From: Pseudopyrenochaeta lycopersici
Lineage: Eukaryota > Ascomycota > Dothideomycetes > Pleosporales > Pseudopyrenochaetaceae
Reading direction: 5' to 3'
Assembly: GCA_003313425.1 (NCBI GenBank)
Contig: NHZP01000007.1
Coordinates: forward strand, 1,426,001 to 1,490,000
DNA length: 64,000 nucleotides
Shown here: positions 1 to 64,000 of the stretch, one piece after another
Numbering within the stretch: the stretch's first letter is position 1
How the letters are laid out: every line of letters begins with the position of its first letter
Translations under genes and position numbers: made by a program
Notes under the pieces: generated by a model
The model's database searches: none
Seen by the model: only the letters and a program-made list of their open reading frames with translations
What the model was told of the DNA's origin: nothing

Positions 1-1596
1 TAGTCAAGGATTGGTGTCAAGGCTGGAAACCCTTGCAACTGGTTGCTCAGTATTGGTCCCAGGAAGCGGCCTCGGGTGAGCACCTTTAGGTCATCTGCTT
101 GGGCGAAGACGCTACAAAGGTGTCAGGACAAGTCATGGGACTATCTCACGAGTTCCGCAACGTACCGGAGCAGGGTGGTAGCCTCGTTAAGCGACCTCGG
201 ATCGTCATGAGGATGGCCAAGAAGTTGAAAGTTGAGTTTCTTGAATTTTGACGCATCGATCATCTTCAGTGACTGGTACCTGAAATTCTCGGCCTTTGAC
301 TTCGCTCCGAGCCCTGTGACCAAGACATAGAACTCTGCTTGGTAGCCGGCTTCCACCGTCACGGCGAGCTTCAAAGTCTTCGGGGCTCCTAGTCCTGTGA
401 TGCTAGCTTTAATTAAGTCCTGCAAGATGCTCGACCGGACCACTCACCTCTCGCTCCTCGGACCTTAACTTTGTCGAGCCCCACTTGTTGGAACTCAACG
501 GCAGTAAAGTCAGCGACGATGTCTGGATTCAGATACTTAGTCCCTTGTAGCTCATAAACAAACTGAGACTTCACAGTGTCAACTGTCACCCTGGACGGTT
601 TCAATCAGCGAACAACGTGCGAGCGGTATTCAATTGTGATCGCCCCAACTTACATGCCATTCTGATCAGGCTGCTTTTGAATGATTGCTGTGCCATCAGA
701 AGATATCTCAGCTATCGGGAAAGATAGATCGAAGTGCTGGTTACCCATATTTTGATAGCCCGCAAAGCTCCCTCCGCACTGACGATAGTAAATTTCGTGC
801 AAGGCGTACCAAAATCAGATCACTTACGACATAGCAACCGCACTCAATAAGGTGGCCTACTAGTAGAGACCCTGCTAGTTGCTCTCGATGAGCAGTCGTC
901 CACTTGTGCCACCATGCGCATAAACCGATGACCTACCACCATTTACGTTCAGCTCTCACGTTCATGCTCCTAGCGGCCCAACGGGTTAAACGCACCGGAC
1001 TGGCATCCGTACACCGACCAACAATTACAAAGTCTGCACCTTGGCTGAGTGCCACCTGAATTCCTGCAGACCCAATGTACACATTTGCGGAAAGGACTTT
1101 CCCATGCGATGTACGAAATAAACTGAACTCTTCCACTGTAGAATTCAAGGGCTGCACATCCAACGTATCGAGCTGGCTCATAACGTCATCTCCGGTAATA
1201 TAAGCGATTTTCAGTTTCAGTCCATGTTCGTTGAGCAACTTGGAGACCTGCATTGCTAGTTCTCTAGTATTGCCTCCGCCAGCATTCACCACAAACTTCA
1301 ACTTGCAAGAGTATGACTTGTATATGGGAATTGCAAGCCGTAGCGAATGCAAAAATCCTGGCTCGTATTTTGCAGCACCGTCAAAGCCTTTTTGCAGTGC
1401 ACGTGTGCCAATGTTATACTCGGACAGCCAGTCTCCGGTGATCGCGTCCACCTTGACTGCGCCGGTTAACATGGACCTCAAACCTAAGTATTATCCTTAT
1501 TAGTCTTATAGGAAGGTAGAAGGTTTTCGGACATCTCATACCATCTAGACGGTCACCTGTCGATCCGGAGACGTTCCCAATAAGTATTGGCCGCAT
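1..1596 (-). CDS. AtuA-like (DUF1446) acyl-CoA pathway protein, 3' end outside window
   Basis: Exons on the minus strand are 1596-1542, 1483-996, 932-828, 778-654, 590-448, 406-166 and 111-<1, with introns of 41-63 nt; the protein continues past the left edge. It begins MRPILIGNVSGSTGDR, the usual DUF1446/AtuA start, followed by the family motifs DAITGDWLSEYN, KFVVNAGGGN, VGRCTDASPV, AWWHKW and GHLIECG. The bacterial namesake AtuA belongs to acyclic terpene utilisation. Its biochemical role is unsettled, and fungal members usually sit beside CoA-dependent catabolic genes. Here the gene is divergent from an acyl-CoA synthetase 374 bp away, which supports a shared catabolic role. A possible longer N-terminus (ATG at 1635) adds 13 residues that the family normally lacks. 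The family call is firm; the substrate is unknown. Confidence 0.85.
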
Positions 1597-1970
1597 GCTG
1601 ATGTTTTTTGCTTGCAAACAAAATGTACTCAACACCTTTCTGACTAGGTTACAGATTATGTTTTGCTCTCATAGCTACAGCATCCATGACCGGGGTAGCC
1701 AGCGACCTTGCCGAGCGCGACAATTCCTCGGTCCGAAGGAGTGAGCCTGTGTGAACGTGTCGCAGCAAGCCGGTCTATCATTGACTTCTCGGCCCGAGCA
1801 CGCTCTCACCACAGGTCTGGGAGGTCAGAAGCAAATACTTCCATGCAATACATAGCTTGTGCTAGAATAATCGTATTTCTGTACTGCTGTATCTGGTGGA
1901 GGATTCGTATAGCTATCTTGAAAGTCTTGTTGCAACCACCACCACCAACAACAACGCGCAACTTGGCAAC
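1597..1970. promoter_or_regulatory. Shared divergent promoter region
   Basis: This 374-bp interval separates the start codons of the DUF1446 gene (leftward) and the acyl-CoA synthetase gene (rightward), so it must hold both promoters. I see no unmistakable TATA box or operator. Co-regulation of the pair is inferred from the arrangement only. Confidence 0.5.
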
Positions 1971-3904
1971 ATGGGGCGTGTTCATCGCTCGAGATACAAT
2001 GTTGATGTACCTAGGATTGACCTCCTATCTTTTGTATTTCGCGCCAAAGATGAGAAGACCCGCAGTCGTCCGCAATACTTTGACGCTTTCTGCCCTGAAC
2101 GACACTACAGCCTAGCTGAAGGCGAAAAATTTGCAAAACGCATCGGACTGGGACTACGCAGGCTTGGACTTCAAAATGACGACAAGGTCATGTTGTTCTC
2201 AAGCAACAATCTCTTCTTCCCGGCTCTGCTTTGGGGTGTCATTGCGGCAGATTGTGTTTTCACAGCTGTGTCACCGACAGCGACGGCGGCAGGTATGCCC
2301 TACTGCATACGACAGAGATTAAGTTTTCAAACTCTTTGACTAACCTTTATCTTATAGAATTAGAGAACCAAGCTCGAGCATCGGATTCTAAAGTGCTCAT
2401 CACAAGTCTAGAAGCAGTCGATCAGGCGCTCAGGTCGGCTTTGGCGGTTGGGATTCCAGAAAGTCGGGTGTTCGTCTTCTGCCATCCCGATGACTCGGCA
2501 AATGTTTCAAGGTTGACAAAGGTAAAGCCGTGGACTACTTTCTGGGCGTCTGAGGCCGATGGAGCATCTTTCAAATGGAACGCATCCAAAGACCCCAAAT
2601 ATCTAGCTTCCAAAGTCATCATCTTGAACTTCTCGAGCGGGTGAGTTTACCGATATAATGGTCATAGTCAGCAGTTGACGGTTCGTGCAACACATAGGAC
2701 TACTGGACCGCCGAAAGGTGTCGAAATCACGCACACCAACGTTGTTGCCAACTCGACTCAACTAGTCTACTACCGCACAATGAATGCTGATATACCTGAG
2801 GCCTATGCTCGGAAAGAGCGACTAGCGCGATCGGGCGAGCGATGGTTGGCGCCATTGCCGATGTACCACGCTTATGGGCAGATCTACTATTGTGTGAATG
2901 CTCCTCTATTGGCTGCCAAAGTCTATGTCATGCCGCGTTACACCATTCAATTGCTGCTCCTTTTCATAGATATTTACCGTATCACATTCTTGACAGGAGT
3001 TCCAACGGTCATGATTCAGATGTCGAAACAACCAACGGGAATTTTCAGTCTCAACTCATTAGAGTACGCTCTCACAGGCTCAGCGCCCCTTGGAGCTAAA
3101 ATTGCAAAGTATATTGAGCAGCGGTACCTACCGCGTGGTTTGGTCCTGCGACAGGGCTGGGGCATGACGGAGACGACAAACTCAATGAGCGGCTTCTCTC
3201 CTGATGACCCTCAAGATGGAACTTCAATCGGATATCTTAATCCAAACTCCTTGGGAAAGGTCGTACCAGTGCAGGGTCAGTCTTGGGTAGACGGCATTCC
3301 TGCGGGAGTGGAGGTGGGTGAGCTGTGGGTCAGCGGACAAAACGTGATGAAGGGCTACTACAAAAATCCGCAAGCGACCGCAGAGACTATCGTGATTCAG
3401 GATGGCATTCGTTGGCTACGAACTGGTGATGTTGCTTACTTTGACGATGAAGGCAAAATTTTCATCGTGGATCGATTAAAGGTAAGGCATATCACGGACT
3501 GCATACTGGTTAGATGGTGCTGATGTTGCGCCTCGAGGAATTGATTAAAGTCAAGGGCCTTCAAGTTTCTCCATCCGAGCTCGAGGCAGCCATAGTTTTG
3601 CACGAAGGCGTGGCAGATGTGGCTGTCGTCGGTGTGAAAGTGTAAGCCACGAACCATCATCCGCGACCTGGGTATGGGCTGACAAGGTTATAGGAATGGA
3701 CATGAGTGCCCTCGTGCATTCGTCGTAAAGAAGGACGAGTCCATAACTGAGAGAACGATCCATGCTTTGATAGAGAGCAGCTTTGCAAAACATAAATGGC
3801 TATCTGGTGGTGTGTTCTTCATCGATGAGCTCCCAAAGACGCCCAGTGGCAAGGTCATGAAACGGCATCTTCCTCATTCGATAGTAAGTGCTAGTAAGCT
3901 ATAA
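1971..3904 (+). CDS. Acyl-CoA synthetase / 4-coumarate-CoA ligase-like, peroxisomal
   Basis: Exons are 1971-2292, 2358-2640, 2698-3481, 3538-3641 and 3694-3904, encoding 567 aa. It is an AMP-binding, adenylate-forming enzyme that would convert a carboxylic acid to its CoA thioester. Visible motifs are the P-loop SSGTTGPPKGVE (split by intron 2), GWGMTETT, GELWVSGQNVMKGYYKN, LRTGDVAYFD, the hinge IVDRLKELIKVKG and the catalytic lysine region PKTPSGKVMK. The last three residues are SKL, a canonical type 1 peroxisomal targeting signal, so the reaction is probably peroxisomal. The start was chosen at MGRVHRSRYNVDVP, where the family normally begins; an upstream in-frame ATG at 1896 is unlikely. 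The gene is divergent from the DUF1446 gene and convergent with the P450. Acid specificity cannot be read from the sequence. Confidence 0.9.
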
Positions 3905-4491
3905 CAGCTGGGCCGGGAGCAGGAAGGTATGAGGAAGGCACTTGACATATTGGTGTGAACATTGCTTCACATTTCACTGTACTCTGCTGTTCTCACAGAA
4001 CAATTGGGATGGGTGCATAGGACCCGTTTCATTGAATTGAAGTAGAAATCGATGAAGTTCCATCAATCGAGCTTATGTGTTTACTTTGAGCAAGACTCGC
4101 GCAGGAATGAGGGTAGGATTGAATGTTCGAATGGGCCAATATATGTCAAACCAATACAACACGATTGAAGGTACGATTGATTCGCTGCACGTCGCCGTCA
4201 CGTCCCTGAGTGCGCAGAATCTGTAAATAGTCCCCTAGATCGGAAGCCTATTGATGATTCTGCATGGATTGTGGAATCTAGGGTTAAACAGCAGTCGTCG
4301 CGTCGTGACTACAATAAGTAACTCATGTGCATTCACTGTTTCTTCAGCTAGCGATCATTGTGGGGCTAGCTCAAATGGTAATCTCTTCTAACCGAACGGC
4401 TCGTTCAGTTTCGTGCAAATGCGCACGGATATCAAGAGCATTCGAATTGATTCGCTTAGCTATCTGCACAATCGATGACAACTACCCAGTT
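3905..4491. other. Convergent intergenic region
   Basis: This 3'-to-3' spacer lies between the synthetase and the P450. I see no conserved coding sequence and no RNA gene in it. Confidence 0.5.
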
Positions 4492-6537
4492 TCACCCATC
4501 GAACATGCTCTGCTTGTAGTTTCCTTGTGTATCAAGACACTTCGCTGACAGGGCATCCCACTCTTTATTGATCAAAGCCGCGCGCGCGGCACTGCGCGGG
4601 GTGATCTTGCACCTAAAAACAAGTCAGCTATAGAGGCACTGTAAACCTAGTTTATAGATCTCAAACGGCGCTTACTTGAAAGGTGCCGGCATCGCTGCCA
4701 GCCCACCAGCCATGGCGTCACGATCTATCTCCACAATGTTTCCATTGCTGTCTTTTGCTTTACTAATGTCAAATGCCCAAAGGATGCGTGCTATAGCCAG
4801 CATGAGCGTGTTGTGTGCGACATGCATGCCGGGACATATGCGGCGACCGGAGCCGAATCCCCAAAGACCCCTCTCCTTTGGCGAAGCGGCATTCGATGCC
4901 TCGAATATGGTCGTATCTGGATTTTGCCGTTCTGGACGAAAAGTTCGGGGGTCGTCAAAGTCTTTGGGATCATGGCTGGCCGACCAGACCGCGAGCACGA
5001 TTGTAGCACCAGCAGGAATACGATAGCCGCGATACTGGTCTTCCTCCACAGCAGCGTGCGGAATGGCTCCATTAATTGCAGTGGGCATCCATCGTACGCA
5101 TTCCTTAGCTGTGCGGTTGACGTATTTGAGCGATTCAAGATGTTTGCTCGAGGGAAGCTCCTGAGTTCCAACTACCTGATCAAGTTCAGCCTGGACCTTC
5201 TTCTGTACCTCTGGATACAACGCCATGGCCTGTTACAGCAATTTCAGCACGTTTCCAAAAGGTGGATCCAAGATTTATACCTTGATTAGACCCTGAAGAG
5301 TGTACCGAGTCGTGTCTGCTCCGCCTTCGAACGCAATCCCCGCGACGTAGACAGCTGCATGGTCGGTCAAGTGCTTCATTTGTGATTTAGCAGCTTCTAT
5401 ATCAAGGGTAAAGCCTGAAATATATCAACATTAGCCCTATATCTTGAAGAGCCATTGCTTAGACATGCAAGTGGAAGACCCGGAGGACGCTTACATGGAA
5501 GCCGGCTCTGTAGCCCTATGCTGTAAGCCTTCTCGAACGTCTTTCTTTCTTTCACGTACGCTGCCAAAGCCTGCGTTGCCCATGGATTCATTCGTCTAGG
5601 TATTAGATTGACCAACGGCTTCAACAACGGATACCAATCCAGAACTTGCGACTGGACCACGCATTGGAAGAAGCCATGCGAATTGTGCAACAATTCTTGA
5701 GTAAAAGGATCTGTAGCACTAGGTAGACGAAACCCATAGGCGATGCTTGTAGCCATGCTTCCAGTCATGCGGCCTAAGTAAAGAACAAAGTTCTCGGGGT
5801 CTTTCGCTATTTGGGTGAGCATCTGAAGTGTTTCTAGCTCCTATCAAAGAGGTCAGGCTATATTCGCAACCTGCAGATGCATCGAAAATGAGCTGCTGAC
5901 CTGGTAAGGGAGATACGTTCGGGCGATAGAGATGTTGAGCTGCGAGTGGTAGAGCTTGCGTTCTGTGCGCCACAGATTGTCATTACTGCCAAATGACAGA
6001 GGGAAGTGTTAGCGACATTGAAAAGCCGAGCTGAGCATTGCACCGTACCCTCGCATAATGATTCTGGAGTCGTCAAACAACTCCCGAACCCACAACTTTG
6101 GCCTGTCTGCGTAATTCGCTCCGCGCTGATCGACAAGATCACGGACCACTTGGCCGTCAGCGAGTACAATAGTCGTGGACTGCCCAAGCTTCAAGGAGAA
6201 GATGGGTCCGTCTGAAAAACGTAGGCGTCAATCACACGCGGTTTGACAACGTTACAATTTGCTTTCTTACACTCCTGGGCCCATTTCTGGTATTGCAAGT
6301 GGACATTAGTCTTTGGGATTTGGTGCAAATTGCCAATGAGCGGAAGTGTCGGTGGGCCTATGTCACTGTCAGCACATGTTGCATCGATAGTGGCATGTGA
6401 GATGGACCCGGCGGATAGTCCTTGGGCCTTGAACCAATCCAATATAGGCGATAGAGAATAAAAATTACGCCTATGACAAGCGCGAGGATAGTCGGAGTCC
6501 TGTTAGGCATGTCAAGCCCTGATTGTTGTAGCGTCAT
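4492..6537 (-). CDS. Cytochrome P450 monooxygenase, membrane anchored
   Basis: Eight exons: 6537-6408, 6357-6271, 6211-6049, 5985-5901, 5840-5495, 5414-5281, 5229-4676 and 4612-4492, encoding 539 aa. An N-terminal membrane segment (TPTILALVIGVIFILYRLYW) is followed by the proline hinge PPGPPTLPLIGN, the I-helix AGIAFEGGADTT, the K-helix E-x-x-R in KECVRW, and the haem-ligand loop FGSGRRICPG. It is therefore a typical ER-bound microsomal class P450. The last exon, beginning in KCKITPR, is easy to miss because the preceding exon reaches a TAA made by its own GTAAGC donor. The first intron uses an atypical donor (GTCCAT), but the join restores the hinge exactly. It starts 315 bp from the divergent CoA-transferase gene, suggesting it hydroxylates an intermediate of the same pathway. 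I do not assign a CYP number. Confidence 0.9.
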
Positions 6538-6852
6538 GGTCACTTCGAGCTTCAAGCAGGCGATAGGGTTGACTGCTACAATCAATCTTGGTCGGATGTG
6601 TTAAATAGCACAGTAGGCCAACGGAGGGTCTAGTTTCAATAGAAATGTCCGACGTACCAAAGTAGAAGCGGTCACTGGCTCGGCCCGAGAACTTGTACCT
6701 CGAGGGTTCCCGGTGGCGTCCAGAAACCAATTTAGGACTAGTTAGAATTCAGTACCACTGGTCAGACTTGCATGCACCAGCACCGATGACTTATTAATAC
6801 TGCGGGAACATAGCAGTGTGCCTTCTTCGGTAATTCGAATGCGGTTCACATC
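6538..6852. promoter_or_regulatory. Shared divergent promoter region
   Basis: This 315-bp interval lies between the start codons of the P450 (leftward) and the CoA-transferase (rightward). It has the same head-to-head arrangement as the neighbouring pair. No clear binding site was recognised. Confidence 0.5.
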
Positions 6853-8861
6853 ATGGTTTTGGACAGCACAACCAACACCTACTCGATACCAGAGGAATCC
6901 TTGCGCCTTCTGCACGGTGGAATCATTAACAATGACCTGCAGGCAAACCTCCCACCAGAAATTCAGGCGTGCGCTGCAACTATTAGATATGAAGGCTCTC
7001 GACTCCCTTCAATCGCAATCAATTGGCGCCTCGCTGAGAGTATGGCTGCCCTCAAGGGTTTTGAGGCCACTATGATCAATGTACTCATAGGCCGAAGGTA
7101 CAATAGCGCTCCCCTCCCAATCGTGATCAATACGTATGTTAAGCCCATCCCTTGCCTTCTTGACCCATGCTACGTACTTAAAATGACAGAGATCATGCTC
7201 AACTGCTGTTTATGAGCTCCCTCCTACTTTCTATTCAACCAAGTCAAGAGTTCGAGGTGAAGACCACGCCCGTTCGGGAGCTTAACGCAAAATACTCAGA
7301 TTTATTTCCACCGCAGGACATCCACAACATGGGCTCTTCGCTGTATCGCCGGGCAGCGACAAATATATATAAGACTTTAGATAATCAGTTCATCCATTTA
7401 CATGGTAAGCAAATTTCCTTCTGGGATTAAAGCTGTTTGGTTGATTGTGGCATTCAGGCAGCCTAAATCCTGGTCCCACCATCGCTGCACTTGGGCTCCC
7501 AGCAGATATGCCTGAACTCGTCACCGTGGCGGCATCATATGAACCCTACATGGAGCTGTGTTCGAAGCGTGCGGCCAATGATTTAGATAATATGCTAAAT
7601 GAGGAAGCGAAGCAGGCCTGCACCGTTGCGTTGACCAGAGAAGATTTTCGCAAGAGCGAACACGGACAAGCCAATGCGAGCACGGCATTGTATGATGTCC
7701 ACTATCAAGACATTGCTGACCAAAGGCCCAGCTGGTGGCCATCGACCCCAGAGACGTCGCTTGCAAGGCCACTGGCCGGATTAAAGGTCGTAGATCTCAC
7801 ACGCGTGATAGCTGGGCCTTCCATCTCACGCGGTCTGGCAGAATTAGGAGCCAGCGTGATGCGAGTGGCAGCGCCACACCTGGCAGATTTCACTGGTCTC
7901 CATCCGGACCTGAATTGGGGGAAATGGAATACATTCTTGGATCTGCGGGAAGCATGTGATCGGGATCATCTGCGGAAGCTTATTGAAGACGCGGACGTTG
8001 TAGTGGATGGATATCGACCCGGTAGGTTCGAGAAATACGGTTTTGGTGTTGAGAACGTACTGGAAATGTGCCGGTCTCGAGCAAGAGGCATCATCTATGC
8101 CCGCGAAAATTCTTATGCAAGTTCCAAGAATATCAGAGATTGAGAGTCTGCGCATTTCTGACTAATACTAGGGATGGAATGGCCCGTGGCAGCATAGGAG
8201 TGGGTGGCAACCGATCAGCGATGCGGTACGGATATTAGCCCCGATCATGGGCTTGAATACTAAACCAGTGCACAGAATACTGGAATAGCCTTCGGCTTTG
8301 GACGCGCAATGGGAAACGAGGAGCCATGTATACCAGTGTGGCCAAACTCTGATTACTGGTATAACTATGAAGAAGCCGCAAGCATATAGCGCGGAGCTAA
8401 CAATTGGTAGTACGGGTGTCGCAGGTTGTACCGCCGTGCTTCAGGCTCTAATCGAACGCGGAGAGCGCGGGGGTTCATACGTGGTTGACATTGCTCTCAA
8501 TTACTATAATAGCTGGCTTGCTGAGGTCTGCGGCGAATATCCCAAGCCTGTGTGGGAGGATGTGTGGAACCGAAACGGTCGACGCGTCTTTCGGCACTAT
8601 GAGAGCATGAATGTGACAGTACCGGCGTATCTTGAGATGATCAAGCAACACTCGGCGGACGTGCTGCTTCGACCTGAATATTTCGAGAGGCGGGTCAGCA
8701 AGGCGCTGAATGTTGAGATGCAAGTGGTGAAACCCGTGCTCCAGTTTCCAGAGGGTAGTGTGAAGCTGGGTTACAATGTCGGCACGCGGGGAAATGGCGT
8801 CGATGATCCAGTGTGGCCCAAAGACTTGTCAACCGAGGTTGTGAAGCACACGGAAAGATGA
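6853..8861 (+). CDS. Family III CoA-transferase (CaiB/BaiF type)
   Basis: Exons are 6853-7133, 7190-7404, 7458-8116, 8172-8225, 8276-8358 and 8411-8861, encoding 580 aa. Family III enzymes move CoA between acids (or epimerise acyl-CoAs) through glutamyl/aspartyl anhydride intermediates. Recognisable blocks are LAGLKVVDLTRVIAGP, RGLAELGASVMRV, YGWNGPWQHRSGWQ, NSDYCTGVAG and GGSYVVDIALNYYNSWL. The protein is a two-part fungal form: a divergent N-terminal half of about 200 residues precedes the classic CaiB signature. Intron 3 (8117-8171) begins GCAAGT rather than GT, and only this GC-AG splice joins ENSY to GWNGPW. No peroxisomal signal is present at the C-terminus (KHTER). With the synthetase and DUF1446 gene it suggests CoA-thioester catabolism. 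Confidence 0.85.
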
Positions 8862-11121
8862 TATCGCATTACCGATCATATACAGAACGATATTATTCCC
8901 TAGCTCAAGTTTTACTAGTTCTAAAAATAACATATAAATAATGAGGGATGATACCGTATGCGACCCCTGCTTGAACCGCGACATCAACTTGAGCGAGTGG
9001 AAGCTGTTTCAGCCGATTTCACATGTGCGAACTATTCGCCAATAAGCACAATCCCACTACAATGACAATAAATTACGTGGGTAATCATACTGCTTCGCTT
9101 TTCGTACCACGGTGTGGTACGTAACGGCAAAATGCTTCGGTACACGCTTGCCTACTAAGGTTCGATGATGATGGCGAACTTAGGCTTGTCGAGTTCACGG
9201 GCGAGCTCGAACCAAGATACGTGAGTATCTTGAATGAACAGGTACTGAGCATGCAGAAGCGTTTTTTGAAAACGTTTTAACGCACAGATGTAGAAAGAAA
9301 GCTGGCTTTGCAAAGATCGCGTTTCGCGGAACGCAGACTGTGCAAAATGATCTACTCTTCTTCTCATTCGACACTTACCGCACCAAGGAGTGTCGTCCTA
9401 GTAAAAAAACCCTAAATCATGGGGTACAGCTGTCGTCAGGTGCGGTGGGCATAGAAATCCAGATTAGAGAATGCGCATAGTACATCTCTTTCCTCGGCAT
9501 TTTCGTTCCCCTCAAAGCTAGCGATGACGTTTAGGCCTTTCTGTAGATCCATCATCTGATACGGAGAAATTTTGATAATAGATTTCTTCTCTAGAATGAC
9601 AGAGTCGCTGAGCTTTGCCAGGGTTGGACGTCATACCCGGCGCCCACTGTTATGTGAGCGCGCGCAAGTTGTTACGCAGCCTTTTGCGTTGTATACTTGA
9701 TCACAGCTTAGTCTATGTGATGAACCGCATCATGTGTATACTCTCGTAAGGGGATGTGTTTGATAGTGAAGTTCGTCGACTGGTCTACCACCATGTCTGT
9801 CTGATATTTTAGATGACATCGTCTAGTTGAACTTTACATTTAGTTTGCAAAAAAGGTAAAACAGTAAGCGATCTCTCTATTGCTTATTGACATGGTATAT
9901 ATTTGATCAATGCTGTGCAGTTTGATAGGCATAATTTTGCATTTTAAACACCGAAGAACGTATTTTCACACTTGACGCTACAATTGCGCCAGCTTTTGTT
10001 TGTTCTACGATGGCTAGACCAGAAGCTGTGATCATCGTGAAAAGCTTTAGCTGAACTACAAATCGAGAAGCTTGAAGAAATGAATCTCGATCACTTTGAT
10101 CATGGATGAATTGTGCTGCGCGTTAAATGCGATGATTGGCTTTCAGAATATATACTTGGGATTTTTTTTAAAGGAAGTATGCCACAGCATTAGTGAATTC
10201 TTTGAATTCAGTATTGAGTTCGAGACTGCATTTCAAGCCTTATCCCGCCATCCAAATGGCAAGATGAAGAAGCTCTAATCTGCTTTGCGAAGATTGTCTT
10301 TACATGAAGCTTAGACTTATATCCCTTGAGAGGTATTTAGCAATATGTTTGCTCCTGCTGTATGTGCCACACCATTAACGCGGTCCATGAGCAGCATTTT
10401 TGGGGGCTACTTCGCTGGTTGAGCCGCTTTTGGTGGGGGAGAGAAATATCACCTAAGAGATTCGCCCACCTCCCCTAGATTGAAGACCATTATGGATTTA
10501 CTGAAATAAACTATACTTCGATTTCCGTTTTTCCCATTATGCAGGGCTAGGTCTGATGTTTAAATTCTACCGTTTCCATTTCAGCTTCATCTGGTTCTGA
10601 GTCGAGCTGGCACGTCTCAAAGTGTGACAAGAGGCCCTGTATGGAACCGCGCATTGCACTTTTTCGATTTCTAGTCTCCTCCAATCACTATTCAAGCTTA
10701 ATCTTAGCTTCAGCTCCGCAGTAGCTTCATCGCAGCGCGGAACCGGCTTATGTTTATGTAGCTAGCGTGTTGCCGAGGCACATATCTAGCTACCCTGACT
10801 GGGACAAAATTCTCCAGTTTTCCAACGGCCATAACCACGCTTCGGGCGATGTTACTCCGTAGCGTCTCATCGACAACAAATTATTTCAAGGAAGATGACG
10901 CAACCAAGGCATTGCTTGCTGAGAGCGACCTTCCAAAAACGCGGGGCCCCACCAAATGGGGGAATACTAGGCGCATTGAAGTAAAGTTGCTCTGGGTCCT
11001 GCTGCTGCATCACAATCATCCCGGTCTAGAAAAACAGGAGGATGCAGCTTTAGTAGATGACTTCGCACATTTTTAACCATATCTCTTGCTCTAAAGTGTC
11101 CAGAACGCCGCCACCACCACC
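8862..11121. other. Gene-free 2.26-kb tract
   Basis: Only short, unconvincing reading frames are present (the longest is about 75 codons, near 10849). The central part (roughly 9840-10320) is visibly A/T-rich and may be old, mutated repeat DNA, but no terminal repeats or transposase motifs are recognisable. The right end must contain the GH92 promoter. Confidence 0.45.
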
Positions 11122-13691
11122 ATGACTGGACTTGGGCCCCTCCTGCTTCTCGCGTTTTCCAGCGTGACAGCTGGCCAGGTGGATTATGCGCAGCACGTTA
11201 ATCCATTCATCGGAGCCGAAGGACCAACACCTGGAAGAGCTTTTGGTGGAGGAGATATCTTTGTTGGTGGAGCTGTCCCGTATGGCGTTGTCAAAATTGG
11301 GATCGACACCTATGAAACAAATCCCCAAATGGCCGTCCTCAACGGCGGATATACGCCCAAAGGGAACGTTACTGGTGTCTCGATGATGCATGTAAGCGGT
11401 ACAGGCGGCTGCCCAAAGTGAGTCATGTTATCGACAAACCTATGTCTCTTCTATTTACATGGTGAAGGTACGGTGTTATCTCCCAGATGCCGCTGGTGAC
11501 CACTGCTGCACCCGTGGACATCTTGAATAATCGAACGTATTGGCAGCACCGCATTGGAAACGATACTGCAAGCGTTGGATACTTTAAGACAAATCTGGAG
11601 AGTGGAGTAACCATCGAGCTGTCCGGTGCCGCTCATGCAGGCATAGTACAGTATAGCTTCCCAGCTGGTGAGAAGAATGTCCTCGTAGATCTTTCCCACC
11701 GGCTGCCTAGTGCGCGAGGTAGTGCCTGTACGCAACGCTACGTGGATGCCAATATCAACATCTCAGAAGATGGGACTGAGTATCAAGGCTATGGTGTATA
11801 CGAAGCCGGCTGGAATGAGGGCGCGCCATACAAAGTATATTTCTGTGGTCAATTTGACTCCACTCCAGATCATGCTCGAGCTTTTAATGCGGAAAATTCC
11901 ACTACCCCGAACATGGGCGGCAAGAACAGAACTGCAGCGAGTCGCTATGACACTGTCGGCGCGCTTTTCACTTGGAACGACACTGAGGCTCCGTCAGTTC
12001 TGCGCTCAAAAATTGGGATCTCGTTTATGTCGACTGAGAAAGCATGTACTTTCAGGGACGCGGAGATCACTTCCTGGGAGTTGAATGACACTGTGAGTGC
12101 AGCTGTGGACGTATGGAACAACGACATCTTCAGCACCATTAGCGTGGATACCAGCGCTTCAGCTAACGAGACGGACCTCACACTCTTATATTCTATGCTT
12201 TATTTCACGCATCTAATGCCATCGAATCGAACCGGAGAAAATCCGCTTTGGGAGTCTTTGGAACCTTATTTTGACGATTTTTACGCTATTTGTAAGTATA
12301 TGGATTTCTTTAGTCCGCTTTCTTAACTAAATTGTGGTTAGGGGATACCTTTCGCTGCACAACCTCGCTCTATCACTTGATCCAGCCTAAGGCTTACGAG
12401 GCTCAAATTAGGGCGCTGATTGACATATGGCGCTATGATGGCTTCCTTCCCGATGGCCGATCTGGCAACTACAATGGTCTAAGTCAGGGCGGTAGCAACG
12501 CCGATAACGTATTGGCAGATGCTTACATAAAGGGTATGCGAGGAGCCATTAATTGGACAGATGGATATGCGGCGATGGTGAAAAACGCTGAGGTGCTTCC
12601 TGATTTAAGGTTCAAAGACAAAGAAGGCCGAGCGGCGCTCAACGACTGGCACGAATTCGGCTATGTAACACAAGATCAAAATGAGCGCTGCATCTCTCGG
12701 ACGGTAGAATACGCTCTAAATGACTTCGCGCTTAGCCAGGTCGCCAAAGGGGAGAATCCAAGTGATGTTGAAAAATACTTGAATCGCTCCGCTGGATGGC
12801 AGTTGACCTGGGACCACAACGCAACAAGCGTCGATACAGCACCTGTATTCAATGGGTTTCTAGCACCAAGGCTGTCAAATGGCACTTTTAACTCTTCTGG
12901 ATATAATCCCGCCCAGTGTGGAGGCTGTTCGTGGACAGCGATCACGTATGAGGCTACACCATTCGAATACTCGTTCAACATCCCGCAGGACATGAAGACC
13001 ATGATTAATTTCATGGGTGGACCTGATGGCTTCGAGAGTCGACTCGATTATATGTTCCAGCCAGGGAGCAGTCAACAAGATTTAGGCGTGAATGGAGCCG
13101 GTATCACTACGCTGATGAATATTGGGTAAGCTGAAACTGATGTTTCTTCAACGAGTGACTTATGCTTCTAGAAATGAGCCCGATTTTCAGACCCCGTACT
13201 TATACAATTACATCAACAAACAGTGGAAGAGCGTTGAGAAGTCTCGAGCTCTCGCCAGGCAATAGTACGTCAAATCATTTTATCACTACCTGGTAGAGTC
13301 CACATGCTGAACTCTCACCAGCTTCAAGAATCAGCCCTATGGGCTCCCCGGAAATTCCGACGCTGGCGCTTTAAACTCATGGCTCATTTGGCAAATGCTT
13401 GGTCTCTACCCGGTAGTCACACAACCAGTCTACCTTATCTCCTCGCCCTGGTTTCCGGACCTCAACATGACTGTCAACGGCAACCGGACGCTCCGAATAA
13501 CCGCTACTGGGCTAGGACAGGATAGTTACTACGTTCAATCTGTAAAAATAAACGGGGAGCCCTGGACCAAGAACTGGTTCGTCCACGAGGATGTTATGGC
13601 TGAGGGCGGGACAATTGAATTTGTACTAGGGCGCAATGCCACGATCTGGGAGACAGGTGAGGTACCGCCTAGTCCTGGACACTTTCCTTAG
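11122..13691 (+). CDS. GH92 alpha-1,2-mannosidase-like, secreted
   Basis: Exons are 11122-11417, 11468-12291, 12342-13125, 13172-13264 and 13322-13691, encoding 788 aa. A hydrophobic signal peptide (LGPLLLLAFSSVTAG) is followed by the GH92 start VNPFIGAEGPTPGRAFGGG. Other family blocks are PFIG, HLMPSNRTGENP, IWRYDGFLPDGRSGNYNG, ADAYIKG, DPxFQTPYLYNY (here NEPDFQTPYLYNY) and the late catalytic-loop motif GLPGNSDAGALNSW. The many N-x-S/T sequons fit secretion. GH92 enzymes are calcium-dependent exo-alpha-mannosidases acting on N-glycans or mannans. The gene is tail to tail with a second secreted glycosidase, giving a small extracellular carbohydrate-degrading pair. Exact linkage preference is not readable. 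Confidence 0.9.
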
Positions 13692-14166
13692 TATATGATG
13701 AATTACAAATTCTTCATGATACAAAAATGCCGGAAAATGACTTAGCTATGACAGTGACACGCTAGAGGGGTTAGAGAGGGTAAGATGCAAGAATACTACG
13801 TGTCAGAAGGATTTAAAGTCTGCATGACGCCTACCTACCCCTATAGACTACAGTCTACAAACGAGAATGTTAACTAGCATATATTAAGCAGACAGATAAA
13901 CTCTAGGTAGAAGAGCCTGCAGCCTAAACATGAACATGAACAGGGCCATTCATGGCAGCATGTCACCACTGTGATTTCAAAGCTTAGTCTGTCCATATGC
14001 CCCATGGAAGGCTATAGGAGAAGAAATGTTAATCAATCGAAAGCTCCAGCAGCGTATCCTGAAATTAACGCTCCAGAGAGAAGATTCTCGGAAAAGATCA
14101 TAAACGTCCATTATTATTTCCATTCTGAAATCGCCGACTATAGTCTCTCAATGTACCTCCAATTCT
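13692..14166. other. Convergent intergenic region
   Basis: This 475-bp 3'-to-3' spacer lies between the GH92 and GH43-like genes. No gene or structured repeat was recognised. Confidence 0.5.
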
Positions 14167-15233
14167 TTACCGAGGATATTTGGCAAGCACTCTGTCATAC
14201 TCCGCCTGAGTAATCTGTGTAACACTTCCATGCTTCAAGCCCGTCGGCCAACCGTCCTTACTACTTGCCACCCAGCTTGGGTTTTGGATGGCAGTCGTCT
14301 CATATGGCAGATACTGCACATAATTGTCCAGCAGAAGATGATACTTGCCTGCCACTAGATTATCCGCGAAGCTCGCAGGACCTTCCCACGGACTCCCTTC
14401 CTTGACATATCCTGGGACGCGTGTCCAAGTCCCGAAGAGACCGCCATTGGTGAACTCTTGCCAGACTTGATTGACGGTTTCGTTTTTGATAAAGCGCGCG
14501 TAGTGTCCTGGAGTTCCAAGATACTGGAATTCCTGGTCGATGACCGGCGTTCCTGATGGTGCAAAGTAGTCCCGTGGTGCGCTGAAGGTAGTGAAGTCTT
14601 TTGTGGTTGCGTAGCGGATACGGTCGAGACCTGCGGTACCCGTATGACCCAAATCACTCGCGGCATATAATCTTGATGCCCAGAAAACGTAAAACTGCGA
14701 GGACGCAGAATCGTAGACGGCGCTAGGAGCCCATACCATTCCTGCATTAGCACCTTCGACGGTGATGAGTTTTGGAGCAGACCAATTTGTCAAGTCAGTA
14801 GAGGACCAGACGACGATGCCCCTGCTGCCCTGACGAGTTGCAATGTCCCAATTGAACCCTGCCGCATTGATGTCCAGATCTACCTTGCGCTTTAGTGGCA
14901 CTCTTGCCTCTCATACTCGATGAGGATCATACCTGTTGCAATAATATACCATCGTGTCCGTGCATCATTCGAGGTCAGGAAGATATCTCGCACACCTTTG
15001 GTTCCTACCGTAGACGCCAATACTTCTTTCCCCCGGTTCAACTTAAAGAATTTGGTAGGTGAATTGCCGTCAGATAGGTAGAGTTGAACCTTAGGGTTTA
15101 CGTCGGAAAAGGTGGAAATGAGGTAGCCTCCATATTTAACGGTTTGACGTGCCGTGTTTCCCAAGGGGCTTGCAGCTATAGAAGTGGGAAGGAGCGTTGC
15201 AGCAACAATCGTGCAAAGCGTAGCGAACCGCAT
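14167..15233 (-). CDS. GH43-like secreted glycoside hydrolase
   Basis: Two exons, 15233-14933 and 14879-14167, encode 337 aa. The signal peptide [16 protein letters not shown] ends near SIA/A. The five-bladed beta-propeller style of family GH43 shows in [57 protein letters not shown] and the acidic [10 protein letters not shown] stretch. Intron removal is essential: it joins YIIAT to [12 protein letters not shown]. The start at 15233 leaves a clean signal peptide; the upstream in-frame ATG (15269) would bury it. Members of this family act on arabinan, arabinoxylan or related side chains. The specific activity is uncertain, and a related five-bladed family is possible. Confidence 0.8.
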
Positions 15234-16877
15234 GTTTATAAATCCTGACACGAGATAGAAGGAGCGCACCGTGTTGTTTAAACTGGATTTATATTTGCGA
15301 GGCAGTAAGACTAACTCTCAGATTAAACGGGAAAAGAAATGAAATTGTCTATGTTCGGTGGAATTGCGTTGTTCCGGCTCACGATCCCCGCGTTGTAGTC
15401 CATGTGCCAACATGGGGTCGGCGGTTTCCCCGAACGGCTCATTTCCGGATTAGGAAAGTAGTATATTTTGCGGAAACGGATAATTACGCCATGATACTTC
15501 CTTGTTCCAGCATGCATAGTGCCCGGTAGCGCTTAGCTATTGGTGTTCCCTACGTTCCCGCAATGTCTACAACCAACTCCAGTCTACGCTTATTAGAGCC
15601 TGCTCGCGTAGTTCACATTGTACGTAGCACTTGTAGCATCTAGAAATGGCACTATTTTTTTTTAAGAAATGATGGAGGCAGTGGCTATGAGCGATAGGAT
15701 ACAGTAAAAATCCAACCAGCAAGTGCCTACGGTAATGATGCTTACTTTGCCCGGAAAAACTTAGCTACGTTACCTTAAGATTCGTGAAATGTTGACCAGA
15801 AAAGCCTAAAAGTAAGCTACGGGATCTTAAAGCTTAGTTAGTGAAGTTCTTTTTAAGCACTCAGCCAGAGAACATAGAGAAGTGTAACCGCTAATCTTAA
15901 TTTTTACACTGTTTACACAATACAACGAAAGCGCAGGTATTATCAGCACGTTTTTTTTTAAATATTCTTTCTACTAGATATAGCAAAATCAAAACAACCA
16001 CATTTTCTTTTCCATGACCACTGTCATCGCAGTTCCTTCAACTCTCACCGTCGCCCACCATCAGCCGCTTCGACCTCGTACTCTCGCCGACGCCGGCTAG
16101 AAAGGACACACATTTGGCAGATTGCGCGTTTTCCATAATACCTTGTATCTGCAACGTTTCTGCAAGCTTTATACGCAGCGACTCCCGCAATCATTTTATC
16201 GTTGACAATGCTCAGTTGCCGAACACCATGTCACCAAGCTAGAGACTACGACTTATGAAGATGCTTGTGAACAAAACTAGCCCAAGATTACCATCATCTT
16301 GTGCAGTGGCACAGTGCGTAATGTTGTGTCAATAAATGGAAGAATATTGTGGGAAAGCAGCACGTGGTAGCTTGAGCGTGTGGCATTAAAGAGTGGTGTC
16401 CAAATGCACCATGGTAACATCTCCACAAAGCAGCTATATCCCAACTGCAAAAATATCATTGCCACTGCTGAAAGTCATACATTTACAGGCGTCAGTCATG
16501 TTTGTCTGAATATTCGGCGCACGAAGACGAGATGTTTGGGGGACTGCTCAATCTGCAGCTTCTCTCGGCGTCTACATTAGGTGTGTATCTATAGTGGAGC
16601 ATCGAATACGCAGGTTACTCGGTCGACATGGAGTTGAAGATGAAATATTACAGACGAACGTATGTGCAGGAGTCAGCCGGATCACGCGAATCTTGCAGCT
16701 CGGATTGCCATGATCGAACCTAGACTCGGGATGGTAGATTGGGGGACCAATGAGTATGTTGTGACAAAGTTGCAGCTGCAGACCTAGACGAAGCTAATAT
16801 GAAGCTGGTTGCTATAATCCTTATATTCGATGTCGATGCCGTTCTCATCGTATTCGAGGGCAGTCCGCATCGACTGA

Positions 16878-17180
16878 CCGCTCCTCAACACAAGACACAA
16901 GCTGGATTCCGGGCCAAGTTCACAAAGCTGCTTTAGTACTTATTATGAAGACTTCAATGAACTCTTTTGGAATACATTCGACTACGGACGGCTATGCGAT
17001 TCCAAGCGCCCATTGGAAGTGGAAGATCCATTTTCAGAGTCAAGGCCAGAGTTCGACTCTGGAGGCTGGGAAAACTTATTGAATGCTGCTGCAGAAGAGT
17101 TATTCATGCTTGAGGGCGCTGCTTTACTTCAGTATGATGCTGTATCGCCTACATTGTGCGTAGACGCTGTAGATATTTAG
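16878..17180 (+). pseudogene. Possible coding remnant
   Basis: This frame runs 100 codons without a stop but has no methionine near its start. Its translation is acidic and protein-like (for example YYEDFNELFWNTFDYGR and EFDSGGWENLLNAAAEEL), with normal amino acid balance. I do not recognise a family. It could be one exon of an unannotated gene, a decayed gene fragment, or chance. Confidence 0.2.
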
Positions 17181-17698
17181 GGCCACAGACTGATAACATC
17201 ACCAAGATCATGGCAGCGGTCCGCGTTGCGAGGTAAACCCAATTAGCTCCATCCATAGACAGTGCTAGCACCACTCGTGTTATAGCCACTGTTAGTATAC
17301 TGAGCTGAAATTCGCTCTCGGTTATTTACCTAAGTAGTGGCGCGGCAACCATTCATGTGGATTCGTGGACCAGACCCTGTGCGGGGATGGACCAGAAGTT
17401 GTCGCTTAGATCTCGATCACGGAAGCACCAAGACCTCTACTGTCCGCTGTGATCCTGGTTTGACCAACGCAAACAACACCACAATTGGTCGCCAGCGAGA
17501 GTATTTGTAATTTAGTAGTTCTCCAGGACTCAAAACTTCAGCTTTGAGCCCGGAGGGTCATGGTCAAGGCCAGATTTGCGCCGCCGCGGAACAGCCGTCC
17601 ATACAGCTACAACACGGCCCGACGGCCGCGTCCTCATGTAGCACCATGCAACCAATCAACCTTACCTTTCCTTACACAACCAATTGCTTACAGGGTTG

Positions 17699-17706
17699 TA
17701 TATAAA
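17699..17706 (+). promoter_or_regulatory. TATA box of the aldehyde dehydrogenase gene
   Basis: TATATAAA lies 80 bp before the start codon at 17786. Two CCAAT pentamers stand just upstream (17652 and 17680). Position and sequence fit a fungal core promoter. Confidence 0.55.
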
Positions 17707-17785
17707 CCTACCGCTGTGCGCTGCGCTGTAGACCAACTTTGGCTTGTACCATCTGCTATTTAATTCCAACACCAAGATCACAAAC

Positions 17786-19489
17786 ATGTCACAATCCGCC
17801 TCACTTGACTGGAACACTTTCCAAAATGTTGTGAACGGCCAACTCGAGTCAACAAAGGAGACTCGCCACAGCTTTAATCCTGCCACCGGAGAACCCGGCC
17901 CAGAAGTCCCAGTGTCCACTAGAGAGGATGTTGACCGCGCTTGTGACTTCGCGGCAGCTGCTTTCAAGAAATGGTCGCGAGTACCCTGGGCTGAGCGCCG
18001 CAAGGCCATTGAAGCCTATGCGGATGCCATAGAGGCTGAGAAAGAGAACTTCTCACAAATGCTCACTCAAGAGCAAGGAAAACCGGCAAGTCTCTCGAGT
18101 CGGTTGCTAATTTTCACCACTTCTAACATATGATCAACAGTTGGTATTTGCCCGCATGGAAATAGACAATTCAGTACATTGGATTCGCACCATAGCCGCT
18201 CTCGAAATCCCAGATGAATCCCGCACCGATGGTGATAAGAATGTCGTTATTCGCTACACCCCCCTCGGAGTTTCCGTTGCCATCGTTCCCTGGAACTACC
18301 CCATTCTGCTGGCCGCGGGCAAAATCGTGGCTGCCCTACTTACTGGTAACACCATGATTGTCAAACCGTCACCCTTCACACCCGCAGGTGACTTGAAACT
18401 TGTGGAGCTGGCCCAGCGATTCTTCCCTCCTGGCGTCCTGCAATGTCTTTCTGGTGACGATAATCTTGGGCCATGGTTGACGGCTCACCCTGTTCCGGCA
18501 AAAATTAGTTTTACGGGATCGACCTTTACAGGCAAAAAGGTTATGGAGTCTGCTAGTAAGACACTGAAACGTGTTACGCTTGAGTTGTGAGTTTCTGCAA
18601 AAGATTTCAAGCTTCATTTGCGAGTATTAATTACCTTCCTAGAGGTGGTAACGATCCGGCTGTGATTTTCGAAGATGTAGATATTGATGCCGTGGCTGCA
18701 AAGATCTCGACCTTTACATTTTTGAACTCTGGACAAGTCAGTACAATACACATGAAGTTGGCTTCTATCCTTACCAAAATTAGATTTGCCTCGCATTGAA
18801 GCGTATATTTGTGCAAGAAACTATTGCCGACAAGTTCTTGGAAGCATTAGTGAAAGCGACAAAAGCGTTAAAGGTATAATATCTCCACATTGCTCACTAG
18901 TCATTATAACTAAACTATCTTCTAAGGTCGGCCCTGGCAACGAACCTGACGTATTCCTTGGCCCCATTCAGAACTCCATGCAATACGAGCGTGTCAAAGG
19001 TTTCTTCTCTGATATCGAAAAGGAGAAGTGGAAGGTCGCTGTAGGCGGCAAGGTACCCAGCGGTCCGGGTTATTTCATCACCCCTACGATTATTGAGCGC
19101 CCCGACTCAAAGTCTAGAATTGTTGTTGAAGAACCTTTCGGTACGTCCTTACCCTAAAAAGCCTCCACCACTTATCACGGCATCACGCGCTAACTCCACA
19201 AGGCCCCATTGTTCCATTCCTCACCTTTACTACCGAGGAAGACGCCATTGAGCAAGCCAACAACACCAGAATGGGTCTCGGCGCGTCAGTCTGGAGTAAA
19301 GACATTGAGCGCGCGAACCGTGTTGCGAGAAACATTGAGGCGGGGAACGTATGGGTTAACTCCCATTTTGACCTGGACCCAACTGTACCATTTGGTGGGC
19401 ATAAGGAGAGTGGTATGGGATTCGAGTGGGCTGTTGGGGGTTTGAAGTCTTACTGCAATGTTCAGGCGCTATTTTTAGGAAAAATCTAA
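17786..19489 (+). CDS. NAD(P)+-dependent aldehyde dehydrogenase
   Basis: Exons are 17786-18085, 18141-18586, 18643-18736, 18784-18873, 18927-19140 and 19203-19489, encoding 476 aa. It would oxidise an aldehyde to the acid. Motifs: VPWNYPILLAAGKI, FTGSTFTGKKV, the general-base glutamate in TLELGGND (about residue 248), the catalytic cysteine in FLNSGQICLALKR (about residue 282), EEPFGPIVPF and PFGGHKESGMG. The catalytic cysteine codon sits just after intron 3. Intron 1 (18086-18140) starts GCAAGT; only this GC-AG join restores QGKP-LVFARMEI. The branch is the short 'aldehyde dehydrogenase-like' class rather than the allergen-type enzyme next door. It lacks an N-terminal targeting peptide and is probably cytosolic. 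Confidence 0.9.
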
Positions 19490-20295
19490 GGGAGAGGTTG
19501 CACACTAGTTCAGAACGGAGATGGTGTCTCGGTATGCTTTAACTTATTAGGAGGCAAATTTTGATAGTAGGCCTGCCTTGAGTATGAGGAATACGTACTG
19601 TATATTCTTGCATAATCGATCACTGAGAAAGGGCCCGAAACTGAGTTCGTAACAATGACTATCGTAAATCAGATGGCTCCTTTAGAAGGATGCTATCAGT
19701 TTGGCTAATTGACAGAAAGTTGACGAGCTCAAGTTTCGCAATTCATATACTGCGGCCTTCCGCAGCCTCTTGGACGACCTGATTGACAAGGGAAAGCTGA
19801 TTGTACAGAAACAACCAGTGAAGAAAGAAGCACGCCTCAAACCTGCAAGTCTTGCTCTTCCGGGGAGGAAACTACCAAGACGAAAGAGTTCTGGAAGACG
19901 TAGTCTCCATTAAGATAAACTGCAGAGACATTCCAGGGTGTTTTGCATGCTTGTAGACTTGTTTCCGCCGTAAGTGCTTTTAGGAAAAAGCGCTAGTAAC
20001 CGAACTTGCCCATGGCATTCCAACTCAATGCCTTTCATCTAGTATCAATCCGGACGTTCTTATTCCCGCCCGGTTACATGCCTTGCAGGCGCCACCCTTT
20101 CCTCCGGAACTGTTGGAACAAATCTCCGTGATTCTGCATCTACATTCAACAAACATAGTAACCATTGAGGAGTACAACGGCACAACACGAACACAGGGGA
20201 CACAGAGTGTTAATTCTTTACGTTCATTTAGATTCTCATGGCTACTTTATTATATACAGTTCCTAAGAGATTCTTTTTGTATTGACATCAAACGC
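19490..20295. other. Convergent intergenic region between two ALDH genes
   Basis: This is a 3'-to-3' spacer. Apart from the small open stretch at 19716-19913, I see no gene. Confidence 0.45.
19716..19913 (+). other. Possible orphan exon
   Basis: A 65-codon open stretch directly follows a TTGACAG splice-acceptor-like sequence and ends in TAA. The translation (KVDELKFRNSYTAAFRSLL then DDLIDKGKLIVQK) looks like real protein with a basic tail, but no start exon was found upstream. It may be a gene remnant or a terminal exon. Confidence 0.2.
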
Positions 20296-21978
20296 TTAAC
20301 CAAAGAGTACATCACCGAGACGAATCGAAACGGTCTTGGTCTGGACGTAGTTGTCAAGTGCGGCCTCTCCCAACTCACGGCCGATACCAGACTCCTTGTA
20401 GCCACCGAATGGCAACTGCCAGTGAAGAGTGTTGTAGGTGTTAACCCAGACAGTTCCAGCGCGGAGCGCATTGGCAACCTCAATGGCAGTGGTCAGGTTG
20501 GTGGTATGGACAGCGGCAGCAAGGCCGTATGTGCTGTTGTTGCCAATCTTGATGACATCGGCCTTGTTCTTGAACTTGGAGATGGTGCAAACAGGTCCGA
20601 AAATCTCTTCTTGTTGGATCTTCATGTCCTCGGTGACATTGGAGAAAATGGTCGGCTCTATGAAGTAACCCTTGTCACCCTTGCGCTTACCGCCGGTCTC
20701 AACAGTGGCTCCGGACTTCTTGCCCTCCTCGATGTAGCTGTTGTGTCGATTAGCAGTGGCAAAAGAAATGTGAAGGCGAACTCACCTCATGATACGATCA
20801 AACTGGAGCTGAGAGACCTGAGGTCCCTGGAAGGTGTCCTTAGCGAAGGGATCACCGACAGCATTCTGTGCGGCACGCTCCCGGAATCGCTCGATAAACT
20901 TATCGTAAATGGGTTCCTCAACGTAGATACGCGAACCAGCGCAGCAGCATTGTCCATGGTTGAAGTAGATACCGAAGTTGACCCAATTGATGGCCTCTTC
21001 GATATCGGCGTCGGCAAAGACAATGTTGGGGCTCTTGCCTCCGAGCTCGAGAGTGACCTTCTTCAAGTTGGAGCCAGCAGCCGCCTTCATGATCTGGCGA
21101 CCAACGACAGTTGAGCCAGTAAAGGCAACCTTGTCGATGTCCATGTGGGAAGAGATGGCGGCACCGGCAACCTTACCGAAACCGGTGATGACGTTGACGA
21201 CGCCTGGGGGGAAACCAGCCTCCTTGATAAGTGTAGCAGCAACGTATGCGGACAAAGGCGTCTGCTCAGCGGTCTTGATCACGACGGTGTTACCAGTGGC
21301 AATAGCAGGGCCAATTTTCCATGCCCACATGAGGAGGGGGAAGTTCCATGGGATAATTTGACCGCAAACACCAATCTGCAGGATTTAGTTGTGAAAATAG
21401 TGTTTATGGCTGTACTTAAACGTACTGGCTCCTTTCTGATGTAGTTGAAGGTGTCGGGTGAGGTGTCGACCACCTTACCCTCGATCTTGTCGGCCCAACC
21501 ACCATAGTACCTCAGACAACCAGCAGCGGCAGGTACATCGACGTTCTTGGCCATGCTGAAAGCCTTGCCATTGTCGAGAGCCTCAACAGCGGCGAGGAGC
21601 TCGGCATTCTTCTCAAAGAGATCGGCGAGCTTGACAAGGAGGCGTCCTCGGTTCTCTGGTGTTTCCTTCCTCCATGGGCCATTGAAAGCCTTGCGAGCAG
21701 CGGCGACAGCGACATCGACATCCTTCTCGGTGGCCTCGGCGACTGAGCAGATGACCTCTTCGGTGGAGGGATTGATGACCTCGAAGGTCTTGCCATCAAC
21801 AGCCTTCACAAACTCATTGTTGATGAAGCTGGAAGTCTTTGTCAGCAAACGACGAAGAGCACGGAAGCGGTTGTGAAGATTTCCGAGGATGATGGTGGGG
21901 GCACAGCAAGGTCACTTACAGGCCAGTGGGCTGGTCATACTCGCCCGTTTGAGGGGTCTTGAGCTTGATTGAAGTCAT
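20296..21978 (-). CDS. Aldehyde dehydrogenase, Alt a 10 / Cla h type
   Basis: Exons are 21978-21920, 21828-21426, 21375-20786 and 20737-20296, encoding 497 aa. This is the cytosolic class 1/2 tetrameric ALDH found in all filamentous fungi (AldA-like); the length and sequence match the group that includes airborne-mould allergens. Motifs: [32 protein letters not shown], the glutamate in [10 protein letters not shown], the catalytic cysteine cluster [19 protein letters not shown] and [15 protein letters not shown]. The first exon encodes only [20 protein letters not shown] and is easily missed. Codon use is strongly biased to C/G third positions, as in highly expressed genes. The expected role is oxidation of acetaldehyde and other aldehydes. 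Confidence 0.93.
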
Positions 21979-23781
21979 GGTGTCAATTGCGCTATCAATC
22001 AAACAGGGGTATCAGAAGAAGGAAAGGGGGGAAAAGGTTGTTGTTTTGAGTGAGGGGTAGAGGGACGAGGAATTCTTAAGTACTCTCCACCATGACAGCA
22101 CGAAAGGATTATGTCTCCACCGCACGTCCGCCGGACTAGCCCGCACAATTGCGAGATCGCCTCGCAGCCTCGGCCATCAGGAGCCCGTCTCGAGAAGGCT
22201 CTGCGGCCTATCGCACGTCGTAGGGGCAATGGTCAAGTGGCGTTTGACGCAACAGCGGGAGCTTCTGCCCCGCTCTGTTGGCCAGTGGCAAGCTACCCCT
22301 CCCCCGCAGTCTGCTTGTTGATGTCTTCAAAGATGCAAACTAACCTCTGCCGGACATGGATTGCGCTCCTTTATTTGGAATAGACGGCTATCTAGCCATA
22401 CTTGTCCAGTGAGTCTTGACCGATTTGCTTCTGCACCGCGAGACCCTATTTCAACATGCGCGCTTCGAGCATGAGGCATACTTGTTCCGCACCCCCAAAC
22501 TTCGGTGTCCAGCACAACACCGAGCAGCAAACGCCCACCTTCTGAGCCCTACACTAGGACAGATACGGCGTCCCTAATCCCACACCCCAGCACCTTCGGC
22601 TTCCATTCGAGCGAGCCCCGGAGGTGCAATGTCCAGAGCCAGATGGCCGAATGGTCATCCAAAATTCAAGCTAGAGTAATCACCGGGTGCTTAAAGATCT
22701 CTGAAGCCCCAGTTCTACATGTGCAGAACTCCAATCTCACAACATTCGGGCCTATCCGATCCCTTCACGCTTCGGATGAGCGCTCCATTTCCCCAGCGTA
22801 ACAAAATCGGAAGCTAGAGCTACCGCAGGCGTTTAATTAGCTAGGGTGTCGCGGGGGAAGACATTTTTGAGCGTCAGCGAATGAATGCAGGGAGTGACTG
22901 TTCCGCACCAAGGGAGTGTCTGGACACGCATAGGAGTGTTTCAAAAGCAGAAACCGCAGCATAGCTTCAGTCAGCACCCGTAAATTGATGGTGTGACACG
23001 TATCCGCTGCTGCGAACGCCGAAGCTGGATCACTCTCGAACGACAGATAGCTAATAGCCCAGGCGGCTGTGGTAAGATGATGCGTAATCTGCGGGACCTT
23101 TCCGTGGTGTGTGAGACGATAGTGTGGAACAGTTCCGAGGTTATGAAGTGAGCAGTCAAATCAAGTGGGGCAGTAATCATAGACCCGTTGCAACCCGCCG
23201 CATTCAAGAGCGTTTGTTCTAGTACTCCTATCTCTCTGCAAGTGAAGAAACATTTGTTACTTGAAATGTGCTGTTCGCTTGCATCGCGACTGATTTTGGA
23301 CCATAGGCGGCTCTCTACCTTATGTAAAGATGTTCCCCTTTCAACATTGCTCGTGCTGAAATAAGTAGTCGGATGATCGTGCAGGGTGCAGAACAACCAA
23401 AGTCTTGAAAGTCTCTGCAAAACACAGAAGAGGTGGAATCCACGGTAATTGGTAGAATAAAGGCCGCTAAGTGTATCCCAGTAATCATAACCATTCTTGA
23501 TGTAAGCTACCTAGAGCTGAGAGGGCAATTTATAACCGAATAACTTATGAATCGTCCGTGAGTAGTGTACAAGTCAAATCGCGTCCAGTGTTGCCCTATT
23601 GTTGCCGGCGAACTGACGCGCCTGTAAAAGTGTGATTTTCGAGAGTAATGGCGCCCCAAAAGAGATAAAGGAAATGTTGAGATCAATCCATCCACTCCGA
23701 AACTCGAATCAATTTTCGTCCATACCCCGATTAGGCTATAAGAAATGATGGGTGGAGAGCGCGATCAGATTCTAGGGTCGT
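21979..23781. other. 1.8-kb intergenic region
   Basis: It carries the ALDH promoter at its left end and the 3' flank of the mRNA-export gene at its right. A 149-codon frame (22971-23420, minus) has no family resemblance and is treated as chance. Nothing else was recognised. Confidence 0.45.
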
Positions 23782-25288
23782 TCAGAGCATCTCGTCATCC
23801 ATTGCAGTGTCGCCTCCGGCGGTCGCCTGGGTAGCGCCCTCACCATTGGCGGCGTTGGTGTTGCCATCACCGCTGGGGAAGTAGTCCGCCATCTCAGCGT
23901 CAAGCTCTTCCACAGTCTTCTTCTTAGGGCGGGCATCACGACCACCGCGCCCACGACCACGACCACGGGCGTCTCCACGACCGCGTCCGGAAGCAGGGGC
24001 GGCCTTAGCAGCGGTAGCGGGCTTTGGCTTGTCCTTCTTCGGTTGACTGGACATTGTAAGTCGAGGTTCATTGAGTGAGAGCAGGGAGTACATACGTGAC
24101 ACGGTCGGCAAGCGAGGGTTGACGAGCTGGGGGCGGGAGATTGGCAGCGCTGACGAGCATCTCCACGCGCACTGGACGGTTATCGATCTTGACACCGTTC
24201 AAAGCGTTGGTAGCCTTGACAGCTTGCTCATGCTTATTGAAGATGATAGTGGCGCTTCCCAGGCTGCGCCCATTGGGACCGTACTGTAACAAAATCTTCT
24301 TGGGCCGGCCCACACCAACTGCTCCGGTGAAGTAATCCTAAAAAGTGTATTAGTTTTCGTGCCAGGAAATAGGTTCGCAGTAATAGAAGCAAGATCAACG
24401 AGTCCATGTTCAGCGGTAGGCAGTCATCGGATCCATGTTCGCGCGGTCGTATAGCGCCGCTCGGAAAGTGAGATTCAATGTCCAGGTGCAGTGAACGATG
24501 CGTTCAGCGGGATGAGGCAGTCTCAGCAAGAGAGCGTTCTGTTGAGTAAGGCAGCGTATGTAGGACGCTGCGAGCCAGTCTTGAGAGTTTCTACCCACAC
24601 CCATCTGGGGATCTCAAGATGCTCATGTACAGGACATGACGCTGGCTCCTCGCTGCTCTATTGGTTTGCTGAGGTCGCTGCAGAGCAACCAGGAATACAT
24701 CACTGGTGCACTGGCGCCTTTGCTTCCACTCCAGGAGCGTAGCTTGTGGACATTGATCTCACTTTCGTTGCGGCGGTACCTCGGAATGTTCGCATGCTGC
24801 AAGTCGAATACCAGTCGCGGCTGCCTAACGCGTATCATGGTTTGACTTTATTGCAAGGCATGGCTCAACACCCATACCGTGAGGCGAAGGAGAAAGGTTC
24901 GATTCGTCGGAGTGGACTCGTAATCGCTCGCAGAATGCGACGTAACAGTAGGCTCAAAGACCTGCAACGGTCTTACATACCTGAAGTTGGCCTTGCTCAA
25001 CATCCAGTGGCTAGGACGAGTTAGTGGATATTGGAGTCGCATTCAACACAAGATACATACCAGGTTGGAAACCATAATCTTCGTCTCGCCGGCTGAGGAC
25101 GCAGCGGGTGCTGTAGGGACGGCCTTGGTTTGTTTGGCTTGGCGTGTGGCCTTCGAGACACCGCCAATAGGCGCCGCAGTGGCGGCTGCGCGTGAAGGAT
25201 TTGATCGTCGTCCGCCTCGGCCGCGACCACGAGAGGTTTTTGACTTGGAGAGGATCTCGTCAAGGCTGAGCTCCATCTTGTTCGACAT
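23782..25288 (-). CDS. YRA1: mRNA export factor, ALY/REF (Yra1) family
   Basis: Exons are 25288-25061, 25010-24981 (only 30 nt), 24337-24096 and 24046-23782, encoding 254 aa. The order is an N-terminal UAP56/Sub2-binding motif (MELSLDEILSKSK), an RG-rich patch, one RRM (RNP2 IMVSNLPLDV, RNP1-like GSATIIFNK), a second RG-rich region, and a C-terminal UAP56-binding helix (KKKTVEELDAEMADYF). This is the full REF architecture. The protein acts in the nucleus, linking spliced mRNA to the Mex67 export receptor. The 30-nt exon encodes PLDVEQGQLQ inside the RRM. It is followed by a 643-nt intron, about ten times the local norm. The gene is divergent from a translation-associated CCCH protein. Confidence 0.92.
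24338..24980 (-). other. Exceptionally long intron of the ALY/REF gene
   Basis: This 643-nt intron starts GTATGT and ends TTTTTAG, whereas most introns in the window are 45-65 nt. Yeast YRA1 also has an unusually large intron that mediates autoregulation. Position inside the RRM-coding part and size suggest a comparable role here, by inference. I found no convincing ORF or snoRNA boxes within it. Confidence 0.75.
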
Positions 25289-25862
25289 ATTGACGATTTG
25301 AGGCGTGGTGTTACTTGGGTAAATGGGTGTTCGGAAAAGGCGCGCTGGTGTCAAGCAGACGAAGCGATAGCAGAGTCTAGCGGATGCTTATTGTTTGGTT
25401 GATGAAAGCGCGACTGGCAAAGTCGGGCGGATGAAGACAAAGGGGCGCGCTTTTTGGTGGAGCGCGTCTCAGCAATGGAGACTCGTGGGACGATGACTCG
25501 GATTGGCTTGCGCGTTTGTAAATTAAAGAGTGCAATGGAGAAGGTTCGCACTGATGAAAGACAGAAGTTGTGGTAGAATCAGTGGTGGTGAGATGAAGAA
25601 AAGGGTGAGGGCGAGGCAGCAGGACTGTCAAGGAGAGGCTGTGCTGAGACTTGGCAACCCACCCGAGCGTGATTGGCTATGATACGTGAATCAGATCGTC
25701 CGCCACTTGGAAACTTCCGCACCCCACACATCGTCATTCTCACTTTGACACACAACCCATATACTTCTGCCCACCGCTAGGCAGCGAGACACGACACATC
25801 TGCCTCGGATATTGTCGAAATTTGCGAAATCACTGTCCTTTCAACACAAACCCTCCACCAAG
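25289..25862. promoter_or_regulatory. Divergent promoter of two housekeeping genes
   Basis: 574 bp separate the start codons of the ALY/REF gene (leftward) and the Tma46-like gene (rightward). Both promoters and 5' UTRs lie here. A pyrimidine-rich tract precedes the rightward start (near 25736-25800). No specific operator was identified. Confidence 0.5.
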
Positions 25863-26941
25863 ATGGCACCGAAAGGCAAGGGCGACCAGCCCAAAGTGAA
25901 GAAGGTTGCCGTAGACAAAACCTTTGGCATGAAAAATAAAAAGGGAGGAGCAGCCCAGAAGCAAATTGCCCAAATCAAAGCTACAGCCGCGTCTGGGGGC
26001 TCACCCGAAGAGAAGCGAAAGGCGGCTGAAAAACTACAGAGGGAGAAGGACAAGGCTGCCGCAGAGCAAGCACGTAAAGAAACCGCCGAGCTCTTCAAAC
26101 CCGTCCAAGTCCAAAAAGTCCCATTCGGTGTGGATCCTAAGGCTGTACTTTGCCAATTCTTCAAGAAGGGAAATTGTGAAAAGGGCAAGAAGTGCAAGTT
26201 CAGCCATGACCTGGCTATTGAGCGTAAGACGGAGAAGAGGAGCTTATATACAGACTCGAGAGACCAGGAGAAGGAAGAGGAAGAAGAGCGAAAGAAAAAG
26301 GATAATATAGACGACTGGGATGAGGAGAAATTACGGCAGGTCGTGTTGAGCAAGCACGGCAATCCTAAGACGACCACAGACAAAGTATGCAAGTACTTCA
26401 TCCAAGCAATCGAGGATCAAAAATACGGTTGGTTTTGGACATGCCCCAATGGAGGCGATAAATGCATGTACAAGCACTCCTTGCCGCCTGGGTATGTTCT
26501 CAAATGCTGCGTGCGTGAATGGGACGATGTGCTAATTAAGGCAGATTCGTAATCAAGACCAAAGAACAACGCGCCGCCGAAAAAGCCCTTATGGCCAATT
26601 CACCCCTCGCTACCCTCACCCTCGAAGACTTCCTTGAATCCGAGCGCCATAAACTTACCGGCACCCTCACCCCCGTAACCGAAGAAACATTTGCCAAGTG
26701 GAAGAAGGAGCGTGTAGACAAGAAGCAGGCTGAAGAGGAGGCCAAGAAGATGAAGGACGCGACCGGCAGAGCAATGTTTGAGAAGGGTGATTGGCAAGTT
26801 GACAGCGAAGCGGATAGTGATGATGAAGATGATGATGGAACGTGGAATTTGGAGGCTATGCGGAGAGAGACGGAAGCTGCGAGAGCGAGGAAGGAGGAGG
26901 AGCGGATGGCGGCGCAAATGGGAAATCTTGCCGTGTCTTGA
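25863..26941 (+). CDS. TMA46: CCCH zinc-finger protein, Tma46/ZC3H15 (DRG-family regulatory) type
   Basis: Two exons, 25863-26491 and 26545-26941, encode 341 aa. It opens [20 protein letters not shown], followed by a lysine-rich region and two CCCH fingers: [19 protein letters not shown], then CKYFIQ...[12 protein letters not shown]. An acidic coiled DFRP-type segment ([15 protein letters not shown] onwards) and an acidic C-terminal stretch rich in D/E complete the known architecture. Homologues stabilise the GTPase Rbg1/DRG1 and associate with translating ribosomes in the cytoplasm. The start is the first ATG after a pyrimidine-rich leader and matches the family N-terminus. Confidence in orthology is high. 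Confidence 0.92.
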
Positions 26942-28463
26942 AAGCTGTAGACTGCACCTGGAGGAGCCGTTCATGTGGACTGACTTGAAGACGTATGCCA
27001 GATGCCACACAATGCTGCAAAAGCTTGTGGGGTAGACTCGCGTCTGTAGTGGAGGATAAGAGCATGCATTATGAAGGTCACAGGCTGTTCATATCATGGG
27101 CGCAGATATGCTTGCTCAAATCTAGCGTTTCGCGGCTGCATGACATCGATCGAGCTACATGGCTCTTGGTGTCCGGCGTAGTGGATTTGGACAAACTATT
27201 ACTATGTATGTCTTCTACTGAATGTATGGCAATCTTTACATGAAGAGAATTGTTGGGCCATGTGTCTCAGGCCAAGCTTGAAATGCTTGTGACGAATAAG
27301 GAACGTTTTTGCATCTGAGGGTATTGGGTACGCCGAAAGAAGTGATAGCAATAATTAGAGAAGTGCAAAGACTCACTGTAAGGTCAAGCCCTAGTTGTTC
27401 GTGTTTTCGGTTTGGAGTTGCTCGATCAGGCATACACAATTGATGAAACCAGCTTTACTCTTCCGTTTCATATATATCTTCTCGGTTCTTAAGAACCATT
27501 CGTTGCTTCAAAGTCACTTAACTTGTGCATTTACATTACACGAATGAGGAGAATGCATCGACGAGGCACAGTAGTCGTAGCATATTGACAAGTTCACAGG
27601 ACCCGAACAGGCTCTCCGTTTGACTAAGCTTTGCGACGGGAAGTACTCGGTGATGAACTATATTTGAATCCTAGAATATTGAAGACATAACCAATTTAAC
27701 ATCCGAAAGCTCGGAAGGAAGCTACGGGTGTTGGAGATGATTCGGTGATGAACACGGCAGCAATGATGCTCAGTGTGTTTGTTGCTAAAATTGCATACAA
27801 GGAGATGGCTCGGGAATAAGAAGCATATGATCTTTGAGGTGATTGGTTGCCGTAGTGATGAATGGCCCAGCTCGCACGAGCTCAAGAAAGTGCTAACTCC
27901 CCTGATGGCCAAATATTCACTGGAATGCATTTACGGTAGATGTAGTGTCGGTATGTGGAGACACTAGGAACGTTGACGCGGCGAGCTAAGTCCGAACATG
28001 TTATTGGCCTCCCCACGTGAAACGTGCGGCAAGATGTGTCCTTTCCCTAAACAGCTACCTAAAGCCACGCCTAGCCCCGAACCAGGAAAGGACGACTGTC
28101 ATCTTGGCAGCAAATTGCCGGTCAGCTCTTCCGCCCAAGCTCCCCGCAACATGACGGCATGCCAGCCGGCGCCCTCCTAGTCGAGCGTCTCGAAGCTGTC
28201 TACATCCGATCGTATTGCCGGTCTAGCTGTCAGTCCCGAGTTGCTTGCCATGGCTATGGACTCCGACACTAGCTTCGTTCAGCTTATGATCGATGGAGCA
28301 TTCTTAAAGCGGCTCTTGTCGCTGTTCCAGCTCCCGGGTTAATCTATCTTCACTGCGATCGACTTTTATACCACGAGCGGCAAAGTTTCAAATCGTCGCT
28401 TGTTACACATATCGCATCCAATAGCCCTCCTCACCTATAACATTACAACCTGAGCTGGACGAC
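26942..28463. other. 1.5-kb intergenic region
   Basis: It separates two rightward genes. It holds the 3' flank of the CCCH gene and, near its end, a TTTTATA element (around 28365, about 95 bp before the next start codon) that could serve as a TATA box. No gene was found. Confidence 0.45.
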
Positions 28464-30406
28464 ATGGCTGTGGAAAACTACGATATTGTCATTGTCGGTG
28501 CAGGCCCCGTCGGCCTTTGTCTTTCGACATGTCTCTCACGATGGGGTTACAAAATCAAGCACATCGACAACAGGCCAGAGCCGACACCAACTGGACGGGC
28601 GGATGGTATTCAACCCCGCTCGCTAGATCTTCTCCGGAATATGGGTCTCAAGCGCAAGATCATGGAGCATGAGCCCGCTAAAGTCTACGAAGTCGCATTC
28701 TGGGACCCGGCTGCCAAGGGTATCCACAGGACGGGAACTTGGGCCAGTTGCCCAAAGTTTATTGATGCGCGGTATCCATTCACAACGCTTCTGCACCAAG
28801 GCCTGATTGAGCGCGTTTTCATTGAGGATATTGAGAAGAATGGCACAAAGCTTCAAAGGCCATGGACCATTACTGGATTCAAGAACGATGGAAAGGATTC
28901 AACATACCCTGTCGAGGTTAACCTGGCGCATGTCGATGGCACCATGTCAGAGACTGTACGCGCAAAGTACCTGTTTAGTGGAGAGGGCGCAAGGAGCTTT
29001 GTACGAGATCAGTTAGGTGTCAAGATGATATACAAGGACCCCATTGCCCACGTTTGGGGCGTCATGGACGGAGTTGTGCGTACAAATTTCCCCGACATCA
29101 AGGTAAGAATATCCCCGGACCCTGTACTACACCACAATTCCTAACAGAGACTTAGATGAAATGCACAATTCACTCCGACGCCGGCTCCATCATGGTTATT
29201 CCCCGCGAAAACAATATGGTCCGCCTATACATCCAAGTCGCGAGCTCCACAGACAAGGATTGGGACCCCCGTAAGAGTAAGACAGCCGAAGAAGTTCAAC
29301 GCCAAGCTCAAGAAATTCTCAAGCCATACACCATATCATGGGACCGTGTAGAGTGGTACTCGGTCTATCCAATTGGCCAGGGCATTGCAGAGCGCTACAC
29401 ACTCGACGAGCGTGTGTTCATGGGAGGTGATTCGTGCCACACACACTCGCCAAAGGCAGGACAAGGCATGAACACAGCTTTCCTGGATGCGGTTAACCTC
29501 GCATGGAAGATTCATCATGTTGAGAACGGCTGGGCACCGAGATCTATGCTATCGACTTACGAATCCGAGCGCAAACTCATTGCCGAGACGCTGCTTGACT
29601 TCGACGCTCGATATGCAAAGCTCTTCTCCGCGCGTATTCCCTCAGCTGGCGAAGTCGCTGGTGCATCGAGTAACGCAACCGAAGACAATGAGTTCATCAA
29701 GACTTTCAAGGCATCTTGTGAATTTACATCTGGTTACGGCGTGGCCTACAACCCCAATGCTATCAACTGGGGTCCTGAGCATCCCGCCCAACATCCTCTC
29801 ATCCTGCAGCATGAGAAAGGTACTACTCAGCGAACTGGCAGAATCCTTACGGCCGCAACTGTAACCCGCGTTGTCGATGCCAATGTTGTGCATCTCGAGC
29901 AGGAAATTCCTCTCAACGGCTCATATCGCATTTTCATCTTCGGTGGGGCACCAGACAAGACCACAAGAGCACTTAAGGATCTAGCCTCCAGTATGAGCGC
30001 TCCAACTTCTTTCTTCTCAAACTTCCTCTTCAAGGACCTCAGCACAACAGACCGCTATCACGAGCGTCACAACCCACACACCTCTTTCGCGACTCTCGCC
30101 CTCATCTTCAACTCACCGCGCTCGAAAATTCACATTGACGAGCAGCTCCCGGAGACATTTGCGCGCTACGCAGACCACGTCTACGCCGACGACATCTGGG
30201 ACCAGCGTGTGCCAGACGCAAAGGCTTCAGCACACGCAAAAATGGGACTTGATGACCAGACGGGCGGTGTTGTTGTTGTCCGCCCTGATGGATACGTCGG
30301 TGTCGTTGTCAAGCTTGAGGAGGGTCAAGGCACCTGTGAAGCACTGAACAAGTACTTCGAGGTCGTTACAGGGAAGAAATTGGGTGCAGAAAAGGCGAGT
30401 TTGTAG
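28464..30406 (+). CDS. FAD-dependent phenol hydroxylase-like monooxygenase
   Basis: Two exons, 28464-29102 and 29156-30406, encode 629 aa. The Rossmann start [16 protein letters not shown] binds FAD. The substrate/FAD-contact region [14 protein letters not shown] and the GD motif [19 protein letters not shown] place it among class A flavoprotein aromatic hydroxylases. The C-terminal third has the thioredoxin-like phenol-hydroxylase dimerisation domain ([22 protein letters not shown]). Such enzymes hydroxylate phenols or 3-hydroxybenzoate-type aromatics with NAD(P)H and O2. Neighbours are unrelated, so the aromatic substrate is undetermined. The last residues (ASL) are not a canonical peroxisomal signal. 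Confidence 0.88.
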
Positions 30407-31143
30407 GACACTTTGATATAAACAAAAATTGGTGAAGTGGGTATGATACCTTGGGCTGCTTTTTGCTGTTAGAAAACCGCATAGCGTATTCTTCCTCGAT
30501 TCATGTATATAATCTCCTCGAGTTGTCCTCGTTAGTCGATTTAATGAACGTTATGACAGCTTTCCATCTAATGATTCTGTAAACCTGAATGTTCTCTATT
30601 TATCTGTTGTTATAATCTTCGTTTCAAACACACTCGAAAACATACCATTTCTAAAGCTAAATCGGACTGGTGTGCATTGTAAGAGTGGCTGTTATCGCCG
30701 TGCCATACCCTGGCGTGTGGCGAAGGTCTGAAATGATGCTGCAATATTCTACTAGTCCTTCTTTATAATCTCGTCTAGCAGAAGTCCTCTGTAATGGCAT
30801 GTAAAAGTTCTAATGTGGCCTAGTACTAACATAAATAAGCGGAAACCTGCTTGTCTTTGTTCTAGCCTAATTCGGTGCTGTAGCTCTTAACTTAGCTATC
30901 TCTCTCGGTCTACGCAACATCCTATGGCTTGGTAAAATGAAGGTAGTAATTTTGTATAGGAGCCGGTATTTGATTCATGTATCGCCAAGGTATTCCAACA
31001 TCAATAAGGCTGACATTGCCTACTATTGTATTGCGGGGTTCTGTGACACAACACAAGGCTGTCGCGATGGAACGGCCATCAACATTTCGTTCATCATACA
31101 TAGAAACCGGAACCATCTAACACTCGAATTGTAAAAAAAAAAG
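30407..31143. other. Intergenic region
   Basis: This 737-bp spacer between two rightward genes is A/T-leaning and ends in a poly-A run abutting the next start codon (31133-31143). No gene was found. Confidence 0.45.
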
Positions 31144-33700
31144 ATGTCATCTACTACATATCCTGATATCTATCGCACACCTTTATTGCCAGGCAAAATT
31201 CGCTTACTTCGCATATTGCCTCACGAGGACGACAAGGCGCCCATTCAATGTGAGCTCTTCCACTACTCTCTCCAGATTTCAGGCAGACGAGCCGATCCAT
31301 ATGATGCTTTATCCTATGTATGGGGTGACCCGGCCGAAACCCAGTCTATATGCGTACGCCAACCTAATTCCACAAACGAACACAATCTACTAGTGACAGA
31401 AAATCTTCATGGAGTTCTATCACGTCTCCGGTATCGCTATTTTGAACGAATTTTATGGGTAGATGCTGTTTGTATCAACCAGAAGGATGAGCGTGAGAAA
31501 GAGCGCCAAATCCGGTTGATGATCAAGATCTACGGTCAAGCAAGCCGTGTACTTGTTTGGCTTGGAGAGTCAGCGGATGACAGTGACTGTGCGCTTCAAG
31601 AGATAATCCGTGCTGGAGGCTACAAGCTAGGAGAACACTTAAACAACGAATCAAGTCACAAAGCTATAACAGCACTTCTTCGACGACCGTGGTTTCGGCG
31701 CATTTGGGTAAAGCAACTACCTTCTTGTCACCCTTACAAATTTAGTTGACTGATTTATCAAGGTCCTCCAAGAAGTTGCTGGTGCTCGACATGTTCTAAT
31801 CGTATGTGGAACTACGGAGGTCAATGGATATGCATTCTGCTTAGGCCTAGAGTCATTGGAGATTTTCCATAAGGCTCAGCGAGACTTGCTGGATTTGGTC
31901 CGTCCAGTGATCTACCTAATCAAGGAATCGATCTTTAGACCTGACTTCTCGATGAGTAATTCAGACAGTTCCTCCTCCCTCGATGTATGTTCACTAGGAG
32001 AACTAATGGATATGTATCACACCCATGAGGCTACTATGCGCCACGACAAGGTGTATGCCCTTTTAGGCATGAGCTCTGATGATCTTAGCAACGTTGGGTT
32101 GTTACCGGATTACAGTCTTCCTTGGGAGGAGCTCTTGCAGCGACTGGCCAAGTATCTGCTCTGTCAAAATATATCCGTAGAGACGTGGAACAGCGATAGA
32201 GAGTTGGCAATAATCAAGGGCAAAGGGTGTATCCTTGGCAAGGTTTTCTTAAATAAAACCAACGCAGGCTGGAGTAAGAGAGAAGGCGTTAACATTGAAT
32301 TCAGGGATGAAGAAGAGCACGTTCACTGGAACATTCAAGTGTCAGCAAACTCCATCAGAGATGGAGACATCCTCTGCCTTCTTGAAGGAGCCTCAAAGCC
32401 TACGATCATTCGACCACGGTATGAATATTTTGACATTATCGTAATTGCAGTCAGGCTCCCAGAATCGAGTTTCCTAAAAACGAAGAGATGCGTTTTCACC
32501 CGCGATTTGCTGCTTGCATGGGACTGGCAAATCTTCTCAGAGAAGTCTGGACACCAAGGAAATTATGCAGATTTATTGCAAACCAAGGCCAGAGTGTTGA
32601 ATTCCTTAAGCGAGTTTGAAGAAAAAATAGACAATTCAACTAGAATATGGAACGCTGCTCTGATACTGGGAGATGTTAAAGAATACGAAGAGGCAGAGAA
32701 GAAGCTTCTTATAGCTATCAAGGGTTATAGTGTAGCTATTGGTGTAGAACCGCATACACTTAAAAGTCAATACGGTCTGACACCGCTGTCATGGGCGGCA
32801 GGAAACGGATACTATGCTGTAGTACACCAGCTGCTTGAGAAAGGAAGCGCAAGGGTTGACCTAGAAATCAAGGATAGCCAGTATGGTCAGACATCATTAT
32901 CCTGGGCAGCAGGAAACGGGCACGGGGCAGTAGTGAAGCTACTGCTTGATACAAGCAAGGTTGGCGTTGATAGTAAGGATGTTCAGGGGCGCACACCGCT
33001 GTCGCGGGCAGCAGAGAACGGGCATGAGGCAGTAGTAAAGCTACTGCTTGATACAGGTAAGGTTGATGTTGATAGTAAAGATATTTATAGGCAAACGCCG
33101 CTGTGGTGGGCAGCAGAGAACGGGCATGAGGCAGTAGTAGAGCTACTGCTTGATACAGGCAAGGTTGACGTTAATAGCAAGGTTAATTATGAGCGGACGC
33201 CGCTGTCGCGGGCAGCAAGGAACGGGTATGAGGCAGTAGTAAAGCTACTGCTTGATACAGATAAGGTTGACGTTGGTAGCAAGGATATTTATAGGCAAAC
33301 GCCGCTGTCGTGGGCAGTAGAGAACGGGCATGAGGCAGTAGTGAAGCTCCTTCTTGATACAGGCAAGGTTAACGTTGATAGTAAGGATATTGATGGGCAA
33401 ACGCCGCTGTGGCGAGCCGCAGAGAACGGGCATGAGGCAGTAGTAAAGCTACTGCTCGATACAGGCATGGTTGACGTTAATAGCGAGGGTATTGATGGGC
33501 AAACGCCGCTGTGGCGAGCCGCAGAGAACGGGCATGAGGCAGTAGTAAAGCTACTGTTTGATACAGGCAAGGTTGACATTGATAGTAAGGATCGATATAA
33601 GCGGACGCCGCTGTCGCGGGCAGCATGGGACGGGCATGAGGCAGTAGTAAAGCTACTTCTTGATATAGACAAGGTTGATGTTGATAGTAAGGATGTTTAG
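31144..33700 (+). CDS. HET-domain protein with C-terminal ankyrin repeats
   Basis: Two exons, 31144-31707 and 31763-33700, encode 833 aa as read. The HET (heterokaryon incompatibility) domain occupies about residues 50-200, with YDALSYVWGDP, RILWVDAVCINQKDE, IYGQASRVLVWLGE and RPWFRRIWVLQEVAGA. A less conserved middle region of about 320 residues follows, then one divergent and eight near-identical 34-residue ankyrin repeats (TPLxxAAENGHEAVVKLLLD). HET proteins act in non-self recognition and can trigger cell death. Repeat domains on such proteins usually carry recognition and vary between strains. The frame ends abruptly in the loop of a repeat, and more ankyrin-coding sequence follows out of frame, so the present C-terminus looks truncated. 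Confidence 0.9.
32884..33700 (+). repeat. Tandem 102-nt ankyrin-coding repeats
   Basis: Eight head-to-tail 102-nt units (34 codons each) are so alike at the DNA level that stretches such as GAGGCAGTAGTAAAGCTACT recur almost unchanged. Differences concentrate at the variable beta-turn positions. This implies recent unit duplication or gene-conversion homogenisation. Confidence 0.9.
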
Positions 33701-33988
33701 GGCGGACGCCGCTGTCGCGGGCAGCGGATAAAGGGCATGAGGCAGTAGTGAAGCTACTGCTTGATACAGGCAAGGTTGACGTTAATAGCGAGGACATTGA
33801 TGGGCAAACGCCGCTGTGGCGGGCCGCAGAAAAGGGGGATGAGGCAGCAGCTTCATTACTACTAAAACAAGCGAGGTGAACGCTGATAGGAGAATTGTGA
33901 ACGGCTGAGGCCACTGATCTATGCGTCGGAGGATAGACGTGTCGCAGTAGTGAAGTTGCTAAAGCAAGATATCAATCTCTCTAAATAG
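33701..33988 (+). pseudogene. Broken 3' tail of the HET-ankyrin gene
   Basis: After the TAG at 33698-33700, at least two more ankyrin units (ending at a TGA at 33878-33880) continue in a different frame. A further degenerate unit (VAVVKLLKQDINLSK) runs to about 33988. At least one single-base frameshift plus stop codons separate them from the upstream frame. The tail was once part of a longer repeat domain. Confidence 0.7.
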
Positions 33989-34978
33989 ACTATGTCAATT
34001 GTAACGTCTTTCCTCCAAGGTTCAACTAACATCCATGCTTTCCTCCAAACAACAATACCGTATAAATACAATGTCATTGTAATCTGGCAAGCAATACATT
34101 GCACATAAAAGTCTACACTGAGATGGTTTACTAGTACGTAGATAGAAAAAAAGGCCTATAGGTACACAAAATATTTTCGAGCAAAGAAGGGCAGACTTAC
34201 AATATTAATTCTGAGAGTCGTACGAAGGGGAGAGTTCAGACTTGCACTTGAGCTTTCAAAGTCCAAGCTGCTTCTTGGTTATGGCATATCGCGTCTTACA
34301 TAAGCTATGACATAGTGTGTCGTGAGATGTGCCGAGTGTTTGGGCACACGCTGTTGATTCCGTCAATTAGATGGCGGATGATTGGAAGCACTAGCCGGCG
34401 TGGTATTCTCGCACGAATAAAGCGCCGCCTGTAGCCTCATGTCGATACCATAGCACCTTAGTGACGATGTTAGATTCTCAAGGCTACATGTGAGCGATAT
34501 AGGTTGCGAAATTGGCATAAGCTTCATTATGGCCTTGTAGTGAACAAGTCTCCTTCACATCAAAATACACCATCCACGAACCAGGCGGGAAAAGCTTCAA
34601 GGTGCAGTCAGCATGCAGTCAAAAGCATGAACTGAGAAGTGTGTAGTGCTACTAAATGTTTAGTCAAGCTCTTAACAGTCTTTCTTGTTACAGCGACGGC
34701 CCCGTTCCGCATCAACGACAGTACCTTAACAAATTCGTGCACCGAAACACCAGCACCTCTCAAGCCATGTAAACTTAACCACCATCACACCCACTCATCA
34801 CCTTGTAGACAACATACAATGGCATTATTTTACTCAAAGGAATCGAGTTGCACATGGCTAATTCCATTTGACAAGCCTTCCCACCAAAACCAAAAAAATA
34901 ATGCTCAGATCCACACCTACGGTCTCCTACACCACACCACGACCCAACCACAACACCACAACGAACAGACAAAAACAC
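33989..34978. other. Intergenic region
   Basis: Nothing gene-like is supported here. The right end is an A/C-rich low-complexity tract (about 34900-34985) directly downstream of the tRNA terminator on the minus strand. Confidence 0.45.
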
Positions 34979-34984
34979 AAAAAA
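34979..34984 (-). terminator. RNA polymerase III terminator of the tRNA gene
   Basis: Reading the minus strand, a run of six T residues begins 5 nt after the tRNA discriminator base. T runs of this length terminate Pol III. Confidence 0.8.
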
Positions 34985-34989
34985 GAAAC

Positions 34990-35132
34990 TGGTCAGTACG
35001 GGGGTCGAACCCGCGACCTTGGCGTATCAAGCAGAAGCTATTAGCACCACGCTCTAACCAACTCTATTGCATGTTAGTGATCTTGTTCCATCATCTCAAC
35101 TGTTGTGGGTTGAACTTACGAGCTAACCGACC
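34990..35132 (-). tRNA. tRNA-Ile(AAU) with two introns, one of mRNA type
   Basis: Exons on the minus strand are 35132-35120, 35063-35039 and 35025-34990. Joined, they give a 74-nt cloverleaf. The 7-bp acceptor stem is GGTCGGT against ACTGACC (one G-U). The D stem is GCTC/GAGC, with D loop AGTTGGTTA. The anticodon stem is TGGTG/CGCCA and the loop CTAATAA (anticodon AAU); the T arm is GCGGG-TTCGACC-CCCGT, and the discriminator is A. The 13-nt intron (35038-35026) sits at the universal 37/38 site. The second intron (35119-35064) interrupts the D arm between nucleotides 13 and 14. Box B (GGTTCGACC) is intact; box A is split by the D-arm intron. A standard scan would see only a fragment, because the 5' half lies 56 nt upstream. 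Confidence 0.85.
35064..35119 (-). other. Spliceosomal-type intron inside the tRNA D arm
   Basis: This 56-nt insertion begins GTAAGT, contains CACTAAC (a perfect fungal branch site, CTAAC) ending 9 nt before its terminal AG, and ends AATAG. Length and signals match the mRNA introns of neighbouring genes. Its exact removal restores both the D stem and the acceptor pairing. Confidence 0.75.
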
Positions 35133-37465
35133 ATGTTATTTGATTCGATGGATTACAATCGGACAAGACAATATATATTCTGCTTTTGAAAAAAGTGAGG
35201 GGAAAAGCCGGATGCGGCGGAGTGGAAAATTGCGCATGTGATTGGGGTGGGGATGGTTGCGTGAAAAAGTTTTTAGGTCATGGACAGGGGCCGCGGGGAG
35301 GTGGGGGTTTGAACTACCGGTCCATGGGTGGTTTTTTGCATGGGTGCAACAGGATTGACGAGAAAGAGTTTCTCTATGGCAGGGAATGTTTACGCTTCGA
35401 TCTAATTGATTTTCGTCAAATTTCCATCAATTTTCTCCTTGGGATTTTCACGTCTGCTTTGGAACTGATTCAATTGTACATGAGTCTATTCTCATGTGCT
35501 CTGAAACTTTTCACACTAGTCACACCTTCTTCCTGCGTAAATAGTCTATGAGCCTGAGATGTCAGAGCAACCAAACAGTATTCTCAGCATTGCAGGGAAC
35601 GGGCGAAATCCAATGCGTCGGGCCCAAAAAAAAAACTCCAACCAGACACCTCCCACCACCCCTCAGCTCGCGAATATGCACCACAACCATTCGTATTCGG
35701 TACCTTCGGAGCTGTCAATCCCCTTCCAGAAGCCGCACTGTCGATCATAATGTGTAACTGCATATGCCGTACTCGTTTCGACTGGCTGAACCCAGCCAAC
35801 CGAACTTGGCTGCTAGCCCACACTTACACCAGCACAACAGGAGCAGGAGCAGCAGCGGAAATGAGCCAAAGCAGTTCGGCGTCGGTTCCCCTCTCCCCCC
35901 CGTTTCAAACACAGACCGCATGTTGATGTCATACCTAGTACTACATCCGTGCCACAAGCAGCAGCGAGCGGTGGGGCTGCCGACTGGATTCGCTTGGAGG
36001 CGGTTTGGCGTAACGTTGTAGGGCTGGGATTACGGCGCTGGGGGATCGACATTGCTGCAGCTTTAGGGAAGCCATGGATCCGATGGAGTGGGAATTCTCC
36101 GACTGCTGTGCTATGCAGCGGTGTCGGGGAAGCTTGGAGTTTTGTGTTGGGATATAGTGCAAGTAAGAGTCGATATGTTTTCGTGAGGCTAACTTGTCGG
36201 CTTGTACGATAGAGCGCATATGAGCGCGAGGCTCTTTAGATTTGTCTGTGAGAAAGTACTACATTCGGGCAGTCATGTCAAGCAAATGGCCAACACCTCT
36301 GCCCGAGCTTAAACTTGCGCGAGTTTGTTACTTGCAATGCCATATCCGGGTAGCACTACAGTGGCGGTGAATCGAACTTTTCCCATCTTACCTCTTCTCT
36401 GGAAGCCCATTGTTCATTGGACAAGAGTACGTCCAGCGAATCAAACATTACCCTGGGAAAGGGGTTGCCGTTTGATTAGCCATCTGACACTCTGAAGCTG
36501 TCGTGCAACGAAATGAGGGCGCTCGTACGACTGACTTGTACAGGCCGGTTACCAACACTGACTCTGTTAGGTTATAGACAAAGCTGCAGGCTCATCAAGT
36601 GGGATAACTCAATGCTTTGTGGTGACATAGTAAATGCCATGGCCTTGGAGATGGGATTGCTGGACCTTTGTGTCATTGAAAAATTGCAGGGGTAGTTACG
36701 AGGGAGTCGGAAGGGCTTCGGCAATCTGTAATATGAGGGAAAGGTAAATTTAATTTGAATGGGCGTTGGGACATTCATGGGCAGTGTTGGTGGGGAGATG
36801 GCAGGAGGATGTCTCGGAGGGAACCCGGGTGATGGCGAAATCGTCTTATTTCAATACTGCTCCCATTCAACCCATCAGTCCATTGCGGCTCGTGTCAAAT
36901 CATATCGTAAATCAATACCCCGGAATTTTCTCCTACAGCACCGGAAACAATACATATTAAGCCGTCTTCATTGCTGAGACGGAGAACGTAACGTAGGACA
37001 CAATCGAGTCGAACCGGGTATATCTTGTGATGCCTGCCCAAAATGCTGTCGTTGCCACCAGCTCCACACGCTAGATGCAGAGTCGCCGAAGCGGCAAGAA
37101 GAAAGAATCAGATGCTCAGAGAGCTGTAAGATGAGAAAGTGTATGGATCGGGGCGGGGAAGGCGGAATATACTCATGAACGATAGTGAAGGAAAAATACC
37201 CAATGTGGAACAAGATGTAGTAACGCCCGCTTAAGCATGCAAGTGATGTGAAACAGCAATTTCTCCCAATACGTCGACTTTGAATGCTTTCGCGACTCAG
37301 AATCCTTGGTTTCTAGGTTTGGGCTAAGTCGCGAAGATCCTAGCCTATTCTGAGGCAAGATGTTCCAAAGGAGACGAGAGGGCCACCATACTATCCCTGT
37401 GATAGCGCCCCTAGCGTCTCAGGTGTCCCTGCCGGAGCTTTGCCGGTATCTCCCGATTTTCCAGG
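35133..37465. other. 2.3-kb gene-free region
   Basis: It holds the 5' flank of the tRNA gene and the 3' flank of the Zn2Cys6 gene. The many short frames overlap in several phases with no family signal. Two sequences resembling TCGAAC T-loops (near 36372 and 37009) lack flanking stems. Confidence 0.45.
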
Positions 37466-39530
37466 CTACGAGGATCTTGATACAGTCCAAGAAAGCATTG
37501 CCATATCGCAAATACGGGCAAGGACTTGCTGAGTAGCCGACCGGCTTTCGTGGCTGATGAATGACATTGCGACGAGAAGCTTGTTGAGGTCACTTTCAGC
37601 GTGTTGATTCACCGGAGCTGGCAGTGCATTCGGGAAGCCACCCGTTCGGCTGCCGTAGTGTCGGGCGATGGCAATAGAGTATATGGCGTCGCGCACTTCC
37701 AGCATGTGCAGGACGCTACGCATTGTTGCAAGGGCATGATCCGCAGCACCAGGTGGCGCAGTGTCAGAGTCGGCGTATTGCGTAAAGTCACCGAGGTGCA
37801 GCCAAAAGTCGACCTCAGCCCTCTTTGATTCTGGGATGTCGGCAGGGTATGATACCTGGCGCAGCGGGTTTGATTCGAGGTTCTGATTGGTGAGGAGAGC
37901 TTGCAGGATGTCAAATCGGCCCCGAACTTCTCGTAACGAAAGATCCTCGGCGTCAGCAAAGGAAGTTGCAGATCCGTTTGTTCCGTTGGTGGTCGGCGGT
38001 GTGTGCTTGCAGGTACCCAATAAGTGCCATATCAGCCTGGCTTCTTGACTAAATACGCCCGTCATGTCAGGGCTGGAGGACTTGTACTTGATCGTTTCGG
38101 TGAAGTAAGCAGATTCTTCGTGTAGAGCTCTGTCAGCAAAGACTCTGTTCAAGGCATTGTTATTCGTGGAAAACCACGTGGTCTGGAGCATGACATCAAG
38201 ACCCTGGCAATAGTCGTTGATGAAAATTTGCGTAAAGTCTTCATCCAGGCCTGGTGGCACGGGCGTGGTACGCTGGGGAACCTCTGGCGGGCTATGGTTG
38301 CAGATACCGAAGATGTCGGCAATGTTGAGCCGCCGGCCTGCAGAAGAATGGGATTAGAATGGACACAAAATGTAGTAGGTGGGCGCTGGAGTACCAACCT
38401 TTGGAAGGCTCGGGCGGGGGAGGCGGGGGGTACGAGTTGGGGCCTGGCAGTCCTCTCATCGAGGGATCCATTGCGTGCACGCCGTTGTATGGTGGCGGGT
38501 TTGACTGGGCAAGTGCAGGGTCAATAGCGTTGAAGTTCTCTGGCTGGTGGCCCCCGCTCGTCGCAGATGCGGCAGGCGCGTACCCGGCAGAAGAAGAGGC
38601 AGGTGCGTAGCCTTGGGGCACAGGAGTCTGGCTGTAAGGGGCAGAGGCGGGTGGGGCAGGTGCTGGTGCCGGGGTGGTTGCGTGCGGTGCAGATGCAGCG
38701 TTGGGAGCGGGTTGGATCTGGGGAGGACCAGACTGCTGCTTGAAGATGGGGTCGTAGCCAAGACACTCGCGCTTGCTCTTCTGGCAGTTCCTACACATGG
38801 GGTGGGCTTCGTCGCACTATATGGGTAGTGAGGTTAGCGCATGTATGTTGGATTAGAGGGTTTGGCTCGCTTCATGGTGGCTCTCGGTTAGGAACGACCC
38901 TCTTCCTCGCCTCGCGCGTCACGTCGCGCCTGCCAATCGCATGCCATTGAAGTCCGCGCTCACCTTTATTCTTCTCTTGCGACATGTCAAACAGCCCGTC
39001 TTGGTGCGACGCTTGATCTCCTTCTTGTGGCGACCGCCAGACAGAACCCGCTGGTCGCCTCCATTTGGCGGCAGCTGGTAGCGCATCGCGTTGAACTGCG
39101 CCGGGCCCATGTTGCCCATATTCATGGGCTGGCCAGCCGGCGCGTGCGCGGGGTGGGCATAGTACTGCGGCATTCCGTGCTGCGGCGGAGGGAGCGGCGA
39201 GCCCATGGGCTGCTGCGTTGGCTGAGGTTGCGGCGGCGGCGGTTGCTGGCCGTCCTGCAGACGGATGGGTGGCAAATTCAGCGGCGGCAGCGACATGTTG
39301 GAGCCCTGGGGCGAGCCTCGATACGACTCGCTGCCCTGCTGTCCCTGGGGCGGCGGGTAGGTGTAGGTGGGCTGCATTGAGGGCGATGGGTACGAGTGCG
39401 GTGAGGGATAGGCAACGGTCTGCTGGCGCGCCTGCTGGACGTTGGGGTCGGCCATTGTGTCGTGCGAAAAGTGCGAGGGCACGGGAGAATATGGCGCAGA
39501 CTGGAGCTGGGCAGGAAGCCCGTGTGACAT
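37466..39530 (-). CDS. Zn2Cys6 transcription factor, proline/glutamine-rich
   Basis: Exons are 39530-38964, 38816-38399 and 38337-37466, encoding 618 aa. About 160 residues rich in P, Q, S and Y precede the binuclear cluster CLTCRKRRIK / CDEAHPMCRNCQKSKREC (spacing 2-6-6-2-6), which is split by a 147-nt intron after RRIK. A second proline/alanine-rich linker leads to a helical C-terminal region (FINDYCQGLDVMLQTTWFST, ESKRAEVDFWLHLGDF). The placement of the finger in the middle of the protein, behind a long disordered N-terminus, resembles a conserved Pezizomycotina regulator group, but I cannot name the orthologue. It is nuclear. Most mRNA introns here are 45-65 nt, so the first intron is long. 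The 3-kb upstream region is unusually large. Confidence 0.88.
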
Positions 39531-42500
39531 GTGCTAGCAATGGACACGGCCACGCAGCGCGACACAGGCTGGCGGTCGACTGTGAGAGAGAGCACGTAGC
39601 CGGGTTCTCGCTAGAGAAAGCTTGAGAGATCGGACGCCAGCAGCAGATGGAGGAGGGACGGGACTGGGATCTTCTGGCGAGGCGTGACGGCCAGCTAGTC
39701 GAGACGCTAGCAGCCAGGGGGGGCGGCCTCGGTTGGGCGCCTGCAAGTTGACCTGCAGGCGTGCGGTGCGCGGGATAGATTAGCAGCAGGGCGTTGGCGA
39801 GAGAGGCGGGAGGGTGGTCGCTAGGCGCGCGCGCTGGAGCGAACAAGGGACGCTGGGCGGCGCAGCGAAAGACGAGGGCAAACACGTCAAGAATGCGGCG
39901 CCGCTCGTTTTCCAGCAAGCAAAGGGAGGGAGCGCGGGCGGACGCCAACGAACGGCCTGGCTGCACACGCTGGCCAGCTTGCTAGCCGCCTTGAGAAGGT
40001 CTGTAATGGGCGCGACGACGCTCACCTACTGATGCTAGCCGGCCTCGCTTGAGCGGGAGCACCCTGCCTACGTTCCCAACGGGTTCTGCACTCTCGGTAA
40101 ATGCTCAGACGGCGGCAGCAGTGCTGCGATAGGCGACCGCGACAGCTGCTGATGGTTTCCTGGTGCACCACGCTGGACACTGCGTGCAGAGGAGAAAAGA
40201 AAACTGCCCGGCCTGGCGCTAGGGGGCCGCCATGGCCCAATCACCGCTGCGAGCCTCCCACCGCCATCCTTGATGGTCGGCCCTCGAGCCCTTCGCGCAC
40301 ACGTCAATTCCCCCAGCGATGCCTGCAGTCCTCCCAGCTGTTATTCCTGCAATCAGCTCGCTGCTCTGCGCCCTGCACCTGCCTCCCATTGCGGATGCCT
40401 GGGTGGGCACAGTACCTTGCGGGGCCAAGCCGTCATGCATCCTGCCATGTCATTTCCTCCATGGCCCGCTGTCGCTCTGCCTTTCTGCTACTGCGACTGG
40501 GGACCACCTGGGCATACAAACATGCTCTCTCCGGCGCGTCGCCTCGCAACGCGTCGTGCTAGCTTGGTGCAGTCCGGTCTTGCCTGCACCCCCAATCCCT
40601 TTGCGATCCGGACGGGCACATTTGATTAAGGCTGATTGCTGCAGTACCTGGGCCCCGGTGCACCCGGAGGTCGCGGCACGTCTTCTCGAACGCTGGGCCA
40701 GTTCCTTTGGCCCTTGCCGCTCGCTCCCCTGCCCTCGCTATGTCCTGTCTCGCTTCTCTCTGCCTAGTGACAATCTTACCCAGCATGCTCGCTTTACTGA
40801 CAATGCCCTGGACTGCATCTCCACGCTTCGCCAATCCACCGTTCATGACCTCACACTGTCGACGCGTGGTTGGGTCCCGCCGCATTTCTGCATCCCACAT
40901 CTGCGTCCCCGGGCCGGCTTCCCTTCCCATCCGTTCGCATCGTCATATTAGAGGAGCATGCTGACAAGGCGAGGTAAAGCTCGGCCTTGTGTAATGTCAT
41001 TTCCCATGCCATTTACCCGCAGACGGCGAGGTCTCAAAACCAGCCTCAAGGTCCGGCCAACTCACACGCGACGCCTGCCCGCAATCACGTCGCCCCATTA
41101 ACTGTTGGAGCTAGACTCAGCCCAAGTATCGAAAACGATATTCGGTGCCACCGATGGTTATCAGCGGTTAAAGACCATGTGCATCGCCTTGGGGGCTCAT
41201 TTTGGATCAAGGCTGCGTGCAACCCTCCTGGAGCATATCCATCAGGCAGAGAGACCTGGCCCTTGTTGTAAGCCCAAGTGCAGTACTCGAACAACAACAC
41301 TGCAGCCTGTATGGACTCTGCAAGAGAAGCTGAGGCATGACTGCACATCTTTGCCTGAAGTTCGCGAGTCACTGCATGTTGCTTATTTGGTAGTACCACG
41401 GGGATAAAGGCGCCTCGGACTCTTTGACAAGTTGCCGTCTGCCGAGCGAGGTCATCCTCCTGCACCGTCGTCCCACCGTTGCACGAGCGAGGACCCTGGA
41501 ATCAGGGCTGGTGTGCTGGAGGCGGATGTCGATCCGGTTCTGTGCGACACTGAGCAGCAGCGTCCAAGACAGGTCAGTTCCCCACAGTCTCTGCAGCTTC
41601 CGCGCATCCACGGTCGCTGCAATAGAAGGCTTTGCCTGCGTCAAGGGATGAGGTCACAATCCAGGATCTCGTTTATCGTGGGCGAAAGCGAGGTCAGGGA
41701 TGGCCCCAGTAACGGCACCGAAGGTTGATCGAACAATTTGGAAAGCGCCAACCGAGCTCCTTCCGCCCCACGCTCAGGAACATCGTCTGGGCTGACGTGT
41801 TCGTCACTCTCCCATGCATCGCTTCACCGGGGCCAGATCATCTCCCGTCTGACTGTCAAAACAATGCAGTTCCATATTACACATGCAGACTGACTACGGG
41901 AGCCATCTTGACCTTTCTCTGCACCCATACCACTGGCGAGAACATGTCCGAGTTTACACAAGGATCAACCTCGCATGCGAGGTGACATTCCCCCACAACT
42001 ATTCGTGCTTCGCAGCCAACTGTTCCTGCGTGTATTACAGTGGCCACAAAGGGCAGGAACAACGAGCACATACGCACAACCCCTCAGTTGTCGTGAGGTC
42101 CCAGAAGCTGACAGTACCTCAGGCTATCCGTCTCACGCGCAGGCAGTCGCACGAAAATGCGACGGGGAAGCACAGCTGTCATCGCATTGCCTTTGCTTCT
42201 TTTTGCTAACACTGACTAGGAAACCTTATACCAGCACATCCTGACAAGCTTCAGTCCTACATTCCTCAGATCTGACAGTTGGACGAGCATGCCTTGCATC
42301 CCCAGAAGAGCGTCAGGAGTATTGGTACCGCCTTTACCATCCTTGTGCTGCGCGCAATTTTTGGTGGCACTTGGTAGAAAACGTGCAAAGAGTGATGGAA
42401 GTGGGCCAGGAATGTTTGGGACCCTGGCAACTGTCTTCGAAAAGCCCGTGGTGAGCTGAGGATATACAAACCGCCTCACAGCGAAACACATGGAAGAGCT

Positions 42501-42573
42501 TGTCGTTGAACCTAGTTTCTCCACTGTGTTCGGCCCTCAACACTTCCACCAACAGATGGCATAGCGCCATAGC
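39531..42573. other. 3-kb upstream region of the Zn2Cys6 gene
   Basis: The first 600 bp or so are very G/C-rich, then C/T-rich sequence follows. Long overlapping frames on both strands (up to 364 codons near 38872-39966) come from base composition and show no family features. A long 5' UTR and promoter for the regulator are likely. Confidence 0.45.
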
Positions 42574-44348
42574 TCACAGACCGGCTTGTTCCGGGACAAT
42601 ATCTCGTAAAACACCCGTCTCCAGCGCACTGCGCACGTTCGCAATGGTTCTTTCCTCCATGGCTGTTTGCGTCTGTCTTTATGGTTAGCCTGGCTTCACC
42701 GATCAGCGGCGCCTTCTCTTTTGAGGAATTGCGGAACGAAAAGGCACGCTACGGAACGAAGAGGGAAGAGCAGCTTGTCAACACATCCCCCAATCGGGTC
42801 CTCCTTCTCCTTGTGTTTCCACACCAAGCGATTGAGAGTAACCGCATAGAAGCTACTGTTACAGACACAACCTCATGGTGATAAAATATGTGCCAGATGG
42901 CTATGCACGCATGACGCCCATTGGGTTTCGCAGCGTGAGCCCCTGTTGACAAGCGCAATGGCCGGACGGGACAGCGGTTGAAGGGCCATAATATCCAGTG
43001 AACTCACCTCCACACTCCATGTTCCCATATGCGGCAATAAAATCACATCCGGATTCGCCTTCAGATCTGGATGGATGCTTGGCTCTTCCTCATACACGTC
43101 CAGCCCTACAGAAGACACCTTGCCAGTACCCAACGCTTTAACTAATGCTCCTTCATCTATCACAGCACCTCGTGCGGTGTTAACCAAGACCACGCCATTT
43201 TTCATCTGCTCGAACTCTCGCGTCGAGATCATGTGTCGTGTGTGTGTCTTTGGCAAGTCAGCTCAGCAACACAAACAACGCTCCTTGCACTTTAATGCGT
43301 CAAACTGATCCACCTGGCAGACAGTGAAGCTCACTCACGTTGAGAGGAATGTTGATACTGATGATATCGCTTCGAGCCAGCAGATCCGCGAACGTCACAT
43401 ACTCGGCACCCCCTGAAAGATGCTCACTGAGTTTGTTGCGGCTGTGATAAATTACCCGCATTTCAAACGCTTCCGCCTTTTTCTTCAAATTTCTCCCGAT
43501 GCCCCCCAAACCAAGAATCCCGAGCGTCTTCCCCTCTGGGTCATGACCAAGCGGAGGTGAAGCATGTCCACGCCAATTGCCTTCGCGAAGCGTCGTCATC
43601 GGCACATTGAATCGTCGCAGTGCACCAAGGATGAGAAACATTGTCGTATCTGCAGTTGAATTGTTGACGGCGTGAGGTGTATTGGATACCCTGATCCCTC
43701 GGTTTGAGCATGCATACGCATCAACTTGGTCGTATCCGGCGCCTACAAGAACATCATATTAGCCGTACATTCACTTTCCAGCGGACCAAACGACCTCCGG
43801 TGTCCCGCTTTCAGATGTGTCAAACGAAGTAAGTATTCCGCACCATTGTGGCATACGAAACCAACGCTTGCCGGTAGTGCATTTACCAGCTCCTCATCAA
43901 ATCTTCCTGTCAAGTCCACACTTTCGAAAGTTCGAAAAATGACCAAGGTCCCCTCCAATGTTCCACTTTTGCACTCATCAATGAACTCAGCACGACACCG
44001 GGCACGCGGCTCGACGAGCTTGGCTAAACAGGACAAAGAGTTCCATGATTCGGTCGCACTGTCGTAACAAGTTAGCCAAGCCGATGTTTCTGATGAATTT
44101 CATATCTTAAGAAATCAGTTCAACCAAAGCTTGAGTACGACGCGCCCTCAACCGAGCTTACGAGCTCTCTACCTGTTATCATGCCACTATGACGAAGAGG
44201 TCTAGGACAAAACCAAGGTTTTCCCAACGCGCCACAAACCAGCAAAGAAGACAACACTTTGAGTCGATGTCCAGTGAAACGTTGACATCGCACCCTTTCA
44301 TAGCACTCACTGCTCGATGCGGCCCAAAAGCAGCACTTTAGGTCTCAT
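42574..44348 (-). CDS. D-isomer-specific 2-hydroxyacid dehydrogenase (glyoxylate/hydroxypyruvate reductase type)
   Basis: Exons are 44348-44311, 44058-43844, 43742-43339, 43247-43008 and 42672-42574, encoding 331 aa. The first exon gives only MRPKVLLLGRIE, yet it splices exactly into the family start EHATESW. Further motifs are HNGAGYDQVD, SNTPHAVNNSTADTT, the NAD(P)-binding loop LGILGLGGIGRN, VNTARGAVIDEGALVKAL, the catalytic-arginine region preceding it, and GLDVYEEEP with the histidine in LLPHMGTW. The last exon supplies TQTAMEERTI and IVPEQAGL. It reduces glyoxylate, hydroxypyruvate or a related 2-oxo acid in the cytosol. Introns are 252, 101, 91 and 335 nt, all far above the local 50-nt norm. 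Confidence 0.88.
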
Positions 44349-45880
44349 GCCGCCTCCACGCCCCTACCCTAAACCGCACACGCAGCGATCCGCAATACTT
44401 CGCTCGAACGGTGTATATCGTTTTGCACTATATTCTCAATTAGCATTGGAAAAGAAATCAAGAAGGCTAAACTCACATGCGGCTTCATAGAGCGAATCGA
44501 TACGAGTGTATCGACTAGAAGAATGCACAGTCGATTGCAAGAATTTGAAGGGAGAGAAACAATATCAACAATCAAATTTATAAACAAACGTCTTGCATCA
44601 TTACCGGACGTTCTTAACAATCGTAAAGCCGCACCCTAATACCCCGCGGTCCTCGACGATCATTCGACAATGCACCTTACCCCACTAATGCACTTGCGCC
44701 TCTATCAGGCGAATCCTTCGTCAGGCAGGAGCGAAATCGGAACTGACAACACAGCGAGGAGCGGTGTGTATATGTGTTTTCCGAGGGGCACACTATGTGA
44801 TTGATATACCTCGGGCACGGCTGGCTACTTATCTAAACTCCCGGCAGCGCATCCTATGCGGTCCGGCCCATATGGTACGACGCACTTGTTATCTGCGCCC
44901 TGTCTTTAGTGGACGGCCGCTGGAATGCGGCCTGCACGGTATGTGGGATCCTGCATACTTCGCGTCCGAGGCGCGGGTTCGGCTTCGCGTATCATCGATG
45001 CACGAGGATTACTCCGTTTCGTGTGAATGGTGCATTCGCCTTTTTCTCTTCCACTGTTGGGCAATCCGACGCCGCCAGGTCACCTTTTTTGCCGTATGGA
45101 TTCGTCGGGCATAGCTTTTTCCGGGGCGGAAACATTCGCACGCTGGGTTATCTACCGGAAGCACGGAAGAGGCGTTGCTGCATGAAAAGGATCAAGGACT
45201 CCTTCTTCTTCCGTCGAAAAGAAGCGTGGCAATCTTGACCTCGAACTCGATTGGTGAGCACCGCTTAGAAGTCATCCGTATGCGTTCCGAAGGATACATT
45301 ATCTCAACCCTATCGACACGATGCTCTTCCTGCCCAATTAGTCATACAATCACATGTGACAATCCATTTGCAAATCTCTTTCTCAGTATGGCTTCTGGGA
45401 TGACCTCATACACCAGATACCGCTGCACCATCACAGTCCTCCACTCCAGAATACGAGCAGGGAACGAGTATCACAACAATTATACACTTCCAGCCCCCAA
45501 GCCTGGACTGCCTGCAAATTAAAATGAATAATTCTTTTTTTCTATTGCATGTCTAGTCACAGCTGCAAAGTCCTGCATGACACTCAATCAAGCCACGGCT
45601 ATTTTTTTTTTTTTGCTTATCGGAGATGATGGTACGTCACGACTGCAAAGACATGTACACATGGATACAATGTTATCGGAGAACGAAAGATAGAATTGTA
45701 TCAGCATGATGGGTTGCCCTCACTAGCTGACCGTATAATATCTAAAGTAAACGCAAATGGTCTAATGCTCTTTTTAATCACACGATTCTAAACCACATGA
45801 TACATGTTCCATCACTCTTTCCTTGCCAATGCCGTTGATATTAACACCCATACCAACAATTCTTGCCTCAAATCATAGGC
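44349..45880. other. 1.5-kb intergenic region
   Basis: It contains the dehydrogenase promoter at its left end and the nucleoside hydrolase 3' flank at its right. A T12-type homopolymer lies near 45602. Small frames at 44764-45522 lack family resemblance. Confidence 0.45.
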
Positions 45881-47762
45881 CTACTTTCCACCAAACACGC
45901 TCTCCAGCAGAATCCCCGCAAACCGATCTTCTCCAGGACTCTGCTTGCACCAACTAACTGCATTCCCCCTCCTGCTATCGCGCCAACCCCCAGCGTCGCC
46001 CACAATCTCCTCATCCAGATCCGCAGTGCCCTCGGTAACCGGGCGTCCTCTGCGGTCCGCCACGAGGCAGCCACGGGTCCATTGGCCCGACGTTTCGACA
46101 CGAATGTCTTCCGTTTTGAACGTCCAGGCTGGGTTGGTGGCAGAGAGCGCGTACCAGACGGTAAGGGGGTCGTGTAGCTGGAGGCAGAGTCCCGAGGCGT
46201 CTTGCTGGGGATTGAGAGAGTGGTTTTTGGCAAATGTCGAGGTGAGGAAGAGGGTTGCCCATTCTGCTAGAGGACTACCTTTTACTGTTGCGCTGCTCAT
46301 GTACTGCTCGAATAATGTTTTAGGGAGGAGATGGCGTTCGGTGATGTCCAAGGGGAAGAGCTTGAGTTTGAGTTGCCGGGAAAGTTTCTCGGGGTAGGGA
46401 GCGAGTTGCTCCCTCTTGTGTCCGGTTAGAGTGGGCGGCATGGTCATGCGCGGGTTGGGGCTGGTAAGCGCAAAGACTCGTGCGCTTGCTATGCTGTCAG
46501 CGTAGGTGTTGAACTCTGCGCCGGGCGTCATCTGGTTCCGAAGGTTTAGCGATCTGCGTAGAGGAGTGTCGGGTTGTTTGATGAGGTTGAAGTGTGGAAT
46601 GGAAATTTTTTGTACAGAGGGAGAGTAGATGAGGTGAAGAGGTGGCGGCTACGATGGCAGCTTCAGATCCACACAAGATGAAGAGGAAGGATGGAAGAAA
46701 GTGAATGTGAGCACTTACGTTCCCCGGTGCATCGACAGCTCCACCCATAACAACGACCTCCTTGACCCTCAAGAATGTTTCTGGGTCCTTTGCAGCTGCA
46801 ATCGCTAAGTTGGTCAACGGGCCCACAGCCACAATAGTAATCGTGTCTGGCTCGTTCTCCCTCAATAGATCGAGCATCTGCTCAGGAGCCGGCTTCAGGG
46901 AAGGGATGAACAAAGAATGCTGCTCCTTTACAGCTTCGAGAGCGGCTGCTTCTTCGGCTGACAAGTTCTCCGGGCTAGGCAGGAAAAGTGATTTCCACGT
47001 CTCTGCTGGTGAGAGATGCGGGTGCTGCATATGGCGTTAGCCTCAGACCTGAGAATTTAACATGAACACTTACGCTATGATGTATACCACCGAGCCCATC
47101 AATACCATCTACTTTAATTAGCTTTCCATTCTCCTTTCGCCATCTAGAGCCAACGTACGGAAGAAGTCCGCCACCATCATATGCTCCGCCAATGGCTCCT
47201 CGGCACCGACAGCAACTACACAAAGTTCACGTCAGCCGTAAAATTCATCTACTCGGTGTCTCTGATGCAGAAAATCATACCAATTGGTTTCCTCACTCTC
47301 AGCGTCTCAAACCCTTCAGGCCTCCCATGCGCCTTCCGCCACGCACGCTCCTTCTCAATATAATGGAAAAGCGTGACGACATTCCTCAAACAACTGTACA
47401 GCGTCTTAGATTAGCTGAAATACATCTCCAAAGCGCTCTGAAATCATGCAAAACGCTATGCAGGGGAGACGGAAGAAAGACACCAGAGCTGAGGTGCGGG
47501 GGGGAAAAACAGTTGCAGGTTGCGAATACTGTTTACGAGAATAGGCATCAAAAACGTACTTTTGCACTTCAACGTTGCCAAAGGTGAGCGAAAGCATCAG
47601 GATATCCAACTCTTCTGGTTTCGCCGAGAAAGCGAGAAGCATGGCGAGCACATCGTCAACGCCCTGGCAAAATGTCAGTTAGCAAGTTGCTTCTCGAAAA
47701 GGTTACTTCGCAGAACTCTAGCTCACCGGATCTGTGTCTATGATAATCTTGTTCGGTGCCAT
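45881..47762 (-). CDS. Inosine-uridine preferring nucleoside hydrolase family protein
   Basis: Seven exons: 47762-47727, 47663-47560, 47393-47281, 47215-47159, 47108-47074, 47024-46719 and 46531-45881, encoding 433 aa. It hydrolyses the N-glycosidic bond of ribonucleosides for purine/pyrimidine salvage. The calcium-binding signature is split by intron 1 but reads IIIDTDPGVDDVLAMLL. Other family blocks are VAVGAEEPL, HGIDGLGGIHHS, ITIVAVGPLTNLAIAA, VVVMGGAVDAPGN and the Ca-site AEFNTYADSIAS. Exons 1, 4 and 5 are 36, 57 and 35 nt, so automated models could easily lose them. The C-terminal third is longer than in bacterial enzymes (about 310 aa), as is usual in filamentous fungi. Substrate preference is not evident. 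Confidence 0.9.
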
Positions 47763-48323
47763 TTTGTCTATTGAAAGGGAAAAGAAAGTCGTGAATATTG
47801 TACAAAAAAAGTTCACTGCCTGCTCGGAATTGTTATTTGGTTGTTGGCTAGCATCGGGGCGCTGATTAGATAACTAGCGGCATCTCGCAGACCAAACCCT
47901 GCATGGAAGGTGAAGAAGCAGCGGAGTACCCCGACACTCGACTCCACTCCGCTCTCCGCTGTGGGTCAACACTACATATTGGTTCAGAAGACACATTTGA
48001 AGATATGTCCATAGTTTGGACTGTATGCATTTGTTGTATAAGGAAACTTTGACACAAAATGTCCAATTGATGCGATTGGCCCAATCGCACACTGACAAAA
48101 CGCCGAATATCGTACTCTACACATTGCGTGCCTGCCCATAGACGCCCTGCCCGGGCGACCACACTTTTGTCCCTATTCGTTCCCCATGTCTGTTGAGTCT
48201 GTGACAAGCCCATATTGTCGCTTACATATCCGTCTCAATTGATAGATGTGTGATATCGAGTATATTGGACGCTCGGTGTCCAAGGATTGAAATCGAAATA
48301 CGTGTCATGGAATGATAAATCAT
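47763..48323. other. Intergenic region
   Basis: This 561-bp spacer between two leftward genes contains the nucleoside hydrolase promoter and the SURF4 3' flank. Nothing else was recognised. Confidence 0.45.
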
Positions 48324-49451
48324 CTAGTAGACCTTCTTCTTCTCGTCGACAGAGAACTGTCCTGGGCCCATGTTGACCAGCAAGAGGAGGCCACCTCTGC
48401 AAGTTTGTTAGTTATGCATTCCACACGGATAGGACTCCAGGACTTACACAATAGAGAGAATCTGGAAGAAGTCGTACTTCGCAAAGTCCTTGTGAGGATG
48501 GTGGGGGTGTAGGGTCCACCAGTTGTTGACGTAGAGGTTGAAAATGCTGAGAATAAGCACCAGCATGATCGCGGAGAACTTGGCCTTGAAACCAACAACG
48601 ACCATAACGCAAGCGACAAGTCCGAGCAGGCTGGCCACGATTCTCCAGAAGCCCCAGTCGCCGCGGAAAACGAAGCCGACAAAGAGGAAGATGAGCAGAA
48701 CGCGACCAGCTAGCTGGAAGTACATCTTCTTGTCCTTCTCATCGAGCGTGGGCAGACCGGCTGGAGCGAACTTCTTGCGAACCCAAGAATCGGAAAGAAC
48801 CATCAACAGGCCGCCCATGACCGAGAGATTGCGGAGGAAAAAGTTGAGGTCGAAGACCAATCCATATCCGATGCCCTGTAGGACCACGACGCCCATGAGG
48901 CCGCCTACAGCGTACTCTGAGTATTTCCTTGCAATGACCATGAACGAGCAGGTGCACATGGCGACCACGTTTACAATGAGAAATAGCTGAGTGATGCCAT
49001 TGGGAACTGTGAGAAGAGCACTTGTCAACACCCGTCCACGCTTGTTATGGGGGATATTCGGGAATGCATACTGTGTCGGTAGTCGTGCAGGTACGTGAGC
49101 TGGTCACGCCATTGCGTTATTATGCGCCACGCATCTTCGAGGAACGTAACGACAATCAGGAAGCGGCCAATTGCTGGAAGGTACCTGTTGAGAGTCTCCG
49201 TTAGCAACAATCCCACGCGGGGAGCCCTGTAGCGGCGCAAGGTGCAACCGCAGCTCTCTTGTATACCACAAACGGACTTACGGCTTGATTGGGTCCGCAA
49301 GCGTGTCCAAAAGATCCTCGATCTTGCTCGTCTGCGCCCTCAGTTGGTCCAACGGACTTGGGTCGTTCCTGGTCTCGTCGCTACGACCAGCATTGCCGAA
49401 AGGGCTCTGATTGCCAAGGTGGTAGCCAGCGGTGCCGCGTATTTGCGCCAT
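48324..49451 (-). CDS. ERV29: SURF4/Erv29-type ER cargo receptor
   Basis: Exons are 49451-49282, 49184-49072, 49006-48448 and 48396-48324, encoding 304 aa. It is a multi-span membrane protein that loads soluble secretory proteins into COPII vesicles. A hydrophilic N-terminus (about 50 residues) is followed by YLPAIGRFLIVVTFLEDAWR, the family block DYRHIPNGITQLFL, several hydrophobic segments, KKFAPAGLPTLDEKDKKMYFQLAGR and NNWWTLHPHHPHKDFAKYDF. The protein ends KKVY, a dilysine (KKxx) signal for COPI-mediated return to the ER, as expected for a cycling receptor. Introns 2 and 3 fall inside conserved blocks, and their removal restores them exactly. Orthology to yeast Erv29/human SURF4 is confident. 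Confidence 0.92.
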
Positions 49452-50663
49452 GGCTGGTGCTATATTTGGAGAAAGGGTGAGAGTTGAAAGACCAGAGAGC
49501 GGCGTGCGGTGGGCAGGTTCGGTGAATTTGAGGATTCCGAAGCTCTTCAATTGCGCGAAGGACACCTTTCGCTCTGGACAGACCAACGTCAGATTATGTC
49601 AGCGCACTAGCTCCAAACGTCGCATCAGCCGTTGTATTTTACAGGACAGCCTCGCTAGCCTTTCCTCTTTGTGGGTCATTGTTATGTCCAGATTGCAATT
49701 TTGAAACAGGGTCTTACTGTACCGCGTGATGGCTGTATATAGGCAGATATTGCGCCTGAGGGCTATTGTTGGGTTGCTGGGGAGTAGTCCCTCGGTTCGC
49801 CAAAACACTTGTTGAAGCCAGATTTCTCTTTCTATGCTCTTTCTGGTAGCATCAGAATTACCTGCCCGAGAAAGATTGTAGGCCGTATTGAATGTCAATG
49901 TAGAAAATCAATTGTGTCAGACAAAATTTTTATGAGCTTCGAGCCTTGTCTAACAGCTGCGGTTGCTTCCTGGTGTGTGACGTGAGAGGGATATTTTGGG
50001 AAGAGCTCTCCCTGCGCTTGCCGGTTGTGGCGTTTGTTGACGCTTAGTCGAACACATTCGGCTTCAGGGTCGTCCACATTCCTTTCAGATGCATCAGCAC
50101 CGATTTCTTGAACATAACTTTGGTAACGTCTCTGCACAGAGATTCAAGATACTAGTGACCAGTGAACACAGGAGAGGTAAGTCATGGCACAGTAACTTTT
50201 TCACTAAGATCGCATTTGCTGCTTACCAGAGAACCCAATTCAATGAGGGCCTTTTGAGCGTCAAGCAAACACTATATGAAAATTCCTGGCACAGTGCCAC
50301 TCAGACTGTTTGGCAAAAGATAGAAAAGTACACTCTGAGAATAAAAGCGAAGTTATTGCCGTGAAGACCAAATGCAATCCCCAACACCGATGCCTTTTGT
50401 TTGCACGAAAGCTAAACAAGGAAGAACCACCACGATTTTTCGACTCTGGACATTGGGAGCACATCGTAGGACGAACGCCGTGCCGGTACATTTCCGACTC
50501 GATAGGGACTTGGCAACGGTACTATAACAATCATATAAAAAGAGATATTGAGGATGACAGAACTCCAGCTTACAAATGCCGCCAGGAAACCACGGGAGGG
50601 GGAGATGCCTCAATGTTTCAAGAGATGGCTGTTAGAAAGCCTGTCGAAAACCCAGTCGACAAC
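49452..50663. other. 1.2-kb intergenic region
   Basis: It contains the SURF4 promoter on the left. A 99-codon minus frame (49599-49898) and the start of a long plus frame (from 50310) show no family features, and the latter runs antisense through the next gene. No gene is supported. Confidence 0.45.
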
Positions 50664-51731
50664 TCATACGACTGGCCAGTCGGAGTCATCGTTGCCCTGA
50701 GTGACGAACTCCTCGGAAAGGATCTGGTACCGAGAAGTGGGCTTCTTGTTCTCAGTCATGGCCTGAGTAGGTCGAACAGGCTTGACTGGCGCGTGTTGCT
50801 CTCCTACGCTGAAGCCACTGCCCTCCTCTACGGGTTCATCACTCACAGTCTTACGCTGCTTCTTGCCGCCCTTGGGTACTGTGGTCCACGCGGAGTCTTG
50901 CATTACAAGCCTCAACTGCTCTTCTTCGGAAAGATTGGCCAAAGAGCTGGGAGTTGGAGCCGTGCCGTTTGTAGGGGCATCACTCGAACTGGCGGTGGAA
51001 GGGGCCTCGAAGGTATCGAGAAGCTGGCCCTTGGGCGCTGAAGCTGGAGGCTGAACAGCACCACGAGAAGGGACCGTCGTCCAAGGGTTTGACGAAGGCG
51101 CCTTGGCCGCTTGAAGACCGTTCTTGGCCGGCTCTCCGCGAGCCTCACGAGCAGTGCGTCGCTGCTTCTCAAGGAGAGCCTGGCGCTGCTTCTCTTCTTC
51201 CTCGCGTGCAGCCTTGGCTTCTTCGACCTTCTTCCTGTTCTGGCGCTGCTTCTTGGACTCCTGAGGAGCTTCCACCTTCTGCACTTGGGGCTTGGTGGAG
51301 CGGCCTGGCTTTTCGGCGGGCTTGATGCTCAGGACCGAGGGGGCAGCAGCCTGCGAGCCAAGCATGTCAGAGACATCCTTGCCGCTCGGGGCCTTGGTCG
51401 TTGCGATTGTGGGAGAGGCGACGGGTGAAAGATCGTCGTCTGCATCGGCACCGGCCGTGGAGGCTGCAGACAGGTAGGCCTCTGCCTTGTTACCGGCTTC
51501 CTGGACGGCGGTTTTGACTGACTTGCGCGGCGCCTTGGCCTTGGAAGACTTCTGGGGCGCCTTTGATTTGACCTCTGTTTCAGTCCAGTTCACCGCGTCC
51601 TTCAAGGAGCTGGTAGTAGGCGCGCGGGTTGTTGAGCGTCCTCGCGCGACCATGGTGTTCTTCTGGTTATAGTACCAGTAGGCAGCGCCTGCAATTGCAA
51701 GGAACACAGCCCAGCTCATCCAGGTCTCCAT
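50664..51731 (-). CDS. Membrane-anchored charged protein of unknown function
   Basis: A single uninterrupted exon encodes 355 aa. It opens with one hydrophobic segment (WMSWAVFLAIAGAAYWYY), likely a signal anchor that leaves the rest cytosolic. The body is disordered and alternates K/A/P-rich regions with a strongly charged coiled-coil stretch (about residues 155-200, KKQRQNRKKVEEAKAAREEE). Two copies of a W-T-T-V-P motif (NPWTTVPSRG and SAWTTVPKGG) lie about 70 residues apart, and the protein ends in an acidic SDWPVV. The layout recalls ER-anchored ribosome- or RNA-associated proteins. I do not recognise the family and assign no function. Codon bias and an intact long frame support a real gene. 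Confidence 0.75.
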   Translation of the reverse strand: METWMSWAVFLAIAGAAYWYYNQKNTMVARGRSTTRAPTTSSLKDAVNWTETEVKSKAPQKSSKAKAPRKSVKTAVQEAGNKAEAYLSAASTAGADADDDLSPVASPTIATTKAPSGKDVSDMLGSQAAAPSVLSIKPAEKPGRSTKPQVQKVEAPQESKKQRQNRKKVEEAKAAREEEEKQRQALLEKQRRTAREARGEPAKNGLQAAKAPSSNPWTTVPSRGAVQPPASAPKGQLLDTFEAPSTASSSDAPTNGTAPTPSSLANLSEEEQLRLVMQDSAWTTVPKGGKKQRKTVSDEPVEEGSGFSVGEQHAPVKPVRPTQAMTENKKPTSRYQILSEEFVTQGNDDSDWPVV

Positions 51732-53221
51732 GTTGACGGTGTAGATGTGAGACGGCTCGGCGTCTACTCGGTTTGTGCTAAATACACGCCGCTACGACAG
51801 TTGGGGGCGACGATTCGAGATGAGATGATAGGCAGGTGCGGTGTATGATTGTCGATGCTGCGCTTGGTTGGTCGATGGGGAACTGGGGTGGATCGAGATC
51901 AACCAGGGTGAGTACTCCAACGAGGGAGCACGGGGAGGACGATCTCCGATGAAGCAAGGAGTGCTACTCGGAAGAGCAACCGGGGAAGTGGCTGCCCCTC
52001 AATTGACGGTGCTGCGTTGAGGCTTCCGTGCGTCACTGAGCTTGCTCAAGCCGAGTGCGCTGGCACCTTTGCGAGAAGAGGACAGATAGTGGTGGTGCAC
52101 CGATTGGGGAAGCTGCTGGACGCGGCAACGGGCAAGTGCTATGCACAGGTCGTCTAGCAGTGACGCAGGTCTTGAAGATCCGTGACGTCCAATTGCTGCA
52201 GGAAGGTGTCAAGGGCACAACGGAACCAACAAAAGGGCGCTGGGAGGTGAGAAGATGTGCGAAGTTACAGAGGGAAGGTGGTGGTGAGCTTGGTGCTTGC
52301 CCGTTTGGCTCGCCGCTAGTGGCGCTAGTGCACCAAGGCAGGGGCCTGCGTCACCCATTGCGCGAACGGATGACCTAAAAGGAGCGTCGCGTTGGACGTC
52401 GGGGACATCTCGTTCGTCTTAACAACCAGCCAGCCTCGTCCACCTGTCCTTGCTCATTCTCGCTTAAACGGCAGAAGCCAATCTCGTGCAAACGAGCTGG
52501 GAGCACCTCACGGACTCGGCGCATGGGTGGCGACCTGGAAAGGCCACCTTGCCTGCTTCCCTACCAAGCTCGTTCAACGGAACTGGCACACCGGCACCGA
52601 CACCGAGAAAGACTGGGGTTCGTCCATCGCTTCAAGCTTGTTCCGACAACCGTTGCACTTCGTACAGCATGAATCAGTCGGACTTTCAAGCGACGCGGTC
52701 ATTGAGCCACCATCGTTATTAAATCCCCGCAGAGCAGTTTGTTATCCACGCTGTGCTTTCTTTTGACGGCCGCCCCGATCGCACTAACGCAATACCCACA
52801 CACCCTCCCCAAGCTCTTGTCGGCATGTCTCTGCCGTGACACAGCCTGTCTTGACGAAATGATGGACAAGCCTTGGCGGAAGCTGTCCACTCTTCTCCCT
52901 TGATACATTCCCTTTCAGCACCAACTCTACAGAGGCAGCCCTTTGGGTTCAGGAGTAAAATTATATTGCACGTCTTAAGTGTCCGCCAACATCTAGATAT
53001 TTCCAACCCTTCCTTCTCCACGACCAATGCTCCTTAGCCATTCCCCCTATTGATATCTCGTGATCGTAATACAAACAAACACCGTAAACCAGATGACCTC
53101 CGCATGACTTCGTGATCCCATCAAAATCATGCTCGCTGAACAACAACCCATTCAAGATAACAACATAACCAATTCAACACCAGAATCCCTATAAGTACAA
53201 CCAAAAACCCGGCAGCCCTGT
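51732..53221. other. 1.5-kb intergenic region
   Basis: It separates two leftward genes. The left end holds the promoter and leader of the membrane-anchored protein, the right end the 3' flank of the polyglutamine gene. No coding region is supported. Confidence 0.45.
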
Positions 53222-53494
53222 TCAACACTGTTTCTTCACTGCACCTTCCCTAGCATATCCCTCAGCCTTCCTCTTTAACCCGCCTGAGCCATCACTCTGA
53301 AGACTCGAACTCCGACTCATCGGCGGCGTGGGAGCATGCAAATTCAACAATCCTTGCGCTGCATACAATGTCCCATGGTGCTGTGCAAGTGCGGCTTGAG
53401 CTTGGTATAGCGTCTCGCGCCGTTGGGACGGCGAAGGCATCTTCTGGGGTGGACTTGACTGTTGTTGCGCTTGTTGCCGTGCCGCCTGCTGTTG

Positions 53495-53537
<43 letters not shown>

Positions 53538-54079
53538 TGAGCTTGTAACGCCTGATTTCTCTGCGCCAACTGCATTTGCCTTGCAATATCGCCGAGTCCT
53601 GGCCCGACGATATTGCGATCTCCTATTATCGTTGCGCCACAGTTGACTGTGATGTTGATTCTAGGAAATTGTTTCGTATTGTTCCCTGGTGTTGAGGGCG
53701 ATGTTTGAGGCTCCGGTGATTGAGGCGGAGTCACCATGTCCGATACCTTTTCACCCTTGAACATGGTGACGATCATATTCGCTATCCGTACGCTGTCCAT
53801 CTGTGCTATCGAGATGATGTTCCCATTTCCTCGGATCTGTGTTGCAGCGTTGATTGTGATTTCTGGTGTATCGTCGAACTCTTTTTCATGCTCTTCCCCT
53901 TCTGATTCATAGGGACTCTGGTTCCTTGATACTGGAGCGTTGGGGTCAACGACCATGTGGTAGGCTGGTGGTGCTGGCATGTCTTCAGTCGATGTTGGAC
54001 TTTCTTGCCGATTAGTGGAAGAATACAAGATGGATCGTAGTTTTGCGTTTTGCAATGCAGAATTGCGGAATGGGTCCAT
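53222..54079 (-). CDS. Polyglutamine-containing protein with an internal repeat, unknown function
   Basis: A single exon encodes 285 aa. Two related beta-rich segments stand out: ITINAATQIRGNGNIISI (about residue 74) and INITVNCGATIIGDRNIVGP (about residue 141), sharing the pattern I-T-x-N-x-x-x-x-I-x-G-x-x-N-I. This suggests a duplicated fold that may dimerise. An 18-residue glutamine run (codons 53539-53486) and a Q/A-rich helix follow. A basic C-terminus (LKRKAEGY, VKKQC) could be a nuclear localisation signal. The N-terminus is acidic and proline-rich, with a TPPQSPEP stretch. It could be a nuclear regulatory protein. No named family is recognised, but the two conserved-looking segments argue for a real gene. 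Confidence 0.75.
53486..53539 (-). repeat. CAG/CAA polyglutamine microsatellite
   Basis: It comprises 18 consecutive glutamine codons, including ten uninterrupted CAG units (CTG on the plus strand). Such pure tracts slip easily and are probably length-polymorphic. Confidence 0.95.
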
Positions 54080-55971
54080 TGATATGGTGACTACGAGAAT
54101 GCAAATCCGTAGTGTGATGGGGTGAATTGTGGGGTAACGTGATGATGTGTGTGTGGCGTGATCTTGGTGTGAGGATTTGGGCGGCGATCATGCGAGTGGT
54201 GATAGCAAATGTGGATGGATGAAGACTCTCCCGGGGAAATCTTCGACGATGACGGGTAAAATTGTCAGAATGGAGTGATCACCTTGTATTACCCTAATTA
54301 AGAGCTGCGGTTGACGGAGGTGGCCGCTGTCTTCTATGGTGATCGCAAACGTACAGTTTCGAAATGTCTGTCTGTTCAAAGTCGCAGACCTCGTCAACCT
54401 TCAAACTTCTCAGAAAGATGTCAACGCAGTGAAAGATACATCACGCAGACTTTAAATAAACTTCACAACCTACCGCTATTGACAGATACTGAAACACGCA
54501 CACAATAGCAAGCCATCACGGTCATGCAGCCGAGCGGGGAGGGAGGGCCGCAAACATTACCCGTACCATTGCTATTGTGACCCTCGTTCGTCAATAAGCT
54601 GCGCTAGTACATATCAAGCAATTGTACTACTCCAGCTCCGAATACCAATGCGGCGAGACCAGTCACGGCATTGCATGTTTGGGATGGCCACCCAACCATA
54701 AGTTGCGGAGCAGGTTTCGTATCGTTAAAGTCCTCGGTGCGTGCTACCGTGGAAGCCTGCTATCTAGACATCAGCTCACACACACCAATCGTCCACCGCC
54801 CACCACCCCTCGGTCAGGAGTCCGTGGCACAGGACATACTTGCCCCTCCCGGTTCACAACAGGGAAAGATTTTGCAGCGACAATAGGGACAAAGTCTGGT
54901 TGTCCCGTTAGCGGAATTACTCACATGACTGCCCAGAAGTAGAACCATGTCTCTCGTCATTCGCTGCTGCATGGTCCAGACGTCCTGTTGTTCTGATTTG
55001 ATGCCTGAAGACTTCGCCAGCTTACAATAGGGCGACGGTTGCAGGCACGTCAGGGAAAAGAGTTTGAAATGACCAAACACTCCTCACGAAACCCATCATT
55101 TTTAACCGCATTAATCCGCCAAGCGCATTCGCACAAACAAGTGACCTCCTTTTTTCAGAACGTCAATAATAAGGTTGATTATAGCTGTGCACTCAAGCGG
55201 CTTAAGTCAAATTTCATATCCTGAAGTCTGCCTTGTGCCATCATTGATCCTCAGCGACGAGTCCGTCAGGGAAAGTAAGATTTCTCTGACGAACGGGGCT
55301 GAGTAGCAAGACACCATCATCTCCATGTCGATAGGCTATTGTGCTCTAGACATGAATCATTGGTTGGAAGAAGCATACGAGCATAGCATATCACAGCACG
55401 TTGCACAGCGCAAGCACTAACCATTGGTGGCGTGGTGCAGTGCAAGAGAATAAGTCAAAGAACAATAGGAATGCTAGGCTTGAATTTTGGGTACAGCGCT
55501 ATCTTCAGCAAAAACTATTCCTCGACGTGTGACGCAACCCCAAGTCTGGGTCGGTGTGACGTGATACTCTGCTCGTTGGTAGTGGCAGAGCACGAAGTTG
55601 ACACTAATATGAAAGCTGATCGTCATGATCGAGGCCTAAATGCCGTGCTAATGGCATTCGCTATTCAAGGCTGGTTGCGTATTGCCACGTCTTAATCATC
55701 TGGCAAGACATCTGAGCTGTCCCCAAAATGAGCATCGAGAATTCCCACTTCCATTCCATAGACCTAGAACAAGTGACGTAGTGTTCCCAAAAATCCCCGT
55801 CGTACTGAGTATAATATCAACCCAAGACGCCGCGCTGATAAATGCTGCAATATCATGAGAAACCACGAGAGCGTCGAATCAGCTTTCTCGGGCGGGCCTA
55901 GATAGCTCCGCAACCAGAGGACGCTCGCGGTAATTAGTTTTGATACAAGGGTTCTCCCATAGAGGGCATGC
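54080..55971. other. 1.9-kb intergenic region
   Basis: It contains the polyQ gene promoter at the left and the SNF5 3' flank at the right. An 88-codon minus frame (54814-55080) ends in a cysteine-rich stretch (LCPYCRCKIFPCCEPGG), but it is too short and isolated to call. Nothing else is supported. Confidence 0.4.
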
Positions 55972-57888
55972 TCATCGCTGCGGTCGGTAAGGCTGCACCT
56001 CGTGATGTGGCCGTTCGTGGTAGAAGAGATTCTCTGACCAAGGTGGCAGCTTCTTATCTCGTTCATAAAGATATCCACAGTTGTTGCAGAGGGTACGTGG
56101 GCCACGTGGGCCGTCGCGGACAGCCCAAACGGCAGTCCCCCATACCCAGCAGTGTGCGCATCGCCATGTCTGTCGCTCCCTGAACTATGCATTAGATCTG
56201 ATCTCACACAATCCAAATGAGGCACTTACCCTTCTTGCAGTCCGCCATCCTGCCCACCATATCCAGACCCGGCTCCAGGAGTGCCTCGGCCAACAGGACT
56301 AAGGCTCCTGAACCTCCTCTTCTTTTTGCTACGCTCACCACGTCCCATGTTTTCTTGCTGTTCGATATTGTTGAAGAATTCGTTCTGCGGTGTACCTGTC
56401 ATGTTCGCAGTCGATGAAAAGCGCGCTGTCTCTCTCCGTAATCTTCGAATCTGCCTTTCACGGTCGCCCTCGCGCTTCTCTATCTCTTCAGGCGACAAGA
56501 TCTCGACTTTGGGCTCCCATTCGTCACAAAGGTGCTCCTGGTCGTATCGCCAACCTGCACCGATTGCGGGCTCTACGGCATCGTTATCGATCTCTCCATC
56601 ACCGACTAGTCCGCCATTTTCGCATGCTTCCTTCTTAAGCCTGAGTACTGCTTCGTAGATAGCATGTGTCATCGAGGACGCCCACTCTCCGGATAGCCCC
56701 AAATCTGCGCAGGTAACTTTGGCGAACATTTCAGCGAATCCTGGTGGATGTAGAAGCGACCATTCGAACTTGTCAGTGTAAAGCCGATTCATGAGGTTGA
56801 TGTTTAACGTGACGATGCAACGATAGGTGTCGTCGGGGTTATGCAACTCCTCAGAAGGCAGCGCGGCGGCGGCAGCGCTGATGCCATTCGGTATGCCAGT
56901 TGGAGTGTGTACGCCATCTGTCTGTGTTGTGCCATTTACGATGCCATTTACGACAGGGGTGGCGACGCCATTGGTGGCTGGCAGAGCGGGTGTTGAGGTC
57001 CCGTCGCGGGACAACGCAGGAAGAATGGGCTTCTTCGTAGTTCCTTCCAGCGTATGAGATGCTGTCGAGTGGAAAAGTGGATGTAGGGCGACCCCAGCGT
57101 ATTCCTCCAGCTGCTGGCGGATCTGGTTTGCGATGTTCAAGATAAGGAGTGGCTTTCGGTCATTCGGAAGATCCAGCTCGTCCACAAATTGCTTCGCGAA
57201 CTGGTCTGGGGTGGTTAAGGCTTCATGCAGATTCCAAAGAAACGTATCATGTAACCTGTAGGCAGGTGTGACGTCTGGTTGTTTGTATGCTGGCAGGCTC
57301 TCATTGATGCCGAAGTCCCGCGCATTGGAAGGTGTCGGTAACGGCGCATCTGGGCGGAAGGCCTGGATATCCATGTCTATCCGAATGGGTATCAATGTGA
57401 CTGGCAGAACCGACTGTGTCTGCACCTGCTTCTCTGTCCTGAACATTGTGTTAGCCCTGGCCAAAGGCATTCAACGCCCCACTCCCGAGCCCTGCCCGTA
57501 TTGACACTCACAAGGTACGTTTTGGCCTTCCCATCCAGTCTCGCCAGATGCCTTGAAGTTCCACCGGCGCCGCAAGCTCCTCCCCTAACGCCGCTATTTG
57601 CGCCGTCTTGTCCAAGTGCGACGGATCCTCCCTCTGGATACTGCGCAGACCGGTCGCACGCCGTGGGCGATCGCTGTCCTCAAAGTCATCGTCGTCGTAG
57701 GCGTCTTCTGCATAGCTGAGAACAGCCGTTCCGCGCTTCGTCACGCGCGGCGCAGGAAGAGTGTTCGAGGGCGGAACAATTGGCGAAATGAGAGAGTTGC
57801 CGTGGGAGCGCAATCGCGGCGCATAGCTCGACATGAATGCCTGCGGCGGCGCCGTCTTTCCTGCGCTTGTAAACATGGCTGTTGACAC
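55972..57888 (-). CDS. SNF5/SFH1/INI1-type chromatin-remodelling subunit with C-terminal GATA-like finger
   Basis: Exons are 57888-57512, 57438-56230 and 56179-55972, encoding 597 aa. The SNF5 domain comprises VLPVTLIPIRIDMDIQ, DTFLWNLHEALTTPDQFAK, two winged repeats, NINLMNRLYTDKFEWSL and WASSMTHAIYEAVLRLKKE. An Arg/Ser-rich nuclear segment follows. The third exon is joined through a 50-nt GTAAGT intron and encodes a finger, WRCAHC...RDGPRGPRTLCNNCG (C-x2-C, 21-residue loop, C-x2-C), then YLYERDKKLPPW. Without that splice the protein would stop at LQEG. SNF5 family members are core subunits of SWI/SNF or RSC remodellers; which complex is not decided here. A second ATG at 57876 is an alternative start. 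Confidence 0.9.
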
Positions 57889-59061
57889 ACGCGATGGTTG
57901 GTATGCGAAAAGTTGAAGAAGCTCGCAGAGCTCGGCGACACTGGACGCGTCGAAGTGTGCCTGGGCGCAAAAGCAGCGAATGCAAGGGCGTAGGATGCTT
58001 GAAATCTCCCTGGAAACGTCGATTGATCTTAGACCATCATCAGCTCGATTATTTCGTCCGGATCGTAAATGCTTCTGCGCGTCCCTGGCGATTGATGGGA
58101 TGCTTTCGCGGGTGCGATGCAGCTAATGGAATTCCGCCAAGACACCATATCATATGCGGTTAGGCTGGATCTTTCCTTCACCCCCATCGCTTCTCGCGTC
58201 GATTCACCGTCCTCGTTGGCACGACCGCCGCATTTCTGTACCGCACATTCACACTACAGCACACATGGCAGGGAAAGACTCCTCGTGGACAGATAGGGCA
58301 TTTGCAGATGAAGTGATATCTCCTTCAGTTTATATGCTACCATTTCAAAAATGCCTTGGACGATATCCATACTATAGTTGTGCCAAAACAAATAGTCCTT
58401 GATAAAACTCTAAATTAAACATTCTGCCGCAGTCTAGAAGTTAAGTTATCTAGTTAGAGATATCACAACATGGAACGTTTCTCATATTACCTTGACTCTC
58501 TCCTAAGTCTTCTCTTGCACATGGCTGTATTTCTTTCTCAGTCTCCTAATGCGGTTTTGGTTCGTCTTTTCTGTGTCCCCCTTGTTTCTGGTCAGTTGTT
58601 TAGTTTTCATTTTATCAGCGACACAATGTTGCTCTTCAAAGTCACTGCTGGGACTTTCTTCTATTCTCACTTTCACATGGAAGCTTCAGTCTGATTCGCT
58701 GTTACTGTACAATAGCGTTGTTATCCGTTCATTCACATTCACCTCTCTATTTGCGCCCCACATACCCCACCTTTAATCTCATTGTGAAGGTATTGTGAAT
58801 TACGCTTCGACAATGCTATTGTATTACTGCTACACAATGTTTCTAGACCTTCAGACTCTCGACTACTTAAAGATTTTCAAGATCCTCCCTAACTTGATCA
58901 TAGAAGGCTCAAACAAGAAGACTACAACTTCAACTGCATCAACACCGATTCGACCTTGGCTTCTCCGCTAAGCCAATCACGACACTACCTCTGATCACGC
59001 ACCTAAACAAAACACTCTATCGATACACGGCACAATTACTTTCCCAGCTGGTCTTGGAAAT
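57889..59061. other. Divergent intergenic region
   Basis: This 1.17-kb region separates the SNF5-type gene (leftward) from the LPMO gene (rightward). It holds both promoters. The part before the LPMO (about 58800-59060) is C/A-rich, as in long fungal 5' leaders. No gene was found. Confidence 0.45.
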
Positions 59062-60210
59062 ATGGAATTCCACAAGTCAACTCTCTTGGTGCTCGCTGGC
59101 ATGCTGGTCATGGCACCGCTGTCCGCGAACGCTCACATGGTCATGGCAAACCCAGTGCCGTACGGCAACCCAAACAACTCGCCTCTAGATCCTTCTGGTA
59201 GCGACTTTCCTTGCAAAGCCGTCCCCTACACTGTCAACAAGATGAACGACTGGGCTGTTGGCTCTACTCAATCACTGGCGTTCACCGGAACGGCCGTTCA
59301 CGGGGGCGGCTCCTGTCAGTTGTCTGTGACGACTGACAAGGAACCCACCAAGGAATCCAAGTGGAAGGTTATCCACAGTTTCGAGGGCGGTTGCCCGGCT
59401 GCCCATGACGGCAACTTTGACGAGTCTGGCCCCAACTACGGTGGTACGCTGCCATTCGTTGTCCCTTCCGAACTGCCCAATGGCGAGATGAGTGCTGCCT
59501 GGACATGGTTTAACAAGATCGGTAACCGCGAGATGTACATGAATTGTGCTCCTATCAAGGTCACAGGTGGGTCTGACGATACTGCTGCCTTCGACGCTCT
59601 GCCCGATATGGCGGTCGCCAATATTGGTCCGGGCAAGCCAGCTTGCGAGACGAAGGAGGGGAACAACTACAACTTCGAGAACCCCGGTAAGTACAAGACC
59701 ACTAGTGGTAAGGAACCTTTCGGACCTCTTTGTAAAGATGCTTCGACTGCCCCAGCTCCTACTCCTGTCCCTCAGCAGCCTGCAGCCCCTCAACAACCTA
59801 ACACTCCTGTACTACCTCCTGCCAACCCTGGAATTCCTTCACAGGTCCCAGCCGGCCCATCTTCGATCCTCCTCACGTCAACCTTTAGGACGATTATCAC
59901 TGTGACTGCATCAATGGGTCCTCTTCCTGTCACCTCAAAAGACAACGTCCTCGTCCCCTCGGTAAAGCAGCCAGCACCCCGACCCACCCAGGCCCCTCCT
60001 GCGGTCACAGCTCCAGCGCCAGGCACTGGTACTTCTGACAACCCATCCTGCTCCCCCGATGGTGCAGTGGTCTGTCGCGGGGAGACAGAGTTTGGACTGT
60101 GCAACTTTGGCTCTGTAATCTTCGGCCCCGTGGCTGCGGGTACCAAGTGCCAAAATGGTGCTATTGCGAAGCGCGATTACTCGCATCGAGCTCAAAGAAC
60201 AGTCTACTAG
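59062..60210 (+). CDS. AA11-type lytic polysaccharide monooxygenase with C-terminal X278-like module
   Basis: One exon encodes 382 aa. A signal peptide ends at SANA, leaving histidine 25 as the new N-terminus. With His80 (TAVHGGGSCQ) it forms the copper histidine brace, and Tyr159 (NREMYMNCAPI) is the expected axial-side residue. The catalytic domain (residues 25-165 plus a C-rich tail to about 225) matches AA11, known for oxidative cleavage of chitin. A proline-rich linker of about 100 residues leads to a small cysteine module (CSPDGAVVCRGE, FGLCNFG, GTKCQNG), the X278-type domain often attached to AA11 enzymes and thought to bind chitin. The enzyme is secreted and probably acts on chitin of its own or other cell walls. 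Confidence 0.92.
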   Translation: MEFHKSTLLVLAGMLVMAPLSANAHMVMANPVPYGNPNNSPLDPSGSDFPCKAVPYTVNKMNDWAVGSTQSLAFTGTAVHGGGSCQLSVTTDKEPTKESKWKVIHSFEGGCPAAHDGNFDESGPNYGGTLPFVVPSELPNGEMSAAWTWFNKIGNREMYMNCAPIKVTGGSDDTAAFDALPDMAVANIGPGKPACETKEGNNYNFENPGKYKTTSGKEPFGPLCKDASTAPAPTPVPQQPAAPQQPNTPVLPPANPGIPSQVPAGPSSILLTSTFRTIITVTASMGPLPVTSKDNVLVPSVKQPAPRPTQAPPAVTAPAPGTGTSDNPSCSPDGAVVCRGETEFGLCNFGSVIFGPVAAGTKCQNGAIAKRDYSHRAQRTVY

Positions 60211-61435
60211 GTCCAGCACAGTCTGCCTTTAGCTGATTCCCTCGAGAGTTTTAGTCTTTAAATGTCCCCGAACTTATCATAGTGCAAGTGCAAGTGCATG
60301 ACAACTGGCAACATAAACCGGTACCCTATGCCTGCATTGCCGGACGATACCCAGTTGATTTAGCCTTGCGCACTTTCCCTACCTGGTGTACTATAGCTTA
60401 GCAACAGCGGGATTACACCTGTGAATTTTGGTGTCGGAGGGGTTACCGTGTTTCTAATCCTCGAAAGTAAAAAAAAAATATACAGACATGCCTAACTACA
60501 TGTGTTACTTGTATAGAGTGCCAAACAATTGTGTGTAACATATGTCTTGAATTGGCCTTTTGGTGATGTTTATAATGTATTGAAAGGAACAGCGCCGTTG
60601 AAATAACCAGCTTACTGAATTCCTTCTTGTGCGTAATGCTTAGACAGCATTTTTAAATTCTTGGCCAAAAAATCAATTCTGAATGTCACCTTGCGTGTCG
60701 CGAGACTTGTACTTGATGGATTTACTTAAGGTTTAGAAATGCCAACCCTCACTAAGTTAATAATGCTATTAACCCGTTAACTTAGTTAGTAGTGTCTCTA
60801 ATGAATTGGTGTACTGCTTTAAAAAAAAACAGCGACATTGCTTATGCTCTCGGTCATTATATTTATGGCATGGAAATCAAGTCAAGCTCTATACCTCTGC
60901 TGCGTCTCGAATGCCTTTATAATCATCAGTTTTGGAGTATTTTATTGTTGTAAATTAGCACGCGTATATACGATAATATTGTGATCTTTCATAGACACTT
61001 GGCTTCTCGAAATACATCTCGAGGGATTTGTCCATCTCAAGAACTCTGCGGTGCATCTAAACATAAGATTTTAGCACGGTTATATAATATAGTATGACCA
61101 AATTTGCTGAAAATATTGTTTTCTGTACTATGATTGATTGGATTGAAGTGTGGTGCTCTTGCAAAACACATCTTGAAGCCCAGGTAATAGCTATTCCGTG
61201 TAGCAAGTGTTGATTTCTTGTAAGCATATTATAAAACAACTACCCAATTCGATATATCATCAGACTATTCCTTTGCTACTATTGTATAAAGAAACCCAAG
61301 CAAACACACTGGAATATAGGATGTTGAAATCCTGGCCGTGATTGTAAGTATTTTTTATAGCTTTTGCGACGTTTTCCTCATGTCTGTTCAATGTGTCCAC
61401 TAGAACTGCCAGCTCCTGTTCGTTGATATGAAGTA
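60211..61435. other. Convergent A/T-rich intergenic region
   Basis: This is a 1.2-kb 3'-to-3' spacer. Apart from a perfect inverted repeat (60751-60786) and homopolymer A runs, nothing is recognised. Confidence 0.45.
60751..60786. repeat. Perfect 10-bp inverted repeat
   Basis: ACTAAGTTAA at 60751-60760 is matched by its exact complement TTAACTTAGT at 60777-60786, with a 16-nt loop. It could form a hairpin in the shared 3' region or be the relic of a small inverted-repeat element. Confidence 0.6.
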
Positions 61436-62238
61436 CTAGCCTTGTCGTTCTGGTAGATACACGCTCATTTCAAAGCCATTAGTATACGGAAGAGTCATAT
61501 TCTGGAATCCATTCGCTGGGGTGCGCAAATATGCCAGTAAATCTTTGTAACCTTCTGCACCTGAGATAGTGTTATCTGTGAGAACAACCGCACCATGTCT
61601 GAGTTTGGGTAGGACTGTTTTAAGCGTCGGGAGTGCGAGTGCTGACCAAACTAGATCGTAATCGTTAGACTTTGTTGTCTCTTCGCTACTGTATGATGGT
61701 TGGACTTACTGTCAAGAAGTAGCAGGTCAACTTCAGGCACACGTTCCTTCAGAGTTTCGAGTAAATCCCCGACTCTTAGATCAATATGCTCCTCTATTCC
61801 GCCACATTGTTTCCAGTACTTCGTTGCAATCGCTGCCTTTCCTGGTTCTTTCTCTGTAGCGATGACCGTACCTGGCTTTCCAGTTGCAGCTTTAGTCTGG
61901 GCAACAGCCAGCGCAAGGTAGATGGTGCTGACGCCAAAACTAGTCCCTGCTTCGACAATGTTCGTAGCTCCCATAGCGTTGATCAATTGGTAGACAAAAT
62001 GACACTTATCCTCATCAAGGGCGATGAACTTGTCGGCCATGAGTTTGTCGAATTCGTCCCTTGCATTACCGCTGCCGTCGCCGCTGGCCATTCTGTCTTC
62101 CAAATCGCCTAGAACATCCGAAGAGAACACTTTTCCTTTGTCCGAGATTGCCGCTTCTTGCTCTAACGAAGCTTTGTGTAATTGGGAAAGAATCCCAAGT
62201 ACATGTTGTGGGGCTTTGATCGGCGAAACGGTGGACAT
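61436..62238 (-). CDS. O-methyltransferase, catechol/caffeoyl-CoA-like class
   Basis: Two exons, 62238-61710 and 61650-61436, encode 247 aa. It is a small Rossmann-fold SAM-dependent enzyme. The SAM-binding loop is NIVEAGTSFGVSTIYLA, followed by TVIATEKEPGKAAIATKYW (acidic residue contacting ribose), DLRVGDLLETL and the metal-site-like DLLLLDIWSAL. The block PKLRHGAVVLTDNTI comes from the second exon. Members of this class methylate catechol-type hydroxyls, usually with Mg2+; the usual metal-binding second aspartate region reads LTDN here. The start ATG at 62238 gives the typical N-terminus. No adjacent biosynthetic genes hint at the acceptor. Confidence 0.88.
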
Positions 62239-63086
62239 ATTTGTGTCGTTATTGGATTGAGGGGATTCGATGAGACTAAAGATTTGAGGGATATTGCAAC
62301 GTAGATAATATCGGAAGTAGACATGTCTGAATTATATATACTGTCCCTAGAAACTAAAATCATGAATTCGCATGGAACTGCCTCAAACAGTCATAGTCAA
62401 ATACAAGAAACATGATCGCGGTCGCGCTGTGTTGCCTGATCGCGGGGCAGTACCATAATTGGTGCAACGGAGATCATCTATCCTCCCCGACATACTTTAG
62501 ACACAACCAATCATGACTTTATTATTCATGCCACAATCTGCAGAGACGAGCCAGGCTTTGACTCACTCTGAGTATTAGCAGGAGAGTGATGACTTTGTTT
62601 TGCATTGCCCAAAATTGAAACCGCTTTGGTCGGAAGTGTCGATGGATGGCGATCGTCCTTGAATACGTGCGCCCTTGCAGACATAAGACCGATAGTGGCC
62701 TTACGTCATTACGGTGCTTCTATGGTTCAAACAAGACCGTCAGTAGATATTGTAGACTCGTACAGGCTTAACAGAAGTGCTCTGGAGAAGGGACATTGGT
62801 ATACTCCGAAACGAGTCTCTCTACGCATCAGGCACAGAAGGCGACGATGACAGCGTAACATTTGGGTGGGAGAGGTTTTACATATGAAAAGATAGTCACA
62901 TTACATGGCTTATAGATGTTTAGGTGAATTCTAATCAGTGTGTGCAGATATATTGTCGTTCAAAGACAAAATACCCCTCATATCTTGCAGGAGGAAAGGA
63001 CAACTTTGACTCCAATCAAATATACACAGCTGGAATGAGCAAAAATCCTAGACTTTGCCTTCATTCACCCTTAATCCCGTTCTCTG
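62239..63086. other. Intergenic region
   Basis: This 848-bp spacer between two leftward genes contains the methyltransferase promoter. No gene was found. Confidence 0.45.
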
Positions 63087-64000
63087 TTATCTAAACCGTA
63101 ATCTAGGCTTTGGCGGCGGTCCACCGCTACCATTGAAGAGTACAACTCCCAGCGCCAGCGCCAACCCACCAACAAGGACCCAGCCTGGCACACGAATTTC
63201 GTACTGTTCTTGGAACATGCGTTTTCGCGCGGTTTCGGTGTATCGTTGCTTCATTTGCGCAGGCGTATCCTGCCCCTCGTCCTTCTTTATGTATCCAATC
63301 TCATGCCGCTTCCTCTGCCCCACGTCGCCCCTTCCTGTCGAGGTAAGAATTAGGTACTCCAAGACTAACGGATCATCAGAATCACTTAGATCGAGCCACT
63401 CTCTCGTCTTTTGCCCTTGATCAATTGGACTTGCGATATTCAACCCAGCAAATTCTCCCTCTTTGCCCTCTTTCCTCTTTTTGTTCACGCCTTCAACCCC
63501 ATCTAACCACTCCTCTAGCGTTTGAGGGGGTAAAGTCCGGAACACGAGGCTCATCCACATCTCAAGAACATTCAAAAGTAGTTCGGGCTGATCCATGCCT
63601 GGCAATGTATGACTGCCCATACTAGGTGACGGGAGTAGAGCGATGGGTCCGATGGTGTTATAGATACTATACTGCATAGCGTGATAATGGAGGCTCGGAT
63701 TATCCCTTCGGTATCGGAAATTGAGATGCTGAGCTACGCGTTGCCGAAGGGATATGGCTTGGCCGATGTATATGCGTACTTTTCTGTCAAGGCCAAGTAC
63801 ACCATTTAGGTAAATAGCTCGTCCTTCGAATTTGAGATCCCCATTTACAGTCTTAAGGGCGTCCAAGCTCCATCGTCCTTGGAGAAAAGCCCACACTTGT
63901 GGCCGGACGCATCGAAAACAAAACTCATCCAGTTTGGGATGACGTTCAACCCACTTCCCGTATCTTAAATTGTACTTTGAGTCTTCTTCTTTCAACCTGC
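63087..64000 (-). CDS. GIY-YIG-domain protein with C-terminal membrane anchor, 5' end outside window
   Basis: At least 302 residues are encoded without an intron; the frame stays open to the right edge, so the start is missing. The N-terminal half carries a GIY-YIG-like core: AIYLNGV, then VRIYIGQAISLRQRVAQHL, then SLHYHAMQ. The normal catalytic-domain order is recognisable, although the first motif is IYL rather than GIY. The middle is charged (GVNKKRKEGKEGE). The extreme C-terminus is one hydrophobic helix (VPGWVLVGGLALALGVVLF) followed by a short basic tail, i.e. a tail anchor. GIY-YIG domains are usually nucleases. A membrane-anchored fungal version has no known role that I can cite. Nuclease activity is not assured. 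Confidence 0.75.
   Translation of the reverse strand, partial: RLKEEDSKYNLRYGKWVERHPKLDEFCFRCVRPQVWAFLQGRWSLDALKTVNGDLKFEGRAIYLNGVLGLDRKVRIYIGQAISLRQRVAQHLNFRYRRDNPSLHYHAMQYSIYNTIGPIALLPSPSMGSHTLPGMDQPELLLNVLEMWMSLVFRTLPPQTLEEWLDGVEGVNKKRKEGKEGEFAGLNIASPIDQGQKTREWLDLSDSDDPLVLEYLILTSTGRGDVGQRKRHEIGYIKKDEGQDTPAQMKQRYTETARKRMFQEQYEIRVPGWVLVGGLALALGVVLFNGSGGPPPKPRLRFR

Follow-up and report, generated by a model that had tools for sequence, protein, structure and literature searches.

mRNA-type introns in a tRNA-Ile(AAU) gene and other nuclear tRNA genes of Pseudopyrenochaeta lycopersici

Fungal U6 snRNA genes can contain a short GT–AG intron with a branch motif inside a Pol III RNA gene, and fungal U3 snoRNA genes are interrupted by introns with canonical donor and branch signals in a small structured RNA, where interrupted and uninterrupted paralogs can coexist. 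In the accessible part of PMC5832005, which also covers these U3 introns, U3 and U6 are the only small structured RNAs known as often interrupted by introns, and tRNAs are absent from that account. The introns of eukaryotic tRNA genes lie canonically at position 37/38, and tRNA splicing is classed as spliceosome-independent in the available text of a 2026 review (PMC13149111). Non-canonical introns of eukaryotic tRNA genes are supposedly rare, with algal cases described, and D- or T-arm insertions in one of several synonymous genes are read as signs of a pseudogene (PMC4090602, accessible part). In red algae and nucleomorphs such introns interrupt the D, T and anticodon arms, sometimes several in one gene; those of Guillardia are 3–24 nt long and those of Cyanidioschyzon form a bulge–helix–bulge (PMC4090602 and PMC3978253, accessible parts). 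Within the open-access literature, which leaves most subscription papers outside its scope, we found no description of spliceosomal introns in tRNA genes.

The tRNA-Ile(AAU) gene described here, from a window of 64,000 nt (the whole stretch of DNA that was analysed), resembles each of these systems in part, as do the other interrupted tRNA genes of the same genome. A short GT–AG intron with a branch motif is shared with U6, canonical splice signals in a small structured RNA with U3, interruption of several arms with the algal genes, and a canonical 37/38 intron with other eukaryotic tRNA genes. U6, however, is itself a part of the spliceosome, whereas the hosts here are tRNAs, with up to three such introns plus an endonuclease intron. 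The introns also differ from the algal ones in being 50–64 nt long, with donor, branch and acceptor signals and no bulge–helix–bulge core, and from the canonical ones in occupying 10 other positions and carrying mRNA-type signals. We consider it very probable that they are U2-type spliceosomal introns in the Pol III precursors of nuclear tRNAs, which they would have entered at many positions. The window gene has the following parts:

34990..35132, minus strand: tRNA-Ile(AAU) gene, three exons, 143 nt, with a D-arm GT–AG intron and a 37/38 intron
35171..35177, minus strand: TATA-like element TATATAT, ~45 nt upstream of the tRNA 5′ end
35120..35132, minus strand: 5′ exon, tRNA positions 1–13, delimited by paralogs without the insert on contig C2
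35064..35119, minus strand: mRNA-type intron, 56 nt, between positions 13 and 14
35114..35119, minus strand: donor GTAAGT, read from the sequence
35073..35079, minus strand: branch motif CACTAAC, read from the sequence; its last base is followed by 9 more to the intron end
35064..35065, minus strand: acceptor AG; the intron ends AATAG
35039..35063, minus strand: middle exon, positions 14–37, with the anticodon AAT at 35040-35042
35026..35038, minus strand: 13-nt intron at 37/38, the usual endonuclease site, with the same length and place in both C2 paralogs
34990..35025, minus strand: 3′ exon, T arm and 3′ strand of the acceptor stem
35001..35011, minus strand: B box GGTTCGACCCC, intact
34979..34984, minus strand: T6 run, a Pol III-type terminator, intact

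The 56-nt insert splits the D stem from the D loop, within the A box. Without it 87 nt are left, with a D stem of GCTC/GAGC. ARAGORN run without introns finds no tRNA in the raw window and makes no call at the raw locus even with anticodon introns of 0–60 nt allowed; once the insert is taken out, it calls tRNA-Ile(aat). An earlier note on this DNA had described a tRNA-Ile gene interrupted in the D arm at 35064-35119, restored by joining the two pieces and accompanied by a 13-nt intron at 37/38, a B box and a T6 run, and all of this is borne out. Its account of the intron signals holds for GTAAGT, CACTAAC, AATAG and the length of 56 nt, but not for a branch A 10 nt before the final AG: the branch A, by consensus probably the one at 35074, lies 10 nt from the intron end, which is 8 nt before the AG.

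With the mature tRNA-Ile(AAU) as query, three loci were found in the genome: the window gene, on contig C7, and two genes on C2. These read GCTCAGTTGG at the insertion site, and the window gene reads GCTC-insert-AGTTGG.

C2:351181-351267: tRNA-Ile(AAU) paralog without the insert, with a 13-nt 37/38 intron
C2:348412-348499: tRNA-Ile(AAU) paralog without the insert, with a 13-nt 37/38 intron

Because the two paralogs read across the site, the boundary of the insert is fixed independently of the splice motifs; it leaves no room for a shift of even one base in either direction, and the insert starts with GT and ends with AG. The window gene differs from C2:351181 at four stem bases (positions 6, 52, 62 and 67) and at two bases of the 37/38 intron. 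The four stem differences form two compensatory pairs, 6–67 (C–G to G–C) and 52–62 (A–T to G–C). The 56-nt insert was found once in the whole genome. Intact copies of the kind that the earlier note had set against its own reading thus do exist, and because of them the window locus may be dispensable.

The window gene is one member of a class in this genome and no lone oddity. Seventeen mRNA-type introns interrupt 12 of the 70 nuclear tRNA genes located in the same 62.7-Mb, 188-contig genome (63 of the 70 were read), a proportion that is no unbiased rate because the B-box set comprised 100 of 275 matches, all on C1-C8, and sequence was obtained for 74 of the 82 chosen regions. Protein similarity places this genome in the Pleosporales: the closest named proteins are those of Cucurbitaria berberidis and Neocucurbitaria (88–89%) and, for a second gene, of Plenodomus and further Pleosporales (up to 88%). 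The introns are spread over 10 tRNA positions, from the D arm through to the acceptor stem, and none is at 37/38. Position numbers were assigned by reading of the cloverleafs:

Ile(AAU), C7 (the window gene): intron at 13/14
Gln(CUG), C6: intron at 11/12
Gln(CUG), C39: intron at 11/12
Gln(CUG), C1: intron at 19/20
His, C7: intron at 11/12
His, C3: introns at 11/12 and 58/59
Leu(UAG), C7: intron at 13/14
Leu(CAG), C3: introns at 15/16 and 58/59
Asp, C5: introns at 15/16, 30/31 and 49/50
Arg(ACG), C16: intron at 55/56
Ile(UAU), C8: intron at 68/69
Pro, C15: introns at 11/12 and 26/27

All 17 introns begin with GT and end with YAG. The donors are GTAAGT (8), GTACGT (3), GTATGT (2), GTGAGT (2), GTAAGC (1) and GTTTGT (1), the acceptors CAG (14) and TAG (3), and a YTRAY branch motif lies 9–13 nt from the intron end in 16 of the 17. 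The exception is the first intron of Leu(CAG) on C3, a weak case with the GTTTGT donor and no consensus branch. For comparison we used three mRNA introns of the window:

29103..29155, plus strand: intron of a phenol 2-monooxygenase-like gene, 53 nt, located by tblastn with homologs, ends set by eye
56180..56229, minus strand: intron of an SFH1-like gene, 50 nt, located with homologs, ends set by eye
57439-57511, minus strand: other intron of the SFH1-like gene, 73 nt, located with homologs, ends set by eye

All three, a small set, have GTRAG donors and CTAAC or CTAAT close to the 3′ end. The likeness of the 56-nt insert to local mRNA introns, as proposed earlier, is upheld against these lengths of 50, 53 and 73 nt. 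In donor and acceptor consensus, branch motif and a length like that of local mRNA introns (with n=3 for the latter), the tRNA introns have the features of U2-type introns. Self-splicing introns of group I or group II were considered and rejected, 50–64 nt being too short; their catalytic cores comprise hundreds of nucleotides. The window contains no match to an Rfam family at gathering score.

To ask how specific these motifs are, we cut each GT[AGT]NG[TCA]..branch..YAG segment of 44–99 nt from 157 loci and counted the loci where a well-formed tRNA then spanned the junction. The real motif pair restored a tRNA at 10 of the 157 loci (373 variants). No locus was restored by any of six decoy motif pairs held to the same branch requirement (0 loci each with 611, 315, 318, 316, 444 and 387 variants; 2,391 in total), nor by the reversed sequences (0 loci, 734 variants). 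With the branch demand dropped, the real pair again restored 10 loci (1,907 variants), whereas the counts for the decoys were 3, 2, 2, 0, 1 and 0. Asp and His on C3 are outside the 10 restored loci, as they need more than one removal; an Arg(CCG) entry was rejected as spurious and not counted, the removed piece lying at its 5′ edge. ARAGORN with anticodon introns allowed fails on all 12 raw genes: 11 give nothing, and Gln on C1, with a GTGAGT..CAACTAAC..CAG piece in the D loop, is miscalled as Met. After removal of the introns it finds a tRNA in all 12 and assigns the expected isotype to 11, all but Arg(ACG), which it takes for Thr.

The same genome has pieces of this kind in a U6 gene and a U3 gene, which were assigned by eye from family matches:

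C19:201228 onward: U6 locus
C14:415719-415826: U6 locus
C7:1164614-1164830: U3 snoRNA gene, with a 57-nt piece GTGAGC..GCTAAC..CAG near the 5′ end

A 52-nt piece, GTTCGT..GACTAAC..CAG, separates GCTCA from ATC in one U6 locus, and the other is without it. Both carry, in CTGCAC-N-AAGG, one base more than what we take to be the usual U6 sequence.

These observations suggest a pathway in which Pol III would transcribe the interrupted genes from the TATA-like element and the remaining A and B boxes, and in the nucleus the spliceosome would excise one or more GT–AG introns. Folding of the tRNA body could follow, after which the tRNA endonuclease and ligase would remove the 37/38 intron. From the sequence we infer that the spliceosome is what removes the GT–AG introns, that the two steps run in this order and that the mature tRNAs are used. 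The earlier note's reading of the D-arm insert as a spliceosomal intron beside a 37/38 intron fits the sequence tests run, and the anatomy that it described recurs in 12 genes.

The interrupted copies might instead be pseudogenes, intron or intron-like DNA having landed in redundant tRNA genes that yield no functional tRNA; this is how PMC4090602, in its accessible part, reads such insertions. Uninterrupted copies are indeed present for Ile(AAU) (the two on C2), Arg, Pro, Asp, Leu(UAG) and Leu(CAG). The pseudogene account is weakened, however, because every gene found for Gln(CUG) (3/3, from a query that included Gln), His (2/2) and Ile(UAU) (a single gene) is interrupted. The exons, moreover, are unchanged while the introns have diverged. 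With the 37/38 intron set aside, the three Gln genes agree in every exon base, the two His genes likewise, and the interrupted Arg(ACG) and Pro(AGG) genes agree in the same way with their uninterrupted copies. The introns at 11/12 are 78% identical between Gln on C6 and C39 and 70% identical in the His pair, against shuffle 99th percentiles of 66% and 67%. In each of these two pairs an older shared intron seems to have drifted while the tRNA stayed the same; the exon identity could alternatively have arisen through gene conversion. The stem changes in the Ile gene are compensatory, and the Asp gene contains three GT–AG introns yet gives a complete cloverleaf after their removal. A genuine broken copy looks different: the tRNA-Val(AAC) fragment at C2:901346-901381 stops after its first 36 nt, where unrelated DNA begins. 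We therefore regard pseudogenes as a very unlikely explanation of the class.

Alternatively, the introns could be non-canonical ones of the endonuclease type, as in red algae, nucleomorphs and archaea, with cleavage at a bulge–helix–bulge and joining by the tRNA ligase; endonuclease introns at D- and T-arm positions are known from Cyanidioschyzon and nucleomorphs (accessible parts of PMC4090602 and PMC3978253), and the interrupted genes here have 37/38 introns as well. We looked for a bulge–helix–bulge, which the earlier note had named as evidence that would count against it, as a 4-bp core between exon end and intron end in two registers; 0 of the 17 introns has a complete core, in a search run without a positive control on known endonuclease introns and for a motif that eukaryotic enzymes do not strictly need. 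Endonuclease introns need no GT, branch or AG, whereas GT and YAG are present here in 17/17 and a branch motif in 16/17, and the lengths match those of mRNA introns. With 10 positions other than 37/38 in addition, introns of the endonuclease type were rejected as extremely improbable. A further account, spliceosomal introns in genes that Pol II transcribes within longer RNAs, would suit the usual coupling of spliceosome assembly to Pol II and the splitting of internal promoter elements, since introns interrupt the A box (positions 8–19) in 9 of the 12 genes, the window gene among them, and the B box in 3 (Arg, Leu(CAG) and His on C3). Against Pol II, a run of T4–T7 starts within 17 nt after 11 of the 12 genes, and after the 12th, Arg, a tRNA-Gly follows at 14 nt. 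Of the 10 genes whose upstream sequence is long enough (Asp and His on C3 are not in this count), 8 have a TATA-like element at 38–57 nt upstream; this is in the range for located tRNA genes, where 27 of the 51 upstream regions, the Arg gene being one of the 51, have such an element at 25–60 nt. No T run within the 17 introns is longer than four, and two introns have one of four; U6, a Pol III gene, carries such an intron in the same genome. Transcription by Pol II is thus highly improbable, and from the signals listed we infer Pol III as the polymerase of the interrupted genes.

At C16:676438-676675 the interrupted tRNA-Arg(ACG) is separated by 14 nt, with no T4 between, from a tRNA-Gly(GCC), and the two are perhaps made as a joint two-tRNA transcript. 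The Arg intron contains AGTTCGAATCC, one letter off the consensus B box.

As to the origin of the introns, none of six comparisons between introns at the same site in different isotypes reaches the 99th percentile of shuffles, and no common source is seen in them, which suggests that introns of different isotypes at one site are separate gains. One spreading element was rejected as the source on the same comparisons and on the single occurrence of the Ile intron. Gain and loss of these introns could be dated cleanly because the tRNA exons align without doubt.

If all His, Gln(CUG) and Ile(UAU) genes carry spliceosomal introns, the spliceosome would be a compulsory tRNA processor in this fungal lineage: the decoding of His, CAG and AUA codons would need two successive splicing systems on Pol III transcripts, and a spliceosome block would directly deplete these tRNAs. 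We lean slightly towards this conclusion, its probability being lowered by gaps in the census (seven places unread and several isotypes missing), which also weigh a little on the spliceosomal reading as a whole. Genome-wide patterns spanning the 5′ insertion sites, with ≤3 mismatches, found no uninterrupted 5′ half of Gln or His; as a control, the same tool recovers an uninterrupted Ile copy on C2 and one place on C30. Divergent uninterrupted copies of His, Gln or Ile(UAU) could exist in the genome because the tRNA census is incomplete. In budding yeast CDC65 is single-copy and essential. The accessible part of PMC5348972 has CDC65, as tRNA-Gln(CUG), in a table of cell-cycle genes.

Should the spliceosomal reading be right, one tRNA precursor would need both splicing systems, contrary to the view of tRNA splicing as spliceosome-independent, and spliceosomal introns could colonise Pol III genes well past U6 and U3. 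The spliceosome would define very short exons, namely a 3′ piece with 5 nt of tRNA before the trailer and internal exons of 14 and 15 nt. Pol III transcription would tolerate split A and B boxes, and the cellular capacity for splicing would directly limit translation. For annotation, the failure of ARAGORN on all 12 raw genes is a warning.

The census itself was assembled from several searches. Seven of the 70 nuclear tRNA places are known as sequence matches only (C2:903864, C5:996867, C11:777319, C11:895990, C13:620409, C18:765417 and C20:698200). Left out of the 70 are the matches on contig C107, the duplicate entries of three places, the place on C30 and the Val fragment at C2:901346. With RF00005, 63 of 2,106 candidates were scored, and known genes escaped this search; of ten further tRNA queries two matched (initiator Met and Pro), the other eight finding nothing. 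Nuclear genes for Phe, Tyr, Trp, Asn and Gln(UUG), interrupted or not, are missing from this incomplete census. The exact Gln exon had 0 matches in viral and prokaryote contigs, as did the exact His exon in viral contigs.

Introns at 37/38 are frequent in the nuclear tRNA genes of this genome, including those of the Gly, Ala, Cys and Asp isotypes. Contig C107 (45,414 bases), which we take to be mitochondrial, is dense in tRNA genes, and several of its tRNA matches repeat 32.6 kb apart, as though the assembly had run more than once round a circular genome. In the window, a few kb from the tRNA gene, a long ankyrin-repeat open frame with repeat units that are near-identical in DNA occupies 31856-33700 on the plus strand.
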